This document shows, in pieces, positions 1-64,000 of a stretch of DNA of 64,000 nt (the first letter of the stretch is position 1; every line of letters starts with the position of its first letter). This DNA is from Paenibacillus lactis (lineage in GTDB: Bacteria > Bacillota > Bacilli > Paenibacillales > Paenibacillaceae). The position numbers and the translations under genes are program-made. The notes under the pieces are model-generated. The model was not told where the DNA came from, did no database searches, and worked only from the letters and a program-made list of their open reading frames with translations. The DNA is taken from positions 186,001 through 250,000 of the forward strand of contig NZ_JAGGKI010000006.1 of NCBI RefSeq assembly GCF_017873605.1. The letters are read 5' to 3'.

Positions 1-2
1 CC

Positions 3-2627
3 GAACAGGATAAGGTAGAGCTGCACTGGGAGGGACGCACGCTTCCGGGACGCATCGTGACGCTGTATGCATGGGATTATGAGACTGGCAAGTGGACAGC
101 GCTGAAGTCGGCCACCGGCGACGATGCCGAATCCGACATCGCCCTGACGGCGGAAGTGGATCCTAAGCGTTATGTGCGAAATGGCAAAATCCAGGCCATG
201 GTGCAGGATGAAGTGAAGAGCGCGAACGCGCCGTTCAACATTTTATGGTTTACGGACACGCAGTATTACGCGGAATCGTACCCGGATATTTTCGATAAAC
301 TGGGCGATTGGATCGCGGAAGAATATAAAAAGGGCTTGTTCAGTTATGTCATTCATACAGGTGACATCGTGAACGTGGCTGACGACGAGAAGCAGTGGGC
401 GGTAGCCGACCGCAATCTGAAGAAGCTGGACGAAGCGGGCGTACCGTATGGCGTCCTCGCGGGTAATCACGATGTCATCATTGACGGCGTGGATTACTCC
501 TACTACGGAAAGTATGTCGGGGCCGACCGATACAAGAACAATCCGTGGTATGGCGGCGAAATGGATAACAACCGCAACCATTACGACCTCGTATCGTTTG
601 GAGGCCATGACTTTATTTTCCTGTACATCGGCTTCGGACTTGAAGACACACCGGAAACCATTGCTTGGGCCAACGAGGCGCTGAAGAAGCATGCGGACCG
701 CATAGCGATCGTGGGCATGCACGCCTATCTGGAGAGCAACGGCACCTTGTCAAATATGGCACAGCGCGTGTTTGACCAGGTCATTGCACCGAACAAAAAC
801 GTGCAGCTCGTACTAAGCGGGCATTATCATGCCGCGAATAGGGTCGTGAAGACTGTGACGCATCCGGACGGATCGACGAGACAGGTGATCGAAATGCTGG
901 CAGATTATCAGGGTGGGTCGAATGGCGGAAACGGCTATCTGCGCCTGCTTCAATTCGATCCGGTCTCAGGTACGCTGGACGTGGATACGTACTCGCCTTA
1001 CTTGGACGATTACAATTTCTTTGACGACGCCATCGAGGATTTTACCGAGCCGTTTGCGTTCAGGGACATTCAAAAACGGGTGGCAACCGATTATTTTGCA
1101 GTCAACGTGTACAAAAATAAGCTGATTGGCGAGAAAAAAGACGTGAAATCCGGAGAAATTGCCTCAGCCGCATGGAAGGGGCTTGAAGCCGGCAAGACGT
1201 ATTACTGGTATATGGATATTACCGATGAATTCGGCGCCAAGCAGCTGAGCCCAATCTATCGTTTTACGACCTCGAAGAAAACGTCTCCGCCTGGAGGCGG
1301 AAATGACGGCGACGGCAACAATGGGGGCGGTAATAACGGTAATAACGGAAACAACGGAAACAACGGAAACAACGGCAATAACGACGGCAGTAATCAACCA
1401 GGCCAAAGCAAGCCAGGTGGAAAACCACCGGCCACTGGGCCTTCCAGACCGGGAACGATTACGGCGCAAATCGCCATAAACGGCCAGAGGGCTCAAGCAG
1501 CCGTCAGCGAATCGGAGCTCAGCAGTGCCTTCGAGAGCGTCTCTGCGAACGCGCGTGGAATCAAGACCGTGACGATCCAGCTGGACGAAAGCGCCCGCTC
1601 GTTCAACGGCGAAATCGTCATCCAGGTTCCGTCAGCTTACTTGAACCGCAATCACGCGCGGGAACGGATCGAGATCGTTACGCCGCAGGCAACCGTGAAG
1701 CTGGCTTCCGATATGCTGAACCGTCTGCCGGATGCAGGGCAGTTCACGGGTATCGTGGTACGGGCGGGTGATCGAAGCCTGTTGTCCACGGACCAGCTTG
1801 CCGGGATCGCTAATAGACCGGTCGTTGAGTTGCTGCTGCAAATCGATGGCAAGACGGTGGAATGGCCGGGAAGTACTACCCCAGTATCCGTCTCGCTCCA
1901 CTATGCAGCCAAGACCGACGAACGAACGGATCAGCTGGTCGCGTGGGAAGTCGATGCGATGGGAGCGATAACCTCTGTCCTGAACGCATTTTACGATGAA
2001 GAGCTTCGTGCTCTGACGTTCGAGACAGGCAAGCTTGGCACATATGCGATTGCATATAAGCCGGTATCCTATCGGGATGTGGAACCGGGAAGCTGGTATG
2101 CAGACGCCGTCCATTACCTTTCTGCCCGTGACATTATTAAGGGGGCGGGAGGAGGACGGTATCTGCCGCAGAAGGAGATCAGCCGGGCCGATTTCCTGGT
2201 CATGGCGATGAACGCCTTCGGCATAAATCCGGAGAATACGGATGAAGACGGTAATTTTGCCGATGCGGGCAGCCGCTACTATACGCCGTATCTATCTACA
2301 GCGAAGAAGCTGGGATTTGTCCATGGAACGGGAGATAACCGGTTCAGACCAGGGGACTCGATCACGCGTCAGGATATGGTCGTCATGCTCCATGCGATGA
2401 TGGAATCGGTTGGCAGCGAGCTGCCGGGCGGAGGAAAGAAGATCGAAAGCTATACCGATGCGAAGGACGTATCCAGTTATGCGAAGGAAGCGATGGACTA
2501 CATGCTGGATGCCGGAATGCTTCAAGGCACCATTGGAGGCAAGCTGTCACCGAAGTCTGTTACCAATCGGGCCATGGCAGCGCAGCTGATGTACAACTAC
2601 CTGCTCAGAAGCCGGGAGGCTTCGTAA
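3..2627 (+). CDS. SLH-anchored metallophosphoesterase (5' end outside the window)
   Basis: The reading frame is open from base 3, so the true start lies upstream; the ATG at 57 is unlikely to be the start because homologous-looking sequence precedes it. Visible domains in order: a calcineurin-like phosphoesterase with FTDTQ, HTGD, AGNHD and SGHYH metal-ligand motifs (about the first 300 codons); a fibronectin-like segment; a Gly/Asn-rich linker built from GNN repeats around base 1300-1390; a domain of unknown fold; and three SLH repeats in the last 190 residues (starting near YRDVEPGSWYADAV, FADAGSRYYTPYL and YTDAKDVSSYAKEA). SLH repeats bind pyruvylated secondary wall polymer, so the enzyme is expected on the cell surface. 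The substrate (nucleotide, phosphodiester or phosphoprotein) cannot be told from the sequence. A strong terminator follows, so it ends its transcript. Confidence 0.9.
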   Translation, partial: EQDKVELHWEGRTLPGRIVTLYAWDYETGKWTALKSATGDDAESDIALTAEVDPKRYVRNGKIQAMVQDEVKSANAPFNILWFTDTQYYAESYPDIFDKLGDWIAEEYKKGLFSYVIHTGDIVNVADDEKQWAVADRNLKKLDEAGVPYGVLAGNHDVIIDGVDYSYYGKYVGADRYKNNPWYGGEMDNNRNHYDLVSFGGHDFIFLYIGFGLEDTPETIAWANEALKKHADRIAIVGMHAYLESNGTLSNMAQRVFDQVIAPNKNVQLVLSGHYHAANRVVKTVTHPDGSTRQVIEMLADYQGGSNGGNGYLRLLQFDPVSGTLDVDTYSPYLDDYNFFDDAIEDFTEPFAFRDIQKRVATDYFAVNVYKNKLIGEKKDVKSGEIASAAWKGLEAGKTYYWYMDITDEFGAKQLSPIYRFTTSKKTSPPGGGNDGDGNNGGGNNGNNGNNGNNGNNGNNDGSNQPGQSKPGGKPPATGPSRPGTITAQIAINGQRAQAAVSESELSSAFESVSANARGIKTVTIQLDESARSFNGEIVIQVPSAYLNRNHARERIEIVTPQATVKLASDMLNRLPDAGQFTGIVVRAGDRSLLSTDQLAGIANRPVVELLLQIDGKTVEWPGSTTPVSVSLHYAAKTDERTDQLVAWEVDAMGAITSVLNAFYDEELRALTFETGKLGTYAIAYKPVSYRDVEPGSWYADAVHYLSARDIIKGAGGGRYLPQKEISRADFLVMAMNAFGINPENTDEDGNFADAGSRYYTPYLSTAKKLGFVHGTGDNRFRPGDSITRQDMVVMLHAMMESVGSELPGGGKKIESYTDAKDVSSYAKEAMDYMLDAGMLQGTIGGKLSPKSVTNRAMAAQLMYNYLLRSREAS

Positions 2628-2682
2628 GAAACGGAGTAAGGGTCGAGCTGGTATCATATGCATATGATGGATTTATGTGTTC

Positions 2683-2712
2683 GAGCGGGAGGAGCCTCCC
2701 GCTCTTTTTTTT
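2683..2712 (+). terminator. Intrinsic terminator after the SLH protein
   Basis: A perfect 10-bp stem (GAGCGGGAGG with CCTCCCGCTC, 2-base loop) runs directly into eight T residues, 55 bases after the stop codon. Confidence 0.9.
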
Positions 2713-2866
2713 GTTGAAGTAAAATTTCAAGGCCCCTTCTCACCGACCGGAAGATCAATCTGACATCTGAAAATCCGTCCCGTTTTTATTAATAACGAAT
2801 TTACTATCATTCATAATTATGGTACCGTATGAGCATGGAGATGTACGAAAGGAGCATGGACTAAAA

Positions 2867-3026
2867 ATGGCAGATATCCTGTAATGGTGAAGGAATGGAA
2901 AGGATATGTTGAACCCTTTTTCATTAAAGGGTCAATTTCCCATTTTTTGTTTAACCATTATTGGATCGCTGGGTTCATGTGCTATAAATACACCGGGCGA
3001 ATTCCTTTTTAGGTATTCGCTTTTTT
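2867..3026 (+). promoter_or_regulatory. Structured leader with a five-codon ORF and three hairpins upstream of the SDR gene
   Basis: The 461-base gap before the SDR gene holds more than a terminator. An ORF of five codons, MADIL then stop, lies at 2867-2884, 12 bases after AAAGGAG. Its stop sits inside the left arm of a 7-bp hairpin (ATATCCT 2874-2880 with AGGATAT 2901-2907). A second hairpin follows (TTGAACCCTTT 2909-2919 with AAAGGGTCAA 2926-2935) with a T-rich tail, and a third (GCGAAT 2997-3002 with ATTCGC 3015-3020) ends in six T. This resembles a leader-peptide attenuator, but no known family was recognised and the ribosome-site spacing is long. Confidence 0.4.
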
Positions 3027-3088
3027 AATGGGTGAGCCTACGTCTCCATTAGCACGTCAATCGGCGTTTCCGTGAGGAGATGCGGGGT

Positions 3089-3865
3089 ATGAAACGATTA
3101 ATGAATAAGATTGCCATTGTTACGGGCGCCAGTCGGGAGATGGGCATAGGTACTGCAATATGCCTGGAATTAGCAAGAGAAGGCGCTGACATCTTTTTCA
3201 CTCATTGGTCAGCCTATGATCAAGGCATGGACTATTTTGTTAATGAGGATTTGGACTGGGCAGAACATCTAATGGAGGAAATCCGCAGCTTGGGCGTAAG
3301 GTGCGAATCCATGGAGTTGGATTTATCGCAGATAGAAGCACCGGAAATACTGCTTAATGAAGTTCAGGAGAAGCTGGGATTGCCGTCCATTCTTGTAAAT
3401 AACGCAACCCATTCCGTTGATGTTGATTTTCGATCACTCAATGCGGATATCCTCGATGCTCATTATAACGTGAACATTCGAGGAACGTGTCTTTTGACGG
3501 TTGAGTTCGCTCGTCGAATTGAAGGCACACACGGTGGCCGAATTATTAACCTGGTATCGGGTCAGGACAAATCACCTCAACCTGGAAATTTGGCTTATGT
3601 TTCGACCAAGGGGGCGATTTCCACTTTTACGAAATCCGTTGCTCTCGAATTAGCGCCGCTTCATATCACCGTTAATGCAGTAGACCCTGGACCAACAGAC
3701 ACTGGATGGATGAACGATGAATTGAAAGAATACTTGCTACCGAGATTCCCTATGGGGCGGATCGGTGAACCTAAAGATGCTGCCAAATTAATCGTTTTTC
3801 TAGCAAGCGAAGAATCTGAATGGATTACGGGACAGATTATTCATTCCGATGGAGGCTTCTGGTGA
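3089..3865 (+). CDS. SDR-family NAD(P)-dependent oxidoreductase
   Basis: A 258-residue classical short-chain dehydrogenase. Visible motifs: TGASREMGIGTA, the cofactor-binding glycine motif; NNAT around the middle; a catalytic Ser in VSGQD; YVSTK giving the Tyr-x-x-x-Lys pair; and a PGPTDTGW motif after the active site. The end, ITGQIIHSDGGFW, is typical of 3-oxoacyl-ACP reductase-like members. The ATG at 3089 was chosen because GAGGAG sits nine bases upstream; the ATG at 3080 touches that site directly. Substrate is unknown. It stands alone, and the leader RNA upstream suggests it may be inducible rather than housekeeping. Confidence 0.88.
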   Translation: MKRLMNKIAIVTGASREMGIGTAICLELAREGADIFFTHWSAYDQGMDYFVNEDLDWAEHLMEEIRSLGVRCESMELDLSQIEAPEILLNEVQEKLGLPSILVNNATHSVDVDFRSLNADILDAHYNVNIRGTCLLTVEFARRIEGTHGGRIINLVSGQDKSPQPGNLAYVSTKGAISTFTKSVALELAPLHITVNAVDPGPTDTGWMNDELKEYLLPRFPMGRIGEPKDAAKLIVFLASEESEWITGQIIHSDGGFW

Positions 3866-3896
3866 GTTCTCCTCAGTGGTTGACTGATTAAAAAAT

Positions 3897-3933
3897 CAAA
3901 GCTGCCGGATCCATGGTCGACTCGGCAGCTTTG
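3897..3933. terminator. Perfect 11-bp hairpin after the SDR gene
   Basis: CAAAGCTGCCG (3897-3907) pairs perfectly with CGGCAGCTTTG (3923-3933). There is no T run on the plus-strand side; the A run just before it would make it a terminator on the minus strand. It probably ends the SDR transcript, but the orientation is uncertain. Confidence 0.5.
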
Positions 3934-4067
3934 CCGCGTTATAAGAGATATCAATTAGGAATTGATAGTTACCCGGGTTCGATATACGGATTGCCGCTCC
4001 ACCCACCCAGTGAAGAGATCCACGCAAGGTTAAGGTTTACGGCGGTATACCAAAAGGAGATAGCAGG

Positions 4068-4298
4068 ATGGCAACCAATCAAACGGTTCGTTTGGCAATT
4101 GAAGAATCTATACGATTCCTTGAATCCACTTCGCAATGGGTGACAGCCCACGGTGAACACACCCGCCAGAAATGGGATGGGGCATGGTGGCATATGTCTG
4201 TGCTTTATGAAATGGGAGAGGTGAGTCAGATTCCCGAATCTGTGATCGCCAGAGCCAAACATTTACTCGAAACTCAAGTGTGGCAGACTTGGGGATAG
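4068..4298 (+). CDS. Small protein of unknown function (76 aa)
   Basis: AAAAGGAG lies at a good distance before the ATG, and an intrinsic terminator follows 37 bases after the stop, so this looks like a real monocistronic gene. The product is 76 residues, hydrophilic and mostly helical in character, rich in Trp (QKWDGAWWHMSVLYEMG), without signal peptide or membrane segment. No family was recognised. It lies between the SDR gene and a dihydrofolate-reductase-like gene but is separated from both by terminator-like hairpins. Confidence 0.6.
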   Translation: MATNQTVRLAIEESIRFLESTSQWVTAHGEHTRQKWDGAWWHMSVLYEMGEVSQIPESVIARAKHLLETQVWQTWG

Positions 4299-4334
4299 CC
4301 ACGCCTTGCGCCGGAGGAAACTTTTTTCATGCAA

Positions 4335-4358
4335 AGTCGCTTATCGGCGGCTTTTTTT
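4335..4358 (+). terminator. Intrinsic terminator
   Basis: AGTCGC (4335-4340) pairs with GCGGCT (4347-4352, one G-T wobble) and is followed by a seven-T run. Confidence 0.75.
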
Positions 4359-4442
4359 ATTTTCGATGGATACGTTATATGACATTAGATGACATCATTA
4401 AGGGCTAGAATAAGTGGTAAATCCCGAAAGGAGAAACAAAGC

Positions 4443-5003
4443 ATGAAACGTAAAATCATTTTAGATTTAGCCGTAACTTTAGATGGTTATATTGAAGGAA
4501 AGAATGGGGAAGTAGATTGGTGCATTATGGACCCGGAGATGGGGTTTTTGGATTTCTTGAATCAAATCGATACGATATTGTATGGAAGAAAAAGTTATGA
4601 TTTGTGGGGCCAATTCACGCCGGATCCGGATCAATCGGACGCTGATCATGAGCTTTGGTCAATCGTTCACAGTAAAGAAAAATATGTGTTTTCCCGGACA
4701 CAATCAGGAAACGATCATAAAGCAATCTACATCAACGATCATATTCTTGAAGAAGTACATGCAATAAAGAATAAGCCGGGTAATGACATCTGGTTATATG
4801 GAGGAGCAAGCCTCATTACAACCTTTATCCAGTTAGGGCTGGTTGATGTATTCAGATTATCGGTTCACCCTGTCGTTTTGGGAGAAGGAAAACCGTTGTT
4901 CGTGGATATCAAGCAAAGGTTGAATTTAAAGCTGGTGAATACAAGAACGTTCTCCTCAGGAGTCGTGCAGCTCATCTATCATTTGGATGGAAGCGAAAAG
5001 TGA
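4443..5003 (+). CDS. Dihydrofolate reductase / RibD C-terminal family protein
   Basis: A 186-residue protein of the dihydrofolate-reductase-like superfamily that also includes the RibD C-terminal reductase domain. It opens with KIILDLAVTLDGYIEG, has the ILYGRKSYDLW segment that lines the NADPH site, and IWLYGGASLITTFIQLGLVD followed by HPVVLGEGKPLF, both typical of the YwjB/YyaP-like group. Known members are presumed NADPH reductases of unassigned substrate; true folate reduction is not implied. The ATG at 4443 has AAAGGAG 13 bases upstream; the longer frame to 4389 has no such support. The next gene converges on it six bases away. Confidence 0.85.
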   Translation: MKRKIILDLAVTLDGYIEGKNGEVDWCIMDPEMGFLDFLNQIDTILYGRKSYDLWGQFTPDPDQSDADHELWSIVHSKEKYVFSRTQSGNDHKAIYINDHILEEVHAIKNKPGNDIWLYGGASLITTFIQLGLVDVFRLSVHPVVLGEGKPLFVDIKQRLNLKLVNTRTFSSGVVQLIYHLDGSEK

Positions 5004-5009
5004 ACCGGG

Positions 5010-5351
5010 TTAACCTCGGGAAGATGTTTTAGTTAAATGATAGCTCTGTTTGATCATGTCATGAATTTCTTCTTCTGGTACGGTGCCGTCAAGAATAATA
5101 GAATTCCAATGGTTTTTATTAAGGTGAAAGGCCGGAACTACTGCAGTGTATGCCTGGCGTAAGAACTCGAGCATGCCGGGTTCGCATTTTACATTGATCC
5201 AAATAAGATGGTCTTTTTCAAAAATCCAAGCAAAAACTTTATTGTTATCTTGATGCCGAATCACTGTCCAATTTTTATCACGAAATGGTTGATCCTCATA
5301 CGCATGGCTCAAACTCAAACAGTAATCAATGGCTTCCTGTCTACTTCGCAT
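5010..5351 (-). CDS. MmcQ/YjbR family protein
   Basis: A 113-residue MmcQ/YjbR (CyaY-like fold) protein: it begins with a short helical segment, then YCLSLSHAYEDQPFRDKNWT, KVFAWIFEKDHLIWINVKC and a C-terminal HLNKNHWNSIILDG segment typical of the family, ending with EEEIHDMIKQSYHLT. Family members have a double-wing DNA-binding-like fold, but no established function. The start has GGGGGAG six bases upstream. It is convergent with the gene on its left and shares no obvious operon. Confidence 0.85.
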   Translation of the reverse strand: MRSRQEAIDYCLSLSHAYEDQPFRDKNWTVIRHQDNNKVFAWIFEKDHLIWINVKCEPGMLEFLRQAYTAVVPAFHLNKNHWNSIILDGTVPEEEIHDMIKQSYHLTKTSSRG

Positions 5352-5375
5352 TCATAACTCCCCCAACCTATAACC

Positions 5376-5410
5376 TACAAAAATGCCGTGGCTTGTACGG
5401 CATTTTTGTA
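5376..5410. terminator. Bidirectional terminator between yjbR-like and tetR genes
   Basis: A 14-bp perfect stem, TACAAAAATGCCGT with ACGGCATTTTTGTA, with a seven-base loop. It carries T tracts on both strands. On the minus strand it lies about 110 bases after the TetR stop codon and so probably ends that transcript. Confidence 0.85.
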
Positions 5411-5517
5411 TGCACTCCTAATCAACATCAAGCGCAGAACTACTAATAACATAACAAATATGGTTGTCGGGGGACAAGCCGAAGCTGCAAGGAACACGGA
5501 TCGACACTTGGTTCCTT

Positions 5518-6132
5518 TCATTTAATCAGACTGTCACGTTCTTTACGTGGGGGTGCTGTGAGTAATGATAACGCTGAGTCGATGCAGCTATCGATCCATT
5601 CCCGATTAGGATTGGATTTCTTTAATACCGTTATTCCGATGAAAGCTACCACAAGGGACTGGGCTATCGCCCGATCGTTGATCGATTCGTCGATCTCTCC
5701 GGAGCGTATCCCTCGTTTAAGGGCGTCTTCAAACATCGCCGCTAAATATTGTTGATGCTCTCGCGTCAAAATTTCAAACTTCGCATCGTGCGGAGCGAGC
5801 TCCACCATCGTATTAATGCAGAAGCAGCCATTCTGCTCAAGGGTTCCGTCAGGGAACGCCCCTTCCAGAAACAAGCGCCTGAAGGCAGTCTTGACACTCG
5901 TACTTTCGTTAAGCTTCAAGCGAATGGATTTAGCATGTATTTCGTTATACTTTCGAAGGGCTGATTCAAACAAAGATAATTTGTCTCCAAATGCAGCATA
6001 TAAACTAGGTTTCTGAATCTTCATTCGAGAAGTTAAGTCAGTAAGTGAAGTCGCCTCGTATCCCTTTTCCCAAAACACATGCATTGCCTCCGTTAAAGCC
6101 TGTTGTTCATCAAATTCACGAATTCTAGCCAT
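5518..6132 (-). CDS. TetR/AcrR-family transcriptional repressor
   Basis: A 204-residue TetR-family regulator. The N-terminal 50 residues hold the helix-turn-helix (ALTEAMHVFWEKGYEATSLT, then MKIQKPSLYAAFGDK), followed by a helical ligand-binding domain with Cys residues in EQNGCFCINT, a feature of the YxaF/LmrA and AcuR-like subgroup. AGGAGGGG precedes the ATG. It is divergent from the MFS efflux gene, and a palindrome TACCGAACGGTA lies between that gene's promoter and its start, so it very likely represses the transporter in response to a toxic ligand. Confidence 0.92.
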   Translation of the reverse strand: MARIREFDEQQALTEAMHVFWEKGYEATSLTDLTSRMKIQKPSLYAAFGDKLSLFESALRKYNEIHAKSIRLKLNESTSVKTAFRRLFLEGAFPDGTLEQNGCFCINTMVELAPHDAKFEILTREHQQYLAAMFEDALKRGIRSGEIDESINDRAIAQSLVVAFIGITVLKKSNPNREWIDSCIDSALSLLTAPPRKERDSLIK

Positions 6133-6203
6133 AACCCCTCCTGATTAAATACCTTTTAGTACATAATATTTTATCGAATAATATTGATTAAATCAAGCAA
6201 GTG

Positions 6204-6260
6204 TTGACATTCATCCATTTCTGTGAGTTAATTGGTCTCAAAATAACATACCGAACGGTA
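6204..6260 (+). promoter_or_regulatory. Promoter and TetR-type operator of the MFS gene
   Basis: TTGACA at 6204-6209 and a weak TTAATT at 6228-6233 (18-base spacer) form a plausible promoter. The perfect palindrome TACCGAACGGTA at 6249-6260 lies just downstream of the expected start of transcription, the position of a roadblock operator. The ACCGnnCGGT core is typical of TetR-family sites. Confidence 0.65.
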
Positions 6261-6280
6261 CATTTAAGGAGGCTGATTTA

Positions 6281-7510
6281 ATGTCAAGTTCCCCTAAGCT
6301 TCGTCCGAATTACACGGAATCACAAGCTCAACTATCGAGCGCGGCGGTTTTTCTTTATGCGGTCATCTGCGGATCGGCAGTAGCAACGGTTTATTTCTCC
6401 CAACCTTTGCTCGATATGATGGCTACTGAGTTTGGTATGAATAGATCTATCATCGGTACGGTAGTAACCGTGACCCAGATTTGTTATGCGTTTGGGTTAT
6501 TGTTCTTGGTGCCGTTAGGGGATATGTTTAATCCGCGTCGGCTTGTAACGGGGATGATCGTGTTATTATCGATCGCATTAAGTATCGTCGCATTAGCTTC
6601 AAAACCTTGGTTTCTATTCCTCGGCTTGGGGACGGTTGGATTCCAGGCTGTAGTTGCACAAGTGCTTGTTGCTCTTGCCTCTGATCGAGCACCGCAATAC
6701 AGACGTGGCCGCACGATTGGAGTTGTTACTAGTGGAATTGTAATAGGGATACTACTGGCCCGTACCTTCTCGGGCACCTTAGCGGATATGAACGGATGGC
6801 GTTCCGTATATATCGTCTCGGCAGTGATCATGATCTCATTGGCTTTTGTGTTCCTAACCGTTACACCCGATACAAGACGTCCGCCAAGTAAGAACTCGTA
6901 CAGGGAAGTACTCCGCTCCATAAAAGATTTATTCGTACAAATCCCCCTATTGAGAATTCGCGGCCTCCTTGCCTTCTTCATTTTTTCGGACTTTAGTATT
7001 CTATGGTCCTCAATGGTTTTGCCGATGAGCTCCCCTCCACTTTCGTTCAGCCACAGCGTAATTGGATTGTTTGGACTCGCAGGTGCAGCGGGGGCGTTGG
7101 CCGCGAGCAGCGCCGGGCGACTGGCAGATCGGGGATTAGTACAACGGACAACAGGAATCGCGTTGTTGCTGTTATTGTTCGCATGGCTCCCAATCGGGTT
7201 ACTACTGCATTCCATGTGGCTTTTCATCATAGGGATCCTTATGTTGGATTTCGCAGTGTAAGCGATTCACGTTACCAATCAAAGCATGATTTTAAGTGTT
7301 CGTCCGGAAGCAAGGAGCAGGTTAACTGCCGGGTACATGGTCTTTTATTCCTTTGGAAGTGCAACGGGTGCAATCGCGTCAACCTGGATTTATTCTTGGG
7401 CAGGGTGGTTCGGCGTGTGCATGCTGGGGGTTCTAGTTAGCATGATCGCCTTGATATTTTGGGCTTGTACTTTGAATACGTCCGATTGTTCTCTTAATAA
7501 TCAGCAATAA
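6281..7510 (+). pseudogene. MFS drug efflux transporter interrupted by one in-frame TAA
   Basis: The frame opens at 6281 with AAGGAGG upstream and reads as a twelve-helix major facilitator protein of the chloramphenicol/arabinose efflux type (FSQPLLDMMATEFGMNRSIIG, LVPLGDMFNPRRLV, RRGRTIGVVTSGIVIGILLAR). At 7259-7261 a TAA follows LDFAV; the same frame then continues for 83 codons as AIHVTNQSMILSVRPEARSR, the usual sequence of this family, to the stop at 7508-7510. Relatives have Gln at the stop position (AVQAxHVTNQ), so a single CAA-to-TAA change explains the break. The first part lacks the last helices and is probably inactive unless the stop is read through. A short restart at 7286 is unlikely to matter. 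Confidence 0.85.
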
Positions 7511-7558
7511 ATTGAAGGTAGTCTTTAGGAGGACTAAACATGACTACGTTCCGCCATA

Positions 7559-7604
7559 TAAAAAAATGAGCAAAACAACACAATTCCACGTAGTTGTTCT
7601 GCTC
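7559..7604 (-). terminator. Terminator of narK (minus strand)
   Basis: GAGCAAAACAAC (7568-7579) pairs with GTTGTTCTGCTC (7593-7604) apart from one mismatch; read on the minus strand the stem is followed by a seven- to eight-T run. It lies 31 bases after the narK stop. Confidence 0.75.
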
Positions 7605-7634
7605 AATGTGCTGTACGTATGGCTAATTCCGAGA

Positions 7635-8861
7635 TTAAACCTTAGCCGATCCGGTTTGCGGGCCGGATGGCACACTGCGGAGCCAGCTGCGGCGCCATTT
7701 CAGCTGCATTACGATCGTAAGCGTCAACGAAGCCGCCGCGATAAAGCTTAAAATGATGAAGCCTGTGGCGTATGAGCCTGTCGCTTGGTACAATCGCCCT
7801 AGAATCAGCGGCAGCGCATAGCCTCCAAGTCCACCGGCAGCGCCGACGATCCCGGTAACCAGGCCGATCTCGCCGGCAAACCGTTGAGGGACGAGCTGAA
7901 ATACGGAACCGTTACCCGCTCCCAGACACATCATGCCGATAAACAGAAGGGTGACAACGACCCAAAGAGGAGGCAGGAAGGAAACACCGATCAGCATGAT
8001 CGCGGCACCGGCATAGAGAATCATCAGCATGCGGGAGCCGCCGATTCGATCGGCGAGAAAGCCCCCAACTGGGCGGAAGAAGCTCCCTGCGATGACGCAG
8101 ATCGTTGTAATGTCTGCAGCCTGAACCGCAGAGAGACCGTACTGAGTGTTAAAGAAGATCGTCAAATAGTTGGCGAGCCCGACAAAGCCGCCAAAGGTCA
8201 CGCAGTACAGGGCGCAGAATACCCAAGCATCGCGTTGTTTAAGGACATGACCATATTCGGACAGCCGTTTGGGGGCAGGGCGATTCGGACTGTTGCGGGC
8301 AAACAGCGAGAAGTAAATGAATACCAGCACAATAGGTATGATGGCAAGACCGAACACAATCTCCCAGCTTCCGAAATGCTGGGCTAGACGATTGGCGAAC
8401 AGCGTTGCAAGGACGGTACCGCTGTTCCCGGCCCCCGCAATCCCCATCGCCAGGCCTTGATGTTCCTTGGGATACCACTGACCAGCGAGAGGGAGCGCTG
8501 CGGCAAACGATGCTCCCGCGACCCCGAGCAGAACGGCAACGACGTACAATTGATCGAGTGAATCTACCCATAACCAGCCGAGCAACAGAGGGATCAGGGT
8601 GACAATCATTCCAATCTGAGCGGTGAGTTTGGGGCCGAGACGGTCAGCCAGGAAGCCTAATACAAGTCTGAGGATCGAGCCGCCCAGAACGGGCAGCGCA
8701 ACCAAATTTGCCTTCTGAACCGGATCCATCGGATAATCCGCGGCAATGATAACCGCAAGCGGCCCGAGCATGCCCCAAATCATAAAGCTGATATCGAAAT
8801 ACAGAAAAGCGCCGAACAGGGAGGGCTTATGCCCGCTTTGCCAAAAACCTTTCCTCTCCAT
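7635..8861 (-). CDS. narK: Nitrate/nitrite transporter of the NarK/NasA family
   Basis: A 408-residue major facilitator protein with about twelve hydrophobic helices. Nitrate porter signatures are present: GSILRLVLGFLADRLGPK and the two glycine-rich nitrate motifs, AGAGNSGTVLATLFANRLAQ in the first half and GIVGAAGGLGGYALPL in the second. It imports nitrate for the adjacent divergent nasB-nasC reductase. The ATG at 8861 has GAGGAG eight bases upstream. Its promoter is a near-perfect consensus, but transcription then meets a leader with two hexaloop hairpins and a terminator, so expression is probably set by antitermination (see the leader entry). It could also be named nasA. Confidence 0.92.
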   Translation of the reverse strand: MERKGFWQSGHKPSLFGAFLYFDISFMIWGMLGPLAVIIAADYPMDPVQKANLVALPVLGGSILRLVLGFLADRLGPKLTAQIGMIVTLIPLLLGWLWVDSLDQLYVVAVLLGVAGASFAAALPLAGQWYPKEHQGLAMGIAGAGNSGTVLATLFANRLAQHFGSWEIVFGLAIIPIVLVFIYFSLFARNSPNRPAPKRLSEYGHVLKQRDAWVFCALYCVTFGGFVGLANYLTIFFNTQYGLSAVQAADITTICVIAGSFFRPVGGFLADRIGGSRMLMILYAGAAIMLIGVSFLPPLWVVVTLLFIGMMCLGAGNGSVFQLVPQRFAGEIGLVTGIVGAAGGLGGYALPLILGRLYQATGSYATGFIILSFIAAASLTLTIVMQLKWRRSWLRSVPSGPQTGSAKV

Positions 8862-8943
8862 GACTTTCACTCCTCATCCAAATGTGTTCTTCTCTGTTCT
8901 CTTTGCTTCATGAAGCCAAATCGCAAAATCCCCAGCCGCAGGC

Positions 8944-9023
8944 AAAAAAGGCCGCAAGTCGCTCTTTCCCAGAACGATTCGCGGCCACATTGCCCATGAC
9001 GAAAAACACGTCATTGTGTCTTT
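8944..9023 (-). promoter_or_regulatory. narK leader: two AATG hexaloop hairpins and an overlapping terminator
   Basis: Read on the minus strand. P1 (9023-9002) is an 8-bp stem AAAGACAC/GTGTTTTT closing the six-base loop AATGAC. After seven bases, P2 (8994-8983) is GGC-AATGTG-GCC. The right arm of P2 overlaps the left arm GGCCGC (8986-8981) of a terminator whose right arm GCGGCC is at 8955-8950, followed by six T. Two short hairpins with hexaloops having A at position 1 and G at position 4, the second one excluding a terminator, is the known layout of RNA targets of ANTAR-domain antiterminators such as NasR and EutV. The matching leader of nasB supports this. Confidence 0.75.
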
Positions 9024-9054
9024 CGTCTAACTATTCAGCTGATTTGATGTTCAC

Positions 9055-9084
9055 ATTATAGACAGGAGGGGGAAATGGTGTCAA
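9055..9084 (-). promoter_or_regulatory. Consensus promoter of narK (minus strand)
   Basis: On the minus strand TTGACA (9084-9079) and TATAAT (9060-9055) are separated by 18 bases, both perfect sigma-A boxes. Transcription should start near 9048, just before the hairpin leader. Confidence 0.8.
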
Positions 9085-9141
9085 TATACATAACACAAAA
9101 GTTTAAAAAAATTTAAATTTATAAATTTACTACTCTCAAAA

Positions 9142-9158
9142 TGTAATATATATTGACA
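9142..9158 (+). promoter_or_regulatory. TnrA/GlnR-type nitrogen box
   Basis: The sequence TGTAATATATATTGACA fits the 17-base TnrA/GlnR consensus (TGTnA-n-TnACA with an AT-rich centre) at all but about two positions. It is centred near 9150. An AT-rich minus-10 candidate at 9190-9198 would put transcription start about 50 bases downstream, the distance usual for TnrA activation in Bacillus subtilis. This implies activation of nasB-nasC under nitrogen limitation. Confidence 0.6.
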
Positions 9159-9206
9159 TTATAATCGACATGAACTAATCTGTATTTAACATAATAATCG
9201 AAGATC

Positions 9207-9273
9207 GGCACAATGCTGTGCCAGTTTTGAGGCAATGACGCCCTTTCCCTGCGTGCAGGGGGAGGGCATTTTT
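9207..9273 (+). promoter_or_regulatory. nasB leader: two AATG hexaloop hairpins and an overlapping terminator
   Basis: P1 is GGCAC-AATGCT-GTGCC (9207-9222). Eight bases later P2 is GGC-AATGAC-GCC (9231-9242). The right arm of P2 forms the start of a 13-bp terminator stem (9240-9252 with 9255-9267, two G-T wobbles) followed by five T. Both loops have A1 and G4, and the P1-P2 distance (eight bases) is almost the same as in the divergent narK leader (seven bases). P1 could also close its loop by one A-T pair, leaving a tetraloop. Confidence 0.75.
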
Positions 9274-9319
9274 GTATTATTCTCACATGAAGATGACATG
9301 ACTTGAATGGAGGAATAAC

Positions 9320-11488
9320 ATGCAGCGAAAGAAACTTATAGTCGTCGGGAATGGCATGGCGGGGATAAAGTGTGTTGAAGAAATCCTAAAGCTTGCTCCG
9401 GAGCACTTTGATATTACGATCTTCGGAGCCGAGGCCTTTCCAAACTATAATCGGATCCTCTTATCCAAAGTCCTGCAAGGTGAACATGCGCTGCAGGATA
9501 TTATTCTGAACGACTGGTCCTGGTATGAGCGGCATGGGATCCGCTTGTTGGCCGGTCAGCCCGTTCGTCATATCGATGCCAAACGACGTTTCGTCGAGAC
9601 AGCCTCCGGCCTACGCGCAACGTATGATGCATTAATCCTGGCAACCGGCTCATCTCCATTCATACCGCCTATCCCAGGGACGGATAAGGAAGGGGTTATA
9701 TCCTTTCGAACGATCGACGATTGCGAGAGAATGTCCGAAATGTCCAAATCCTATAGAAAAGCGGCTGTCATTGGCGGAGGGCTGTTAGGCTTGGAAGCAG
9801 CTCGCGGGCTGCTTCATCTTGGTATGGAGACCCAAGTGGTTCATAACGCACCCTATATCATGAATCGACAGCTGGATCGCGTCGCTGCGGATATGCTTCA
9901 GCGAGAACTCGAGAGCCAAGGGATGCAATTTTATTTGGCGAAAAACACCACGCGAATTACCGGCCGAACAAGGGCGCAGGGGCTTCGGTTTATGGACGGA
10001 ACGCGGCTTGATGCGGATGTGGTCGTCCTCGCTGTGGGGATCAGGCCGAACATAGAGCTGGCCCAAAGAAGCGGCATTCTAACGCGGAGGGCGATTGTCG
10101 TAGATGACTTCATGAGAACAAGCGATCCGAACATTTTTGCCGTGGGGGAATGCGCGGAACACCGGGGAGTAAGTTACGGCCTGGTGGCCCCCTTATATGA
10201 GCAGGGGAGAGTGCTTGCCCGCGTCATCTGCGGACACGAGACTGAGCCCTATAACGGGTCGATCCCGTCCTCCCAGCTTAAAATATCGGGTGTAGATGTT
10301 TTTTCCGCCGGCGTAATCTCGGGTGAAGGCGTAGAAACCGCTGTTCAGAACTATGATGCCGTTTGCGGCACATACAAAAAAGTAACCATGCACAACGGCA
10401 AGATTGCCGGGGCAATTCTGTTCGGGGATACGGCGGAAGGAGCTGCATTGCTGGGATTTGTGGAACGGGGCGCGGCCGTAGCAGAGCTACTCCCGCGTGA
10501 GCGTGCTGCCAGCCCGGCGGAAGCGGCGGCTGAAGCGCTGCCGGACCATGAAACGGTGTGCGCTTGCAACCGTGTCAGCAAAGCGGCGATCATTCATGCC
10601 ATAACCGACCACGATTTAACAAGTGCCGAAGAAGTAAAGGCGCATACCAAAGCATCCGCTTCTTGCGGCGGATGCCGGCCTATGGTGGTTGGAATTGTCC
10701 TATATATGAAAAACAGTAAAACGAAGGATAAGCCGCAGAAACAGAAAGCAGTCGGAATGCCGGCGGAAGCTCCTATATGTGATTGTACGGTTCATGGTCA
10801 TTCTTCAATGAAGCAAACCATTACTGACGCGGTGAATCAAGGCTGCCGTACCATCCCGGACATCATGTCGCAACTGGGCTGGAAGAAGGCGGGCGGATGT
10901 ACTATATGCCTCCCGGTCATACGATTCTATCTGGAAATGGCGGGCGTTGTTAACGATGAAGAGAGGATAGCGGCTAGGAAGGCACAAAGCCATGTTTTTT
11001 ATGCAGATCAATCGTATTATCAGGGCGTGCGGATACGTATTGACGATGGGGAAGCTTCCGAATCGGTCGCGGCTGGCATCCAGCGCATTGGGGAAAGGCT
11101 CCGCATCAGCTGGCAAGATGTAACGCTTCCTTATCCGGTAAGTGCCGGCGTGTCATATGGGACAGGGTCGCCCATTGGAATTCTGGTCCAGGGGATCGGG
11201 ATCTCAGCTTCCCCCGCAGGTTGGGAGGTGTATCTCGGCGGACATGCGGAGCATCCTGTCCGTGAAGGACAGCTGATCGGTGTTGCAGAGCAAGAGGAAG
11301 ACATCGTTCGTCTCGTATCCGCTTGCCTGCAGTGGTATCGGCAGAACAGCTTCTACGATGAACCGCTGTGGGCGTGGGTGGAACGTACGGATGTCCTTGC
11401 GATCCGGGAGATTATGCTTGACGATGATATGCAGCGTGAGCTTGCAGAAAAGCTGTCGCGACGTTCGTTGAAAGCTTATGCCGGTTAG
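9320..11488 (+). CDS. nasB: Assimilatory nitrate reductase electron-transfer subunit NasB
   Basis: A 722-residue flavoprotein. The N-terminal half is an FAD/NAD(P)H pyridine nucleotide oxidoreductase (VVGNGMAGIKC at the start, ALILATGS-type segment, AVIGGGLLGLEAARGLL for NAD(P), FAVGECAEH near residue 275). Two BFD-type [2Fe-2S] modules follow (CACNRVSKAAIIHAI with CGGC; CDCTVHG with GGCTIC). The C-terminal part resembles the tail of NirB (GWEVYLGGHAEHPVREGQL) but lacks the four siroheme/[4Fe-4S] cysteines, so it transfers electrons rather than reducing nitrite. Length and order match Bacillus subtilis NasB. It passes NAD(P)H electrons to NasC, encoded 33 bases downstream. Confidence 0.88.
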   Translation: MQRKKLIVVGNGMAGIKCVEEILKLAPEHFDITIFGAEAFPNYNRILLSKVLQGEHALQDIILNDWSWYERHGIRLLAGQPVRHIDAKRRFVETASGLRATYDALILATGSSPFIPPIPGTDKEGVISFRTIDDCERMSEMSKSYRKAAVIGGGLLGLEAARGLLHLGMETQVVHNAPYIMNRQLDRVAADMLQRELESQGMQFYLAKNTTRITGRTRAQGLRFMDGTRLDADVVVLAVGIRPNIELAQRSGILTRRAIVVDDFMRTSDPNIFAVGECAEHRGVSYGLVAPLYEQGRVLARVICGHETEPYNGSIPSSQLKISGVDVFSAGVISGEGVETAVQNYDAVCGTYKKVTMHNGKIAGAILFGDTAEGAALLGFVERGAAVAELLPRERAASPAEAAAEALPDHETVCACNRVSKAAIIHAITDHDLTSAEEVKAHTKASASCGGCRPMVVGIVLYMKNSKTKDKPQKQKAVGMPAEAPICDCTVHGHSSMKQTITDAVNQGCRTIPDIMSQLGWKKAGGCTICLPVIRFYLEMAGVVNDEERIAARKAQSHVFYADQSYYQGVRIRIDDGEASESVAAGIQRIGERLRISWQDVTLPYPVSAGVSYGTGSPIGILVQGIGISASPAGWEVYLGGHAEHPVREGQLIGVAEQEEDIVRLVSACLQWYRQNSFYDEPLWAWVERTDVLAIREIMLDDDMQRELAEKLSRRSLKAYAG

Positions 11489-11521
11489 ACGGAGGAGAAA
11501 TCGAGGGAGAGGTGGTCTAAG

Positions 11522-13660
11522 ATGGTTTATACGGATTTGGATATAGAGAGAGCTCCTGCCAAGGTAGAGACTCAATGTCCTTTTTGCAGTGTACAGTGTA
11601 AGATGACGGTTACTGAAGTGGAGGAAGGCGTTCCGGGTCAGCGACGGACTGCCTACCAGATTGAAGGCGTGCCAAACGCTGCCTCCGAGGGCAGGGTCTG
11701 CGTCAAAGGCATGAATGCGCATCAGCATGCTGTCCACTCGCAGCGGTTGCTGGAACCACTGATCCGTGTCAACGGCGAGCTCGTTTCTTGTTCCTGGGAC
11801 GAGGCGATTCACGTGATAAGCCATCGGCTAATGACGATTACAGACCAGTACGGTCCTGATGCGAATGCCGTATACGGCGGTGGATCGCTGACCAACGAAA
11901 CGGCCTATTTGCTCGGCAAATTTGCCAGAGTGGCGCTCGGCACGAAATATATCGATTATAACGGTCGTTTCTGCATGTCGGCTGCGGCCTCTGCTGGGAG
12001 TAAAACCTTTGGGATTGACAGGGGGCTGACGTTCAGGCTGGCCGACATTCCTCTGGCGCGCTGCATTGTCCTCGCCGGTACCAATATCGCGGAGTGCCAG
12101 CCAACGCTGCTGCCTTATTTTAACCAGGCGAAAGAGAACGGAGCGAAGATCGTGGTCATCGACCCGAGGAAAACGGCAACAGCCGCCATTGCGGATATTC
12201 ACCTGCCGATCAGACCGGGTACGGATGCGTTGCTGGCTGATGCCATGCTGAAGATCATCATGGATGAGGGCTTCGTGGATGAGGCATTTATCCGAGCCAG
12301 GACAAATGGTTATGATGGGCTGAGAGCCTATATGAACGGGTTCGATTTGAATCGGGCTGCCGATCTATGCGGACTGGAGCTGGAGCAGATCCGGGAGGCA
12401 GCCAGATCCTATGGCATGGCAGGCACAGGAATGATTTTGACCGCCCGAGGGGTAGAGCAGCAGACGGATGGCCATCTTGCGGTTCGGCATTTTCTGAACC
12501 TGGTCTTAGCCACAGGCAAAATCGGCAGGGAAGGCTGCGGATATGGAGCCGTCACCGGGCAGGGGAATGGACAGGGCGGAAGAGAGCATGGGCAAAAGGC
12601 AGATCAGCTGCCTGGCTACAGATCGATCGAGAATGAGGAGGACCGTAAGTACGTTGCCTCCGTATGGGGTGTTGAAGCTTCAAGCTTACCTGGAAAAGGC
12701 GTCTCGGCCTATGAGATGATGGAGCTTGTTCATCAGGGCGAGATCAAGTCTCTCTTCGTGATGGGATCCAATCCCGTGGTTTCGAATCCGAACGCCGGGC
12801 ATGTGGTGGAAGGCTTGAAGAGTCTTGATCTGCTGGTGGTTGCCGATATGTTCATGTCCGAAACGGCCCAATTGGCTGACATCGTGCTGCCGGTGACCTC
12901 CTATTTGGAGAATGAAGGGACACTGACCAATCTGGAGGGGCGGGTCCTTCTGCGGGAAGCCGGCCGTGAGCCTCCCGGTGAGGCGCGCCATGACTGGATG
13001 ATCCTCTGCTCCATAGCAGACCAACTGGGAAAAGGACTGTACTTTCGCTTCAACGGGCCTGAAGAGATATTTAACGAGCTGAGGCTGGCGAGCAAAGGCG
13101 GAGTTGCTGATTATTACGGCATCACGTATGACCGATTGCGCAGGGAGGAAGGGGTGTACTGGCCTTGCCCCTCTACCGAAGAGGCTGGGGTCGGCTTACT
13201 GTTCCAGCAATCGTTTGCCCACCCGGACGGGAAGGCAGTTTTCAACATAACAGAAGGAGAGCGCTGGGGAGGAGTGTCCGAGGAATACCCGCTAATCCTG
13301 ACCAATGGACGCGTATTGTCCCATTATCTGACCGGGGTGCAGACCCGGAGAAGCACCTCTTTGCTTGCACGCGAGCTGGAGAATTTCGCAGAGATTCACC
13401 CGACTACCGCACAGCGTTATCGGGTCCGTGACGGCGAGTGGGTCGAAGTTGTGTCGGAGCATGGCTCATTTACGGTCCGCTGCAGAGTTGGAGACTCTAT
13501 TCGGCAAGATACCCTGTTTGTCCCTATGCATTGGGGCGGGGTACAGAACGTCAATCATGCTACCCGGCCGGAGCTGGACCCGTTCTGCAAAATGCCCGGC
13601 TTCAAGACCACTGCCGTTCGTATTCGGTCTTTAAAGCAGGCAAACAGCCTGGAAGGATAA
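11522..13660 (+). CDS. nasC: Assimilatory nitrate reductase catalytic subunit NasC
   Basis: A 712-residue molybdopterin oxidoreductase, close to the 710 residues of Bacillus subtilis NasC. The N terminus has the [4Fe-4S] motif CPFCSVQCKM followed by EGRVCVKG; then NETAYLLGKFARVALGT and NGRFCMSAAASAG, where the Cys is the expected molybdenum ligand region; AGTNIAECQP; VVIDPRKTATA; GREGCGYGAVTGQGNGQGG; and a C-terminal molybdopterin-dinucleotide domain ending near VPMHWGGVQNVNHATRPELDP. It reduces nitrate to nitrite in the cytoplasm with electrons from NasB. No nitrite reductase (nasDE) follows; the next gene is behind a terminator, so nitrite must be handled by genes elsewhere. Confidence 0.93.
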   Translation: MVYTDLDIERAPAKVETQCPFCSVQCKMTVTEVEEGVPGQRRTAYQIEGVPNAASEGRVCVKGMNAHQHAVHSQRLLEPLIRVNGELVSCSWDEAIHVISHRLMTITDQYGPDANAVYGGGSLTNETAYLLGKFARVALGTKYIDYNGRFCMSAAASAGSKTFGIDRGLTFRLADIPLARCIVLAGTNIAECQPTLLPYFNQAKENGAKIVVIDPRKTATAAIADIHLPIRPGTDALLADAMLKIIMDEGFVDEAFIRARTNGYDGLRAYMNGFDLNRAADLCGLELEQIREAARSYGMAGTGMILTARGVEQQTDGHLAVRHFLNLVLATGKIGREGCGYGAVTGQGNGQGGREHGQKADQLPGYRSIENEEDRKYVASVWGVEASSLPGKGVSAYEMMELVHQGEIKSLFVMGSNPVVSNPNAGHVVEGLKSLDLLVVADMFMSETAQLADIVLPVTSYLENEGTLTNLEGRVLLREAGREPPGEARHDWMILCSIADQLGKGLYFRFNGPEEIFNELRLASKGGVADYYGITYDRLRREEGVYWPCPSTEEAGVGLLFQQSFAHPDGKAVFNITEGERWGGVSEEYPLILTNGRVLSHYLTGVQTRRSTSLLARELENFAEIHPTTAQRYRVRDGEWVEVVSEHGSFTVRCRVGDSIRQDTLFVPMHWGGVQNVNHATRPELDPFCKMPGFKTTAVRIRSLKQANSLEG

Positions 13661-13736
13661 GCGGTTAAGAACAAAGCGCCTACATTGATTATAATTCGCC
13701 TCTATTACGATGTCACAAATCAGCTTCTATCAATCT

Positions 13737-13790
13737 AATGACCATTTCGATGAATCAGAGCATCTCATCGAAGTGGTCATTATTTTGTCG
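13737..13790 (+). terminator. Terminator after nasC
   Basis: AATGACCATTTCGATGA (13737-13753) pairs with TCATCGAAGTGGTCATT (13765-13781) with one mismatch, followed by a short T-rich tail. Confidence 0.75.
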
Positions 13791-13796
13791 TTAATT

Positions 13797-13854
13797 GTTG
13801 CAAATGCAGCATTATTCGATTAAACTAAATAAATACTTTTGTTGCAATTGCAAC
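13797..13854 (+). promoter_or_regulatory. Two palindromic operator sites before the marR gene
   Basis: GTTGCAATTGCAAC (13841-13854) is a perfect 14-base palindrome; an imperfect copy, GTTGCAAATGCAGC, is at 13797-13810, 44 bases upstream. They flank the expected promoter and lie just before the MarR start. Self-repression through such paired sites is common in the family. Confidence 0.6.
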
Positions 13855-13880
13855 ATATTGAGAACGAGGGAGTCAATTGG

Positions 13881-14330
13881 ATGGAAATTCTTCGAGAGAT
13901 TGGAATGATTGCAAGAGCATTGGATTCGATTAGCAATATGGAATTTAAAGAATATGACCTGACCAAAGGACAGTATTTGTACCTTGTGAGGGTATGTGAA
14001 AACCCAGGAATCATTCAAGAGAAGCTCGCTGAGATGATAAAAGTAGACCGCACAACTGCAGCCCGTGCCATCAAGAAGCTTGAGCTTCACGGCTTCATTG
14101 AAAAGAAGGAAGATCATCATAATAGAAAAATCAAACGGCTCTTTCCAACGGAGAAAGGGAAACATGTGTATCCTTTTATAAAGAGAGAACATGATTACTC
14201 CAATGGGGTTGCATTAGATGGGTTATCCGAAAACGAAGCAGAAACTCTGTTCAATCTCTTGCAGAGGGTCAGAAAAAATGTAGAGAAAGACTGGGAGTTT
14301 GTTAAAAAGGGCAACAAGAGATTGTATTGA
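13881..14330 (+). CDS. MarR-family transcriptional regulator
   Basis: A 149-residue winged-helix MarR protein: an N-terminal dimerisation helix (ILREIGMIARALDSISN), the recognition region IIQEKLAEMIKVDRTTAARA and the wing GFIEKKEDHHNRKIKRLFPT, then a C-terminal helix. GAGGGAG lies at a good distance before the ATG at 13881; a TTG further upstream would extend it without support. It is 24 bases before the PaiA-like acetyltransferase, so the two form an operon, and the upstream palindromes suggest that it represses that operon. The ligand is unknown; a polyamine or a toxic amine would fit the partner gene. Confidence 0.88.
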   Translation: MEILREIGMIARALDSISNMEFKEYDLTKGQYLYLVRVCENPGIIQEKLAEMIKVDRTTAARAIKKLELHGFIEKKEDHHNRKIKRLFPTEKGKHVYPFIKREHDYSNGVALDGLSENEAETLFNLLQRVRKNVEKDWEFVKKGNKRLY

Positions 14331-14912
<582 letters not shown>

Positions 14913-14982
14913 CTAGCAAAAGGGCGCCAAGATGGGTGCGGCTTGTCTGTACGGCTTAGGCAACGTTTTAATGGTATAACAA

Positions 14983-15012
14983 CAAAAACGATGACCTATG
15001 TCATCGTTTTTG
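14983..15012. terminator. Bidirectional terminator between paiA and the GH64 gene
   Basis: CAAAAACGATGA pairs perfectly with TCATCGTTTTTG over a six-base loop, with T tracts on both strands. The flanking genes converge on it. Confidence 0.85.
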
Positions 15013-15041
15013 CTTTAGATCTAACAGATTTGATTGATCAT

Positions 15042-16391
15042 TTACCATCCTACACGAATAATCAGGCCCTTCGGATCGCCCACTTCGAGATAAGCAGCTT
15101 GGCCGTTGACATCATCATATGCAAATCCATAGGCCAAGCGGTTAATGCTGTGGTCGTGCCAGAATTTTGCGTAATAATTAGCCGGAGCGGCTTGAAAGTA
15201 ATTTGACACGTTATTCCAGTCGCTCGTCGTATATACATGGCGATTGATGGCTGCGCACGTTGCAGCATCCGTCAAAGCGCCGTCGCACCGGAAAATATCC
15301 TGCGTACTGTACGGTGCGTACCCGGCGAAATAGTTGGCATTCGCGCCTCCCTGGGCGAAAGAGCCGTGAATTGGCGCTACAATGCGATATGGAGCTTGAA
15401 CGGTTGCCAGCGATTTGAATTCGGCAGGAACCTCGGCCTGGAATTTGGCGAAAATTCCGCTTCGAGTCTCGGATTCAAGCTCACCTACGGTTTGGTCAAA
15501 AGAACCTGATTTGTTGACTAGCCGATGCTGGATCGGAAAACCGAACCCATCCACGCGTGTCGTATTGCCGTGATAGCCTGCCTGGTCAACCGTGAATTCA
15601 ACGAAATCGAAAATGATATCGCGGTTTGGATCCGTTGGATTGTTCAGATCGGGACCGGCAAATCCGTGATCGAAGGTTTTCAAGTACATTGGGGAACCGA
15701 CGCTAAGAAACATTCGGCCTGAAGTAATCTGAGGCAAGGTGATCCAGGAAGCATCGCTGACCTTGTGGTAAATGTTGGCGTAATGGATGCCGTTCTTGGT
15801 TAAGTGGCCTGGCGCATCATTCAAGGCGCTCGAGATGGGGATCAGATTGCCACTCAGGTCCAGGTAGCTCCAACGACCGTTCACGGGATTGATGCCGAGG
15901 ACGCCCCAGTATATTTGCTGGTCGGTGTAAGCGCCATGGGTCCCGTTCATGATCTTTACGGAGACGGCACCGTTTGGCGGCATGGGAATCGAGGATGGGA
16001 GAATGTCATATATGGAACCGGATGAAGGGGGATCTGGCGTGGAACCAGCGGTGTACGTAAAGATATTGGTGTCGTAGGCTGGGGTTCCGTTATTATAAGT
16101 AAACCAATACGCAATGACGTTGCCAGCGGCTATGCCTGTGATCGCTTGTTCGTATCGGGATTTGCCAGCGTTGTACGCCATTCTCAAATTTTGCTGCACG
16201 CCGTCATTCACTTTGTAATGAACATCCACCCAACTCGTGTTGACGGACGATTTGAACCATATGGTAGCTGTGCTTCCGGATCGTTCGACGCCCTGCGTGT
16301 AGTCTGCGGCTTCCGCCTTCGTACCGAAGAAGGTACTGCACGTCAGCAGCAACGACAGAATCAGCAAATAAGACAATCCCTTTCGAATCAT
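15042..16391 (-). CDS. Secreted GH64 endo-beta-1,3-glucanase with N-terminal CBM56-like module
   Basis: A 449-residue secreted protein. Residues 1-28 form a signal peptide (KGLSYLLILSLLLTCSTFF, cleavage after AEA). A short beta-sandwich module (SGSTATIWFKSSVNTSWVDV and YWFTYNNGTPAYDTNIFTYT) resembles carbohydrate-binding module 56. After a Pro/Ser linker comes a GH64 catalytic domain (thaumatin-like fold): YWGVLGINPVNGRWSYLDL, FVEFTVDQAGYHGNTTRVD, and YAKFWHDHSINRLAYGFAYD. GH64 enzymes release laminaripentaose from beta-1,3-glucans such as fungal cell walls. AAAGGAGG precedes the ATG. The catalytic Glu and Asp probably lie in FVEFTVDQ, but they were not proved here. Confidence 0.88.
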   Translation of the reverse strand: MIRKGLSYLLILSLLLTCSTFFGTKAEAADYTQGVERSGSTATIWFKSSVNTSWVDVHYKVNDGVQQNLRMAYNAGKSRYEQAITGIAAGNVIAYWFTYNNGTPAYDTNIFTYTAGSTPDPPSSGSIYDILPSSIPMPPNGAVSVKIMNGTHGAYTDQQIYWGVLGINPVNGRWSYLDLSGNLIPISSALNDAPGHLTKNGIHYANIYHKVSDASWITLPQITSGRMFLSVGSPMYLKTFDHGFAGPDLNNPTDPNRDIIFDFVEFTVDQAGYHGNTTRVDGFGFPIQHRLVNKSGSFDQTVGELESETRSGIFAKFQAEVPAEFKSLATVQAPYRIVAPIHGSFAQGGANANYFAGYAPYSTQDIFRCDGALTDAATCAAINRHVYTTSDWNNVSNYFQAAPANYYAKFWHDHSINRLAYGFAYDDVNGQAAYLEVGDPKGLIIRVGW

Positions 16392-16676
16392 TAAAAGTTC
16401 CTCCTTTAATTTGGGGATAAAGTCAACTTTGCAATTGGGCTTGAAACGGCATCACTCCTTTGTTTTACCGAGGTATTCGGCTGTTGATTGCTGTGAATGC
16501 GGTTACAAAAATGATTATAATTCCGTTTACCAAAATATAGGAGTCTTGGAATTTCGGGATGGGGTTCACAATTTCGGATGGAGTTTGAGCGTTACAATAG
16601 CAGGCAATTTTTAAGGCAGCTAATCATACAGATTAGCTGCCTCTATTGTCATGACATCTGGCAAATGAAAGGGGAT
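16392..16676. other. Intergenic stretch upstream of the GH64 gene
   Basis: This 285-base region holds the GH64 promoter area (minus strand) and the end of the ecsC-like transcript. An 11-bp stem, AGGCAGCTAAT (16614-16624) with ATTAGCTGCCT (16632-16642), lies 35 bases after the ecsC-like stop and probably terminates it, although the following T tract is weak. No gene was seen. Confidence 0.55.
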
Positions 16677-17423
16677 TTAACCCACAATTACGAAATCATC
16701 GTGCAATCTACGAAGGCGGTAAGCATTCATGGCGGATTCACGCAGCTCCTCAAGAATGGTGTAATTTGCCCAGGCGCCTGCGACAGCGCCGATCCCAGGC
16801 ACCATCTGCAGCATTTTCCGGAAGTCCATGGCGTCCCGATACTCGATCTGAAATGTCTCCCAGTCCATATTGCGGGCGTACTCGGTGTCGGACATCCATT
16901 GTTCCTTTTCGATATGCCAATGCTTGACGGATTCGAGCAGCCGCGCACGGTTCCCCGGTCCCGAGAACGTCATTTGGAACACCTTGAGAATGAATACCCG
17001 CTCAGAGAAATGCTTGGTGTCATAGCCGTAAACATGAGCCAGCTCGAACAGAAATTTCATCTTGATCGCAATTAAAGCGGGAAAGTCCACCATGCTAAGC
17101 ATAATGCCGCCAGCTCCCGTTCCAGCCCCTTCGGCAACCGCAATTTTTTGGTACAGGGCAAATAATTCCTGCGCTTCTTGATCCGCAGCCTCGAGTTCCA
17201 AAGTACGCTCCACCTGCCGACTCGGCGTATATTCCGCGCCGAACAATGCCGTGCGCACGATCGATCGAATGGTGGTCGTTATGATATTGTGCACCTTCGG
17301 GGGAATCCAATGATTAATTCGATTGCCGATTGTTTTCGATGTTTTTTCCAGCCATCCCGGCGGTCTGAACATTTTGTGTTCCCAGTCGGCAATTTCCCTC
17401 TGTACTTTATGTTCGTAGCTCAT
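16677..17423 (-). CDS. EcsC-family protein
   Basis: A 248-residue EcsC-family protein: YEHKVQREIADWEHKMFRP at the start, INHWIPPKVHNIITTTIRS, GAGTGAGGIMLSMVDFPALI (a glycine-rich hydrophobic segment) and VPGIGAVAGAWANYTILEEL near the end. In Bacillus subtilis EcsC is encoded with the EcsAB ABC transporter, but stand-alone paralogues like this one are common and have no known role. The start at 17423 was preferred over the longer frame because GGAGG lies at the right distance. It may be cotranscribed with the AraC-type gene 176 bases upstream, but nothing links their functions. Confidence 0.82.
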   Translation of the reverse strand: MSYEHKVQREIADWEHKMFRPPGWLEKTSKTIGNRINHWIPPKVHNIITTTIRSIVRTALFGAEYTPSRQVERTLELEAADQEAQELFALYQKIAVAEGAGTGAGGIMLSMVDFPALIAIKMKFLFELAHVYGYDTKHFSERVFILKVFQMTFSGPGNRARLLESVKHWHIEKEQWMSDTEYARNMDWETFQIEYRDAMDFRKMLQMVPGIGAVAGAWANYTILEELRESAMNAYRLRRLHDDFVIVG

Positions 17424-17599
17424 GCTCCATCGCTCCTCCAACATACTTGGCAAAATTATAACGAATATATCCATGATTCGAAACCGTCCGCAGGAGGTAG
17501 CGGACCTCGACTAAAGTCCAGCATCGCATCGAAGATAAAGATTGCTGATTGTGGGCAGGGTTCTGTATAGAGGTTCGATTGTTTCTGATCGTGCGAAGG

Positions 17600-18484
17600 T
17601 CATTGACGTTTCATCGCTCGCCACTTGGATGGAGAGACCCCCATCCTTTGCTTGAAATGCCGGTTAAAGCTGGATAGGGTAGCGCAGCCTACCTGTTCCG
17701 AAATATTCAGAATGCTGTTGTCAGTATGGCACAGCAATGCGGAAGCCATCTGCATTCGAACATGAATCAGGTAATCGAGCGGAGCCATTCCCATACAGGA
17801 GCGGAACGTACGGCGGAAATGGGTGACGCTGAGATTGCAAGCTGCCGCCAACGCATCGATTCCTATCGGCTCCATATAATGCTGTGAGATGTACTCCAGT
17901 GATTTAGAAATTTTGTTCATGGAAGCCCGATCAATCGCTTCAGCTTCAAACGCTTGGTCAGACAAAGGGTTGATGATTCTGTCAATGAGGGTTATCAGGC
18001 TCCAAACAGAGCTTCTAACGGCGGATTCATACCCCGTCATCTGCTGGCCCAATTCTTTCATAAGGAATTCCGCCATTAACGAAATCTCGGGAGCGTCGCT
18101 GGGATTGACGATATTCGTAAACCGTGAGTATCCAGGTGGAGCTGACTCATTCCATGCTTGAGGACATACAGTGCCGAGAAGCGTTTTTGGATCCAAGAAG
18201 CAAAAATGCCAGCGGCTTACCTGACCTTTTACGCTTTGGGCAAGATGGAGCTGGCCCGGAAAAATAATACACACATCGCCTTTTGAATAGGGCAGTATTT
18301 TTTCTTCTACGATAAACACGCCCGAGCCTTCGCAGCAATATCCGATCTCCAAGCAATTATGATAGTGCAAATAGGTGATATCAGCATCTCTCTGGATAAA
18401 ATTCTCGATCCAATCTACAGGAAACCTTGGTGGAAGTAGATACGGCTGAGAAATTACTTCATATGAGGTTGGTCGTTTCTGCAT
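17600..18484 (-). CDS. AraC-family transcriptional regulator
   Basis: A 294-residue regulator: an N-terminal cupin-type sensor (DITYLHYHNCLEIGYCCEGS, IFPGQLHLAQSV) and a C-terminal AraC DNA-binding domain with two helix-turn-helix units (GIDALAAACNLSVTHFRRTF and ILNISEQVGCATLSSFNRHF, then MGVSPSKWR). The ATG at 18484 has AAAGGAA before it and gives a normal family length; the longer frame to 18793 would run into the divergent gene. Its start is 100 bases from that of the ADP-ribosylglycohydrolase gene, and it probably activates that gene in response to a sugar or nucleoside. Confidence 0.88.
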   Translation of the reverse strand: MQKRPTSYEVISQPYLLPPRFPVDWIENFIQRDADITYLHYHNCLEIGYCCEGSGVFIVEEKILPYSKGDVCIIFPGQLHLAQSVKGQVSRWHFCFLDPKTLLGTVCPQAWNESAPPGYSRFTNIVNPSDAPEISLMAEFLMKELGQQMTGYESAVRSSVWSLITLIDRIINPLSDQAFEAEAIDRASMNKISKSLEYISQHYMEPIGIDALAAACNLSVTHFRRTFRSCMGMAPLDYLIHVRMQMASALLCHTDNSILNISEQVGCATLSSFNRHFKQRMGVSPSKWRAMKRQ

Positions 18485-18583
18485 AGTTTTTGGTTCCTTT
18501 TCAGCAGAATTGTCATCTGTTTTATTATAATCTGGATTTGAAAACGAATACACTAGGAAAGCAAAAGCGGAAGGAGATTTGAT

Positions 18584-19891
18584 ATGGCGTATCCGGCGGA
18601 ACCGAAATTGAACGAGCTGGCCACGAGAATCATTGAATACGGGCGTTTGGCTCATGAATACGGTGCAACTGACGTTTCCGACGTCTTGTTGGAAGTGGAA
18701 CGGGCGATGAAGGCTTCTCTTCAAAAAATGCAAGATCTGCCTGTCGACGAGGCGCTTGCTTCGCAAGAGCCGAATGATCTGAAGGGGATTCAAGCGTTAC
18801 GGTCTGACGGACCCCGAAGAATGTGGAAATCGTTCGATAAGACTGTTTATAAAAATAAGCTGGAAGGTGCTATGCTGGCTCGATTCGCCGGATGTACGCT
18901 CGGAGCTCCGGTGGAACTATGGGGAGTCGATGAAATGAAGAGCTGGGCCGAGTATATTGGCGATCATTTCCCGCCGCAGAACTATTGGTCCAAAGCGAAG
19001 ACTCCAAACCATCTGCGATATGGGAAGAGCACTTTCTATGAATATACCCTTGAAGGTCTGAATTGCGTTCCGGTTGACGATGACGTTACGTACACGATCC
19101 TGGGACTGCTCATTGCCGAGGAGCATGGGACACATTTTACCACGGAGGATGTGGGGAAGAGCTGGTTGAAATATTTGCCGTATGCCTGCACAGCTGAGGA
19201 AGTCGCCCTTCTTAACTTGAAGGCAGGCAGGACGGCGATGGAAGCGGCGGATGTGAACAATCCGTACTGTCAATGGATCGGCGGAGACATTCGATCCGAC
19301 CCGTGGGCCTATATCGCTCCCGGAATCCCCTCGAAAGCCGCGGAGTATGCGTACCGCGACGCCTACTTGAGCCATCGAAGGAACGGCATCTATGGCGAAA
19401 TGTTTTTCAGCGCCGCGCAAGCTGCCGCCTTCGAGGTTGATCATCCGGTAGATGCTCTGCGCATCGGGTTAACTGAAATTCCTAGAGGGTGCAACCTATA
19501 TAAGGATATTGAATGGGCGCTCTCCATCGGAAAGGATATCCGGAATTATGCAGAAGCCAGGGAGGCTGTGAACAATCGTTTTAAAGGTATGCACAGCGTT
19601 CATACGAACAACAATGCTTGCTTGACCGTATTCGGATTAATGATCGGAGGGACGGACGTGTCCAAGGTCATATCGGAGACAGTGGCGATGGGGCTGGACA
19701 ATGATTGCACGGCCGCGACCGCGGGCAGCATTGTCGGTGCGATCGTCGGCAAGGAGGGGGTGCCTGCCCATTGGTACGCGCCATTCCATGATACAGTAAA
19801 GACGTATATGATCGGGAAGGAGACATTCAAGATCAGCGATCTGGTAGAGAGATTTGCCGCAGTAGCGGAGCAAACATTTAACGATGCTTAA
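18584..19891 (+). CDS. ADP-ribosylglycohydrolase family protein
   Basis: A 435-residue protein. After an N-terminal helical region of about 95 residues, the ADP-ribosylglycohydrolase (DraG/ARH-like) fold begins at KLEGAMLARFAGCTLGAPVE. Metal-binding residues are visible in VPVDDDVTYTILGLLIAE and in GLDNDCTAATAGSIVGAIVG. Family members remove ADP-ribose from proteins or act on related N-glycosides; those paired with an AraC regulator often belong to nucleoside or sugar catabolism. AAGGAG precedes the ATG. Divergent from the AraC gene, with a terminator at 19933, so it forms a single-gene unit. The substrate is not known. Confidence 0.85.
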   Translation: MAYPAEPKLNELATRIIEYGRLAHEYGATDVSDVLLEVERAMKASLQKMQDLPVDEALASQEPNDLKGIQALRSDGPRRMWKSFDKTVYKNKLEGAMLARFAGCTLGAPVELWGVDEMKSWAEYIGDHFPPQNYWSKAKTPNHLRYGKSTFYEYTLEGLNCVPVDDDVTYTILGLLIAEEHGTHFTTEDVGKSWLKYLPYACTAEEVALLNLKAGRTAMEAADVNNPYCQWIGGDIRSDPWAYIAPGIPSKAAEYAYRDAYLSHRRNGIYGEMFFSAAQAAAFEVDHPVDALRIGLTEIPRGCNLYKDIEWALSIGKDIRNYAEAREAVNNRFKGMHSVHTNNNACLTVFGLMIGGTDVSKVISETVAMGLDNDCTAATAGSIVGAIVGKEGVPAHWYAPFHDTVKTYMIGKETFKISDLVERFAAVAEQTFNDA

Positions 19892-20210
19892 GCGAGGATC
19901 CATTTACGAGGGTAAGAGCATAACTCACATAAGAAACCGCGAATATCGCGGTTTCTGCTTGTTTTAGAAGACGATTATTTGATTATGAGCTTACTTGCTG
20001 ATCGCCTTCGAAGAATAACTAAAACCATTTTCCCCCTTGTGATCTTCCGTATTTAGCGTTTACCCTGTAAGTAGCTGAGCAGATGAATAGTGCTATGCAT
20101 GATGAGTAATAATCCGAATTTGATATTCAAACTTCATGTAACAAGGAAATATGAATACACACACTGCAGTTAAATACTAAATAGATTATCAGTTAAAAAG
20201 GAGAGATGCT
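19892..20210 (+). terminator. Intergenic region with a terminator at 19933-19955
   Basis: GAAACCGCGA (19933-19942) pairs perfectly with TCGCGGTTTC (19946-19955) and is followed by a T-rich tail, ending the ADP-ribosylglycohydrolase transcript. The remaining 250 bases are AT-rich and contain only the presumed promoter of the phosphotransferase gene; nothing else was recognised. Confidence 0.75.
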
Positions 20211-21284
20211 ATGAATTATAACGAGGTTTTGCAAATCATGGATGCACACTTACTTCCATCCGTATTGGAATTGTACGGGTTGGAGGGCTATGAAATCCAG
20301 CTGATTCCACCCCATGAAGGAGGGCGGAATGTCGTTTATGCCTTTGAGAAAGAAGGAGCCGACGCAAAAATACTGCGAATCGCTTTCTTACCTGACAGAA
20401 GCCGGGATGATTTTCTGGCCGAGGTTGAATATATCCGCTATTTATTTGAGCACGGAGGCAGCGTCTCCAATGTAATCAGCTCCCGGAATGGGAATCTGCT
20501 TGAGGAGATTACCCATAATCAGCATCCCTTTTTTATCTGCCTGTTTGAAAAGGCTAGAGGAAAAATGCTTGCGGAAAATCATTATCGTTACCGGGAAGGA
20601 GCTCCTATATCCGAATACTATTACAACTGCGGTAAAGTCTTAGGGAAGCTGCACCAATTATCAAAAGAGTACACACCTGTCCACCGCAGGCATCATTTTT
20701 CCGACAAATTCAATGCCGAATATATCGATAAACTGATTCCTGACTCCCTATTTCTGCTGAAGAAGAAGCTGGTTGAGCTCCTTCATGCTTTAGAAGGATT
20801 GGACAGAGGCCATGAGACTTACGGTATGATCCATTTTGATTACAACGATGGGAATTATTCGATCGATTTTGATACCGGGCAAATCACGGTATACGATTTC
20901 GATAATTCATGCTTCGGCTGGTACATGTATGACTTGGCAAGTGTCTGGGGAAACGGAGTAGGCTGGATCCAGTTCGAACCAGACGCCGGTAAACGTAAAG
21001 CCTTTATGGATGATTACTTTAAAACGGTCCTTGAGGGATACAGATCCGAGACCAAGCTGGAAGATTCGATGCTGGATCAGCTCCGATTATTTATACAGGC
21101 GTGTGTCATGGAAAATATTGTGGATGCATTCGAAGTGATGAAAAACACCGGCGAGGAACCGGACTGTGATGAGCGGCTTTCGTATTTTATAAAATGCATG
21201 GAAGACGATATCCCGTATGAAGGATTGTTCCATGAGATCTATTCGTGTGAAGAACCCTTTGAATATGAGGAACGTAAGATATAA
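20211..21284 (+). CDS. Aminoglycoside phosphotransferase / homoserine kinase-like protein
   Basis: A 357-residue kinase of the APH superfamily. Visible features: GGRNVVYAFEKEG, the nucleotide loop equivalent; a Lys/Arg-containing strand AKILRIAFL; MIHFDYNDGNYSID, the catalytic Brenner motif (HxDxxxxN); and ITVYDFDNSCFGWYMYDLA, holding the metal-binding Asp. The family includes aminoglycoside, choline and homoserine kinases as well as many orphans, and the sequence gives no specific substrate. AAAGGAG precedes the ATG by a good distance. It is bounded by terminators and forms its own unit. Confidence 0.8.
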   Translation: MNYNEVLQIMDAHLLPSVLELYGLEGYEIQLIPPHEGGRNVVYAFEKEGADAKILRIAFLPDRSRDDFLAEVEYIRYLFEHGGSVSNVISSRNGNLLEEITHNQHPFFICLFEKARGKMLAENHYRYREGAPISEYYYNCGKVLGKLHQLSKEYTPVHRRHHFSDKFNAEYIDKLIPDSLFLLKKKLVELLHALEGLDRGHETYGMIHFDYNDGNYSIDFDTGQITVYDFDNSCFGWYMYDLASVWGNGVGWIQFEPDAGKRKAFMDDYFKTVLEGYRSETKLEDSMLDQLRLFIQACVMENIVDAFEVMKNTGEEPDCDERLSYFIKCMEDDIPYEGLFHEIYSCEEPFEYEERKI

Positions 21285-21355
21285 GTCGATATTGTAGCGA
21301 ACTCAAAATAAAATATGAAGACGGAAGATATATGATTTTAGTGAAATTTTGGAGC

Positions 21356-21390
21356 ACACCCCCCAATCATAATTTGGGGGGTGTTTTTTT
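21356..21390 (+). terminator. Strong intrinsic terminator after the phosphotransferase gene
   Basis: ACACCCCCCAA pairs with TTGGGGGGTGT and is followed directly by seven T residues. Confidence 0.9.
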
Positions 21391-21511
21391 GCGAGTTTAT
21401 CGAATGTTAATCATTTCGATATGAACTGTTAATTTCTTTCTGGCCAGCTCTTAAGATCATGCATTTATTCTAATGAGAAGGATTTAGAAAATATAGAGAG
21501 GAGTTGACAAA

Positions 21512-21666
21512 ATGGTCCTTTACTACATAATAGCCGCTTTTGTATTAATTGCCGATCAGGCGGCCAAATAGCAGCTGATTCCTTCTTAAGCATCGGAGTC
21601 ATTAGTGTGTTCTTTTCTAGCTTGAGAGAGTCTCCTAAGAAGGAACATGATGCGCCCCTTCAATAA
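21512..21666 (+). pseudogene. lspA: Remnant of a second lspA (lipoprotein signal peptidase) gene with internal deletion
   Basis: With GAGGAG before it, an ATG at 21512 begins MVLYYIIAAFVLIADQAAK, the usual N terminus of signal peptidase II (first helix and the conserved DQ-K motif), then stops at 21569. Two bases later in another frame (21574-21666) comes ADSFLSIGVISVFFSSLRES, the usual C terminus with the catalytic Asp region (ADS), ending with a charged tail and stop. About 300 bases that should lie between are missing, with a frameshift. The copy cannot be active. A functional lspA must be elsewhere. The call rests on family knowledge of both ends. Confidence 0.75.
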
Positions 21667-21804
21667 GCGCCGGATCACATGACTATGCTTAATCGAATGT
21701 TAATATTTTTCCTACCAATCTTTTATTTCTCAAAAATCAACTTTTCATGTTCAGCCTTTACGATTAGGAAAACAAGGTCGCTAAGACATGAGGGGAGAAC
21801 GCTT

Positions 21805-22542
21805 ATGGAAAACAAGATCCTACTTGATGCAAAGGGATTGACGAAAACCTTCGGTTCCAGGACCGCTGTCAATGGTCTTAATCTTCGGATTAAGGAAGGC
21901 GATATTTACGGTTTCCTTGGCACCAACGGATCCGGTAAAACAACAACGATCCGAATGCTAACGGGACTTATCCATCCCGATGCAGGCGAAGTGAGGATTG
22001 GAGGATATCAATTGAAGTCACATTTTAAAGATGCAATAGCACTTGTCGGCGCTATTGTAGAGCAGCCAGCCTTCTATACCTATCTTTCCGCCTATGACAA
22101 TCTCATGCTGACAGCGAACCTCCTGACGGGCGTGACAAGAAGACGCGTGCTAGAAGTCCTTGAGATCGTTGGACTGTCCGATCGGGCAAAAGACAAGGTT
22201 GGTTCCTATTCGCTCGGGATGAGGCAGCGTCTTGGTATTGCGAGCTCGCTTCTAAACGAGCCGAAGCTGATCATTCTTGACGAACCTACGAACGGACTTG
22301 ACCCGCAAGGAATGAAGGGAATTAGAGAAATGATCGCGCAGCTTGCTGCGGAGCAAGGCATTACTTTCCTCATTTCTAGCCATCTGCTGCATGAAGTCGA
22401 ACAAATGTGCAGCAAGATCGGCATTATCCGACACGGTAAGCTGGTGGCGGAAGGCGATGTCCAGCAGCTGCTCTCATCTGGAGGACCCAGAACGCTCGAG
22501 CAATACTTTTTGGACATAACGGAAGGAGATGGTAGGTCGTGA
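21805..22542 (+). CDS. ABC transporter ATP-binding protein (BcrA-type exporter)
   Basis: A 245-residue ATPase with Walker A GTNGSGKTTT, signature SYSLGMRQRLG and Walker B LIILDEPTNGLD, followed by the switch His in SSHLLHE. The order of motifs and the C-terminal EGDVQQLL segment are those of BcrA/lantibiotic immunity-type ATPases. The ATG at 21805 has AGGGGAG before it; the frame extends upstream to 21679 but without homology. Its stop overlaps the GTG start of the permease gene, so the two are translationally coupled. The two-component genes downstream suggest control by a cell envelope signal. Confidence 0.88.
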   Translation: MENKILLDAKGLTKTFGSRTAVNGLNLRIKEGDIYGFLGTNGSGKTTTIRMLTGLIHPDAGEVRIGGYQLKSHFKDAIALVGAIVEQPAFYTYLSAYDNLMLTANLLTGVTRRRVLEVLEIVGLSDRAKDKVGSYSLGMRQRLGIASSLLNEPKLIILDEPTNGLDPQGMKGIREMIAQLAAEQGITFLISSHLLHEVEQMCSKIGIIRHGKLVAEGDVQQLLSSGGPRTLEQYFLDITEGDGRS

Positions 22543-23312
22543 TTCGATTGATCCAAAACGAGCTTTACAAAACCTTCAGATTAAAGAAAATGTATATATT
22601 TATAGCCATTCTGATCATCCATGCTTGCATGACCGTCTATTTTTATCAGTCTGGCGGGGAATGGAAGTCGGTCATTGTTACGCCGAACGGGCAATCCCTT
22701 CCTTTAGCGCTCATAAACAGCTTGGCCCAATTCATGACCATCTTCATTCCCGTTTACGTGGCAGACTTGATTACTGGCGATATAAAAGCAGGCACGTTCA
22801 AGCTGACGCTGCTGCGACCCGTCGGACGGATCGAATGGCTCAATGCCAAAATCGCCTCATTATTCGTATTCATCTTAGTCCTGGTTGTTTTATCCCTCGC
22901 AGCAGAGTACGCGATTGGAACGCTTGCCTTCGGTTGGGGCGAGTATACATTCTATGCTGGAGAGGAGTACACAGGAGAGGAAGGGGTATGGTTAACGATT
23001 CGGCTGACGTTCTCAATGCTGCTGCCGTACATGGCTTGCGGAATGATTGTCGTTTTATTGGCTGTCATGGCCACGAACATTAGTACTACGATTGGGCTCT
23101 CCATCGGAATTTTGACTGCCGCACAATCCTTGAATGCGTTCGAGATGATCAAACCCTATTCCGTTGTGAACCACATGTACTATTTTCATGAAATCGTCCA
23201 TAAGGCTACTTGGGAAGCCGTGCTTCAGAACACCGCGATTATCGCAGCATACATCGTATTGTTCTATGCCGCCAGTGCGTTGATCATCAAGAAAAAAGAT
23301 CTAATCCAATAG
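22539..23312 (+). CDS. ABC-2-type permease subunit
   Basis: A 257-residue membrane protein with about six hydrophobic helices (MYIFIAILIIHACMTVYF near the start, then LPLALINSLAQFMTIFIPVY and YIVLFYAASALII at the end). It has the layout of BcrB/ABC-2 permeases that pair with BcrA-type ATPases: a helix pair, a cytoplasmic segment with ADLITGDIKAGTFKLTLLRP, and four more helices. It starts with GTG overlapping the ATPase stop by four bases. The pair probably exports or removes an antimicrobial peptide, or serves self-protection, but the substrate is an inference from the family and from the adjacent sensor kinase. Confidence 0.82.
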   Translation: MIRLIQNELYKTFRLKKMYIFIAILIIHACMTVYFYQSGGEWKSVIVTPNGQSLPLALINSLAQFMTIFIPVYVADLITGDIKAGTFKLTLLRPVGRIEWLNAKIASLFVFILVLVVLSLAAEYAIGTLAFGWGEYTFYAGEEYTGEEGVWLTIRLTFSMLLPYMACGMIVVLLAVMATNISTTIGLSIGILTAAQSLNAFEMIKPYSVVNHMYYFHEIVHKATWEAVLQNTAIIAAYIVLFYAASALIIKKKDLIQ

Positions 23313-23467
23313 GAGGGGGCCCTTCCTGCTCAAGGTTTTCCGATAAGTGCTACTAGGCGATTTTTTCAAGGAAGGCCATGTTCACTTTCACTTATATTGG
23401 TATCTACTACGAAGCGAGTGTTATGATACAGGAGAAGGATATATATGGATATGAATGAGGTGAACCC

Positions 23468-24169
23468 GTGCAGCTCGACCGGATTATGATCGTGGAAGAT
23501 GAGAAAGAAATTGCGGATTTGTTAAAGGATTACCTTGTAGAAGAGCACTTCGAAGTCATCGTCGCTAGCGACGGGCTAGAGGCCGTTCGATTGTTCAGGG
23601 AAACCCGGCCGCAATTGATGATTTTGGATATCATGCTGCCCCATTTAAACGGGATTGAAGTATGCCGAACGATTCGCTCCGAATCGTCCATACCCATTAT
23701 CATGCTTAGCGCCAAGAAGAGCGATGTCGATAAAATTCTCGGATTAGGAATCGGCGCGGACGATTATGTAGTCAAGCCTTTCAGTCCAGGCGAGGTGATT
23801 GCAAGGGTCAGGGCGCAGCTCCGCAGAGTGAATCAGCTGTCGTCACCAATGCCGCCATCGGATATCATCCGACATAAAGATCTGGAACTCGATCTCAAAG
23901 CCTACGAAGTGAGCGTTCGAAATCAACCTGTTCAATGCTCGGCGAAGGAGTTTGAAGTACTCCGCTTTATGGCCCTTCATCCGAATCAGGTGTTAACTCG
24001 CGAACAAATCTTTCAAAATGTCTGGGGTTTCGAAGAACGCGGAGACTTGAATACGGTAACCGTCCATATTAAGAAAATCCGGGAGAAAATTGAGCGGGAT
24101 CCCGCCAACCCGACCTTGATCAAAACGGTATGGGGCGTAGGCTATAAGCTTGATGGTGGTTTGCGATGA
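23468..24169 (+). CDS. OmpR-family response regulator
   Basis: A 233-residue regulator. The receiver domain has acidic residues in IVEDEKEI, the phosphorylated Asp in MILDIMLPHLNG (near residue 54) and the conserved Lys in YVVKPF. The C-terminal winged helix reads SAKEFEVLRFMALHPNQVLT and RGDLNTVTVHIKKIREKI. It starts with GTG, and its stop overlaps the ATG of the kinase gene by four bases, so the pair is cotranslated. It probably controls the adjacent ABC exporter genes. Confidence 0.92.
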   Translation: MQLDRIMIVEDEKEIADLLKDYLVEEHFEVIVASDGLEAVRLFRETRPQLMILDIMLPHLNGIEVCRTIRSESSIPIIMLSAKKSDVDKILGLGIGADDYVVKPFSPGEVIARVRAQLRRVNQLSSPMPPSDIIRHKDLELDLKAYEVSVRNQPVQCSAKEFEVLRFMALHPNQVLTREQIFQNVWGFEERGDLNTVTVHIKKIREKIERDPANPTLIKTVWGVGYKLDGGLR

Positions 24170-25233
24170 AGACCGGAATCCGCTTTAAACTGATCGCTTC
24201 ACTAACCGGGATTATATTTGTTCCTGTAATCTTGATGACGATATCCGGGGTTCGCGTGAAAGAGCAGGGCCCAAGCGGCGGAACTATGGGGATATTCATT
24301 TTCGTGATCGGCACGCTAGTGGTGGCGTATCTTCTATGCGCCTATATATTGGCTTATGTGATTACAAGACGTGTCCTTCTGCCCCTAAAGGAACTGAACA
24401 ATGCAGCGGAGCAAATTATAAACGGCAACTTGGATTTTCAAATCCGCAACCGCTACCATGACGAGGTAGGACGCTTCAGCGATGTATTCGAATTAATGCG
24501 TGCAAGGTTGAAGGAATCCCTGGATCAGCAAACTTCTTACGAACGTTCGCGCAATGAACTGATTGCCAACATTTCCCATGATTTGCGAACGCCGATAACC
24601 TCGATTCGCGGCTATGTCGAAGGTTTGCAGGATGGCATAGCACGCGATGAACAAAAGGTGAGCAAATACCTGGCCGTGATCAAAAACAAAACAGAGCAGC
24701 TGGATCGCATGATTGAAGACCTGTTTCAATTCGCTCAATTGGAGGCGGGGCACCTAATCATGGACGCCCGGGTCATCGACAGCCAAGTCTTGCTTGAAGC
24801 AATCATAGCCCCTTACGAGATCGAGTTTCAGGATGCTCCGGTTGGATTATCCGTCGAACGGCCATTCCCTTCCAGACTTGTAAGGGCGGACGCCGATCGT
24901 ATTGCCCAAGTGTTTGAAAATTTGATCGAAAACGCCAAAAGATATGCCGGAGATTTAACGGAAATTACCGTTTCTATGAAAGATGAAGGAGATTGTCTGC
25001 TTATTGCGGTCAAAGACAATGGGAAAGGCATCGCTGAAGCGGATGTGCCGTATTTGTTTGAACGGTTTTACCGTGGAGAGAAGTCCCGTTCCAGAGCGTT
25101 CGGAGGCGCAGGTCTGGGACTGGCCATTTGCAAACAAATCGTGGAAGATCATGGCGGCCGGATTTGGGTCAGGAGTACAGATGGTAGCGGAGCCGAATTT
25201 TATTTTACCTTGCCGGTTTTCAAGGATGAATAA
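24166..25233 (+). CDS. Membrane sensor histidine kinase
   Basis: A 355-residue kinase with two N-terminal membrane helices (FKLIASLTGIIFVPVILMT and MGIFIFVIGTLVVAYLLCAY) and a very short external loop of about 15 residues between them, a HAMP linker, the H box NISHDLRTPITSIRGYVEGL with the phosphorylated His, an N box IENAKRYAG, and G boxes DNGKGIAEADVPYLFERFY and GGAGLGLAICKQIVEDHGG. The small sensor loop means that it senses within the membrane or through a partner, like the kinases that pair with antimicrobial peptide transporters. Four-base overlap with the response regulator. Confidence 0.92.
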   Translation: MKTGIRFKLIASLTGIIFVPVILMTISGVRVKEQGPSGGTMGIFIFVIGTLVVAYLLCAYILAYVITRRVLLPLKELNNAAEQIINGNLDFQIRNRYHDEVGRFSDVFELMRARLKESLDQQTSYERSRNELIANISHDLRTPITSIRGYVEGLQDGIARDEQKVSKYLAVIKNKTEQLDRMIEDLFQFAQLEAGHLIMDARVIDSQVLLEAIIAPYEIEFQDAPVGLSVERPFPSRLVRADADRIAQVFENLIENAKRYAGDLTEITVSMKDEGDCLLIAVKDNGKGIAEADVPYLFERFYRGEKSRSRAFGGAGLGLAICKQIVEDHGGRIWVRSTDGSGAEFYFTLPVFKDE

Positions 25234-25289
25234 ACGTTCCTGACCGGACGCCGGATGTTCCCTTCATCTCTCAATCGATAGAGTGCTTC

Positions 25290-26249
25290 TTATGGTACGT
25301 ATACGCTTAATCTCCCTTTTAAGCCTTCTGCAATTTCTCTTGGCATTTCCTTTACCTTGATATCATCCCCGAGGAAAAGCAGCCAATTGGTTATTTCGGT
25401 TACTTCTTCTGAATGATGCACATTGATAAAAGTCTTTAAGGTCGCTGTGGTTTGATACGGATTCGTATAAGCAAGCGAAAACCTCAAAGGGTGGTATTTT
25501 TTGAACTGGGCAATCGCCTTTGGACCGAGATCAAGGACAAGGTTGGCTGCCTCCTCCAGCTTACTGAGCTCGGATATCTTTTTCTTGTTCATTCTTTTTT
25601 TCACAGGGTATGGTTGTACATCAGTGAGATTGTCGACAGGGATGATCCGCCTTTTTTCAGCCTCTAGGTCCAAGCCATCAATTTGCCATTGGCTTTTTTC
25701 CCGATATAGATGCAAGAGATAAATCGGATATGACTTGGTTACCTTCTCTTCTTTGACGAAGAGCATTAAATACCTGTCCCCAAGAAGAATTTGAATGAGA
25801 TGTTCCAACATCGGATGGGGGAGATCAGTCAGGTCAAGCAGGTCCGGATTATTGGGGTTAGTTCCTTCGAACAGCAATATTTGATTTAGAAGCACCAGGT
25901 CATCTTGCTGGTTTTCCGAGATGAGACCCAGCAATTTTTCGGCTAAAGAGTGACGGCTCTTTAAATATGGCAGTTGTTGATTTCTTGTGGCCATAAAGGC
26001 GATAAACAGGGCTCTAATCTCATTATCGGTAAAGCGGACCGTAGGGAGGACGGAGTTGTTCATGACAAAATATCCCCCATCCCTCCCGACCTCAGCGACA
26101 AGCGGCATTCCCATCGCTTCAATTTCTCTGATATCGCGAATCGCGGTCGAACGAGAGATGTTAAATTCCCTCATGATTTCAGAAATGGTAAAGTGGGCGC
26201 GGTTGTTGATATACCGCATGATGGTGTTGATCCGTTCAACTTTTTTCAT
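25290..26249 (-). CDS. DeoR/YafY-type HTH regulator with WYL-like domain
   Basis: A 319-residue regulator. The N terminus is a winged helix (ERINTIMRYINNRAHFTISE, then MREFNISRSTAIRDIREIEA), followed by GMPLVAEVGRDGGYFVMNN, typical of YafY/YobV transcription factors, and a C-terminal region that matches the WYL/YafY sensor family (LHLYREKSQWQIDGLDLEAE with RRIIPVDNLTD). AGGAGGG precedes the ATG. It is divergent from the GyrI-like gene and probably controls it. The region between holds the inverted repeat ATCAAGTG...CATTTGAT near 26306-26331, a candidate operator. Confidence 0.85.
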   Translation of the reverse strand: MKKVERINTIMRYINNRAHFTISEIMREFNISRSTAIRDIREIEAMGMPLVAEVGRDGGYFVMNNSVLPTVRFTDNEIRALFIAFMATRNQQLPYLKSRHSLAEKLLGLISENQQDDLVLLNQILLFEGTNPNNPDLLDLTDLPHPMLEHLIQILLGDRYLMLFVKEEKVTKSYPIYLLHLYREKSQWQIDGLDLEAEKRRIIPVDNLTDVQPYPVKKRMNKKKISELSKLEEAANLVLDLGPKAIAQFKKYHPLRFSLAYTNPYQTTATLKTFINVHHSEEVTEITNWLLFLGDDIKVKEMPREIAEGLKGRLSVYVP

Positions 26250-26358
26250 CGGGCCCTCCTAAACAGTATCACTTTTTGACATGGTTTAAAGTTATTATAA
26301 ACCCATCAAGTGAAAAAACAAATCATTTGATAAATTTAAGAAGAGGAAGGTTTGGAAT

Positions 26359-26838
26359 ATGACCAATTACAGTATTGAGGAAAAAGACAGCTTTATCGTA
26401 TTAGGGATCGGAACGGAGCTTCAAAGCGATTACACCGACTATGCCGGCATCAACAAGGAGAAGGCCGACTTTTGGGAGGCCGTAAAACAAGATGGAAAGC
26501 TTGACACATTAAAGGCCGTGGCCGCAAATGACTACATCTTTGCCGTAAACGAAGCCGTGAATAACAAGATGATGTATTACGCTGGCGTGATGACCGAGGC
26601 ATCGATACCGGAAGCGACCAGAGCGATCCAATTTCCTAAAGGGGAATACCTCGTTGTAAAAGGAGAAGCGCAGAGCGCTGATGAGTTGAGTCAGATGCTT
26701 ACAGGTATCGCCTTTGGACAAGCGCTGCCGGAAACACAGGAGGTTGCCTATGTCGGCGGGCCCAACGCAACGGTGGAAATGGGGCAGCGAAACGGCCTCG
26801 TATTTGGTGAAATGTGGATTCCTGTCGTTAGGAAATAA
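26359..26838 (+). CDS. GyrI-like / effector-binding domain protein
   Basis: A 159-residue stand-alone GyrI-like small-molecule-binding domain (SOUL/GyrI/Rob-type fold): starts with YSIEEKDSFIVLGIGTEL, then MMYYAGVMTEASIPE, IQFPKGEYLVVKGEAQS and MEMWIPVV-like end (GEMWIPVVRK). Such proteins bind hydrophobic ligands or toxins; some hydrolyse cyclopropanoid genotoxins. It is divergent from the YafY-type regulator, the usual arrangement for this family in Bacillales. No partner enzyme is present. Confidence 0.82.
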   Translation: MTNYSIEEKDSFIVLGIGTELQSDYTDYAGINKEKADFWEAVKQDGKLDTLKAVAANDYIFAVNEAVNNKMMYYAGVMTEASIPEATRAIQFPKGEYLVVKGEAQSADELSQMLTGIAFGQALPETQEVAYVGGPNATVEMGQRNGLVFGEMWIPVVRK

Positions 26839-27181
26839 GTAGACCTGTATCTAATCTGTGCCATTCTACATACCGAAAACATTTCAGCCTTTTTGGGATC
26901 GGTGCAAGAACTGGATGATCAAACAGGAGAACAGCCGGTCAGAGTGTAGAAGCAACGGAGCGCGATTTCCATAATAGCAATTACCGCCTTCTTATGAGGG
27001 CGGTTTTTATTTATCCAAAAATCCTCTCTCTCTATATATAGATTTATGATTTTCCGATTGTAAGCGCCCTTCGAAGAAAACACAGCTGCGGCTTAAGAAA
27101 CGACATGTTGCAAGAAGCGATCGGAAGGTATGATGTTCAAGAAAGCCAAGCTGATCAAATTCTATTAAGGAGGAACCCGAA
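26839..27181 (+). terminator. Intergenic region with a terminator at 26983-27010
   Basis: ACCGCC...GGGCGGT (26983-27004) is a stem followed by five T and is probably the end of the GyrI-like transcript. Upstream of it an open stretch without a start codon (about 26866-26949) could be a decayed coding fragment, but no family was recognised. The promoter of the carbohydrate operon must lie in 27010-27170. Confidence 0.6.
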
Positions 27182-27544
27182 ATGCTACGATTTCGGCTTC
27201 ATGAATTGAAGGATACGAGGTCTGGCCATATACTCGGAGACCTTCTGCCCGGCGATTATTTATGCGCCGGTGGTCTCGCTTTCACGAAGCCCGGCGAAAG
27301 AAGCCATACGAACGACGGACCCGGAGGCTTGGATATACATACGCATCCGGATCGAGAGGCGTTCATCATAATCCAAGGGTACGGCATCATGGAGGTGGAT
27401 GGAGTGGAGCACGTTGTAACCACAGGGGATATCCTGATTATTGAAGCTGGCGAAGACCATCACCTTCGTTCCAGCGAAGACGATCCGCTCGTAACATTGT
27501 GGTGTCACGCGGGGCACGTTCGCCATAAAAGTCAGGCGGAATGA
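27182..27544 (+). CDS. Cupin domain protein
   Basis: A 120-residue single-domain cupin. The two metal-binding motifs are visible: a first motif with HTHPDREAF (two His, one Glu region) and GYGIMEVDG, and the second motif with GDILIIEAGEDHHL. Small cupins beside sugar transport and hydrolase genes act as sugar isomerases or epimerases, lyases or sensors; which one cannot be told. AAGGAGG lies before the ATG. It opens the carbohydrate operon, and its stop touches the reading frame of the next gene. Confidence 0.82.
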   Translation: MLRFRLHELKDTRSGHILGDLLPGDYLCAGGLAFTKPGERSHTNDGPGGLDIHTHPDREAFIIIQGYGIMEVDGVEHVVTTGDILIIEAGEDHHLRSSEDDPLVTLWCHAGHVRHKSQAE

Positions 27545-27699
27545 TGAAACAACGTCGTAGAAAAACACAGGGCAGTATGGAGACGCGACATGGAGCTTAC
27601 ATAGTCTGTCGTTTTATGATCGATTTGCAGGATATCAGAACCTGTACCAAACAGTGCGGGCACAGCCTGAATTTTGAAGATGGAATGGAGTTGACATCT

Positions 27700-28659
27700 A
27701 TGCAGTACAGAAGACTGGGTAACAGTGGATTGAAGGTGAGCGAAATCGCACTCGGCAGCTGGCTTACCGTCGGAGCGGCTTCAGATCCCAGGCTTCCGGA
27801 GAGGATCATCGACCGCGCTTATGGGCATGGCATAAATCTATTTGATACGGCGAACGTCTATCATCATGGTGAAGCAGAAAGGATCGTTGGGCATGCATTG
27901 GCCAAATACGAACGAAGCTCATATGTTCTGGCCACAAAGGTTTGCGTGCCGGTAGGAGACGGCCCCAATGACCGCGGCTTGTCCCGCAAGCATATTCGCG
28001 AGCAGTGCGACTTGAGCTTGAAGCGGCTTGGCGTCGACTATATCGACTTGTATCAGTGTCACCGGTACGATCCCGATACGCCGCTCGACGAAACGCTCCG
28101 GGCTCTCGATGATCTGGTGAAAGCGGGCAAAGTGTTGTACACAGGTGTGAGCATGTGGAGACCGGCGCAGATCGTGGATGCGGTTCGGACGGGCGCCGAA
28201 TTGAACCTGAACCGCATCATCTCCAGTCAACCGCAATACCATATGCTCCTTCGCGAACCGGAACTGGAGCTGATCCCGGTTTGCGAGAGGGAGGGGCTCG
28301 GCCAAATCGTATTCTCTCCGCTTGCCCAAGGCGCGCTTACTGGCAAATACGAGCCTGGCGGCATGATCCCGCCAAGCTCGAGGGCGGCGGACCCGAAGCA
28401 GAACGGAGCCATCTCCCGCTGGATTGACGAGGATCACCTGAAGCGGGTGCAGCGACTGAAACCGATCGCGGATCAGGCCGGCATCTCGCTTGCACAAATG
28501 GCGCTAGCCTGGATTCTGCGTCAGCCATCCGTGGCCAGCTGCATCGTCGGAGCCTCGAGACCAGAGCAGGTGGACCATAACGTCCACGCTTCCGGTATCC
28601 GGCTTGACGCGGCTACGCTCGATGCCATTGATGCTGCGCTTAAATTCGAAGAGAAGTAG
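27700..28659 (+). CDS. Aldo/keto reductase
   Basis: A 319-residue aldo/keto reductase (TIM barrel). It begins MQYRRLGNSGLKVSEIALGS, has the catalytic set in NLFDTANVYHHG (Asp, Tyr), a Lys in VLATKVCVP and His in YQCHRYDP, and the NADPH-binding end SCIVGASRPEQV. The frame is open from 27541, overlapping the cupin stop, but the first 53 codons have no family resemblance, so the ATG at 27700 with GGAG upstream was preferred. In this operon it probably reduces a sugar or sugar-derived aldehyde. It is related to the second aldo/keto reductase at 54338. Confidence 0.88.
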   Translation: MQYRRLGNSGLKVSEIALGSWLTVGAASDPRLPERIIDRAYGHGINLFDTANVYHHGEAERIVGHALAKYERSSYVLATKVCVPVGDGPNDRGLSRKHIREQCDLSLKRLGVDYIDLYQCHRYDPDTPLDETLRALDDLVKAGKVLYTGVSMWRPAQIVDAVRTGAELNLNRIISSQPQYHMLLREPELELIPVCEREGLGQIVFSPLAQGALTGKYEPGGMIPPSSRAADPKQNGAISRWIDEDHLKRVQRLKPIADQAGISLAQMALAWILRQPSVASCIVGASRPEQVDHNVHASGIRLDAATLDAIDAALKFEEK

Positions 28660-28687
28660 CACATGATTTACAGAAGGAGTGAAGAAT

Positions 28688-29647
28688 ATGCCGGGAAACA
28701 CGCCCATTGCCGCATCGAAGCCGCCCAAACGCACTTCCATGTCCCGATCGAGGTTGAGCCAGTTCCGCAAATACAAGGTTCTTTACATCATCTCGCTGCC
28801 AGGATTGTTGTATTTCATCGTATTCAAATACATTCCGTTGCTAGGCTCGGCCATGGCGTTCCAGGATTACAACATATTCAATGGATTTTCTGCAAGTCCG
28901 TGGGTCGGGCTGGAGCATTTCCGACGCATGTTTGAATACAGCGAATTTTTGCGGATTTTGAAGAACACGATTTTAATCGGTGGTTATGACCTCATCTTTG
29001 CTTTTCCCGTGCCGATCATTTTGGCGATCCTGCTGAATGAGATGAGGGTGGTTTTGTTTAAGCGAGTGCTGCAAACCGTCGTGTACATGCCGCATTTTTT
29101 ATCATGGGTCATCATTGGGGGCATCGCCATCGGTATTTTGTCCCCGTCCACAGGGCTCGTAAACAGCATGCTCGAATCGCTAGGTTTGGACTCCATTTAT
29201 TTTCTCGGGGAAGAGTCCTATATCCGAAGCATTCTCGTAGGATCGGGCATTTGGAAGGACAGCGGTTGGGGCACGATCGTATACCTTGCGGCGCTCGCCG
29301 GCATCAATCCTGAACTGTACGAGGCTGCCCGCATCGATGGTGCCAACCGCTGGAAGCAAATCTCGAAGATTACTATACCGGCCATTTTGCCAACGGTCGT
29401 CATCATGTTTTTGCTGCATATTGGCAACTTTCTTGATTTCGGTTTCGAACGGGTATTCGTGTTCCTGAACCCGTTAAATGAAAATAGCGGCGATATTCTG
29501 GATACGTATATCTATCGCGTCGGTTTGATCCAGCAGCAATACAGCTACACGACCGCCATCGGTTTGTTCAAATCCGTGGTCGGCCTTGGCCTGATCATGA
29601 TCGGCAACACGCTGAGCAAGAAAGCGACGGGCAGCGGACTGTATTAA
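28688..29647 (+). CDS. ABC sugar transporter permease, LplB type
   Basis: A 319-residue permease with about six helices, LplB/YtcP group: FRKYKVLYIISLPGLLYFIV, LLGSAMAFQDYNIFNGF, FKRVLQTVVYMPHFLSWVII and the EAA loop YEAARIDGANRWKQISKITI, which contacts the ATPase. The ATG at 28688 has AAGGAG eight bases before it; GTG at 28679 is less likely. These permeases import oligosaccharides of uncertain type with an LplC partner (next gene) and a large lipoprotein. No ATPase gene is present in the operon; a shared MsmX-like ATPase is presumed. Confidence 0.9.
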   Translation: MPGNTPIAASKPPKRTSMSRSRLSQFRKYKVLYIISLPGLLYFIVFKYIPLLGSAMAFQDYNIFNGFSASPWVGLEHFRRMFEYSEFLRILKNTILIGGYDLIFAFPVPIILAILLNEMRVVLFKRVLQTVVYMPHFLSWVIIGGIAIGILSPSTGLVNSMLESLGLDSIYFLGEESYIRSILVGSGIWKDSGWGTIVYLAALAGINPELYEAARIDGANRWKQISKITIPAILPTVVIMFLLHIGNFLDFGFERVFVFLNPLNENSGDILDTYIYRVGLIQQQYSYTTAIGLFKSVVGLGLIMIGNTLSKKATGSGLY

Positions 29648-29675
29648 TTTTACGAATCAAAAGGAGGGTTGCGGC

Positions 29676-30554
29676 ATGCAGCCATCATCGAAGCTTCGTC
29701 GTTTCCATTTATTTGACTGCATGAACTATATCTTTATGACGCTGCTCGGGATAATGATGATTTTTCCGATTTTACACGTACTGGCTAAGTCTCTGAGCAG
29801 TGAAGCGGCTATCAATAGCGGGCGCGTTTCGCTGATTCCGGTCGATCTGACCTTCGATAATTATCAAGTTATTCTCAATGATCCGTCGATCCTGCGCGCG
29901 TTCGGCGTCAGCGTGTTCATTACGGTCGTCGGCACCTTGATCAATCTCGTCTCGACCGCATCGCTCGCTTACCCCCTGTCCAGGCAGGAGTATCAGGGAC
30001 GCAAGCCCATTCTGATGCTCATTCTCGTTACTTTCATTTTCTCGGCGCCGCTTATCCCGAACTTTCTGCTTATCAAAAATCTGCATTTGCTCGATACGCT
30101 GTGGGCACTTATGATCCCAGGCGCAATCAGCGCCTATAATTTATTCATCATGAGGTCTTTCTATATGAGCCTGCCTAATGAGTTGATCGACTGCGCCAGA
30201 ACAGACGGAGCTTCAGAGCTTAGGATCATATGGAGCGTCGTGCTCCCGCTGTCCAAACCGATCATGGCGACGATGGGGTTGTTCTATGCAGTCACGCATT
30301 GGAATTCATACTCGCAAGCGTTATATTACATCAACTCGCGCACGCTGTATCCGCTGCAGCTCAGGCTTCAGGAAATCGTGATGAATAACTCCATGGCCGA
30401 GGCGGGAGGTTTGATGGAGGAGTTGTCGAACGTGTCGCCAAGCGGCGTCCAAATGTCCGTCATAATCGTATCGGTGCTGCCGATCATGCTGGTGTATCCT
30501 TTTCTGCAAAAATATTTTGTGAAAGGCATGCTCATCGGTTCGATCAAATCGTAG
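29676..30554 (+). CDS. ABC sugar transporter permease, LplC type
   Basis: A 292-residue permease with six helices, the usual partner of LplB: MNYIFMTLLGIMMIFPILHV at the start, SLSSEAAINSGRVSLIPVDL, and the EAA loop IDCARTDGASELRIIWSVVL. It ends YPFLQKYFVKGMLIGSIKS, typical of the group. AGGAGGG precedes the ATG. With the permease encoded 28 bases upstream it forms the membrane channel for the binding lipoprotein that follows. Confidence 0.9.
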   Translation: MQPSSKLRRFHLFDCMNYIFMTLLGIMMIFPILHVLAKSLSSEAAINSGRVSLIPVDLTFDNYQVILNDPSILRAFGVSVFITVVGTLINLVSTASLAYPLSRQEYQGRKPILMLILVTFIFSAPLIPNFLLIKNLHLLDTLWALMIPGAISAYNLFIMRSFYMSLPNELIDCARTDGASELRIIWSVVLPLSKPIMATMGLFYAVTHWNSYSQALYYINSRTLYPLQLRLQEIVMNNSMAEAGGLMEELSNVSPSGVQMSVIIVSVLPIMLVYPFLQKYFVKGMLIGSIKS

Positions 30555-30662
30555 CCCATGATAAAAAAACACACATCCATAATAAATATGCCATAACCAT
30601 TAATTTTTATATTTAGTAACTTATTGTTGTGGTTTATTCAATGAAAAGGAGATGAAGGTACG

Positions 30663-32273
30663 ATGAAGAGACGACTAAGCCTGATGCTAGCCATCATTCT
30701 TGCAGTCGGAAGTGTAAGCGCTTGCGCTGGTGGCGGCAGCACTCCAGGCAACTCGAGTGAGGGGCAGACCAATCAACAACCGGCCCAAACCGGCGAGACC
30801 GGCCATTCGGGAGCGGAGGAGCCTCTGAAGTTCAGCATGTCGATCACGACAAGCGGCAATCCCCATGTGGAGCAGTCTCCGGATATCAACAAAGATAAAT
30901 GGGTGCTGGAACTGGAGAAGCGTACGAATACCGACGTTCAGTTGACTACGATTCCGCTTAAAGATTTCGATTCCAAAATGTCGATTATGTTCGCAAGCAA
31001 TAATATCCCCGACGTCGTGCAAAACGTAGGAGGTGCGACGGACAAATCGATGGCAGGGTCCGTCCAAGCCGGTGTCTTCATGCCGCTCGACGATCTGCTG
31101 AAGCAACACGCGCCGAACATCATGAAGCACGTCACGGAAGCAGCCTGGGACGAAGTCAGTTATAAGGGCAAGATTTACGGCATCCCGAACTGGCTAAGCA
31201 ATCCGTCCAGACGGGCCACGTTCATTCGGACCGATCTGCTGAAGCAAACCGGATTGCCCGTGCCGAAGACGCCGGAGGAATTCCTTGATGTCATTCGCGC
31301 ATTCAAGAAGCTGGGTGTCGAAAATCCGTACCAGCTTCGCATGGACTTTAAGTACGCCGACCTCTTCTTCGGCCCTTACGACGCGTTAGGCTATCAGTTC
31401 ATGCAGCAGGGCGACGAGATCGTTCCCAAGTTTTTCGACGTAGACAATATGACCAAGGCGCTGACCATGTACAAAACCATGTATGATGAAGGCTTGGTAC
31501 CAAAAGACTTTGCCACATTGAATGTAACTACATACGCAGAAAATATCAATGGCGGCAAAGCCGGCATGTGGACGTCCAACGCTGCGGGGCTGCTCGATTT
31601 CCGCTCGAAGATCAAAGCGGTTGATCCGAAGGCCGAGGTTGAAATCATTCCGTCACCGGTCGGGCCTGACGGACTGAGCGGTTACGGATTGTACAGCTCG
31701 GTTATTACGTCTTTGTACATCAACAAGAATGTGCCGGAGGAAAAAGCGATCCGCATTATCAAGATGCTGGATTGGATGCTGACCGATGAAGCCAAAATGT
31801 TCTTCACCTTCGGCATCGAAGGGGAGAATTACACGATCGATAATGGCAAAGTGAATTACAAAGCGCCTACAACCGCGGAAGAAGAAGCCGAGCAAGGCTT
31901 CAGGGGCATGCTGGGATTCGTGGGCGATGCGACAATCAATCGGATGCGGATGGAGCAGCTCGAAGGCGGCCAAGACGTGCTGGATGCGCTGGATAACACA
32001 CTGGCAAGAGAAGGGGTGGGCGGCATTATCTTTATCCCTGATTTGGAATCGTTCCAGCGGTATCCGGACCTCGCTTCCAAGCGGCCGGATCAGGCGCCTA
32101 AGATCATCGTCGACCATATGGTCAAAATGATTTACGGCAACGAGGATATCGCCGATTGGCCCAAGGTCATCGAGGAATATCGCCAGAAAGGCGGCAACGA
32201 GATTATTAAGGAAGCAACCGAACGATTTAACAACAAGGACGGCGTTGTTATCCAGGAGTCGCGCCTTCGATAA
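30663..32273 (+). CDS. Extracellular sugar-binding lipoprotein (LipO/family 1)
   Basis: A 536-residue solute-binding lipoprotein. The signal peptide (RRLSLMLAIILAVGSV) ends in the lipobox VSAC, so Cys21 should be lipidated. The mature part has a Ser/Gly/Gln-rich tether, then a type-1 binding fold typical of the LplA/LipO group of 500-550 residues (LEKRTNTDVQLTTIPLKDFD, MFASNNIPDVVQNVG, IYGIPNWLSNPSRRATFIRT). AAAAGGAG precedes the ATG. A cre-like sequence at 30713-30726 lies within the signal-peptide codons. Its partners are the LplB and LplC permeases; the ligand is probably an oligosaccharide attacked by the two hydrolases downstream. Confidence 0.9.
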   Translation: MKRRLSLMLAIILAVGSVSACAGGGSTPGNSSEGQTNQQPAQTGETGHSGAEEPLKFSMSITTSGNPHVEQSPDINKDKWVLELEKRTNTDVQLTTIPLKDFDSKMSIMFASNNIPDVVQNVGGATDKSMAGSVQAGVFMPLDDLLKQHAPNIMKHVTEAAWDEVSYKGKIYGIPNWLSNPSRRATFIRTDLLKQTGLPVPKTPEEFLDVIRAFKKLGVENPYQLRMDFKYADLFFGPYDALGYQFMQQGDEIVPKFFDVDNMTKALTMYKTMYDEGLVPKDFATLNVTTYAENINGGKAGMWTSNAAGLLDFRSKIKAVDPKAEVEIIPSPVGPDGLSGYGLYSSVITSLYINKNVPEEKAIRIIKMLDWMLTDEAKMFFTFGIEGENYTIDNGKVNYKAPTTAEEEAEQGFRGMLGFVGDATINRMRMEQLEGGQDVLDALDNTLAREGVGGIIFIPDLESFQRYPDLASKRPDQAPKIIVDHMVKMIYGNEDIADWPKVIEEYRQKGGNEIIKEATERFNNKDGVVIQESRLR

Positions 32274-32494
32274 CCCCGCGAATGCATGGAATGCAAGGCT
32301 TGCAAATCCAGTCGCCGATACCAGGCCATCCCCGGGGGATGGCCTTATCGTTACCGACATCGAGGACCAGGACATGAACGAGATTGAGTTTTTGCTGTCC
32401 CCATTTTTTAAGAACCTTGATCTCGATACCGTCGATTCGGGCCCAAGCTATGGAGTGCCGGATATGATTTGACTTGGAGAGGAGGATATATGGC
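32274..32494 (+). other. Intergenic hairpin between the lipoprotein and hydrolase genes
   Basis: A GC-rich stem, AGGCCATCCC with GGGATGGCCT (32323-32345), follows the binding protein gene without a T run. In importer operons such hairpins stabilise the upstream mRNA so that the binding protein is made in excess; that role is inferred here. No gene was seen in the 221 bases. Confidence 0.5.
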
Positions 32495-34888
32495 ATGCAT
32501 TCAGATCATCGCAATACCGATCAGAAACATATCTTGACGATGCGCTATCCCGCAGCATGGTGGCGGTCCCAGTGGAGGGAAGCGATGCCGTCTGGCAATG
32601 GCTGCATCGGTGCTTCGGTATACGGAGGAGTGTACGAAGAAACCATACTGCTCAATCATGAGCTTCTGTGGCGTAAGGGCTCGACACCGGAGTTGCCGGA
32701 TGTGAGCGCAATACTTCCCGAGGTTCGGCGCCTTCTCGCCGAAGGAGAAGCAGAGGAAGCTGATGGCGTTCTAGTCAAATGCCTGCGCACGAGCGGATAC
32801 GAGCCGAAGATTGCGTCGCCTCTTCCGCTGGGGGACCTGAAGATTTATATGCCGCAGCACAGCGCCTTCCGCAGTTATGAGCGAAGACTGAACATGGCCA
32901 CAGGGGAAGTTACGGTTCGTTGGACGGTTGGGGAGACCGCGTACGAAAGATCGTTATTCGTCTCCCGCACGGACGATTCCGTCGTCTTGGCCATCCGTAA
33001 GCAGGGTCCGCTTGCGCTGGAAGCCACGATGACCTTTCAGCCGCATAATCCCGAGGATACACGCCGGCCGGGAACGGCTTATATCCCGGAGGCTCCCGAA
33101 TCGAAGCGGGACGGCCATTATTTATACTACGCCGCTCGCAACAATGACGGCTCGGACTTCGGAGCAGTCGCCAGGATCGTCAATCGGTCCGGGACATTGG
33201 GTGCCAATGAACGGGAGTACTCAATTAAAGACGCCGAGTCGCTGCTCGTGATCATCCGGTTGTTTCCGTCGGGGAAGAGGGAAGAGCAGTGGGAGCGCTT
33301 GACATTCGAGCTTCGGGATCTGGCAGCCGACTACGAGATGCTGCTCGCACGGCATGCTTCGGAGCACGGCAGATTGTTCCACGCATCGTCCTTCGACTTG
33401 AGGGCGCAAGGAAGGGAGCGCTCCAATGAGGAGCTGCTGATGGAAGCATACAGGGGCGAGGTTCCGGACGCACTGATGGAGAAGATGTGGGCGTACGGAC
33501 GCTACCTGCTTATATCCGCCTCGCGCGAGAAGGGGCAGCCCTGCCATCTCTACGGATTGTGGGCTGGCGATTACGATGCGGTATGGGCGTTTCACATGGT
33601 GAACGAAAATTTGCAAATGATGTATTGGCAGGCGCTCTCCGGCAATATGTCGGGCCTAATGCTGGCCGTGTTCGACTACATGGATTCGCTGATGGACGAC
33701 TTCCGGACGAATGCGCGCCTCTTATACGGCTGCCGCGGGATTTACATTCCCGCTCCGACGGCGCCGGACTCGGGGCTGCTCAAACATCTCCAGCCCCACA
33801 TCGTACATTGGACCGGGGGCGCGGGCTGGGTCAGCCAGCTGTATTACGACTATTATCTGCATACGGGCGATATAGCCTTCCTGCGCGAACGCGCGATTCC
33901 GTTCATGCGCGAGGCGGCATGGTTTTACAGGGATTTCTTCATCCTTGGCGAGAATGGATTCTTTGTAAGTTCGCCTTCCAATTCGCCGGAGAATACGCCG
34001 GGGAATTATTGGAAAGGACCCGGTCATTCGATGGGCACGACGGTTAACGCCACGATGGATTTCGCGATCGCCAAGGAATTAATGAGAAACTTGGCTGACG
34101 GTTTGCGTGCGATCGGGGAAAGTGAGGAGGAAGAGAATCAGTGGAGGGCTATGCTGGAGCGCATACCTCCATATCAGATCAACGAGGACGGTGCCGTCCG
34201 CGAATGGATGCATCCCGATTATGATGACAATTACCATCATCGCCATCAGTCGCATGCGTACCCCGTCTTTCCGGGGATTGAAGTGACCAGGCAGAACGAT
34301 CCGGCGCTGTTCGATGCTTTCGTCCAGGCTATCCGGAAGCGGCTCGTCATCGGTCTGAAGGAGCAGTCCGGCTGGTCACTCGCCCATATGGCGAATAATT
34401 ATGCGCGCATGGGAGAAGGGGACCTGGCTCTAGAATGTTTGGATATCCTCGGCCGCTCCTGCGTCATGAATAATTTGATGACGCTTCATAACGACTGGCG
34501 GGGCATGGGGATCGGCGTGGATATGGACTGGGCGCCCGTTCAATTGGATGCGAATATGGGATGGACGGCCGCAGTGCAGGAGATGCTGTTGTTCTCTGTG
34601 CCAGGCGAGCTGCATTTGCTTCCGGCCTTGCCGACACGGTGGATTCGGGGATCTGTCGGGCCTTTGCTGGCAAGAGGCGGGGTGCAGTGCGAGTTAAGCT
34701 GGGATCGGGAAGAACAGATGGTAGACGTGACGCTTCGAACATGCAGCGGAAGGCAGGCTGTCCGGCTCATATTGCCGGACATGGTGGCGCGAATCCAGGA
34801 GTTCGAATTTCGGCCAGGACAACCGGTGAATGTCAAGCTGGATGAAAGGCCTCGTCGCTTGCGGCTGGAGCTGAAGCCTTTGTCATAG
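32495..34888 (+). CDS. Glycoside hydrolase family 95 (alpha-L-fucosidase or alpha-L-galactosidase type)
   Basis: A 797-residue protein with the GH95 layout: an N-terminal beta-sandwich (MPSGNGCIGASVYGGVYEET, ILLNHELLWRKG, LPLGDLKIYM) and an (alpha/alpha)6 barrel with FVSSPSNSPENTPGNYWKG, TTVNATMDFAIAKELMRNL and HHRHQSHAYPVFPGIEVT. The Asn of SNSPEN and the Asp of ATMD match positions important in catalysis in the family. There is no signal peptide, so it acts in the cytoplasm on imported oligosaccharide. The ATG at 32495 sits behind GAGAGGAGG; a TTG frame start at 32474 covers that site and was rejected. Substrate is inferred from family only. Confidence 0.85.
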   Translation: MHSDHRNTDQKHILTMRYPAAWWRSQWREAMPSGNGCIGASVYGGVYEETILLNHELLWRKGSTPELPDVSAILPEVRRLLAEGEAEEADGVLVKCLRTSGYEPKIASPLPLGDLKIYMPQHSAFRSYERRLNMATGEVTVRWTVGETAYERSLFVSRTDDSVVLAIRKQGPLALEATMTFQPHNPEDTRRPGTAYIPEAPESKRDGHYLYYAARNNDGSDFGAVARIVNRSGTLGANEREYSIKDAESLLVIIRLFPSGKREEQWERLTFELRDLAADYEMLLARHASEHGRLFHASSFDLRAQGRERSNEELLMEAYRGEVPDALMEKMWAYGRYLLISASREKGQPCHLYGLWAGDYDAVWAFHMVNENLQMMYWQALSGNMSGLMLAVFDYMDSLMDDFRTNARLLYGCRGIYIPAPTAPDSGLLKHLQPHIVHWTGGAGWVSQLYYDYYLHTGDIAFLRERAIPFMREAAWFYRDFFILGENGFFVSSPSNSPENTPGNYWKGPGHSMGTTVNATMDFAIAKELMRNLADGLRAIGESEEEENQWRAMLERIPPYQINEDGAVREWMHPDYDDNYHHRHQSHAYPVFPGIEVTRQNDPALFDAFVQAIRKRLVIGLKEQSGWSLAHMANNYARMGEGDLALECLDILGRSCVMNNLMTLHNDWRGMGIGVDMDWAPVQLDANMGWTAAVQEMLLFSVPGELHLLPALPTRWIRGSVGPLLARGGVQCELSWDREEQMVDVTLRTCSGRQAVRLILPDMVARIQEFEFRPGQPVNVKLDERPRRLRLELKPLS

Positions 34889-34922
34889 CATCTGTCAAGG
34901 ATTTTAACCAAGGAGGAGAGCA

Positions 34923-37130
34923 ATGGAATCGAGTGTATGGATGAACCAGGATGAAATAAGCATTCGGGAAGAGCAATGGAAAGACCATATAGGCGTATTC
35001 CGACGTCCGCCAACCCGGATCCCAACGGATACGTGGACGGACGCGCCGCTGCTCGGCAACGGCGACGTAGGGGTTTCGATCGGCGGCGAGGCCCATCATC
35101 AGACCTTTTACATTGGCAAAAACGATTTTTGGGTTCAGCCTCATCTTGGCGAAAGTGAAGAACAGCGGATTGGACGCTTGCTCCGGGACAACGGCCGGAG
35201 AACGGGCGCGCGCATCATAACGGTCGGGCAGATATCGCTGCTGATGCCTCGGCTCGCGGATGCGTCGTATGACCTGGAGCAGGACATATTGAATGCCGAA
35301 ACGAGGGGATCATTCCGAAATGAGCAGGTGAAGCTGCGGCTATGTTCCTGGGTTTCCGCAGATTCCAACGTGCTGGTGACCGAACTGGAATGCATGGCAG
35401 GGAAGCTGGATGTAACCGCCAGACTCCATGCCGGCGATAGTGCCACCGATGAGGTCTACCATTACGATAACGGGGCCGACCCGGAAGCAATCTGGTTCCG
35501 CTACGCCGCCAATCCAGGCAGCCTGCCGCAAGTTCGACGAGTGGCTGCCGCATGTCGTGTCATCGGTACGAACGCGCAAAACAAGTGGCTGTTTCAGAAT
35601 GTGGAAGCTTCCTTTCAGATCCGGGCAGGAGAACGATTGGCTGTTGTGACGGCGATCGTCAGCAACCGAGACGAGCCGGATTGCCTGCAAGGGGCACTAG
35701 GCCTGCTGAATGATTACGCAACCGGAGGCTTGGACGATCTGGCCAAACGCAAGCAAAACCATCGGGGCTGGTGGAGCGAGTACTGGCGCGCGTCCTCGAT
35801 CGAAATCGGCGATCCCGTATTAGAGAAGTACTATTACGCCTCTTACTACATCATTGGATCCTGTATGCGTCCAGACAAGGTCCAGCCGGGCCTGTTCGGC
35901 AACTGGGTGACGACGGACCGGCCGAAATGGACCGGGTCCTACACGATGAATTACAACTTTGAAGCGCCTTACTTCGGCTTGTATACCGGAAATCGGATCG
36001 CCTTGTCTTCAGGCTACTGCGATCCCTTGCTGGCCTTCCTTCCCCTTGGAAAAGTATTGGCCCGCGAGAAGTTGAACTGCCGGGGCATCTACATGCCGGT
36101 CGAACTCGGTCCGGACGGCATGGTTTGTTCCGCGCTGTTTCACGGCCAAAAATCAAACGCCTCGTTTGCGGCGGTCAACTTGCTTATGCATATTTACTAT
36201 ACATACGATCTGGACTACGCGCGAAAGGTCTATCCTTATCTGCTTGCGGTCGCCGATTTTTGGGAAGACTACCTGGTCTTTGAGAATGGACGTTACGTCA
36301 TCTACGATGATGACATCCACGAGCGCTCCCAAGACCGGAAAAACCCGATTCTTTCGCTCGGCTTCGTGCGAATGATCATGCGAGCCATGCTCCATTTGAG
36401 TGTAGAGCTGGATCGGGATACGCATAGACAGCCGAAGTGGCGGCACATTTTAGCGAACTTGAGCGCTTATCCGCTGATGGAACGAAGCGGCAAAACGGTC
36501 TATAGATTGACCGAGGAGGGAATGAGCTGGAACGACCGCAATTCATTGGCGGTGCAGCATATTTTCCCGGCCGGGAACCTTGGACTCGACAGTTCGCCCG
36601 AAGAGCTGAAGATCGCGCAGGATACGGTGGCAGAGATGCAGCGCTGGTCCGACTTCAACGCTTTTCCAACCTATTACGCTGCAGCCGCGCGGGTCGGCCA
36701 TGACCCGGCCGAGCTTCTGGAACGTTTGAGAGCGGAATGCGAGCGGTACGCGCTGCCCAATCTGTCGATCCATCACGGAGGCGGAGGAATTGAGGATGCG
36801 GCCGGCGTACCGGCATGCCTGCACGAAATGCTGCTGCAGAGCCATCAAGGCATCCTGCGCCTTTTTCCGACCTGGCCAGCAGACAGAACAGCGAGATTCA
36901 AGAAGCTAAGAGCCGTAGGCGCCTTTGTCGTAAGCAGCGAGATTGAGAACGGCAAGGTGCGATACGTTCTGATTACAAGCGAGCGTGGAAGAGAGCTCAA
37001 GCTGCTCAATCCATGGCCGGATCGGGGCGTCATCGTTTACCGGGACGGGGCGGAAGGGCAAGCGATTGCAGGAGAACGGATTCAGCTTGAGACGATGCCC
37101 GGCGAGCGGCTTCTGCTCCTGCCTGGGTAA
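34923..37130 (+). CDS. GH95-like (alpha/alpha)6-barrel glycosidase
   Basis: A 735-residue protein, 34 bases after the GH95 gene. It shares the overall pattern of the clan (TWTDAPLLGNGDVGVSIGGE, TFYIGKNDFW in the N-terminal sandwich; WTGSYTMNYNFEAPYFGLYT and IHHGGGGIEDAAGVPACLHE in the barrel; LQSHQGILRLFPTWPAD near the end) but differs clearly from GH95 in the barrel, so the family number is uncertain. It has no signal peptide. AAGGAGGAGAG precedes the ATG. It probably acts with the GH95 enzyme on the same imported glycan, removing a second residue. It is the last gene of the operon. Confidence 0.7.
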   Translation: MESSVWMNQDEISIREEQWKDHIGVFRRPPTRIPTDTWTDAPLLGNGDVGVSIGGEAHHQTFYIGKNDFWVQPHLGESEEQRIGRLLRDNGRRTGARIITVGQISLLMPRLADASYDLEQDILNAETRGSFRNEQVKLRLCSWVSADSNVLVTELECMAGKLDVTARLHAGDSATDEVYHYDNGADPEAIWFRYAANPGSLPQVRRVAAACRVIGTNAQNKWLFQNVEASFQIRAGERLAVVTAIVSNRDEPDCLQGALGLLNDYATGGLDDLAKRKQNHRGWWSEYWRASSIEIGDPVLEKYYYASYYIIGSCMRPDKVQPGLFGNWVTTDRPKWTGSYTMNYNFEAPYFGLYTGNRIALSSGYCDPLLAFLPLGKVLAREKLNCRGIYMPVELGPDGMVCSALFHGQKSNASFAAVNLLMHIYYTYDLDYARKVYPYLLAVADFWEDYLVFENGRYVIYDDDIHERSQDRKNPILSLGFVRMIMRAMLHLSVELDRDTHRQPKWRHILANLSAYPLMERSGKTVYRLTEEGMSWNDRNSLAVQHIFPAGNLGLDSSPEELKIAQDTVAEMQRWSDFNAFPTYYAAAARVGHDPAELLERLRAECERYALPNLSIHHGGGGIEDAAGVPACLHEMLLQSHQGILRLFPTWPADRTARFKKLRAVGAFVVSSEIENGKVRYVLITSERGRELKLLNPWPDRGVIVYRDGAEGQAIAGERIQLETMPGERLLLLPG

Positions 37131-37213
37131 ATGCGATCCGTATCGGAAATTGAACAGGCACTGTCCAAGCCCGAAGCAGGAACGACGAAGCAAAGAAGCG
37201 GATGGTCATAAAA

Positions 37214-37246
37214 AAAAGAACCTGAGTCGATGGACCAGGTTCTTTT
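37214..37246 (+). terminator. Terminator of the carbohydrate operon
   Basis: AAAAGAACCTG (37214-37224) pairs perfectly with CAGGTTCTTTT (37236-37246), giving A and T tracts on the two sides. Confidence 0.85.
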
Positions 37247-37249
37247 GTA

Positions 37250-37278
37250 TTGCATATAAACAGACGCGGTGATATAAT
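37250..37278 (+). promoter_or_regulatory. Promoter of the rifamycin phosphotransferase gene
   Basis: TTGCAT (37250-37255) and a perfect TATAAT (37273-37278) with a 17-base spacer; transcription should start near 37285, leaving a leader of about 115 bases with a T8 tract at 37365-37372. No defined element was recognised in that leader. Confidence 0.65.
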
Positions 37279-37400
37279 CAGACCACGACTGAGATTGTGT
37301 AAAAGGTCATAAATATCTTATCTTACATTTTCATTGTAGCATGCCGAAAAATCTCTTGTCAAATGTTTTTTTTCAAATCCATGGTTAGGAGAGATGTTGA

Positions 37401-40055
<2,655 letters not shown>

Positions 40056-40142
40056 AGACCGATTACGTCAAGGAAAAGGGCTTTGGCCTCATTGACGGCA
40101 TTACATGGAAACAGGCACCGATGCAAAGCTGAGGACACTCTC

Positions 40143-40175
40143 GGGAAGAAACCCGTATTGACGGGTTTTCTTCCC
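40143..40175 (+). terminator. Hairpin after rph
   Basis: GGGAAGAAACCCGT (40143-40156) pairs with ACGGGTTTTCTTCCC (40161-40175) with one bulged base. The T tract lies inside the right arm, so the terminator activity is only likely. Confidence 0.6.
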
Positions 40176-40264
40176 TGATTGCCCTTGATCATTCTCGTCA
40201 AGGCACCCTCGATTTTTTTCGATTGTACAATTCGTGCGCAAGGCGGTCTTGTAAAAAATTGCGG

Positions 40265-41080
40265 TCAGGTTGTAGCTGCCCTTATATATTGAAGCGGAGT
40301 CGTGCCGACACAGCCTGAAAAAGTTCTCGTAAAATGGCTTTGATCGTAGAATCCGGCATCAAAAGCGACGTCGGCAATCGGCCGGCCGCTTAACAGCTCC
40401 CGCTTGGCATAATTGATGCGCAGTAAATTTTGATAGGCATGGGGAGCAAGGTGAAATGTCGCATTAAACAGACGAATCAGATGAAATTTGCTGATACCCG
40501 AGATCTCTTGGAGTGTATCCAGCGTAATGCGCTCTTTGAAATGAAGATCGAGATATGACTTGACCTGCAGAACGGCGGGGGCTGCACGTTCCATGTCCGA
40601 GACGGGGGTTGAGGGCTGCAATATGACCTTCGTTAAATGCATTAATTCCAGAAGCATCGACTCAATCTCTAAGGGCGAGGCATCCTCGTGAAGCAGCGAT
40701 CTGCAAGCAAGGATCAATTGGCGGCATTGGCTCCCCCGAGCCCCTTGGAGAAGAACCGGGAAATGGGGACGGCGGATCGGAAGATCGCAAGGAACATCGG
40801 CAAACCATTCGGGATGAATAAATATCATCGTATATTTCCAAATGGAGGGATTCTCCGGATGACAGGCATGAGGGACCAGCGGGGGAAAACAGACGACCTG
40901 TCCCGCTGAAGCCTGGAACTGCTGTCCTTCTGACCAGACGCGTGTGGTTCCCTCCTCAACCAAACCGATGGAGAGCTCCTCATGAAAATGTTTTTTGTAC
41001 GACAAATGATCTAGGGAATCGCAGTGCTTAAGCTCCAGGAACGGCAAATCGGGGTTACGAACAAAGGTAATTCCGGACAA
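40265..41080 (-). CDS. AraC-family transcriptional regulator
   Basis: A 271-residue regulator: cupin-type sensor (LSYKKHFHEELSIGLVEEGT, AGQVVCFPPLVPHACHPENP) and C-terminal AraC domain (LDTLQEISGISKFHLIRLFN and ADVAFDAGFYDQSHFTRTFS, then GTTPLQYIR). The TTG at 41080 was chosen because AAAGGAG lies nine bases upstream; the ATG at 41146 has no ribosome site and would put that site inside the gene. It is divergent from the AHSA1-like gene 170 bases away. Related regulators control amino acid exporters or detoxification, but the target here is unknown. Confidence 0.85.
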   Translation of the reverse strand: MSGITFVRNPDLPFLELKHCDSLDHLSYKKHFHEELSIGLVEEGTTRVWSEGQQFQASAGQVVCFPPLVPHACHPENPSIWKYTMIFIHPEWFADVPCDLPIRRPHFPVLLQGARGSQCRQLILACRSLLHEDASPLEIESMLLELMHLTKVILQPSTPVSDMERAAPAVLQVKSYLDLHFKERITLDTLQEISGISKFHLIRLFNATFHLAPHAYQNLLRINYAKRELLSGRPIADVAFDAGFYDQSHFTRTFSGCVGTTPLQYIRAATT

Positions 41081-41252
41081 TGAAGTGTTCTCCTTTCCTA
41101 ATCGAAAATTATATGAAGGACCATGGCAGGTATGAAATAGCTGCATATGGAGCTATAATTCTATTAAATTAAGGAAAGCGCAGTTTATCCTTAATGTCAA
41201 TGGAGTCATTCTAAAAGTTTGAGATCGTCGATAACGGGAAGGAGGTTATATA

Positions 41253-41735
41253 ATGTTGGCTGTGGTAGAGCAAGACGAGTTTGGAACAAGGGTCCGATTC
41301 GAACGCACATTGAAGCATTCCGTGGAGAACGTTTGGTCTTACCTGACGGATAACGAAAAATTGACAAGGTGGTTTTCTGAACTCAAGGTGGAAGACTTGC
41401 GTTTGGGCGGAACCATTACTTTTGATATGCAGGACGGAACATTCGAGGTATTTGAGATTACCGATTACAAAGAGCTGTCCGTTCTGGAATATACGTGGGG
41501 TGAGGACCGGGTCCGCTTCGAATTGCATCCGGAAAGAGGCGGCTGCCGGTTGGTGCTGACAGAGCGAATCACGAGCATCACGGACCATACGCCTAAGGAC
41601 ATTGCCGGATGGGATGTATGCCTGGATGTCATCGAGGCGCTGCTTGATGAAAGAACGATGGAATCCCGCAAAGATGCGTGGGCGGTTAAATATGAATTGT
41701 ATAAAAAAGAGTTTGAGAAGCTTGGCGGACATTGA
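41253..41735 (+). CDS. AHSA1/SRPBCC-domain protein
   Basis: A 160-residue START/Bet v 1-like protein of the AHSA1 family: RVRFERTLKHSVENVWSYLT, LTRWFSELKVEDLRLGGTIT, LEYTWGEDRVRFELHPERGG and LVLTERI form the helix-grip fold. It has an acidic, hydrophobic cavity protein pattern, with no catalytic residues assignable. AAGGAGG precedes the ATG. It is followed after 17 bases by another small gene, probably cotranscribed. Function unknown; members bind hydrophobic small molecules. Confidence 0.82.
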   Translation: MLAVVEQDEFGTRVRFERTLKHSVENVWSYLTDNEKLTRWFSELKVEDLRLGGTITFDMQDGTFEVFEITDYKELSVLEYTWGEDRVRFELHPERGGCRLVLTERITSITDHTPKDIAGWDVCLDVIEALLDERTMESRKDAWAVKYELYKKEFEKLGGH

Positions 41736-41752
41736 TAAGGAGTACATGAACA

Positions 41753-42115
41753 TTGGAAATGATGGAGCTTCGAATTCCGGCAGGTTTTGCCGTTTGCTAC
41801 AATAAGTTCTATGATGTTGAACCTGAGCCCGATGCAGATGGATTTATCAAGAACTGGCACTATTTCACCGAGGATCTGCTGCAAATCATTCAGATGAGGC
41901 TGGAGAAAGGTGAATGGATCGTGCCCAAAAGCGGGCAGGAGAGATTGATTATCGACTTAGGTTGGTCACCGGATTCGAGTGCCAGCGGAGAATATCTGTT
42001 GGTGGTCGTAAATGATAACTGGGATACATTAAAGGAAATGCGGTCTAGAAATCGCTTTGAGATTAAAGAAACGCTTGAACATTGGCTGGAATTGATTAGG
42101 GCGGAGGCGATTTGA
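41753..42115 (+). CDS. Hypothetical protein (120 aa)
   Basis: A 120-residue protein beginning with TTG behind AAGGAG, 17 bases after the AHSA1-like gene. The sequence has RIPAGFAVCYNKFYDVEPEP, LEKGEWIVPKSGQERLIID and LLVVVNDNWDTLKEM, with an alternating polar/hydrophobic pattern of an alpha/beta protein. No signal peptide or membrane helix. I did not recognise the family. ATG codons at 41759 or 41762 are possible alternative starts. Confidence 0.65.
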   Translation: MEMMELRIPAGFAVCYNKFYDVEPEPDADGFIKNWHYFTEDLLQIIQMRLEKGEWIVPKSGQERLIIDLGWSPDSSASGEYLLVVVNDNWDTLKEMRSRNRFEIKETLEHWLELIRAEAI

Positions 42116-42215
42116 AGGTGATTCCAGCGGGGAAGAGAATGCGTTCTTGCAGTTAAACCGTTAGGGTTAGATCATGCGGACATGTAAACTAACTGTATAT
42201 CAGGAAGCGTATCAA

Positions 42216-42244
42216 TTGACGGTTGAAGCCGATGATGTTAAGAT
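42216..42244 (+). promoter_or_regulatory. Promoter of the ABC-F leader transcript
   Basis: TTGACG (42216-42221) and TAAGAT (42239-42244) with a 17-base spacer. Transcription should start near 42251, giving a leader of about 400 bases. Confidence 0.75.
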
Positions 42245-42276
42245 ACGGCTATTAAAGAAGAGGAGGATTGCGATCA

Positions 42277-42303
42277 ATGGTTCACTCCATGCGTTTATGG
42301 TAA
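42277..42303 (+). CDS. Leader peptide MVHSMRLW of the ABC-F gene
   Basis: An eight-codon ORF (M V H S M R L W stop) with AGGAGG ten bases before the ATG, about 26 bases from the transcription start. It closely resembles macrolide-stalling leader peptides (MTHSMRLR of ErmD, MTASMRLK of MsrSA), sharing the MRL core; the last residue is Trp instead of a basic one. Stalling on an inhibitor-bound ribosome would place it just before the antiterminator arm at 42326. Below normal gene length, but strongly supported by the ribosome site and position. Confidence 0.8.
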   Translation: MVHSMRLW

Positions 42304-42325
42304 GTATGCGATAAAGAAGCGGATT

Positions 42326-42481
42326 TCCACTCGTGTGGGCTTTTTTTGAGCTGCTTATTTTTACGTATGAGGACATTGATTGCGACCTGGACGGCATATT
42401 TGCTGTGCCTTATTTCGCTCTGTTCTGGCACGTAACCCATGCAGATTCAAGCCCACACGTGGACTTGAATCTGCATTTTTT
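42326..42481 (+). promoter_or_regulatory. Transcription attenuator (antiterminator and terminator) of the ABC-F gene
   Basis: The terminator is a 13-bp perfect stem, ATGCAGATTCAAG (42439-42451) with CTTGAATCTGCAT (42464-42476), plus an inner CCAC/GTGG pair and a T run. The early segment 42326-42342 is complementary, but for a two-base bulge, to 42449-42463, which forms the top of that terminator. The two pairings exclude each other, so a ribosome stalled on the leader peptide at 42277 can decide between them. A small local hairpin CCAC-TCGT-GTGG followed by seven T (42328-42348) may be the competing or an early terminating structure. Confidence 0.75.
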
Positions 42482-42540
42482 ATTGCTCTCCTGCTGGCAA
42501 TGTAACGTCAAAGTCATTGATATGAAAAGGAGGCATGAGG

Positions 42541-42573
42541 ATGCATAGGATACACTGGTTCTTCTTTATATAA
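42541..42573 (+). CDS. Second leader peptide MHRIHWFFFI
   Basis: A ten-codon ORF with AAAAGGAGG seven bases before its ATG, located after the terminator and before the gene. Its stop codon is the first part of the left arm of the long stem that covers the ribosome site of the ABC-F gene. This is the layout of translational attenuators such as ermC. The peptide itself resembles no stalling motif that I can name with certainty. Confidence 0.65.
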   Translation: MHRIHWFFFI

Positions 42574-42644
42574 TCCTCTCTTTGCAAATCGCAGGTCCAA
42601 CCTGCGAACGAAACGACGGAAACTGCGATTTTCGAAGGAGGTAT
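42573..42644 (+). promoter_or_regulatory. Translational attenuator covering the ABC-F ribosome site
   Basis: The left arm 42573-42594 is complementary over most of 22 bases to 42623-42644, which contains the AAGGAGG of the ABC-F gene (42635-42641). An alternative hairpin TCGCAGGT-CCA-ACCTGCGA (42589-42607) uses part of the left arm and would release the ribosome site. A ribosome held on the second leader peptide would cover the left arm and favour the open form. Confidence 0.7.
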
Positions 42645-42648
42645 TTAA

Positions 42649-44103
42649 ATGTTGTTGATAAAAGCAACGGATCTTTATGTGGAATATCTGGGACGCACTG
42701 TGCTCGATATCGACCATTTGGAGTTATATGAGTTTGATCGAATCGGTCTGGTTGGTGCCAACGGAGCTGGAAAAAGTACACTGCTCAAAGCGTTGCTAGG
42801 CAAAATGCCTGTACAGCACGGCAAGATTGCAAGGGAAGGAACGTTTACCTATCTCCCCCAATTGGATGAGGTAGTCGTCCAAGATGTGCAGGATTACGCC
42901 ATCGTTGGCAGATTAGGCATCAACCAAGTGCAAGCCGAGACCATGAGCGGCGGGGAAGAAACACGACTAAAAATTGCACAGGCACTGTCGGGCGAAGCGC
43001 ACGGCATATTTGCCGACGAGCCGACATCTCATCTGGATCGCGGCGGCATCGACTTCCTCGTTAACCAGCTTAAACATTATTCCGGAGCTCTGCTCATCAT
43101 CAGTCACGATCGTTATTTCCTGGACCAGGTTGTCGATAAGGTCTGGGAGCTGAGAGACGGAAAGATCACCGAATATTGGGGAGGATATACCGATTACTTG
43201 GTTCAGAAGGAAGAGGAACGACAAAGCCAAGTAACCCGATATAAACAATACGTGGCAGAGCGGGAGCGACTGGAGCAGGTTATCATCGAGAAGAAAAATC
43301 AGGCTCGGAAGCTTGATTCAAAGGGAACGAACAGCAAAATCAGATCGGAAAGCGGCGGACGCCTCGGCCATCAAAAGTCCCAAGGGAGCAAACAAAAAAA
43401 GCTCCATAACGCAGTCAAAAATACGGAACGGAGAATCAAAGCGCTTGGCGAAGTTACCGCCCCCGAGGCCATGCGAAATGTCCAGTTCCGACAGAGCAAA
43501 GCGCTGGAGCTCCACAATCCATTTCCGATTGCAGGGCAGGATATCTGCAAACGATTCGGAGATAAGGTGATCTTCGACAATATGTCCTTCCAATTCCCGC
43601 TTGGAGGAAAAATTGCAATCACGGGCGCAAATGGAGCAGGAAAAACGACGTTGTTCAACATGATCCGCAATCGGGAGAGCGGTATTGCATTATCGCCCAA
43701 GGCGGAAATCGGCTGCTTTGTCCAAACCGGTTACAAGTTCGATCGGAATCAGAACGTCATGGCATTCATGCAGGAAAACTGTGAATACCCGGTTTCGGAC
43801 ATTCGAGCGGTACTCGCGTCCATGGGGTTCACGCAGCAGGATGTTCGCAAAGAGCTGTCAGTATTAAGCGGGGGCGAAATCATCAAGCTCCAGCTGGCCA
43901 AATTGCTGCTTGGGCGCTATAACATCCTGCTTATGGATGAACCAAGCAATTTTCTGGACGTTCCAGCCGTGGAAGCGCTTGAGACGATGATGCGAAATTA
44001 CACAGGCACCATCCTATTTATATCCCACGATGTTCGCCTGCTCGAAGGCGTCGCCGATCAGGTGTATGAAGTGAAGGATGGCGGGCTTGTTCGATTGGAG
44101 TAA
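42649..44103 (+). CDS. ABC-F family ribosome protection protein
   Basis: A 484-residue ABC-F ATPase with two nucleotide-binding domains and no membrane part. Domain 1: Walker [10 protein letters not shown], signature [15 protein letters not shown], Walker [13 protein letters not shown]. Domain 2: Walker [37 protein letters not shown]. The interdomain linker (about residues 195-275) is long and basic ([16 protein letters not shown]), as in antibiotic-resistance ABC-F proteins (Vga, Lsa, VmlR, Msr) that reach into the exit-tunnel side of the ribosome. The elaborate leader upstream strongly supports induction by a ribosome-targeting antibiotic. Which drugs (lincosamide, streptogramin, pleuromutilin, macrolide) is not known. 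Confidence 0.9.
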
Positions 44104-44162
44104 CTTCCAGCTTGACGCCGGCAAATATTTCAAGTACCATGTAAAAACATAAAAGCTGTAAT

Positions 44163-44406
44163 CAAGGACATGAATCCTTAACCAAGGGCCGTTCAGAGAA
44201 AGAGGACATGGGCTGAAATCCTCTTCGGCACCCCTAAGGATTTACCACCTTGTAGCTGCGATGTTGAAATCAAGGATGATCCTTGAGTGTAAACTTCGCC
44301 GGGTGTTCCCGTTACAGAATCCAATGAGGATTCGCTTTATAAGCGGGTCGAATTAGGGTGGAACCACGAGCGCACTCGTCCCTTTGCGGGATCAGTGCGC
44401 TTTTTT
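44163..44406 (+). promoter_or_regulatory. T-box riboswitch 1 (threonine)
   Basis: Stem I runs from CAAGG (44163-44167) to CCTTG (44248-44252), with AATCCTTA/TAAGGATT and AAGAGGA/TCCTCTT helices inside. The T-box sequence AGGGTGGAACCACG is at 44355-44368, followed by the terminator GCGCACT/AGTGCGC (44370-44400) and six T. A threonine ACC codon followed by A at 44244-44246 lies in an internal loop of stem I and is the likely specifier; another ACC at 44230 is an alternative. The downstream threonyl-tRNA synthetase fits. Confidence 0.88.
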
Positions 44407-44443
44407 GCGTGAGATTGAAAACGAAAGAAAGAATAGCGATGAC

Positions 44444-44690
44444 CAAGGACATGAATCCTTAACCAAGGGCCGTTCAGAGAAAGAGGACATGGGCTGAAAT
44501 CCTCTTCGGCACCCCTAAGGATTTACCACCTTGCAGCTGCGATATGGAAATCAAGGTTTATCCTTGAGAGTATACTTCGCCGGGTATTCCCGTTACAGGA
44601 TCCAATGAGGATTCGCGATTACGGCGGGTCAAATTTAGGGTGGAACCACGAGCGCGCTCGTCCCTTGCGGACAAGTGCGCCTTTTTGCGT
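44444..44690 (+). promoter_or_regulatory. T-box riboswitch 2 (threonine), near copy of the first
   Basis: A second complete T-box 281 bases downstream. The stem I region is identical to the first over about 90 bases, with the ACC specifier at 44525-44527. The T-box AGGGTGGAACCACG is at 44637-44650 and the terminator (44652-44680) ends with CTTTTT. The middle part differs at scattered positions. Tandem T-boxes are known for thrZ of Bacillus subtilis and give tighter control by uncharged tRNA. Confidence 0.88.
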
Positions 44691-44723
44691 TCAAAAATAT
44701 CGATATGGAGTGGAGGATTTCTC

Positions 44724-46631
44724 ATGAAATTGAAAGTAATGCTGCCCGATGGGGATATACGGGAATATGATCGGGGCACGACAATTGAACAAGTCGCAAA
44801 GTCCATTGGTGCAAGCTTGATGAAACATGCGGTAGCGGGAAAAATCAATGGCGCACCGGTCGATTTAAACCGGACGTTGGAGGAGGACTGTCAGGTCGAA
44901 ATCATTACGCTTGACAGTAAGGATGGACTCGAAATCCTCAGACACAGCACGGCACACGTAATGGCGCAGGCCATCAAACGCATATACGGAAATCAAGCAG
45001 TCAACCTGGGAATAGGACCTGTCATCGACGATGGCTTTTACTACGACATCGACCTCGGAAAAGCATTAACAACCGACGACCTTTCTTCCATCGAGAAGGA
45101 AATGGAGCGGATCGTGCAAGAGAATCTTCCCATTGTTCGTCGAGTTGTCAGTCGTGAAGAAGCGGTACAGATTTTCAGCGAGGATCCGTTAAAGCTGGAG
45201 CTGATTCATGGTCTGCCCAAGGATGCGGTTATTTCGATTTATGATCAGGGCGAGTTTTTCGACCTTTGCCGCGGACCGCATTTGCCGTCTACAGGACGAA
45301 TCAAAGCATTTAAATTAATGAGCGTTGCCGGAGCATATTGGCGTGGGGATTCAAACAATCCAATGCTTCAGCGGATTTACGGAACGGCGTTTCCCAAAAA
45401 GGCTCAGCTGGATGAACATTTGCAAATGCTCGAAGAAGCCAGGAAGCGCGATCACCGGAAGCTGGGCAAAGAGCTCGGATTGTTTATGTTTTCCGAAGAA
45501 GCGCCCGGCATGCCTTTTTATTTGCCTAAGGGAATGATTATCCGTAATGAACTTGAACATTTCTCGCGTGAAGAACAGAGGAAGCAGGATTACGAAGAAG
45601 TCCGCACTCCGTTCATGATGAACCAGAAGCTGTGGGAGCAATCCGGCCACTGGGATCATTACCATGAAAACATGTACTTTACCGAGGTCGACGAAACAAA
45701 ATTTGCGCTGAAGCCCATGAATTGTCCTGGACATATGCTGATTTTTAAAAACAGCCTGCATTCCTATCGAGAGCTTCCGATTCGAATATCCGAATTCGGC
45801 CAAGTACACCGTCACGAGTTTTCGGGTGCCTTGAACGGGATGATGCGAGTTCGCACATTCTGTCAGGATGATGCGCACATCTTCGTCAGACCCGATCAGA
45901 TCGAGGATGAAATCGGCCGAGTTATCGGGTTGATCGACCGGATTTATCAGGTGTTTGGTTTTGAATACACAATCGAGCTGTCGACCCGGCCTGAACAATC
46001 AATGGGCTCCGAGGAATTGTGGAACCAGGCAGAATCGGCGCTTCGAAACGTCTTGGATCGCATGGGGATCGTTTACCGATTGAATGAAGGGGATGGCGCA
46101 TTTTACGGGCCCAAAATTGATTTTCACATTCTTGATGCCTTAAAACGAAGCTGGCAGTGCGGAACGATCCAGCTTGATTTTCAAATGCCGGAGAAATTTG
46201 ATCTTTCGTACATCGGGGAAGATAACCGGAAATATCGGCCGGTAGTGATTCATCGCGCGATCTACGGCTCGGTCGACCGGTTTGTCGGCATTTTGACAGA
46301 GCATTATAGCGGCGCGTTTCCGCTCTGGCTCGCCCCGGTTCAGGTCAAACTCTTGCCGGTATCGGATCACCAACTCAATTATGCCCTTCAAGTAAAGGAA
46401 GCGCTGAGGGATGCGGGGATTCGGGCAGAAGTGGATGGGCGCAACGAAAAATTAGGCTATAAAATCAGGGAAGCACAGCTGCAGAAGGTTCCTTTCACGC
46501 TCGTACTTGGAGAAAACGAAGTTGCCTCCGGAGCCGTCGCTGTGAGGAAACGCGGCGAAGGAGACCTTGGCGTTAAGCAAGTGGAGGATTTCATGGATCA
46601 AATTTTGAACGAGATCCGCGAGAAAAAGTGA
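44724..46631 (+). CDS. thrS: Threonyl-tRNA synthetase
   Basis: A 635-residue class II synthetase. It has the N-terminal TGS domain (KVMLPDGDIREYDRGTTIEQ), the editing domain with RHSTAHVMAQAIKR and the Cys/His set ending FFDLCRGPHLPSTG, class II motif 1 and 2 (FMMNQKLWEQSGHWDHY, LPIRISEFGQVHRHEFSGAL), and the C-terminal anticodon-binding domain from PLWLAPVQVKLLPVSDHQL. It charges tRNA-Thr. TGGAGGA precedes the ATG at 44724; the frame open from 44640 overlaps the T-box terminator. Two tandem T-boxes precede it. As in Bacillus species with thrS and thrZ, this may be the inducible second copy; the other is not in the window. Confidence 0.95.
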   Translation: MKLKVMLPDGDIREYDRGTTIEQVAKSIGASLMKHAVAGKINGAPVDLNRTLEEDCQVEIITLDSKDGLEILRHSTAHVMAQAIKRIYGNQAVNLGIGPVIDDGFYYDIDLGKALTTDDLSSIEKEMERIVQENLPIVRRVVSREEAVQIFSEDPLKLELIHGLPKDAVISIYDQGEFFDLCRGPHLPSTGRIKAFKLMSVAGAYWRGDSNNPMLQRIYGTAFPKKAQLDEHLQMLEEARKRDHRKLGKELGLFMFSEEAPGMPFYLPKGMIIRNELEHFSREEQRKQDYEEVRTPFMMNQKLWEQSGHWDHYHENMYFTEVDETKFALKPMNCPGHMLIFKNSLHSYRELPIRISEFGQVHRHEFSGALNGMMRVRTFCQDDAHIFVRPDQIEDEIGRVIGLIDRIYQVFGFEYTIELSTRPEQSMGSEELWNQAESALRNVLDRMGIVYRLNEGDGAFYGPKIDFHILDALKRSWQCGTIQLDFQMPEKFDLSYIGEDNRKYRPVVIHRAIYGSVDRFVGILTEHYSGAFPLWLAPVQVKLLPVSDHQLNYALQVKEALRDAGIRAEVDGRNEKLGYKIREAQLQKVPFTLVLGENEVASGAVAVRKRGEGDLGVKQVEDFMDQILNEIREKK

Positions 46632-46812
46632 TAGCGATGGTTCGGTAATGGTTCTGCTTAGTCCACTCTCATCATCCCGGACGGCTTTTCGTCTAGCGAA
46701 ATGGTACGGAATCAACAGCTCCCGAAATTTCCGTATACATCCTTTTCCAAGCGGGTAATAACTAACAGGACAGCAATCAGGTGAGGATGAAGCGAGAGAG
46801 GGGTTAGAGGAG

Positions 46813-47589
46813 ATGAAACGCAAACTGTTAATCACGGGTGCGGCAGGTACTATCGGAAGCGTCGTATTCAAGGGACTGCAGCAAGACAATCGGTATGACG
46901 TTGTCGGAGCTGATATACATGCGGACGAGAAGCTGGGCATTGTACAAATGGACATCGGTGACGAAGCCCGGCTGGCAGAGCTAACGCAGGGGATTGACAC
47001 GGTGATTCATTTTGCCTGGATCAAGGACGACGGGGATTTTCTCGGCAAGGTCCTGGCGGGGAATGTGAGCGGTGCCTACAAATTATTCGAGGCGGCGGTA
47101 CAAAACGGCGTGCGTCGTATGATATTTGCCAGCTCCAATCACGCAACCGGATATTACAGGACTGACGAGAAGGTTGGTCCCCATGATCCATACCGTCCGG
47201 ATAGCTTTTATGGTCTCAGCAAATGTTATATTGAATTGCTGGGCAGGCTTTACTCGGATCAAGGCAAGATCTCCTCGTTCAATATTCGTATTGGCAACTT
47301 TCCTGGGGATGATCGTCCTCATTCTGAGCGTGCGGGTCATATCTGGATATCCGAGCGTGATATGCTTCAATTGATCGTTTGTTGTATTGAAGCAGATGAC
47401 GGGCTGAAATATTTGAATCTGTACGGTACCTCAGCCAACAGTGATAACTACTACAACATCGATTATCTGGAGGAACTGATCGGATACAAACCTGAGGATG
47501 ATGCGACAAAGCTGCTTGAGCTGGCCAAGGCAACAGGACGGAACGTGCGTCAGGATGAAACGATCTATCAGGGTGGACAGCAAGCGTAA
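46813..47589 (+). CDS. NAD-dependent epimerase/dehydratase, uronate dehydrogenase-like
   Basis: A 258-residue extended short-chain dehydrogenase. The N terminus has LITGAAGTIGSVVFKGLQ for NAD binding, then IDTVIHFAWIKDDGDFLGKV, ASSNHATGYY with the catalytic Ser region, and FYGLSKCYIELLG with the Tyr-x-x-x-Lys pair. The pattern RIGNFPGDDRPHSERAGHIW and YNIDYLEELIGYKPEDDA match uronate dehydrogenase-like enzymes, which oxidise galacturonate or glucuronate to aldaric acid lactones. GAGAGGGG lies before the ATG. No other uronate genes are near, so the substrate is uncertain. Confidence 0.82.
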   Translation: MKRKLLITGAAGTIGSVVFKGLQQDNRYDVVGADIHADEKLGIVQMDIGDEARLAELTQGIDTVIHFAWIKDDGDFLGKVLAGNVSGAYKLFEAAVQNGVRRMIFASSNHATGYYRTDEKVGPHDPYRPDSFYGLSKCYIELLGRLYSDQGKISSFNIRIGNFPGDDRPHSERAGHIWISERDMLQLIVCCIEADDGLKYLNLYGTSANSDNYYNIDYLEELIGYKPEDDATKLLELAKATGRNVRQDETIYQGGQQA

Positions 47590-47660
47590 ATGAGCTATGT
47601 GACAATGTTGTCACTCGAAATGGAATTTTGTTATATGAATCGATGGGAAACGTTGGATGT

Positions 47661-47697
47661 CCCCCTTATACTGGAAATGTTAGATTTCCGAAGGGGG
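47661..47697 (+). promoter_or_regulatory. Hairpin sequestering the ribosome site of uppP
   Basis: CCCCCTT (47661-47667) pairs with AAGGGGG (47691-47697), and GGAAAT (47673-47678) with ATTTCC (47684-47689), giving a 13-bp interrupted stem. The right arm is the Shine-Dalgarno sequence of uppP, whose ATG is at 47708. Without a T run this is not a terminator; it is positioned to limit translation. Confidence 0.65.
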
Positions 47698-47707
47698 ATA
47701 TCCATTA

Positions 47708-48511
47708 ATGAGTGATGTAGTTAAAGCAATCATACTCGGCATTATAGAGGGCTTAACCGAATTTTTACCGGTATCGTCTACTGGACATCTGATTTTAGCT
47801 GGCAGCTTGCTAAACTTTGAGGGAGACGCTGCCACAACTTTTAAAATCGTTATACAGCTGGGTGCGGTCATGGCCGTTCTCATCCTATATTGGAAGAGAT
47901 ATTTGGCGATTGGGACTAATCTGATTCGAATGGATTTTTCTCGTAGTCGAGGACTAAATGTCATACATATGATTTTGGCAATGTTACCTGCACTAATCGT
48001 ATATCTCCTGCTCAAGGACACGATAAAAAGCCATTTGTTCGGCCCAACCCCTGTCTTGATCGGTTTAGTGGCCGGAGCCGTGTTGATGATCATTGCTGCA
48101 CGGAGCAGGAGAACCGAAACCGCCGATACGATGGATCGGATAAATTATAAACAAGCCTTCGGGATCGGCCTGTTTCAGTGTTTGGCATTGTGGCCGGGAT
48201 TCTCGAGATCGGGCTCGACGATTTCAGGCGGTCTTTTGCTTGGCACCAGCCAGAAAGCCGCCGCAGATTTTACGTTCCTCATTTCCGTGCCGGTTATGTT
48301 TGGCGCAACCTTACTGGATTTATACGATAGTCGGGATTTGCTAAGCTCAGACGATTTGGTCCTGATGTTGATTGGCTTTGTGACATCCTTTCTTGTGGCA
48401 ATGATTGCAGTCGTGACATTTATCAAATTGATTAAACGGCTTCGTTTGGAATGGTTTGCTCTATACCGTTTCGTCTTGGCAGCGCTCTTCTATTTTATCA
48501 TCATACTTTGA
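47708..48511 (+). CDS. uppP: Undecaprenyl-diphosphatase (bacitracin resistance)
   Basis: A 267-residue integral membrane protein of the BacA/UppP family. The two signature motifs are present: IIEGLTEFLPVSSTGHLILA near the start, with the catalytic Glu and Ser, and LWPGFSRSGSTISGGLLLG around residue 160, with the catalytic Arg. About seven to eight membrane helices. It dephosphorylates undecaprenyl pyrophosphate on the outer side of the membrane, recycling the lipid carrier for cell wall synthesis, and reduces bacitracin sensitivity. A hairpin covers its ribosome site. A terminator overlaps its stop. Confidence 0.95.
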   Translation: MSDVVKAIILGIIEGLTEFLPVSSTGHLILAGSLLNFEGDAATTFKIVIQLGAVMAVLILYWKRYLAIGTNLIRMDFSRSRGLNVIHMILAMLPALIVYLLLKDTIKSHLFGPTPVLIGLVAGAVLMIIAARSRRTETADTMDRINYKQAFGIGLFQCLALWPGFSRSGSTISGGLLLGTSQKAAADFTFLISVPVMFGATLLDLYDSRDLLSSDDLVLMLIGFVTSFLVAMIAVVTFIKLIKRLRLEWFALYRFVLAALFYFIIIL

Positions 48512-48540
48512 GCGGGATTGTTCCGCTCTTTCTTTTTTTA
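48510..48540 (+). terminator. Terminator of uppP
   Basis: GAGCGG (48510-48515, overlapping the stop) pairs with CCGCTC (48523-48528), followed by a T-rich run. Confidence 0.8.
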
Positions 48541-48703
48541 TTTAAAATATCCGGTTACAGATAGGATTGAAGACCAATGTATCGAATAAGAAGAATAAGC
48601 AACATCAAGGGATCAATTCATCGATGGACTAACAGTAGGAAGAGAAAAGAATCGTTAGCCCATCAGGCTCGTCACAAGTTGTACAAGAGAGGTTGGGATC
48701 AGG

Positions 48704-50047
48704 TTGCAACAGAGTGAACGCTTTGACGTCGCAGTTCTCGGAGGAGGACCGGCCGGCATCGCTGCAGCAATCAGCGCGGCCCGGAACGGAGCGCGAACGA
48801 TTCTTATCGAACGTTACGGCTTTCTTGGGGGAATGTCTACCGTGGCATTGGTTTACCCTTGGATGACGTTTCACACGGCTGTCGGAGAACAGGTCATTAA
48901 GGGCGTCGCACAAGAAATAGTGGACCGATTGATGCTGCTCGGCGCATCTCCGGGACATTTGCGGGATACGGTCGGTTTTGTATATTCGTTAACCCCATAT
49001 CATCCGGAAGTGTATAAAGTACTGGCCTTTGACATGCTGCAAGAAGCCGGAGCGCACTTGCTGCTGCATTCATTTGTTACGGATGTTGAAGTACAAGACC
49101 AGCGCATTACGGAGGTAACCGTTCAGAATAAAAGCGGTCGCAGGCGAATCGCAGCCAAAGTATTCGTTGACGCGACGGGCGATGGAGATGTTGCCTTTGC
49201 CGCCGGTGCGGCTTGGGAGCAGGGGAATCAGAACCGGAAAGTGCAGCCGATGACAATGAAATTTCGCATGCGCGGCGTTAATCTCGATGCCGTGAAGGCA
49301 TACATGCAGCGCAATCCGGAACAATTTTATGAAAAGTCATTAATCGCCGAACTTGATCAGCTCCCGCTGACAGGTGTGATGGGATTCTACAAAGAATGGG
49401 AAGAGGCGGGATTGCCGATTCCTAGGGATGGCGTGCTATTCTTTACCGGACCGGGTCCGGATGAAGTGTTGATTAACGTATCGCGCGTCTCGGGATTGGA
49501 TCCGACGGATGCGGAACATCTTACTTCTGCAGAGATTGAAGGCAGGAAACAGGTGCTCCTGCTCGAACGGTTTTTCCGGGAACATATCGCGGGGTTTGAG
49601 AACGCCGTTATCAGCGCAGTCGGCACTCAGATCGGCATCAGGGAGACAAGACGAATCCTTGGCGAATATGTGCTGAACGGCATGGATGTGTTGGATGGGC
49701 GGCGGTTCCCTGATGTCATTGCGAGAAGCGGATATCCGATCGATATCCACAACCCGGAAGGGACGGGCGTTACGGCTAACTTCATCCGTGAAGGCGGTGC
49801 GTATGACATTCCTTACCGCAGCATCGTTCCACGAGATGTGGATAATCTGCTGCTTGCCGGGCGTTGTATTTCGACTACGCATGAAGCGCAAGCAACGACG
49901 CGTCTGACCCCTAGCTGCATGGCCATAGGCGAAGCGGCGGGCGCGGCGGCGGCTCTGGCGGCTCGTATCGATTGCCGCACTGCGGATGTGCCCATTGATC
50001 GCTTGCAGGCGGCACTTCTTGCGGGCGAAGCGGAACTGGGGCTTTGA
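48704..50047 (+). CDS. FAD-dependent oxidoreductase
   Basis: A 447-residue flavoprotein of the FAD_oxidored group. The N-terminal dinucleotide fold is FDVAVLGGGPAGIAAAISAA, then ERYGFLGGMSTVALVYPWMT, AKVFVDATGDGDVAFAAGA and a C-terminal FAD motif NLLLAGRCISTTHEAQATTR followed by LTPSCMAIGEAAGAAAALAA. Members are often near sugar or xenobiotic genes, and their substrates are unknown. TTG at 48704 is preceded by GAGAGG, with no better ATG. It is a single-gene unit, terminated at 50106. Confidence 0.83.
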   Translation: MQQSERFDVAVLGGGPAGIAAAISAARNGARTILIERYGFLGGMSTVALVYPWMTFHTAVGEQVIKGVAQEIVDRLMLLGASPGHLRDTVGFVYSLTPYHPEVYKVLAFDMLQEAGAHLLLHSFVTDVEVQDQRITEVTVQNKSGRRRIAAKVFVDATGDGDVAFAAGAAWEQGNQNRKVQPMTMKFRMRGVNLDAVKAYMQRNPEQFYEKSLIAELDQLPLTGVMGFYKEWEEAGLPIPRDGVLFFTGPGPDEVLINVSRVSGLDPTDAEHLTSAEIEGRKQVLLLERFFREHIAGFENAVISAVGTQIGIRETRRILGEYVLNGMDVLDGRRFPDVIARSGYPIDIHNPEGTGVTANFIREGGAYDIPYRSIVPRDVDNLLLAGRCISTTHEAQATTRLTPSCMAIGEAAGAAAALAARIDCRTADVPIDRLQAALLAGEAELGL

Positions 50048-50105
50048 CGCTAGTCAGATATATAGCGATAAACCAATGATGACCCTAACTTCATATTTTC
50101 GATGA

Positions 50106-50132
50106 AACGCAGCAGGAGTGCTGCGTTTTTTC
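50106..50132 (+). terminator. Terminator after the FAD oxidoreductase gene
   Basis: AACGCAGCA (50106-50114) pairs with TGCTGCGTT (50119-50127), followed by a T run. Confidence 0.85.
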
Positions 50133-50281
50133 GTAGGGTAAGAGCAGGCTTACCCGATGCTGCAATTTCGAACAAAAGGGGTGGCATGCCCTCTATCAAA
50201 AATTTTTGTAACATCAAATTTGAACCTTATTGGGCGATGGAGCCAATATCAAGTGTAAGTCTTACAATGGAGGCCGGCCCT

Positions 50282-50860
50282 ATGAATGAAATGGATATTA
50301 AACCTTGGCTCATCCGGATGAGCCAGGGAGATGAAGAAGCGTTCCGGGCAGTTTATGATTTAACGCGCGATCAGGCATACGGATTAATCTACTACTTGGC
50401 TCCCAACAAACAAGAGGTTCCGGACATTATGAGCGAGGTATATATCGAGCTGATCAAGAGTCTGGACAATTATGAGCAGGGGCAGAAATTCAGTTCTTGG
50501 TTCAACGGCTTGATTATCAGGCAAGTTCGTAACTGGAAGCGAAAAAGTTGGCGAAGGAGTCGTATGCTGGAAAGGGTGAAGGGAGTATTTTCCGAACCGC
50601 CTCCTTTGGCGTTGGAAGATCGAGTATCCCACCTGAGTGATCGGTTGGAGCTGATTCCAATGCTCGAAGCGCTGCCTTTGAAGCTTAAAGAGGTTGTCGT
50701 CCTCAGGTATTATCAGGATTTGACGCTTGAAGAAATCGCCGACTTGGTGAAGGTTCCGATAGGGACGGTAAAATCAAGGCACCATCATGCCCTGAAGCGC
50801 CTGCGCCATATGTATGGTCAGCGCGACCACAGAAAGGAGCGGGACGGCTATGTCTATTGA
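50282..50860 (+). CDS. ECF-type RNA polymerase sigma factor
   Basis: A 192-residue ECF sigma factor. Region 2 reads EAFRAVYDLTRDQAYGLIYY and SEVYIELIKSLDNYEQGQKF, then SWFNGLIIRQVRNWKRK; region 4 reads LPLKLKEVVVLRYYQDLTLE and EIADLVKVPIGTVKSRHHHA. The ATG at 50282 is preceded by GGAGG; the frame open from 50102 overlaps the preceding terminator and was rejected. Its end overlaps the next gene by 11 bases, which encodes a membrane protein with a soluble N terminus, presumably its anti-sigma factor. Autoregulation is usual, but a promoter could not be settled. Confidence 0.9.
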   Translation: MNEMDIKPWLIRMSQGDEEAFRAVYDLTRDQAYGLIYYLAPNKQEVPDIMSEVYIELIKSLDNYEQGQKFSSWFNGLIIRQVRNWKRKSWRRSRMLERVKGVFSEPPPLALEDRVSHLSDRLELIPMLEALPLKLKEVVVLRYYQDLTLEEIADLVKVPIGTVKSRHHHALKRLRHMYGQRDHRKERDGYVY

Positions 50861-51827
50861 GCAGCAATTGAAAGATGATTTTCAACAAAATGATAAAAAC
50901 GTCGTGTGTCCTCCTTCCATAGATATCCGAGTAATGAACGCATACGGGGAGCGAATGCGGGAGGAGATTGGAGTGCAATCGATGGGAAGAAGACGGAGAT
51001 GGCCAAAGGCAGTAATGGTCATGTTACTGATTGCGGTCGTCAGCGGCTTTGCTTATGCGGGTCGAACGCTGCTCTTTGAGGAGACGAAAGGCAATATGAC
51101 GATGTCTGCCGAAACGCTGGAGGAGTTAAAGTTAAGCAAGGCTCAACTCGAGCGGATCAGCAAGGCCCGAAATGAGGTGAAGACCCAGTTGAACCCGGGA
51201 GAATCGGCCGTTATCTATTTAACCGATTTGGGCAACGTCAGGAGCTTGCCGTTCATTCCGGTCTCGCAACCGGATGTGAACGAGGACCTGGATGTCTGGC
51301 GGAAGGCATTAATGGACCGTCATTTTGATAGGATGCCTCCGGAATCCTTGCTTGGAACGTACAGGTTCGCGGGAGGAATGGAGCTTTCTCCCTTCGGCGC
51401 TTATGTGGGCTCCGAAACGGATAGTGCAGCTTTACTGGAAGAGTTAAAGGCCGAAAGTGAGGAGACAGGAAAGGACCTTATATGGAGAAAAACTTCCGTA
51501 CCAGCCTCATTTCCGTTGTTAACGTACACCACCGTGTATCGCAATGCAGATCAAGAGACGCTATATTTGATCATGGAAAATGCACCCGATTCCAAAGTGA
51601 AAATACAGTCGTTAGCCCCGCCTTCAGCTGAATATGAAGAGCTGGACCTAAATGGACACGGGGCTCATTATTTTAAAAACGATGCCTATGTATATACCGA
51701 TAGTCATTTCTACCAAGAAATCAGCTGGATGATTGAACAAGACGGCGAGTCGATCATCTATCGCTTAGGCAGCGACTCGCCTGCTATGACGAAAGAGCAG
51801 TTGATGGAGGCTGCGAAAAATCTGTAG
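50850..51827 (+). CDS. Membrane-anchored probable anti-sigma factor
   Basis: A 325-residue protein overlapping the sigma gene by 11 bases. The N-terminal 60 residues are cytoplasmic, followed by one membrane helix (AVMVMLLIAVVSGFAYAG) and a large outer domain rich in acidic residues (SAETLEELKLSKAQLERISK, then SAVIYLTDLGN and repeated beta-strand patterns). AAAGGAG lies before the ATG at 50850. The gene order and single-helix layout indicate an anti-sigma factor, but no zinc-binding HxxxCxxC motif is visible in the N terminus, so the type is not the common ZAS one. Confidence 0.75.
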   Translation: MSIEQQLKDDFQQNDKNVVCPPSIDIRVMNAYGERMREEIGVQSMGRRRRWPKAVMVMLLIAVVSGFAYAGRTLLFEETKGNMTMSAETLEELKLSKAQLERISKARNEVKTQLNPGESAVIYLTDLGNVRSLPFIPVSQPDVNEDLDVWRKALMDRHFDRMPPESLLGTYRFAGGMELSPFGAYVGSETDSAALLEELKAESEETGKDLIWRKTSVPASFPLLTYTTVYRNADQETLYLIMENAPDSKVKIQSLAPPSAEYEELDLNGHGAHYFKNDAYVYTDSHFYQEISWMIEQDGESIIYRLGSDSPAMTKEQLMEAAKNL

Positions 51828-52142
51828 GCTGATGCAGGCGAGGTTAATTGAATCTACTGTTTCCGGGAGATTCAGCCCGGAGCCATGCAAGATACAATGA
51901 ATACATCCATGTATTATTTGGGCGCAGGGTTACTTCCCTGCGCCTTAGACAGTTTAAGCAGCATTATTCTTCAATTAAGAGGGATTCTCACTTCTGCGGC
52001 GCTTGTACCGAAATATCCGCGGACTGCCATCCTGCATTCGCACAGACCAGGGCAGTGGCACCTGTGTATGCTGGTTCTAGACAGATGGAGGGTCATCTCA
52101 AACGTCCACATGCTTAAAAGTGAACGAAAGGTGTGATCAGGG
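51828..52142 (+). other. Intergenic region with a GC-rich hairpin
   Basis: GGCGCAGGG (51921-51929) pairs with CCCTGCGCC (51936-51944), without a T tract; it probably ends the sigma operon. Two open frames of 83 and 89 codons cover the region but have no supported ribosome site and no recognised family. The promoter of the coiled-coil gene must lie in the last 150 bases, but no consensus for a vegetative or sporulation sigma factor was clear. Confidence 0.4.
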
Positions 52143-52790
52143 TTGGGTACAACAAAGAAGGAGGACAGTAAGAGCTGCGAACGATCAGGTATTCGCATAA
52201 AAAGGAAACGAAGTAAAGCGCAGCTTACCAGGGTCGTCGACGTCCTTAACACCATTAATACGCAGCTCACCGGCATCAACTCGAACTTGAACAATAATAT
52301 TAACAGCCTAACATCGGTAATCAGCAACACGGACAACAACTTGAATGCTAGCCTGATTAATTCTTTGAACACATTAAACGCCAGTTTGAACAATACCATC
52401 GAGACGAACACAAACACTATAATTAGCAATATGAATAACGGGGATAACGTTACATGTACGGTTCAACAATTCAACAACTCAACAAACTTTGACGTTCCTT
52501 GCGGCACAAGTACAACCTATTTTGAAAATCTATCGGCGTCCGCACCGGAAACCGTCATTATCTTTTTCCAAAGCTTCCAGCCAAACACCAATCCCTGCCA
52601 GCCTGTGTTAGTAGTCGTAACAAGTGAGGGCAGCGTGCTTGAAGAACCCATATCGCAAACGTTTAGTAGCATACGAGTTGATAACTTCTCTAGCATATCG
52701 GTTCGCTGCGAATCCAGCGTACCTCCTCCCGCCGGTGCAGCTTGTAACGGTTTTGTTGGTATAAATGAGTTTTTCTGTGTCTGTTGCTAA
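52143..52790 (+). CDS. Coiled-coil protein with Cys-rich C-terminal domain (paralogue A)
   Basis: A 215-residue protein of no recognised family. No signal peptide: the N terminus is strongly basic (SGIRIKRKRSKAQLTRV). Residues about 33-100 form an Asn-rich coiled-coil region (LNTINTQLTGINSNLNNNIN, then SLTSVISNTDNNLNASL) with hydrophobic residues at heptad-like spacing. The C-terminal domain of about 115 residues begins VTCTVQQFNNSTNFDVPCGT, is rich in beta-type sequence, and ends VRCESSVPPPAGAACNGFVG then NEFFCVCC. It starts with TTG behind AAAGGTG. A paralogue lies downstream, sharing the same plan; the pair flank a 120-residue gene. A surface or spore-coat component is possible because mother-cell coat proteins lack signal peptides, but this is a guess. 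Confidence 0.75.
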   Translation: MGTTKKEDSKSCERSGIRIKRKRSKAQLTRVVDVLNTINTQLTGINSNLNNNINSLTSVISNTDNNLNASLINSLNTLNASLNNTIETNTNTIISNMNNGDNVTCTVQQFNNSTNFDVPCGTSTTYFENLSASAPETVIIFFQSFQPNTNPCQPVLVVVTSEGSVLEEPISQTFSSIRVDNFSSISVRCESSVPPPAGAACNGFVGINEFFCVCC

Positions 52791-52839
52791 GGATCAAGAA
52801 AGTGGTATTCAGTATCGATAATTGAGAGGAGGATATTCG

Positions 52840-53202
52840 TTGAACGATATACAACGAGAATTTCTGTTGGACCGTCTATCGAGACTGAAGATGCCGTATG
52901 TCGAGGAGCTGCTGAGAAACGGTGCGGAACCAATCGTGATTCTGGATGCATTCGAATCATTCATTCTCGAGAGAAGCGAGGAGTACCAACGGTTCTTGCA
53001 GCAAAATACGACACAGTTCCTTTCACAGCAAATATTAAGCATCATGAAGGACAGATTTATTCAAGAGGGGATCCACAAAGATCACCAGTTTCGAATGGTT
53101 TATTTCATGTTAAAAGTGGTAGGAGAAGACTGGGATTGCGGTTGCGGAAGCACTGAGTCACCAGCGAAGGGAGCGATGATTCGCGGTGAGAACACTAACT
53201 AA
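52840..53202 (+). CDS. Small helical protein between the coiled-coil paralogues (120 aa)
   Basis: A 120-residue, mostly helical protein: NDIQREFLLDRLSRLKMPYV, LDAFESFILERSEEYQRFLQ and STHQF-free tail WDCGCGSTESPAKGAMIRG with a CGCG motif. TTG at 52840 has GAGAGGAGG seven bases before it. No signal peptide or membrane segment. It begins 50 bases after paralogue A and its end overlaps the first possible start of paralogue B, so the three genes are very likely one operon. The Cys pair near the end is reminiscent of the C-terminal Cys motifs of its neighbours. The family was not recognised. Confidence 0.75.
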   Translation: MNDIQREFLLDRLSRLKMPYVEELLRNGAEPIVILDAFESFILERSEEYQRFLQQNTTQFLSQQILSIMKDRFIQEGIHKDHQFRMVYFMLKVVGEDWDCGCGSTESPAKGAMIRGENTN

Positions 53203-53854
53203 ATGCAGGAAGGTTAACTTGAAAGCACGTCGAAAGAACGACATCAATCAAGTTGTTCGTTTGCTCAACACGATTAATGGTCAACTGATCGGCATTAATA
53301 CGACGATGAACAATGATCTGAATAACCTCAGCAGTGTAATCAGCAACGACAACAGCAACTTGAACGCTAATGTGGTGAATGCAATCAGCTCATTAAACGC
53401 GAGCCTAAGCAATCGAGTTACAACTTCGACGAACACTGTGATTAGTAATATGAACAATCGAAGCCAATCGAATTGCACAGTTCAACAATTTAATCAATCT
53501 CAAGGCTTCTCAATACCTTGCGGAACAAGCAGTACGATCATTCAGCAGCGTGCTTCTACTCCACCAGAGAGAGTATTCATCATTGCAAGTTCGAGCCAAT
53601 TGGTTACCGCTCCTTGTCAAGCTATACTGGCTGTAACTTTGCAGGATGGGACGATTATCGAAAGGGAATTGCCTCCAAGGCGCCCTCCTAGTTTTTTTCA
53701 AGAAGTGATCTTCTTGGAGTTAGATAATTACGCTAGTGTATCGATTAGATGTGAATCGTCGGTCCAACCACCACCAGTCGGGGCAGTTTGCAATGGTTTT
53801 GTGGAGGTTAGAGAGTTCGTTTGTATCTGCTGTTCCGATAATGAGGGTGCATGA
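53186..53854 (+). CDS. Coiled-coil protein with Cys-rich C-terminal domain (paralogue B)
   Basis: A 222-residue paralogue of the protein at 52143. It has the same plan: basic N terminus, an Asn-rich coiled-coil segment (VVRLLNTINGQLIGINTTMN, then LNNLSSVISNDNSNLNANVV), and a C-terminal domain from NCTVQQFNQSQGFSIPCGTS to VRCESS-type end (IRCESSVQPPPVGAVCNGFV, EFVCICC). The GTG at 53186 overlaps the preceding gene by 17 bases; a TTG at 53219 behind AGGAAGG is an equally possible start. The Cys positions are the same in both paralogues, which suggests functional disulfides or metal sites. No signal peptide. Confidence 0.75.
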   Translation: MRTLTKCRKVNLKARRKNDINQVVRLLNTINGQLIGINTTMNNDLNNLSSVISNDNSNLNANVVNAISSLNASLSNRVTTSTNTVISNMNNRSQSNCTVQQFNQSQGFSIPCGTSSTIIQQRASTPPERVFIIASSSQLVTAPCQAILAVTLQDGTIIERELPPRRPPSFFQEVIFLELDNYASVSIRCESSVQPPPVGAVCNGFVEVREFVCICCSDNEGA

Positions 53855-54087
53855 TAATCAGCCATGAGGACTGCTCTTATGGGAGAACGGTTTTGGAAGG
53901 CCGGTTTCATAACTGCTTTTATTAGATTCTCGAGTTGGTTAGTCAAGACAACGTGCAACCGGTGGCAAGCTAACCGATAAGCGAGGTAGGCGAGTTTTGG
54001 TATGCCAGTTACACGGCAAATGGTCCCTGCATAAATCGGACTTCCGTTGGACTAGGTTTTCAAGAAAGTGCTCCAATAAGAAATCAA
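53855..54087 (+). other. Intergenic region after the coiled-coil operon
   Basis: About 230 bases before the promoter of the sulfur operon. No clear terminator, gene or repeat was found here. Confidence 0.4.
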
Positions 54088-54116
54088 TTGACGAAGAAAT
54101 TAGACGGTGCTATAAT
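54088..54116 (+). promoter_or_regulatory. Promoter of the organosulfur operon
   Basis: TTGACG (54088-54093) and a perfect TATAAT (54111-54116) with a 17-base spacer; transcription should start near 54123. A palindrome TCTATAATTATAGA (about 54139-54152) lies in the first transcribed bases and could be an operator. Confidence 0.75.
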
Positions 54117-54122
54117 CCTACT

Positions 54123-54308
54123 TAACTTATCGGATATATCTATAATTATAGACTTGTTTCACCTACCAAACCATTGGAAGTGAAAGGTTAGCCTGTAAGG
54201 GTGGATGATTTTTATATCAATAGGATGGATGCGTATTCTACCGGACAACCGGAGATGCATCCTTGGATCATGCGTGTGATCTGAGGTGTGTCTTCCGGTT
54301 GTTTTTTT
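54123..54308 (+). promoter_or_regulatory. Unassigned leader RNA with terminator/antiterminator alternatives
   Basis: The terminator is CAACCGGA (54246-54253) with TCCGGTTG (54294-54301), an inner hairpin GATCA/TGATC, and seven T (54302-54308). The same CCGG segment can instead pair upstream: GGATG (54223-54227) with CATCC (54258-54262), plus TCT-CCGG/CCGG-AGA inside, giving an antiterminator. The upstream part (54155-54205) folds as TTTCAC...GTGAAA enclosing CCAA-ACCA-TTGG. This is not the S-box, a T-box or another riboswitch that I recognise. A peptide ORF from ATG 54204 with two Cys codons overlaps the switch but has poor ribosome-site spacing. Confidence 0.6.
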
Positions 54309-54337
54309 ATTCGATTCAATATGAGGGGGCAGCAAGT

Positions 54338-55318
54338 ATGCAGTACAGAACACTCGGCAGAACGGGGATTCGGGTCTCCGAGGTGAGCCTCGGGACCATG
54401 GCGTTCGGCCGCTGGATCGATGAGCGGGCTTCAGCCGCCGTCTTGGACCAGGCGCTTGAGTCTGGCATCAATCTGATTGATACGGCTGATGTGTACGGCA
54501 CGGGGATGGATACCGGGAATGTCAACCAGCTTGGAGAATCGGAAGAAATTTTGGGCAGGCTGCTGAAGGAGCGAAGACGGGATATTCTCCTTGCTACCAA
54601 GCTGCATAACCCGGTCGGACCCGGCATCAATGACCAAGGCCAAAGCCGCTACCATATTTTTCGCGCCTTGGAGAACAGCCTTACCCGGCTTCAAACAGAT
54701 TATATCGACTTGTATCAGGTCCATCGATTTGATGAGATCACCCCGCTGGACGAGACGCTTGAGGCGCTTACGGATCTTGTTCGAGAAGGCAAAATCCGCT
54801 ACATCGGCTGCTCGAATTATGCGGCTTGGCAGCTTGCCAAGGCCCATGGCATCAGTGCGCTCCATGGACTTCGCAGATTCGAGAGCGTGCAGCCGGAATA
54901 CAGCCTTATTACGAGGGAGATTGAACGCGAGCTGATTCCTTACGCCCAATCCGAGCAAGTCGGGGTTATCGTATACAGCCCGCTCGGACGCGGCATATTG
55001 TCCGGGAAGTATCGGACGGGCCAAGCTCCTCCGACGGACTCGCGCCTTGCGGCGGGTGAGCAGAGATTGAAATTGCTGCTGAACCAGCGGCACTCGCTCG
55101 CCATCGTGGAAGGGATCCGGCCGTTAGCCGAACAGCGGGGATGGTCGCTTCCCCAGTTCGCTCTGAACTGGGTGCTCAGCCGCCCGGGCATCACGTCGGC
55201 CATTGTCGGTGCATCGAAACCCGAGCATATTTCAGAGGCGTTGAAGCATTCCGATGAACGGCTGACAGAGGAAGAGTTAAAGGAGGTCGACCGGTTGACA
55301 GAGGAGCTTCGGGGCTAA
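54338..55318 (+). CDS. Aldo/keto reductase
   Basis: A 326-residue aldo/keto reductase. It starts MQYRTLGRTGIRVSEVSLGT, with NLIDTADVYGTG, a catalytic Lys in ILLATKLHN, a His in YQVHRFDE and the NADPH end SAIVGASKPEHI. The ATG at 54338 has GAGGGGG before it. First gene of a six-gene operon with a flavin monooxygenase, an SsuCAB-like importer and a sulfurtransferase. It probably acts on the aldehyde that remains after a carbon-sulfur bond is cleaved by the monooxygenase; that is an inference. Similar in sequence to the one at 27700 but not adjacent to it. Confidence 0.88.
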   Translation: MQYRTLGRTGIRVSEVSLGTMAFGRWIDERASAAVLDQALESGINLIDTADVYGTGMDTGNVNQLGESEEILGRLLKERRRDILLATKLHNPVGPGINDQGQSRYHIFRALENSLTRLQTDYIDLYQVHRFDEITPLDETLEALTDLVREGKIRYIGCSNYAAWQLAKAHGISALHGLRRFESVQPEYSLITREIERELIPYAQSEQVGVIVYSPLGRGILSGKYRTGQAPPTDSRLAAGEQRLKLLLNQRHSLAIVEGIRPLAEQRGWSLPQFALNWVLSRPGITSAIVGASKPEHISEALKHSDERLTEEELKEVDRLTEELRG

Positions 55319-55374
55319 AAAGGAATACGTCCAAAAGGATATCAACCATTACAGATCAGGAAGGTGACATCATT

Positions 55375-56715
55375 ATGAGTTCTAATCAACGTCAATTGCA
55401 TCTTGGATTGTTTCTATTCGGGACAGGCTATCATCCCGCGGGCTGGAGGCTGCCCGAAGGGAAAACCGACGGCGCTTACGATCCCCAATTCCTGAAGGAG
55501 GTTGCCCAAAAGCTCGAGAAGGCCAAGTTCGATTTCTTTTTCCTGGGGGACAGACTGGCCACGAGCGCTGATATGCAGTACTTGTTTCCTTCGCAAATGA
55601 CCCGGCTCGAGCCATTCACCATGCTGTCCTATCTGGCGGCGGCAACGGATAAAATCGGTTTGATCGGCACCGTGAACACCACCTATGCCGAGCCTTATAA
55701 CATCGCGCGGTTTACCGCCTCGCTGGATCATTTAAGCCGGGGCAGAGCTTCATGGAATGTCGTGACAGGCTCCGATACCCGGGCTGCGCTGAATTTCAGC
55801 CGGGAGAAGCATTGGGATAACGCCAAGCGCTACGATTATGCGGAGGAGTTTATCGAAACCGTCAGCGGGCTATGGGACACCTGGGAGGACGATGCACTCC
55901 CGCGGGACAAGGCTAGCGGCGTATTCGCCGACGGCAGCAAGGTGCACGAGCTGAACCATGTCGGAGAACACTTTTCCGTTGCGGGGCCGCTGAACATTCA
56001 GCGTCCGATACAGGGACAGCTGCCGCTGATCACGGCTGGAACCTCATTACGCAGTCAAATGCTGGCCGCCAAATATTCCGACATGGTCTTTACAGGAACG
56101 AATGTGAAGGAAGTCGCCGTAACATTTTACAAGGAAGTGAAGGGGCGTTTGCGGGAGTATGGGAGGAAGGATTCGGATTTGAAGGTCCTTCCCGGCTTAG
56201 TTCCGATCGTCGGCCGAACGGAAGAAGAGGCCCGTGCTAAATATGCGGAATTGAATGAACTGGTCGTTACGGATTACGATTTGGGGCCGTTGTCCGATAA
56301 GATCGGAATCGACCTCAGGGGATACTCGCTGGACGATCCGCTGCCGGATGTATCCGCTTCGGAAACCGCGCTGCAGTGGGCTGACTTGGCCAGAGCGGCT
56401 AACGGGCGAGAGGATATTACGGTCCGGGATCTGTTCTATTTCTTCACCGTAACGGTACGCGGGCATCTGCTCGTGGTCGGAAGCGCGCAGCAGGTTGCGG
56501 ATATTATCGAGGAATGGTTCAGGGATGAAGCCGCCGACGGGTTCAATGTATGTCCTCCTTATATGCCGGGCGGTCTGGACCTGTTCCTGGAACTGGTTGT
56601 ACCCGAGCTTCAGCGCCGGGGCTTGTTCCGTACCGAGTATGAAGGCAGCACCTTCCGAGAGCATCTGGGATTAAGCCGCCCGCGGAACCGTTTTGAACGG
56701 ATTGTCAAGGGGTGA
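55375..56715 (+). CDS. NtaA/SnaA/DszA-type flavin-dependent monooxygenase
   Basis: A 446-residue bacterial luciferase-like monooxygenase of the NtaA/SnaA/SoxA/DszA subfamily. Typical motifs: FLFGTGYHPAGWRLPE, FFLGDRLATSADMQYLFPSQ, RLEPFTMLSYLAAATDKIGL, SRGRASWNVVTGSDTRAALN, YAEEFIETVSGLWDTWEDDA, and VRGHLLVVGSAQQVADIIEE. Enzymes of this group use FMNH2 supplied by a separate reductase and oxidise sulfones, chelators and similar compounds. In this operon it probably releases sulfite from an organosulfur compound. No flavin reductase gene is present here. AGGAAGG precedes the ATG. Its stop touches the next gene. Confidence 0.88.
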   Translation: MSSNQRQLHLGLFLFGTGYHPAGWRLPEGKTDGAYDPQFLKEVAQKLEKAKFDFFFLGDRLATSADMQYLFPSQMTRLEPFTMLSYLAAATDKIGLIGTVNTTYAEPYNIARFTASLDHLSRGRASWNVVTGSDTRAALNFSREKHWDNAKRYDYAEEFIETVSGLWDTWEDDALPRDKASGVFADGSKVHELNHVGEHFSVAGPLNIQRPIQGQLPLITAGTSLRSQMLAAKYSDMVFTGTNVKEVAVTFYKEVKGRLREYGRKDSDLKVLPGLVPIVGRTEEEARAKYAELNELVVTDYDLGPLSDKIGIDLRGYSLDDPLPDVSASETALQWADLARAANGREDITVRDLFYFFTVTVRGHLLVVGSAQQVADIIEEWFRDEAADGFNVCPPYMPGGLDLFLELVVPELQRRGLFRTEYEGSTFREHLGLSRPRNRFERIVKG

Positions 56716-56720
56716 GCCTG

Positions 56721-57497
56721 ATGAAAGCAAGGAAAGCCAAGAATAAGAAGATGATCTGGGCGGGACAAACCGGCTTGCTGCTGGTCATATTGGGGATCTG
56801 CGAGCTTCTGGTTCGTACGGAGACCATCAGCAGCTTGTATTTGCCTGCACCTTCCCAGGTATTTCGAGAGCTGTTCAAGCTGTTCGGCGACGGGGAAATC
56901 TGGAGGCATCTGTACGTTACATTGGCCGAGTTCGCTGTAGGCTACGGCTTAGCCGCCTTTGGCGGTTTGGCCGTCGGCATGGCTCTGGTGCTGATCCCTT
57001 GGGCAGAGCAATTCTTCCGACCGTATCTCTCGGCATTGATGGCAATTCCGAAGGTCACGATCGTGCCTTTGCTTGCGCTTTGGCTCGGGATCGGGATCAC
57101 GCATAAAATTTCCATTGTGTTCCTGTTCTGTTTCTTTACGATTACGGTCAATACGATGACCGGGATCAAGCAGACGGCGGATAATCATCTGAAGGTCGCC
57201 AAAGTATTTGAGGCTACGCGTTACCAAACGATCATGAAGGTGATTTTGCCATCTGCCGCACCCACGATTTTTGCCGGTCTTCGATTATCGGCGGCAACCG
57301 GATTAGTCGGAGCCCTGTTTGGGGAGATGCTCGCCTCGAAGGATGGCCTTGGCAACATACTTGTGAAGGCCACGTCGCTGTACAATACGGCCCAGGCTTT
57401 TGCTATCGTAGCGCTCGTTACCGTCGTGTCCGTACTCATCATTGCATTGATCGATTGGTTGGAACGCAGCGTGTTTTTGAAATGGAAATCGTCATAG
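56721..57497 (+). CDS. ABC transporter permease, SsuC/TauC type
   Basis: A 258-residue permease with about six helices, nitrate/taurine/sulfonate family: TGLLLVILGICELLVRTETI at the start, VTLAEFAVGYGLAAFGGLAV, FRPYLSALMAIPKVTIVPLL and the EAA-like loop VAKVFEATRYQTIMKVILPS. The ATG at 56721 has AAGGGG eight bases upstream; a GTG at 56712 overlapping the preceding stop is an alternative. It forms the importer with the lipoprotein and ATPase encoded next. Confidence 0.88.
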   Translation: MKARKAKNKKMIWAGQTGLLLVILGICELLVRTETISSLYLPAPSQVFRELFKLFGDGEIWRHLYVTLAEFAVGYGLAAFGGLAVGMALVLIPWAEQFFRPYLSALMAIPKVTIVPLLALWLGIGITHKISIVFLFCFFTITVNTMTGIKQTADNHLKVAKVFEATRYQTIMKVILPSAAPTIFAGLRLSAATGLVGALFGEMLASKDGLGNILVKATSLYNTAQAFAIVALVTVVSVLIIALIDWLERSVFLKWKSS

Positions 57498-57537
57498 ATC
57501 ATCAAAAATGTGCTTACTTACAGGGGGAGAGGTCCAC

Positions 57538-58554
57538 ATGTTCAGAAGAGGATTACGTTCATACATAATTGCGTTTGCAGTGATATGGCTGATCGCCATG
57601 ACGGCAGGCTGCGCAAGCGGTCCAAACAGCGGAAATGGAGCGGCTGCGTCCGGTGGGGATGGAGAAAGCGCGGCAGGCAGCAAGCTCGAGAAGATCCGCT
57701 ACGCACCGCTTAGCGGCGTCAGCGGATTAGCGGTGTCCTTCGGGGCCGAAAAGGGTTTCTTTGAAGAGGAAGGACTCGATGTCGAGTTTATCTCTACCAA
57801 GGATCCGATTGCAGGCTTGACCAGCAAGGACATTGACGTGGTGGACGTTGCTACAACGACGGCGATTGTAGCTGCAGGCAAAGGCGCACCTGTCAAAATC
57901 GTCTCCTCCATGTTTCGGACCAAAGGACCGTTCTACCTGATCGCCTCGCCGGAGAACCAGAACGTGGAAGACCTGAAGGGCAAGAAGGTGGGGATTGCCG
58001 TGTTTGGCAGCGGGCTGGAGGTGTATACGCAGTTTATCCTGAAGGAACACGGATTGACGCCAAACGATGTGACCTTCATTGCCAACAGCACGCATCAGGC
58101 CGCTTACGCGAGTTTGGAGACCGGACAGGTCGACGCAACCATCATCCATGAGCCGTTCGCGTCCCTGGCGGAGAAGCAGGGAAAAGGTCATATCATCGCA
58201 ACAGGCTGGGACTATCTGCCGACCTTCCACACCGGGGTGCTGGCAGCACGCGACGGCATTTTGGAAGAAAAGCCGGAGTTGGTTGAGAAACTGCTGCGGG
58301 CCTACTTCAAATCGCAGGAATATGCTAAAAGCCATCCGGACGAGTATAAGGCTTACTATCTGAAAAATATCGAGATCGATCCCGAGGTGCTGGATCTGGC
58401 GCTAAAGCGTGAAGAGGTGCTGTGGGAGAACAATCCGGACGTTGACATCAACGCGCTGAACGACACCCAGCAAATTCAGAAGGATTTGGGCTTCCAGGAC
58501 GAGATTTACGAGCTGGAGGACATTCTAGATTTGAGGTTTATTCCGAAAAAATAA
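57538..58554 (+). CDS. Sulfonate-type substrate-binding lipoprotein (SsuA-like)
   Basis: A 338-residue binding protein with a lipoprotein signal (LRSYIIAFAVIWLIAMTAGC, lipobox TAGC) and an SsuA/NMT1-type periplasmic fold: VSGLAVSFGAEKGFFEEEGL, KDIDVVDVATTTAIVAAGKG, LKGKKVGIAVFGSGLEVYTQ and QVDATIIHEPFASLAEKQ. These proteins bind alkanesulfonates, taurine, nitrate or pyrimidine precursors; the operon partners favour an organosulfur compound. The ATG at 57538 has GGGGGAGAGG before it. Confidence 0.87.
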   Translation: MFRRGLRSYIIAFAVIWLIAMTAGCASGPNSGNGAAASGGDGESAAGSKLEKIRYAPLSGVSGLAVSFGAEKGFFEEEGLDVEFISTKDPIAGLTSKDIDVVDVATTTAIVAAGKGAPVKIVSSMFRTKGPFYLIASPENQNVEDLKGKKVGIAVFGSGLEVYTQFILKEHGLTPNDVTFIANSTHQAAYASLETGQVDATIIHEPFASLAEKQGKGHIIATGWDYLPTFHTGVLAARDGILEEKPELVEKLLRAYFKSQEYAKSHPDEYKAYYLKNIEIDPEVLDLALKREEVLWENNPDVDINALNDTQQIQKDLGFQDEIYELEDILDLRFIPKK

Positions 58555-58576
58555 AGTTATGGCAGGAGGCTTGCAT

Positions 58577-59350
58577 ATGGCCGGCTTTACGGTGGAGAAT
58601 GTCTCGAAGGTGTATGACGGCGATCTTCCTACGGTATCGCTACAACATATCAACCTGGAGGTTAGGGACGGCGAATTCCTGTGCATCCTTGGTCCGAGCG
58701 GCTGCGGGAAGAGCACGCTGCTGGAGCTGCTGGCGGGTTTGCAGCTTCCGACGGAAGGCGAAATTCGACTGGATGGCGCGAAGGTACAGGGCCCCTCGCG
58801 GAGCTCAGGCGTTGTATTCCAGGATGCATCCCTGTACCCATGGCGGACGATATCGCAGAACGTGGGTCTCGGCCTGGAGCTGGGCGGCATGAGAAAGGCG
58901 GAGCGGCAGGCGCTTGTAGACAAATACCTGAGCATGGTCGGCCTGCAGGGATTCGGTTCGAAATACCCTCATCATCTATCCGGAGGCATGCGGCAGCGTG
59001 CAGGGATCGCAAGGGCGCTCGTGAGCAGTCCGAACATCCTCTTGATGGACGAGCCTTTCGGGGCAGTGGATCATCTTACCCGCCTACAGCTTCAGAATGA
59101 CCTGCTCCGCATATGGCAAGAGGAGAGGAAGACGGTTGTATTTGTTACGCATGACGTATCCGAAGCCGTCTTTCTTGCGGACAGGGTTGTCTTGTTGTCC
59201 CCGCGTCCAGGTCGCATTCATCATATTTTTGACGTTTCCCAAGAGCGTCCGCGGAAGCGGGAGGATGCCCGCCTTCTAAAGATTCAGAACGACATCTATT
59301 CCGCGATTTATGACGTGAAGACGGAAGCAGATTTGGAATTTACGATTTAA
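58577..59350 (+). CDS. ABC transporter ATP-binding protein, SsuB/TauB type
   Basis: A 257-residue ATPase with Walker A GPSGCGKST, Q loop FQDASLYPWRTISQNVGLGL, signature HLSGGMRQRAGIARAL, Walker B ILLMDEPFGAVD and the switch His in VFVTHDVSEAVFLADRVVLL. This pattern is that of nitrate/sulfonate/taurine importers. The ATG at 58577 has AGGAGG eight bases upstream; ATG 58559 is in frame but without a ribosome site. Energises the importer formed with the two preceding genes. Confidence 0.9.
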   Translation: MAGFTVENVSKVYDGDLPTVSLQHINLEVRDGEFLCILGPSGCGKSTLLELLAGLQLPTEGEIRLDGAKVQGPSRSSGVVFQDASLYPWRTISQNVGLGLELGGMRKAERQALVDKYLSMVGLQGFGSKYPHHLSGGMRQRAGIARALVSSPNILLMDEPFGAVDHLTRLQLQNDLLRIWQEERKTVVFVTHDVSEAVFLADRVVLLSPRPGRIHHIFDVSQERPRKREDARLLKIQNDIYSAIYDVKTEADLEFTI

Positions 59351-59390
59351 ACGGCAACATTAGCTTGAATTTAGAAGGGATGAGGAGCTT

Positions 59391-60242
59391 GTGTCAAATG
59401 TCGTGAGTAAAGAATGGGTGCTCGAGCAGCTGCGATCCGATCCGCGTGGAGTGATCGTTGCGGATGTACGCTTTCGTCCGGATGATACGGGTTACGGTTT
59501 CGAAGCCTATCAGCGCGAGCATCTGCCCGGTGCCGTATTCGTTGATTTGAAAAAGGATTTAATGGATCCTCCAAGGGAGCACGGCGGCCGGAGTCCGCTT
59601 CCGCCACCGGAGGAGCTGGCCCGGCGACTCGGGAAGCTTGGGATCGATGCGGATACGCCTGTCGTTGTCTATGACGATGACCTTCGACCTGAAGCTGCGA
59701 GGCTATGGTGGGTTTTGAAATACCTGGGCCACGAATCGGCATATATTTTGGATGGAGGGTTCGCAGGCTGGAAGTCGGCCGGATATCCGCTTACACCGGC
59801 GATTAGCCATTCAGCCCCGCGTGTTTTCCGCGCAAATGTACGGAAGGATTGGCTGGCTGACGTGGACGAGGTGAGAGCAAAGATTGGTGCAGGCGGTATA
59901 ACCCTGCTCGATTCAAGGGACTGGAAACAGTACACGGGAGAAACGGCGCCGCTGGACCCGGTGGCCGGCCATATCCCGGGGGCGGTGCACGCTTTCTGGA
60001 AGGACGGGGTCGACGAGGATGGGACCATGAAGGGGGCTGAGCTGCAAAAGGAGCGTTTTGCCGCGATACCTCCCGAGCATGAAGTGATCGTGTATTGCGG
60101 CTCGGGACTTTCGGCTTGTCCCAATGTCCTGGCTTTGCAGGAAGCCGGATACCGTAAGGTAAAATTGTATGCAGGCAGTTGGAGCGACTGGATTAGTTAT
60201 GAGGAGAATGAGATTGCCGTAGGAGCAGCTGCAGAGGGCTGA
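59391..60242 (+). CDS. Sulfurtransferase (3-mercaptopyruvate/thiosulfate type)
   Basis: A 283-residue protein with two rhodanese domains. The N-terminal domain lacks the cysteine (VVVYDDDLRPEAARLWWVLK). The C-terminal domain has IPGAVHAFWKDGVDEDG and the active loop VIVYCGSGLSACPNVLALQE; CGSGLSA is close to the CGSGVTA of 3-mercaptopyruvate sulfurtransferases rather than the CRKG type of thiosulfate enzymes. The GTG start at 59391 has GAGGAG before it. Last gene of the organosulfur operon; it may handle sulfane sulfur released by the pathway or protect against thiol products. Confidence 0.87.
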   Translation: MSNVVSKEWVLEQLRSDPRGVIVADVRFRPDDTGYGFEAYQREHLPGAVFVDLKKDLMDPPREHGGRSPLPPPEELARRLGKLGIDADTPVVVYDDDLRPEAARLWWVLKYLGHESAYILDGGFAGWKSAGYPLTPAISHSAPRVFRANVRKDWLADVDEVRAKIGAGGITLLDSRDWKQYTGETAPLDPVAGHIPGAVHAFWKDGVDEDGTMKGAELQKERFAAIPPEHEVIVYCGSGLSACPNVLALQEAGYRKVKLYAGSWSDWISYEENEIAVGAAAEG

Positions 60243-60436
60243 ATATGCCTGATATAAGATATGTCTCGCAGCTTTCCTATTCCTAGAGGTAAAGTTATCG
60301 ATGATACATTTTAATTGAAGTTTTAAGCGCATTAGAATGAGCATTAGGATGGCAATGCATTGAGGAGCCGATGGCCAGTTTAGCAACTGCAACCGTAGCT
60401 TCATTTGACTAGTACATATAGCCCTAGTACCACGTT

Positions 60437-60473
60437 GAGCGCAGGATAAAATCCTGCGCTCATTCTTTTTTGG
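60437..60473 (+). terminator. Terminator of the organosulfur operon
   Basis: GAGCGCAGGAT (60437-60447) pairs perfectly with ATCCTGCGCTC (60451-60461), followed by ATTC and seven T. Confidence 0.9.
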
Positions 60474-60547
60474 GTTACCTACAAGGACTTGACTAGCCTT
60501 ATCTCCCGGACCGACCTTCCCGTCCCATTCGGTGCTTAAAAAGGGCG

Positions 60548-60600
60548 TTGACACGACACCAAAAGGTGACCTATAATCAAACAGACACCAAATGGTGTCT
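60548..60600 (+). promoter_or_regulatory. Promoter with two inverted-repeat operators before the DoxX gene
   Basis: TTGACA (60548-60553) and TATAAT (60572-60577) with an 18-base spacer are both perfect. Operator 1, GACACC-AAAA-GGTGAC (60555-60570), fills the spacer; operator 2, AGACACCA-AA-TGGTGTCT (60583-60600), is a perfect palindrome just after the start of transcription. The centres are 29 bases apart. A dimeric winged-helix repressor is implied; its gene is not nearby in the window. Confidence 0.75.
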
Positions 60601-60678
60601 TAATAAGAGCAATCCATTTGAGCTGACTGGATTCTTGAGTATGTTAAGTTGAACCACATGATATGGAGGAGGAAACAG

Positions 60679-61089
60679 ATGAACACGGTGATTGGTAAGA
60701 AAACAAACGCAAGGAGCATGACCAAAAGAAATAAAATGATCTATTGGATTGCTACCGCTTGGCTTGCACTAGGAATGCTTTCAGCGGGGATTGTTCAACT
60801 CATGAAAATGGATGCCGAAGTGGAGATGATGAAGCATTTAGGCTACCCTTCCTATTTTCTCATTATCCTTGGCGTTTCTAAAATTTTGGGCGTGATTGCA
60901 ATTTTAATCCCTAAATTTCCTCTGCTTAAAGAATGGGCTTACGCCGGTTTTTTCTTTACAATGTCAGGAGCCATCATTTCACATATTGGATTAGGCGATT
61001 CATTTGGCGAGATCTATCAGTCGTTATTGCTTTTCATCCTAACCGGTGTCTCCTGGTATTTCAGACCTGAGGATCGAAAGGCCAAATAG
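60679..61089 (+). CDS. DoxX-family membrane protein
   Basis: A 136-residue protein with four membrane helices (IYWIATAWLALGMLSAGIVQ, YFLIILGVSKILGVIAILIP, EWAYAGFFFTMSGAIISHIG and QSLLLFILTGVSWYF), typical of the DoxX/DUF417-like group. GGAGGAGGAA lies seven bases before the ATG at 60679; the longer frame to 60649 is less likely. DoxX proteins of this size are often regulated by an adjacent ArsR- or HxlR-type repressor. The strong double operator upstream indicates tight repression. Function in detoxification or redox homeostasis is only suggested by family data. Confidence 0.83.
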   Translation: MNTVIGKKTNARSMTKRNKMIYWIATAWLALGMLSAGIVQLMKMDAEVEMMKHLGYPSYFLIILGVSKILGVIAILIPKFPLLKEWAYAGFFFTMSGAIISHIGLGDSFGEIYQSLLLFILTGVSWYFRPEDRKAK

Positions 61090-61300
61090 GCATCTGAGGT
61101 TCCCGGACTTACATAAGCGAAAACGCAAGCGCATAACCCGAACAACAACCCAATGGCTTCGATGGTGTTTTTTGTCCCGTTATATTTTCGTCCAAAAGTC
61201 ATTCTTCTGTATGATGGCTTTTGATATGCAAGTAACTTTTATGAACCTAAAAGCGTTTCTATTATAGCCATAAAAAATACAATTAGTGGGAGAGATCACT

Positions 61301-62158
61301 GTGAAGATGAAGCACTGGAAACTTGCAGCTGCCGCTATATTTCTTATCTCCGTGCTTTTGCCTATGGGAGCTCAAGAATCTCATGCAGCCTCCAAGTACG
61401 TTGTGCTGGAGCTGCAATGGGAAGATGGTCGTACCTCGCGTATAAAGACGCTTAAGAAGGACGGAGTGACTTACGGAAGCTTTTACTCGTTGGGTAACAT
61501 GGCACGTCTGCATTCGGGGATGGAACAAGACAATACGGTGGTGCTCAAGTCGGATCAGAAACGCATTGCTATACGTATGGGAAGCAGCATTGCTGAAGTC
61601 GATGGTCGTAAAGTGGATATGGGCAGAGAACCTGTACGGTATATGAGTCACCTTTATGTACCGATTCGGTTCCTCGCGGCAGCTTTGGATGGGGAAGTGA
61701 CCAATCGGGACGCCAAGACGGGAAAAGTAACCGTGACGGGCCTCAATAATTACACGGATATCTTCTATGGCGGCGGCAAGATGGGATACAGCTATACGAT
61801 TCGGGCAGCAAAAGGAGATCTGGAAATTACGAATGCGTACACGAATCAAAAAACTACAATTCCGCTAGGCATGAAAGACATTAATGCGAATACGCATAAT
61901 CTTACCCAAAACTTCAATTGGACTCCTAAGGGTCTGCTTATTGTAACGATTGAATACACGAATCGAGAGACCAAAGAATATGATCTGTATACGCTAATAT
62001 TTAAAAATCAAGGATTGATTCGTAAATCCATTGCCCATGGATTAATGGAGAGGCATGAAACCTTAAAGCCGGACGGTACCATTCAACTCATTGATGATCA
62101 CAATATCCGTATGATCGAAGATGAGAGCGGCAATGTGCTGAACGTGTTTGCCCGATAA
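61301..62158 (+). CDS. Exported protein with copper-amine-oxidase N-terminal-like domain
   Basis: A 285-residue exported protein. The signal peptide (WKLAAAAIFLISVLLPMGAQ) is followed by AHA-type cleavage near ESHAAS. Then a stalk domain of the Cu_amine_oxidN1 type: VDGRKVDMGREPVRYMSHLY, VPIRFLAAALDGEVTNRD. This module is a wall-associated domain in Paenibacillus proteins and does not imply oxidase activity. The remaining 170 residues form a beta-rich domain without a recognised family. The GTG at 61301 has GGGAGAG six bases before it; ATG at 61307 is an alternative. Confidence 0.78.
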   Translation: MKMKHWKLAAAAIFLISVLLPMGAQESHAASKYVVLELQWEDGRTSRIKTLKKDGVTYGSFYSLGNMARLHSGMEQDNTVVLKSDQKRIAIRMGSSIAEVDGRKVDMGREPVRYMSHLYVPIRFLAAALDGEVTNRDAKTGKVTVTGLNNYTDIFYGGGKMGYSYTIRAAKGDLEITNAYTNQKTTIPLGMKDINANTHNLTQNFNWTPKGLLIVTIEYTNRETKEYDLYTLIFKNQGLIRKSIAHGLMERHETLKPDGTIQLIDDHNIRMIEDESGNVLNVFAR

Positions 62159-62313
62159 ACGGTACAGCGAACTTGTGTAAGGTAAGTCGAAGGTACCAGA
62201 GTTTCTCGATTGTTTAACGACTGGGGAACGCAATTGGTAAAAAGGAGTTGATTCCACCTTTAGGGGTATGGTAAATTTATCTTATTCAGTAAAGAAAGGG
62301 TGACCACAAGCCG

Positions 62314-62325
62314 ATGATTTACTAA
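62314..62325 (+). CDS. Candidate three-codon leader ORF (MIY)
   Basis: ATG ATT TAC TAA lies ten bases after AAAGGGTGA. Its stop codon is at the base of the 10-bp left arm of the terminator, so a ribosome held there would block that arm. Very short leader ORFs are known in such attenuators. Weak evidence by length alone. Confidence 0.4.
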   Translation: MIY

Positions 62326-62347
62326 TCCTATCCACCAAAGGAAATCT

Positions 62348-62467
62348 ATGTTTTCAGGTTTTCGGGATAGGATTCGTGCGGGCTTTTTTTATATAATCAT
62401 AAAGAGCGACTGCTTGTTTTGGCTTGCAGTACGTCTTTTGTTTGTATATGTGCCTCCTATCCGATGA
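62348..62467 (+). CDS. Candidate 39-codon leader ORF crossing both terminators
   Basis: An ATG with AAAGGA five bases before it begins an ORF (MFSGFRDRIRAGFFYIIIK, ending VPPIR) that runs through the first terminator and stops inside the left part of the second. Translation of it would disrupt both stems. It may be a coupled leader peptide, or chance. No family resemblance. Confidence 0.35.
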   Translation: MFSGFRDRIRAGFFYIIIKSDCLFWLAVRLLFVYVPPIR

Positions 62468-62563
62468 CCGGAAAGGGGGCTTTTTGTTGTGCGGCCGATT
62501 ATGGTGTGAAAGATATTAGCGTTCCAGCCGGATCAATTTGCGAAGAGAAAGGATGATGTAACC

Positions 62564-63193
62564 ATGACAGGACCGAATCCAAATGAGAGATATCCAATAC
62601 CCGGGGATAAGAATCTCCAGTTTATTAAGAACACGATTACCAAACCTAATATTATCGCAGGGGATTATTCCTATTACTATGCGTTAAACGGAGAATCCTT
62701 CGAGGATCAAGTTTTGTACCATTATGAGTTCATTGGAACGAAATTATTGATCGGCAAGTTTTGCTCAATCGCTTCTGAAGCTCGTTTTATGATGGATGGT
62801 GGGAACCATCGGATGGACGGTTCGACCTTTCCATTTAATATCTTTGGAAACGGTTGGGAGATATTCACTCCATCCTTAGATCAATTGCCGATCAAGGGAG
62901 ATACGGTCATTGGAAATGACGTATGGATCGGAAGGCGGGCAACAATCATGCCGGGTGTACGGATCGGCGACGGGGCAATCATTGCTGCAGAAGCTGTCGT
63001 TGTAAAGGATGTGGAGCCCTATACGATTGTTGGAGGAAATCCTGCACGGGAAATCCGCAAGCGCTATTCCAACGAAGTCATTCAAGAATTATTGGAAATC
63101 AAATGGTGGGATTGCGACATCGAAGTCATCAATGAATATATAGGCGCGATTGTAAGCGGTGATATGGAAGTGCTCAGAAAAATGAGACAGTAG
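62564..63193 (+). CDS. Vat/CatB-type xenobiotic O-acetyltransferase
   Basis: A 209-residue left-handed beta-helix acetyltransferase of the xenobiotic (XAT) family, equal in length to streptogramin A acetyltransferases. The catalytic His is in [17 protein letters not shown], and hexapeptide repeats read [34 protein letters not shown] and [20 protein letters not shown]. It transfers acetyl from CoA to a hydroxyl of streptogramin A or chloramphenicol; the [10 protein letters not shown] pattern is nearer Vat. AGAGAAAGGATGA precedes the ATG. An attenuator leader upstream supports antibiotic induction. Confidence 0.88.
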
Positions 63194-63240
63194 GCTTCAT
63201 GATTGGAATGGAGGAACACGATCCACAAGGAGGTTACAGG

Positions 63241-64000
63241 ATGGTTGATGTTTTTGCCGTAGCCGATATCATCGTCAAGCATATTAAGACCCATTACACG
63301 CAGGATGTGGCGATTGTCGGATATTACGGATCCTATTTGCAGGGAAGGGCGACAGAGCGGTCGGATTTAGACTTTTTCTTCATTCCGGCCACGCCTAGAG
63401 GAAAACAAGTGGAATTACAGTTTATTATCGACGGGATTAGTTTTGATTTCTGGCCGATCGGATGGGATCGTGCTGAAAGAATGTCAACCTCTGAAGACTG
63501 GAGCACGACCATTATCGCGGATTGTGAACTATTGTATGTGCGTTCAGAAGAAGACCTGGCGAGGTTCATGAAACTCCGAGAGACGATATCCTCTATACGG
63601 GAGCCGTCCAACACGTTAACAATGATCAACAGAGCTGAGGGAGTCGTGCGTGATTGTTTTACTGGCCTTGTGAAGTTCCAGTTTGCCGGAGAAGCCATGG
63701 ATTTATCCTTTAGTCGGATATTGGCACATGAAATTGCCGCTAACATTTTTAGAGCTCTTGCATTGTTAAACCAAACTTACTATACACGCATGTGGGGCCA
63801 TTATCGCGAGCAATTCAGAGACCTCCTAATTAAGCCAGACGAACTGGATCTCTGCCTTGATACAATGATGTTCAGCCAATCTATAGAGGAAATCAAGTCT
63901 GCTTGCGAGAAACTGACTTTAGACACGCTTTATCTCATTTCAGAACGAAAAAATAAGCTGGCAGGATTGCGTTCATACCAAGCTTGGATGAAGGGATACT
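63241..64000 (+). CDS. Nucleotidyltransferase-domain protein (3' end outside the window)
   Basis: The frame opens at 63241 behind AAGGAGG and remains open for 253 codons to the window end. It begins MVDVFAVADIIVKHIKTHY and has the nucleotidyltransferase metal motif VGYYGSYLQGRATERSDLDF (Gly-Ser, then Asp-x-Asp). A long helical region follows (MDLSFSRILAHEIAANIFRA). The family includes aminoglycoside nucleotidyltransferases and HEPN/MNT-like proteins; the helical part could be a substrate-binding or regulatory domain. It lies 47 bases after the Vat-type gene and may be cotranscribed with it. The substrate is unknown. Confidence 0.78.
   Translation, partial: MVDVFAVADIIVKHIKTHYTQDVAIVGYYGSYLQGRATERSDLDFFFIPATPRGKQVELQFIIDGISFDFWPIGWDRAERMSTSEDWSTTIIADCELLYVRSEEDLARFMKLRETISSIREPSNTLTMINRAEGVVRDCFTGLVKFQFAGEAMDLSFSRILAHEIAANIFRALALLNQTYYTRMWGHYREQFRDLLIKPDELDLCLDTMMFSQSIEEIKSACEKLTLDTLYLISERKNKLAGLRSYQAWMKGY

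Follow-up and report, generated by a model that had tools for sequence, protein, structure and literature searches.

How would two divergent nitrate operons be induced together when each transcript begins with a leader that ends in an intrinsic terminator? The question is raised by a locus of Paenibacillus lactis in which narK lies divergent from nasB-nasC (9320-13660, plus strand). The window, by which we mean the whole stretch of 64 kb analysed here (G000:C6:186001-250000), belongs to a genome of 6.74 Mb and contains the following nitrate genes:

7635..8870, minus strand: narK, nitrate/nitrite MFS transporter (TIGR00886, 293 bits, slightly below the cut-off of 311.7)
9320..11488, plus strand: nasB-type gene, 722 amino acids (NCBIfam TIGR02374, 663 bits, over the cut-off; best stretch, profile positions 1-539 of 794)
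11522..13660, plus strand: nasC, catalytic subunit of assimilatory nitrate reductase (NF047855, 1125 bits, over the cut-off of 1100)

Judged from its sequence, the nasB product would be a NirB-like NADH/FAD reductase half, the electron-transfer subunit of assimilatory nitrate reductase, and the gene is named on this reading. Elsewhere in the window there are a glycoside hydrolase family 64 beta-1,3-glucanase with CBM56 (15042-16391, minus strand) and two Rfam matches, ncr1015 at 37210-37328 (minus strand, 108.9 bits) and sRNA_1300 at 42280-42483 (plus strand, 50.1 bits, barely above the cut-off).

Paired hairpins and terminators in the two leaders

An earlier note on this DNA had assigned to both leaders a hairpin P1, a linker, a second hairpin P2 and a terminator overlapping P2, with four hexaloops of the form AATGNN. 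This layout is present on both strands, its coordinates (8944-9273) are right, and the loops AATGCT, AATGAC, AATGAC and AATGTG can be read directly in the window:

9207..9222, plus strand: P1 hairpin of the nasB leader (GGCAC 9207-9211, loop AATGCT 9212-9217 with A1 and G4, GTGCC 9218-9222; closing C-G pair)
9223-9230, plus strand: linker of the nasB leader, 8 nt
9231..9242, plus strand: P2 hairpin of the nasB leader (GGC 9231-9233, loop AATGAC 9234-9239, GCC 9240-9242)
9240..9273, plus strand: intrinsic terminator of the nasB leader (12 pairs within 9240-9267, then ATTTTT; leader z = -4.5)
9005..9020, minus strand: P1 hairpin of the narK leader (GACAC 9020-9016, loop AATGAC 9015-9010, GTGTT 9009-9005), outside the minimum-energy fold
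8983..8994, minus strand: P2 hairpin of the narK leader (GGC 8994-8992, loop AATGTG 8991-8986, GCC 8985-8983)
8944..8986, minus strand: intrinsic terminator of the narK leader, its left arm overlapping P2 (arms 8986-8979 and 8957-8950, TTTTTT 8949-8944; leader z = -4.0)

Since the 12 pairs of the nasB terminator span 9240-9267, its left arm begins in the right arm of P2. The linker, given earlier as 7-8 nt, has this length in the nasB leader only; in narK it measures 10 nt with a P1 of 5 bp, or 5 nt if P1 is drawn with 10 pairs. From loop to loop the gap is 16 and 18 nt in the two window leaders, and P2 has only 3 bp. All four hairpins carry the closing C-G pair, A1 and G4 that NasR requires according to SELEX (PMC7496416). 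Rfam gave no relevant match at gathering score in the window, or at E <= 5 in the segment 8850-9330. In the minimum-energy fold, narK P1 is displaced by a competing hairpin, ATGACG/CGTCAT at 9014-8996 of the minus strand, which may tune or weaken the response of narK; by eye, this competitor was not seen in the segments of relatives. The isolated P1-P2 stretch of the narK leader is no more stable than shuffles (z = -0.86).

Could these be chance hairpins next to ordinary terminators? A rule-based scan of the 64 kb for two A..G.. hairpins, their spacing and an overlapping terminator with a T tract returned exactly two sites, the nasB and narK leaders, which share the intergenic stretch between these nitrate genes, against one match in total among 60 first-order Markov shuffles (0.017 per shuffle). 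For the alignments, 54 distinct segments passed a selection in which both loops had to read AA.G.., loop 1 had to be preceded by C and loop 2 by GGC, and the minimum length was 3 bp for P1 and 7 pairs for the terminator; the invariance of the loop, GGC and C columns is therefore a product of the selection script. In P1, the pairs of which at columns 1-4 with 17-20 lie outside these criteria, 74 cells changed on both sides versus 24.9 in shuffles and at most 25 in slid versions. The leader sets comprised 44 of the 54 segments (10 near-duplicates dropped), 41 (this genome's three dropped) and 23 nirB leaders, and the two protein sets 40 of 80 and 39 of 79 available sequences.

Over the whole genome, the covariance model R1 scored the leader of nirB, a gene discussed below, at 53.6 bits, narK at 36.1 and nasB at 33.6, with the next hit at 18.1. 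The training of R1 had included these three sites, and the model was therefore rebuilt from all leaders except this genome's (R3). On 84 kb, R3 scored nirB 53.9, nasB 29.2 and narK 27.8 bits, the next best reaching 10.3; the E-values of nasB (7e-5) and narK (1.4e-4) in these 84 kb, multiplied by 80 for genome size, become about 0.006 and 0.011, which are scaled estimates from the 84-kb search. A model from nirB leaders alone (R2) was intended as independent genome-wide proof. Within the window it ranks both nas/nar sites first (E 0.021 and 0.056); genome-wide, the narK/nasB sites fall into noise (E 1.75 and 4.45), so that the hairpin motif by itself has no genome-wide significance. This R2 result is what speaks for chance. 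Our case is built upon terminator overlap, position and conservation rather than the hairpin motif alone, and with two sites found for 0.017 expected and leaders conserved with compensatory changes, we consider a chance origin exceedingly improbable.

The loops and the overlap are conserved also in orthologous leaders. Orthologs of narK reach up to 83% identity. Thirty narK loci were read, the window locus counted, and 22 of them have nasB next to narK; the R3 motif occurs in 28 of 29 other narK leaders and 26 of 29 divergent leaders, 14 of these 29 loci having supplied training sequences. Among five dissimilar loci outside the training (L055-L058 and L061), nine of ten leaders have E <= 0.01 and the tenth 0.026; the narK leader of L061 is a weak match of 15 bits. 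Three loci (L037, L038 and L040) have no motif in the leader divergent from narK, and in all three nasB is absent there.

The strength of the narK promoter had led to the expectation of control after initiation. The surroundings of this promoter include boxes of TnrA/GlnR type, the consensus of which is TGTNA-N7-TNACA (PMC3412718):

9055..9084, minus strand: narK promoter TTGACA-18-TATAAT, 12 of 12 consensus positions
9079..9095, no strand assigned: perfect TnrA/GlnR-type box TGTCAATATACATAACA, overlapping the narK -35
9142..9158, no strand assigned: perfect TnrA/GlnR-type box TGTAATATATATTGACA, upstream of nasB

The promoter is indeed as strong as had been noted, but the expectation has to be widened, because perfect boxes stand upstream of both leaders and make control at initiation likely too. 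A third box match in the window lies at 52606, the chance expectation being 0.56 per window, and boxes are present in 27 of 30 narK upstream regions. From this arrangement, initiation is probably nitrogen-controlled and elongation nitrate-controlled.

A distant ANTAR gene and its probable third target

Which protein could then relieve termination? As had been anticipated, no ANTAR gene lies in the window: a search of the genome at E <= 0.001 gave a single match, which lies on a different contig and whose ANTAR domain (PF03861) scores 68.5 bits against a cut-off of 27.3. The gene and the boxes around it, the latter in the coordinates of locus L002, are as follows:

G000:C1:397987-398589: ANTAR gene, encoding a protein of 200 amino acids, divergent from nirB, nirD and cobA
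L002:9651-9667: perfect TnrA/GlnR-type box before nirB
L002:9921-9937: perfect TnrA/GlnR-type box closer to the ANTAR gene

Here nirD is a small Rieske-like ORF named by eye. The nirB leader has the same element as those of narK and nasB, with P1 (GGATAC-AACGGT-GTATCC), P2 (GGC-AACGAA-GCC) and a terminator (GCCTGAC...GTCAGGC-TTTTT), and we propose that the single ANTAR protein serves three operons, which would form a nitrate/nitrite regulon.

Relatives present the same picture around nirB. The 80 named loci with an ANTAR ortholog belong to Paenibacillus, Cohnella, Saccharibacillus and two entries named Bacillus sp.; a dual A1/G4 hairpin (at least 3 bp) with overlapping terminator precedes nirB in 79, the terminator overlapping P2 in every one of them and the loop-to-loop gap being 16-20 nt in 78 and 12 nt in one. 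In the 80th locus, of P. phocaensis (L070/L013), the nirB leader is absent, apparently together with the first codons, and by eye the nirB sequence follows almost directly after the promoter region. In 74 of the 80 loci, the 700 bp before the ANTAR start contain a box of TnrA/GlnR type; among 4000 random 700-mers drawn from these loci, 196 do.

The earlier note had also suggested looking for an ANTAR gene conserved with the motif. Across 148 genomes of the family, at thresholds of E <= 0.01 for the motif and E <= 1e-30 for the ANTAR ortholog, 98 have both, 44 neither and six are discordant (five motif-only, one ANTAR-only), 18 genomes with weaker ANTAR matches only being counted as without ortholog; the P value of this co-occurrence is inflated because the genomes are related. 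In three motif-only genomes (G005, G024 and G048), a different ANTAR gene has a pair of ANTAR-type sites around it; in G048 this gene has eutP and a histidine kinase gene as neighbours, which identifies its sites as EutV targets, and by eye G005 has the same gene order. Another motif-only genome of the same genus, G069, has a weak ANTAR match of the same kind, and the ANTAR-only genome, G104, has lost its nirB leader. In a different genus of the family, three loci (L189-L191) are ANTAR clusters with dual hairpins, at about 20 bits with R1, one of which (L189) includes EutP and a kinase.

Terminators alone leave the antiterminator unnamed; instead of an ANTAR protein, a translated leader peptide, a riboswitch or a different antiterminator protein might control them. 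One genome fits such an alternative: G070 (L045), assembled in 60 contigs, keeps the motif in both narK and divergent leaders, and an ANTAR domain was not found in it at E <= 0.001. This may reflect an assembly gap, or a recent loss of the ANTAR gene that would leave the nas/nar genes uninducible. We regard the alternative as very unlikely, for the leaders in the window have no relevant Rfam match, their A1/G4 hexaloops and closing C-G pairs fit the requirements of both NasR (PMC7496416) and EutV (PMC3369931), and motif and ANTAR gene co-occur across the family.

The protein itself strengthens the ANTAR reading. EutV contacts its RNA through R142, K143, K147, K149, E160, Y164, R168, M172, N173, R175 and R177 (PMC8934654). 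When we mapped these contacts through alignment, with an offset of 6, ten of the 11 proved to be shared by this protein and all 40 orthologs (R148, K149, K155, E166, Y170, R174, M178, N179, R181 and R183), position 153 (K147 of EutV) being M in all. We infer from this conservation that the ANTAR protein binds these loops. The earlier assignment of the leaders to the ANTAR type is thus strongly supported by the unique ANTAR gene, the co-occurrence in the family, the A1/G4 loops and the retained RNA contacts. Of the known ANTAR regulators of nitrate assimilation, NasR was ruled out in this organism, since the NIT domain (PF08376) has no match in the genome at E <= 0.01.

A degenerate receiver and a TrpD2-like neighbour

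How would the signal reach this protein? The earlier note had expected an ANTAR response regulator. The ANTAR gene is there and conserved, but its product is not a normal response regulator, the phospho-acceptor not being kept: position 61 is H here and D in 11 of 40 orthologs, position 109 is never K in the 40, and no receiver family is among the Pfam matches of the protein at E <= 0.01. This pseudo-receiver carries invariant W/C/W residues of its own. The ortholog from P. campinasensis (L063; 72% identity) has a predicted fold with a mean pLDDT of 88, which finds its best Foldseek matches in Rv1626, EutV and AmiR (TM 0.45-0.53); a second comparison, with VIA-align 2, does not single out ANTAR proteins, since it places the PhoB receiver first (Z 11.9), with AmiR (11.4) and EutV (10.8) tied behind.

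Directly downstream of the ANTAR gene there is a candidate for the missing step:

L002:10615-11670 (G000:C1): TrpD2-like gene (Glycos_transf_3)

A TrpD2-like gene is found in 79 of the 80 named ANTAR loci (L063-L142). Between the ANTAR match and the start of the TrpD2-like match lie 19-69 nt in 75 of these loci and 121-317 nt in four, the offsets being those of tblastn best hits and the distances those between match ends; because best hits were counted, 'NasB' offsets in the same neighbour count mostly re-find NirB. In L067 the search found no TrpD2-like gene and, by eye, the DNA after the ANTAR gene starts alike and then diverges. With ANTAR matches split by us into class I (E <= 1e-48) and class II (weaker, to 1e-30), the TrpD2-like gene (E <= 1e-40) is present in all 73 genomes of class I and absent from the 75 others (26 of class II and 49 more); at E <= 1e-45 it is found in four of 299 Bacillota genomes, all Paenibacillaceae.

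The predicted model of the L063 protein (pLDDT 90) matches anthranilate phosphoribosyltransferase TrpD in Foldseek at 5e-23. The GTGGD and KHGN motifs of TrpD align with GPYDG and LHGS in this genome's protein, for which the match to YbiB (3e-14) is weaker than those to true TrpDs. A TrpD fold without TrpD catalytic motifs is what characterizes the TrpD2 family (YbiB). The substituted motifs are strongly conserved, with invariant PYDGR and LPPK blocks among others, and since the fold is retained while the substrate motifs are replaced by conserved others, the model suggests a pocket that is kept for a new ligand. The best NCBIfam model for the protein, with a score below its cut-off, is PRK07394, which we take to be the model of CnaT. 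Cyanobacterial CnaT is a glycosyl-transferase-type protein, to which the TrpD2-like protein is perhaps related. The product of cnaT acts as a positive regulatory element in nirA expression (PMC9430850), and nucleic-acid binding has been described for YbiB (PMC10123104); a gene-neighbourhood study of TrpD2 does not mention nitrate or nitrite in its available passages (PMC5445326).

Given that the ANTAR receiver is degenerate, the TrpD2-like protein is a candidate signalling partner of the ANTAR protein, after the model of NasS-NasT. By the same analogy, it could be the sensor of nitrate/nitrite (or of nitrogen status) in a new two-protein class of ANTAR systems, its pocket binding the signal and the protein itself holding or releasing its pseudo-receiver ANTAR partner in the manner of NasS with NasT; this we advance tentatively, as a possibility a little short of an even bet. 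Antitermination by the ANTAR protein may equally be right with the signal sensed by this protein alone or by another one, for example NasS-like, while the TrpD2-like protein has a separate role. The 26 class II genomes, which have an ANTAR ortholog and no TrpD2-like gene, are in line with such a separation: in the eight loci read (L200-L207) the motif stands before nirB in seven and between ANTAR gene and narK in all eight, the ANTAR-narK motif being weak in two of them (17.3 bits in L200, 20.6 bits in L205) and no nirB ORF being labelled in L203. So are the invariant W/C/W residues, which could hold a ligand, and the five NMT1_2 domains (PF13379, NasS/NrtA-type) of the genome. The latter, however, lie on contigs C4, C6 and C14, with no match on the ANTAR contig C1; hence no NasS adjoins the ANTAR gene, nor does any of the five come within 40 kb of the nas genes. 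Moreover, the TrpD2-like gene is strictly tied to class I and follows at short distance in nearly all named loci. On balance we find separate sensing conceivable, though we would lean slightly against it.

Two observations may be added here. One NMT1_2 domain falls within the window, at 57742-58335 of the plus strand; it scores 58.8 bits and is some 44 kb away from where nasC ends. In the class II loci L200-L207 the ANTAR gene precedes narK, and the nir operon carries a HemD-like ORF (HEM4 confirmed in L205 only, by eye in the others), the product of which might be an alternative partner or contribute to sirohaem supply.

Proposed two-layer control and its known relatives

From the motif, the terminators, their conservation, the covariation of P1, the co-occurrence and the retained RNA-contact residues, all of them read in the sequences, we conclude with high confidence that both leaders are ANTAR-responsive attenuators, served by one ANTAR protein that acts on three operons, with an additional TnrA/GlnR layer at initiation. 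Without activated ANTAR protein, the nascent RNA would form the terminator from the right arm of P2 and transcription would stop before narK or nasBC. The 200-residue protein, composed of pseudo-receiver and ANTAR domain, would bind the A1/G4 hexaloops of P1 and P2 and hold P2, blocking the terminator, and would act in the same way on the nirB-nirD-cobA leader, divergent from its own gene. The TnrA/GlnR-type box before each leader would place initiation under nitrogen limitation, so that expression would need both conditions, 'starved for nitrogen' and 'nitrate present'. Binding, antitermination, induction by nitrate/nitrite, TnrA/GlnR binding and transmission of the signal by the TrpD2-like protein are the predicted steps of this scheme.

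The Paenibacillaceae are commonly soil and root bacteria, and the scheme would put their nitrate assimilation under specific two-layer control and supply a name for the regulator gene that was missing. In addition, since a catalytically altered TrpD2-family protein is so strictly paired with an ANTAR protein of degenerate receiver, there is now a concrete candidate function for a little-understood family, and possibly for CnaT: if the reading of the TrpD2-like protein as sensor is true and it is the Bacillota counterpart of CnaT, there would be a hint to how the latter, a positive regulator of nir genes, works.

How much of this is new? Ramesh et al. (2012, PMC3369931) predicted ANTAR elements in a wide range of bacteria, ahead of genes for nitrate and nitrite transporters and for nitrite reductase. 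The name Paenibacillus is absent from the main text of that study, though its supplementary tables may already contain some of the leaders described here. In the open-licence literature we found no paper joining Paenibacillus and ANTAR with nitrate or antitermination, and ANTAR domain together with anthranilate phosphoribosyltransferase yielded only an Acinetobacter paper with one mention of each. The RNA has every sequence feature of ANTAR targets that was examined and, because control of nitrate/nitrite genes by ANTAR proteins was broadly predicted in 2012, the leaders are ordinary members of this group; the arrangement of ANTAR and TrpD2-like genes we regard as new, the role of the latter being that of a candidate.

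Four known systems are close to the one described here. NasR and the nasF leader of Klebsiella likewise combine ANTAR antitermination of nitrate assimilation with A1/G4 hexaloops and a closing C-G pair (PMC7496416), but NasR is a NIT-ANTAR one-component sensor, whereas here we have a pseudo-receiver ANTAR protein in a genome without NIT match. In the NasS-NasT system of Paracoccus, Azotobacter and Pseudomonas, too, an ANTAR protein controls a nitrate-assimilation leader; Paracoccus NasT is held by NasS, and nitrate/nitrite dissociates the two (PMC3795266). The partner there is nitrate-binding NasS, while here it would be a TrpD2-family neighbour, which class II lacks. With EutV/EutW and the eut leaders of Enterococcus, the leaders share the dual hexaloop with overlapping terminator, the same RNA-contact residues in the protein and, for the eutP leader, the AC/GU closing pairs of P1; R1, whose training leaders were all of nitrate/nitrite genes, also picks up sites next to a cluster of eutP, kinase and ANTAR genes in another genus. 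EutV, however, is phosphorylated by the kinase EutW, in contrast with the H at the phospho-acceptor position here and D in a minority of orthologs. Finally, AmiR of Pseudomonas is also a pseudo-receiver ANTAR protein (PMC7496416), and its structure (1qo0) is among the best matching folds; its partner AmiC is an amide receptor rather than a TrpD2-like protein, and its target is the amidase operon. ANTAR antitermination of nitrate genes is already known, while a TrpD2-like partner would be new.
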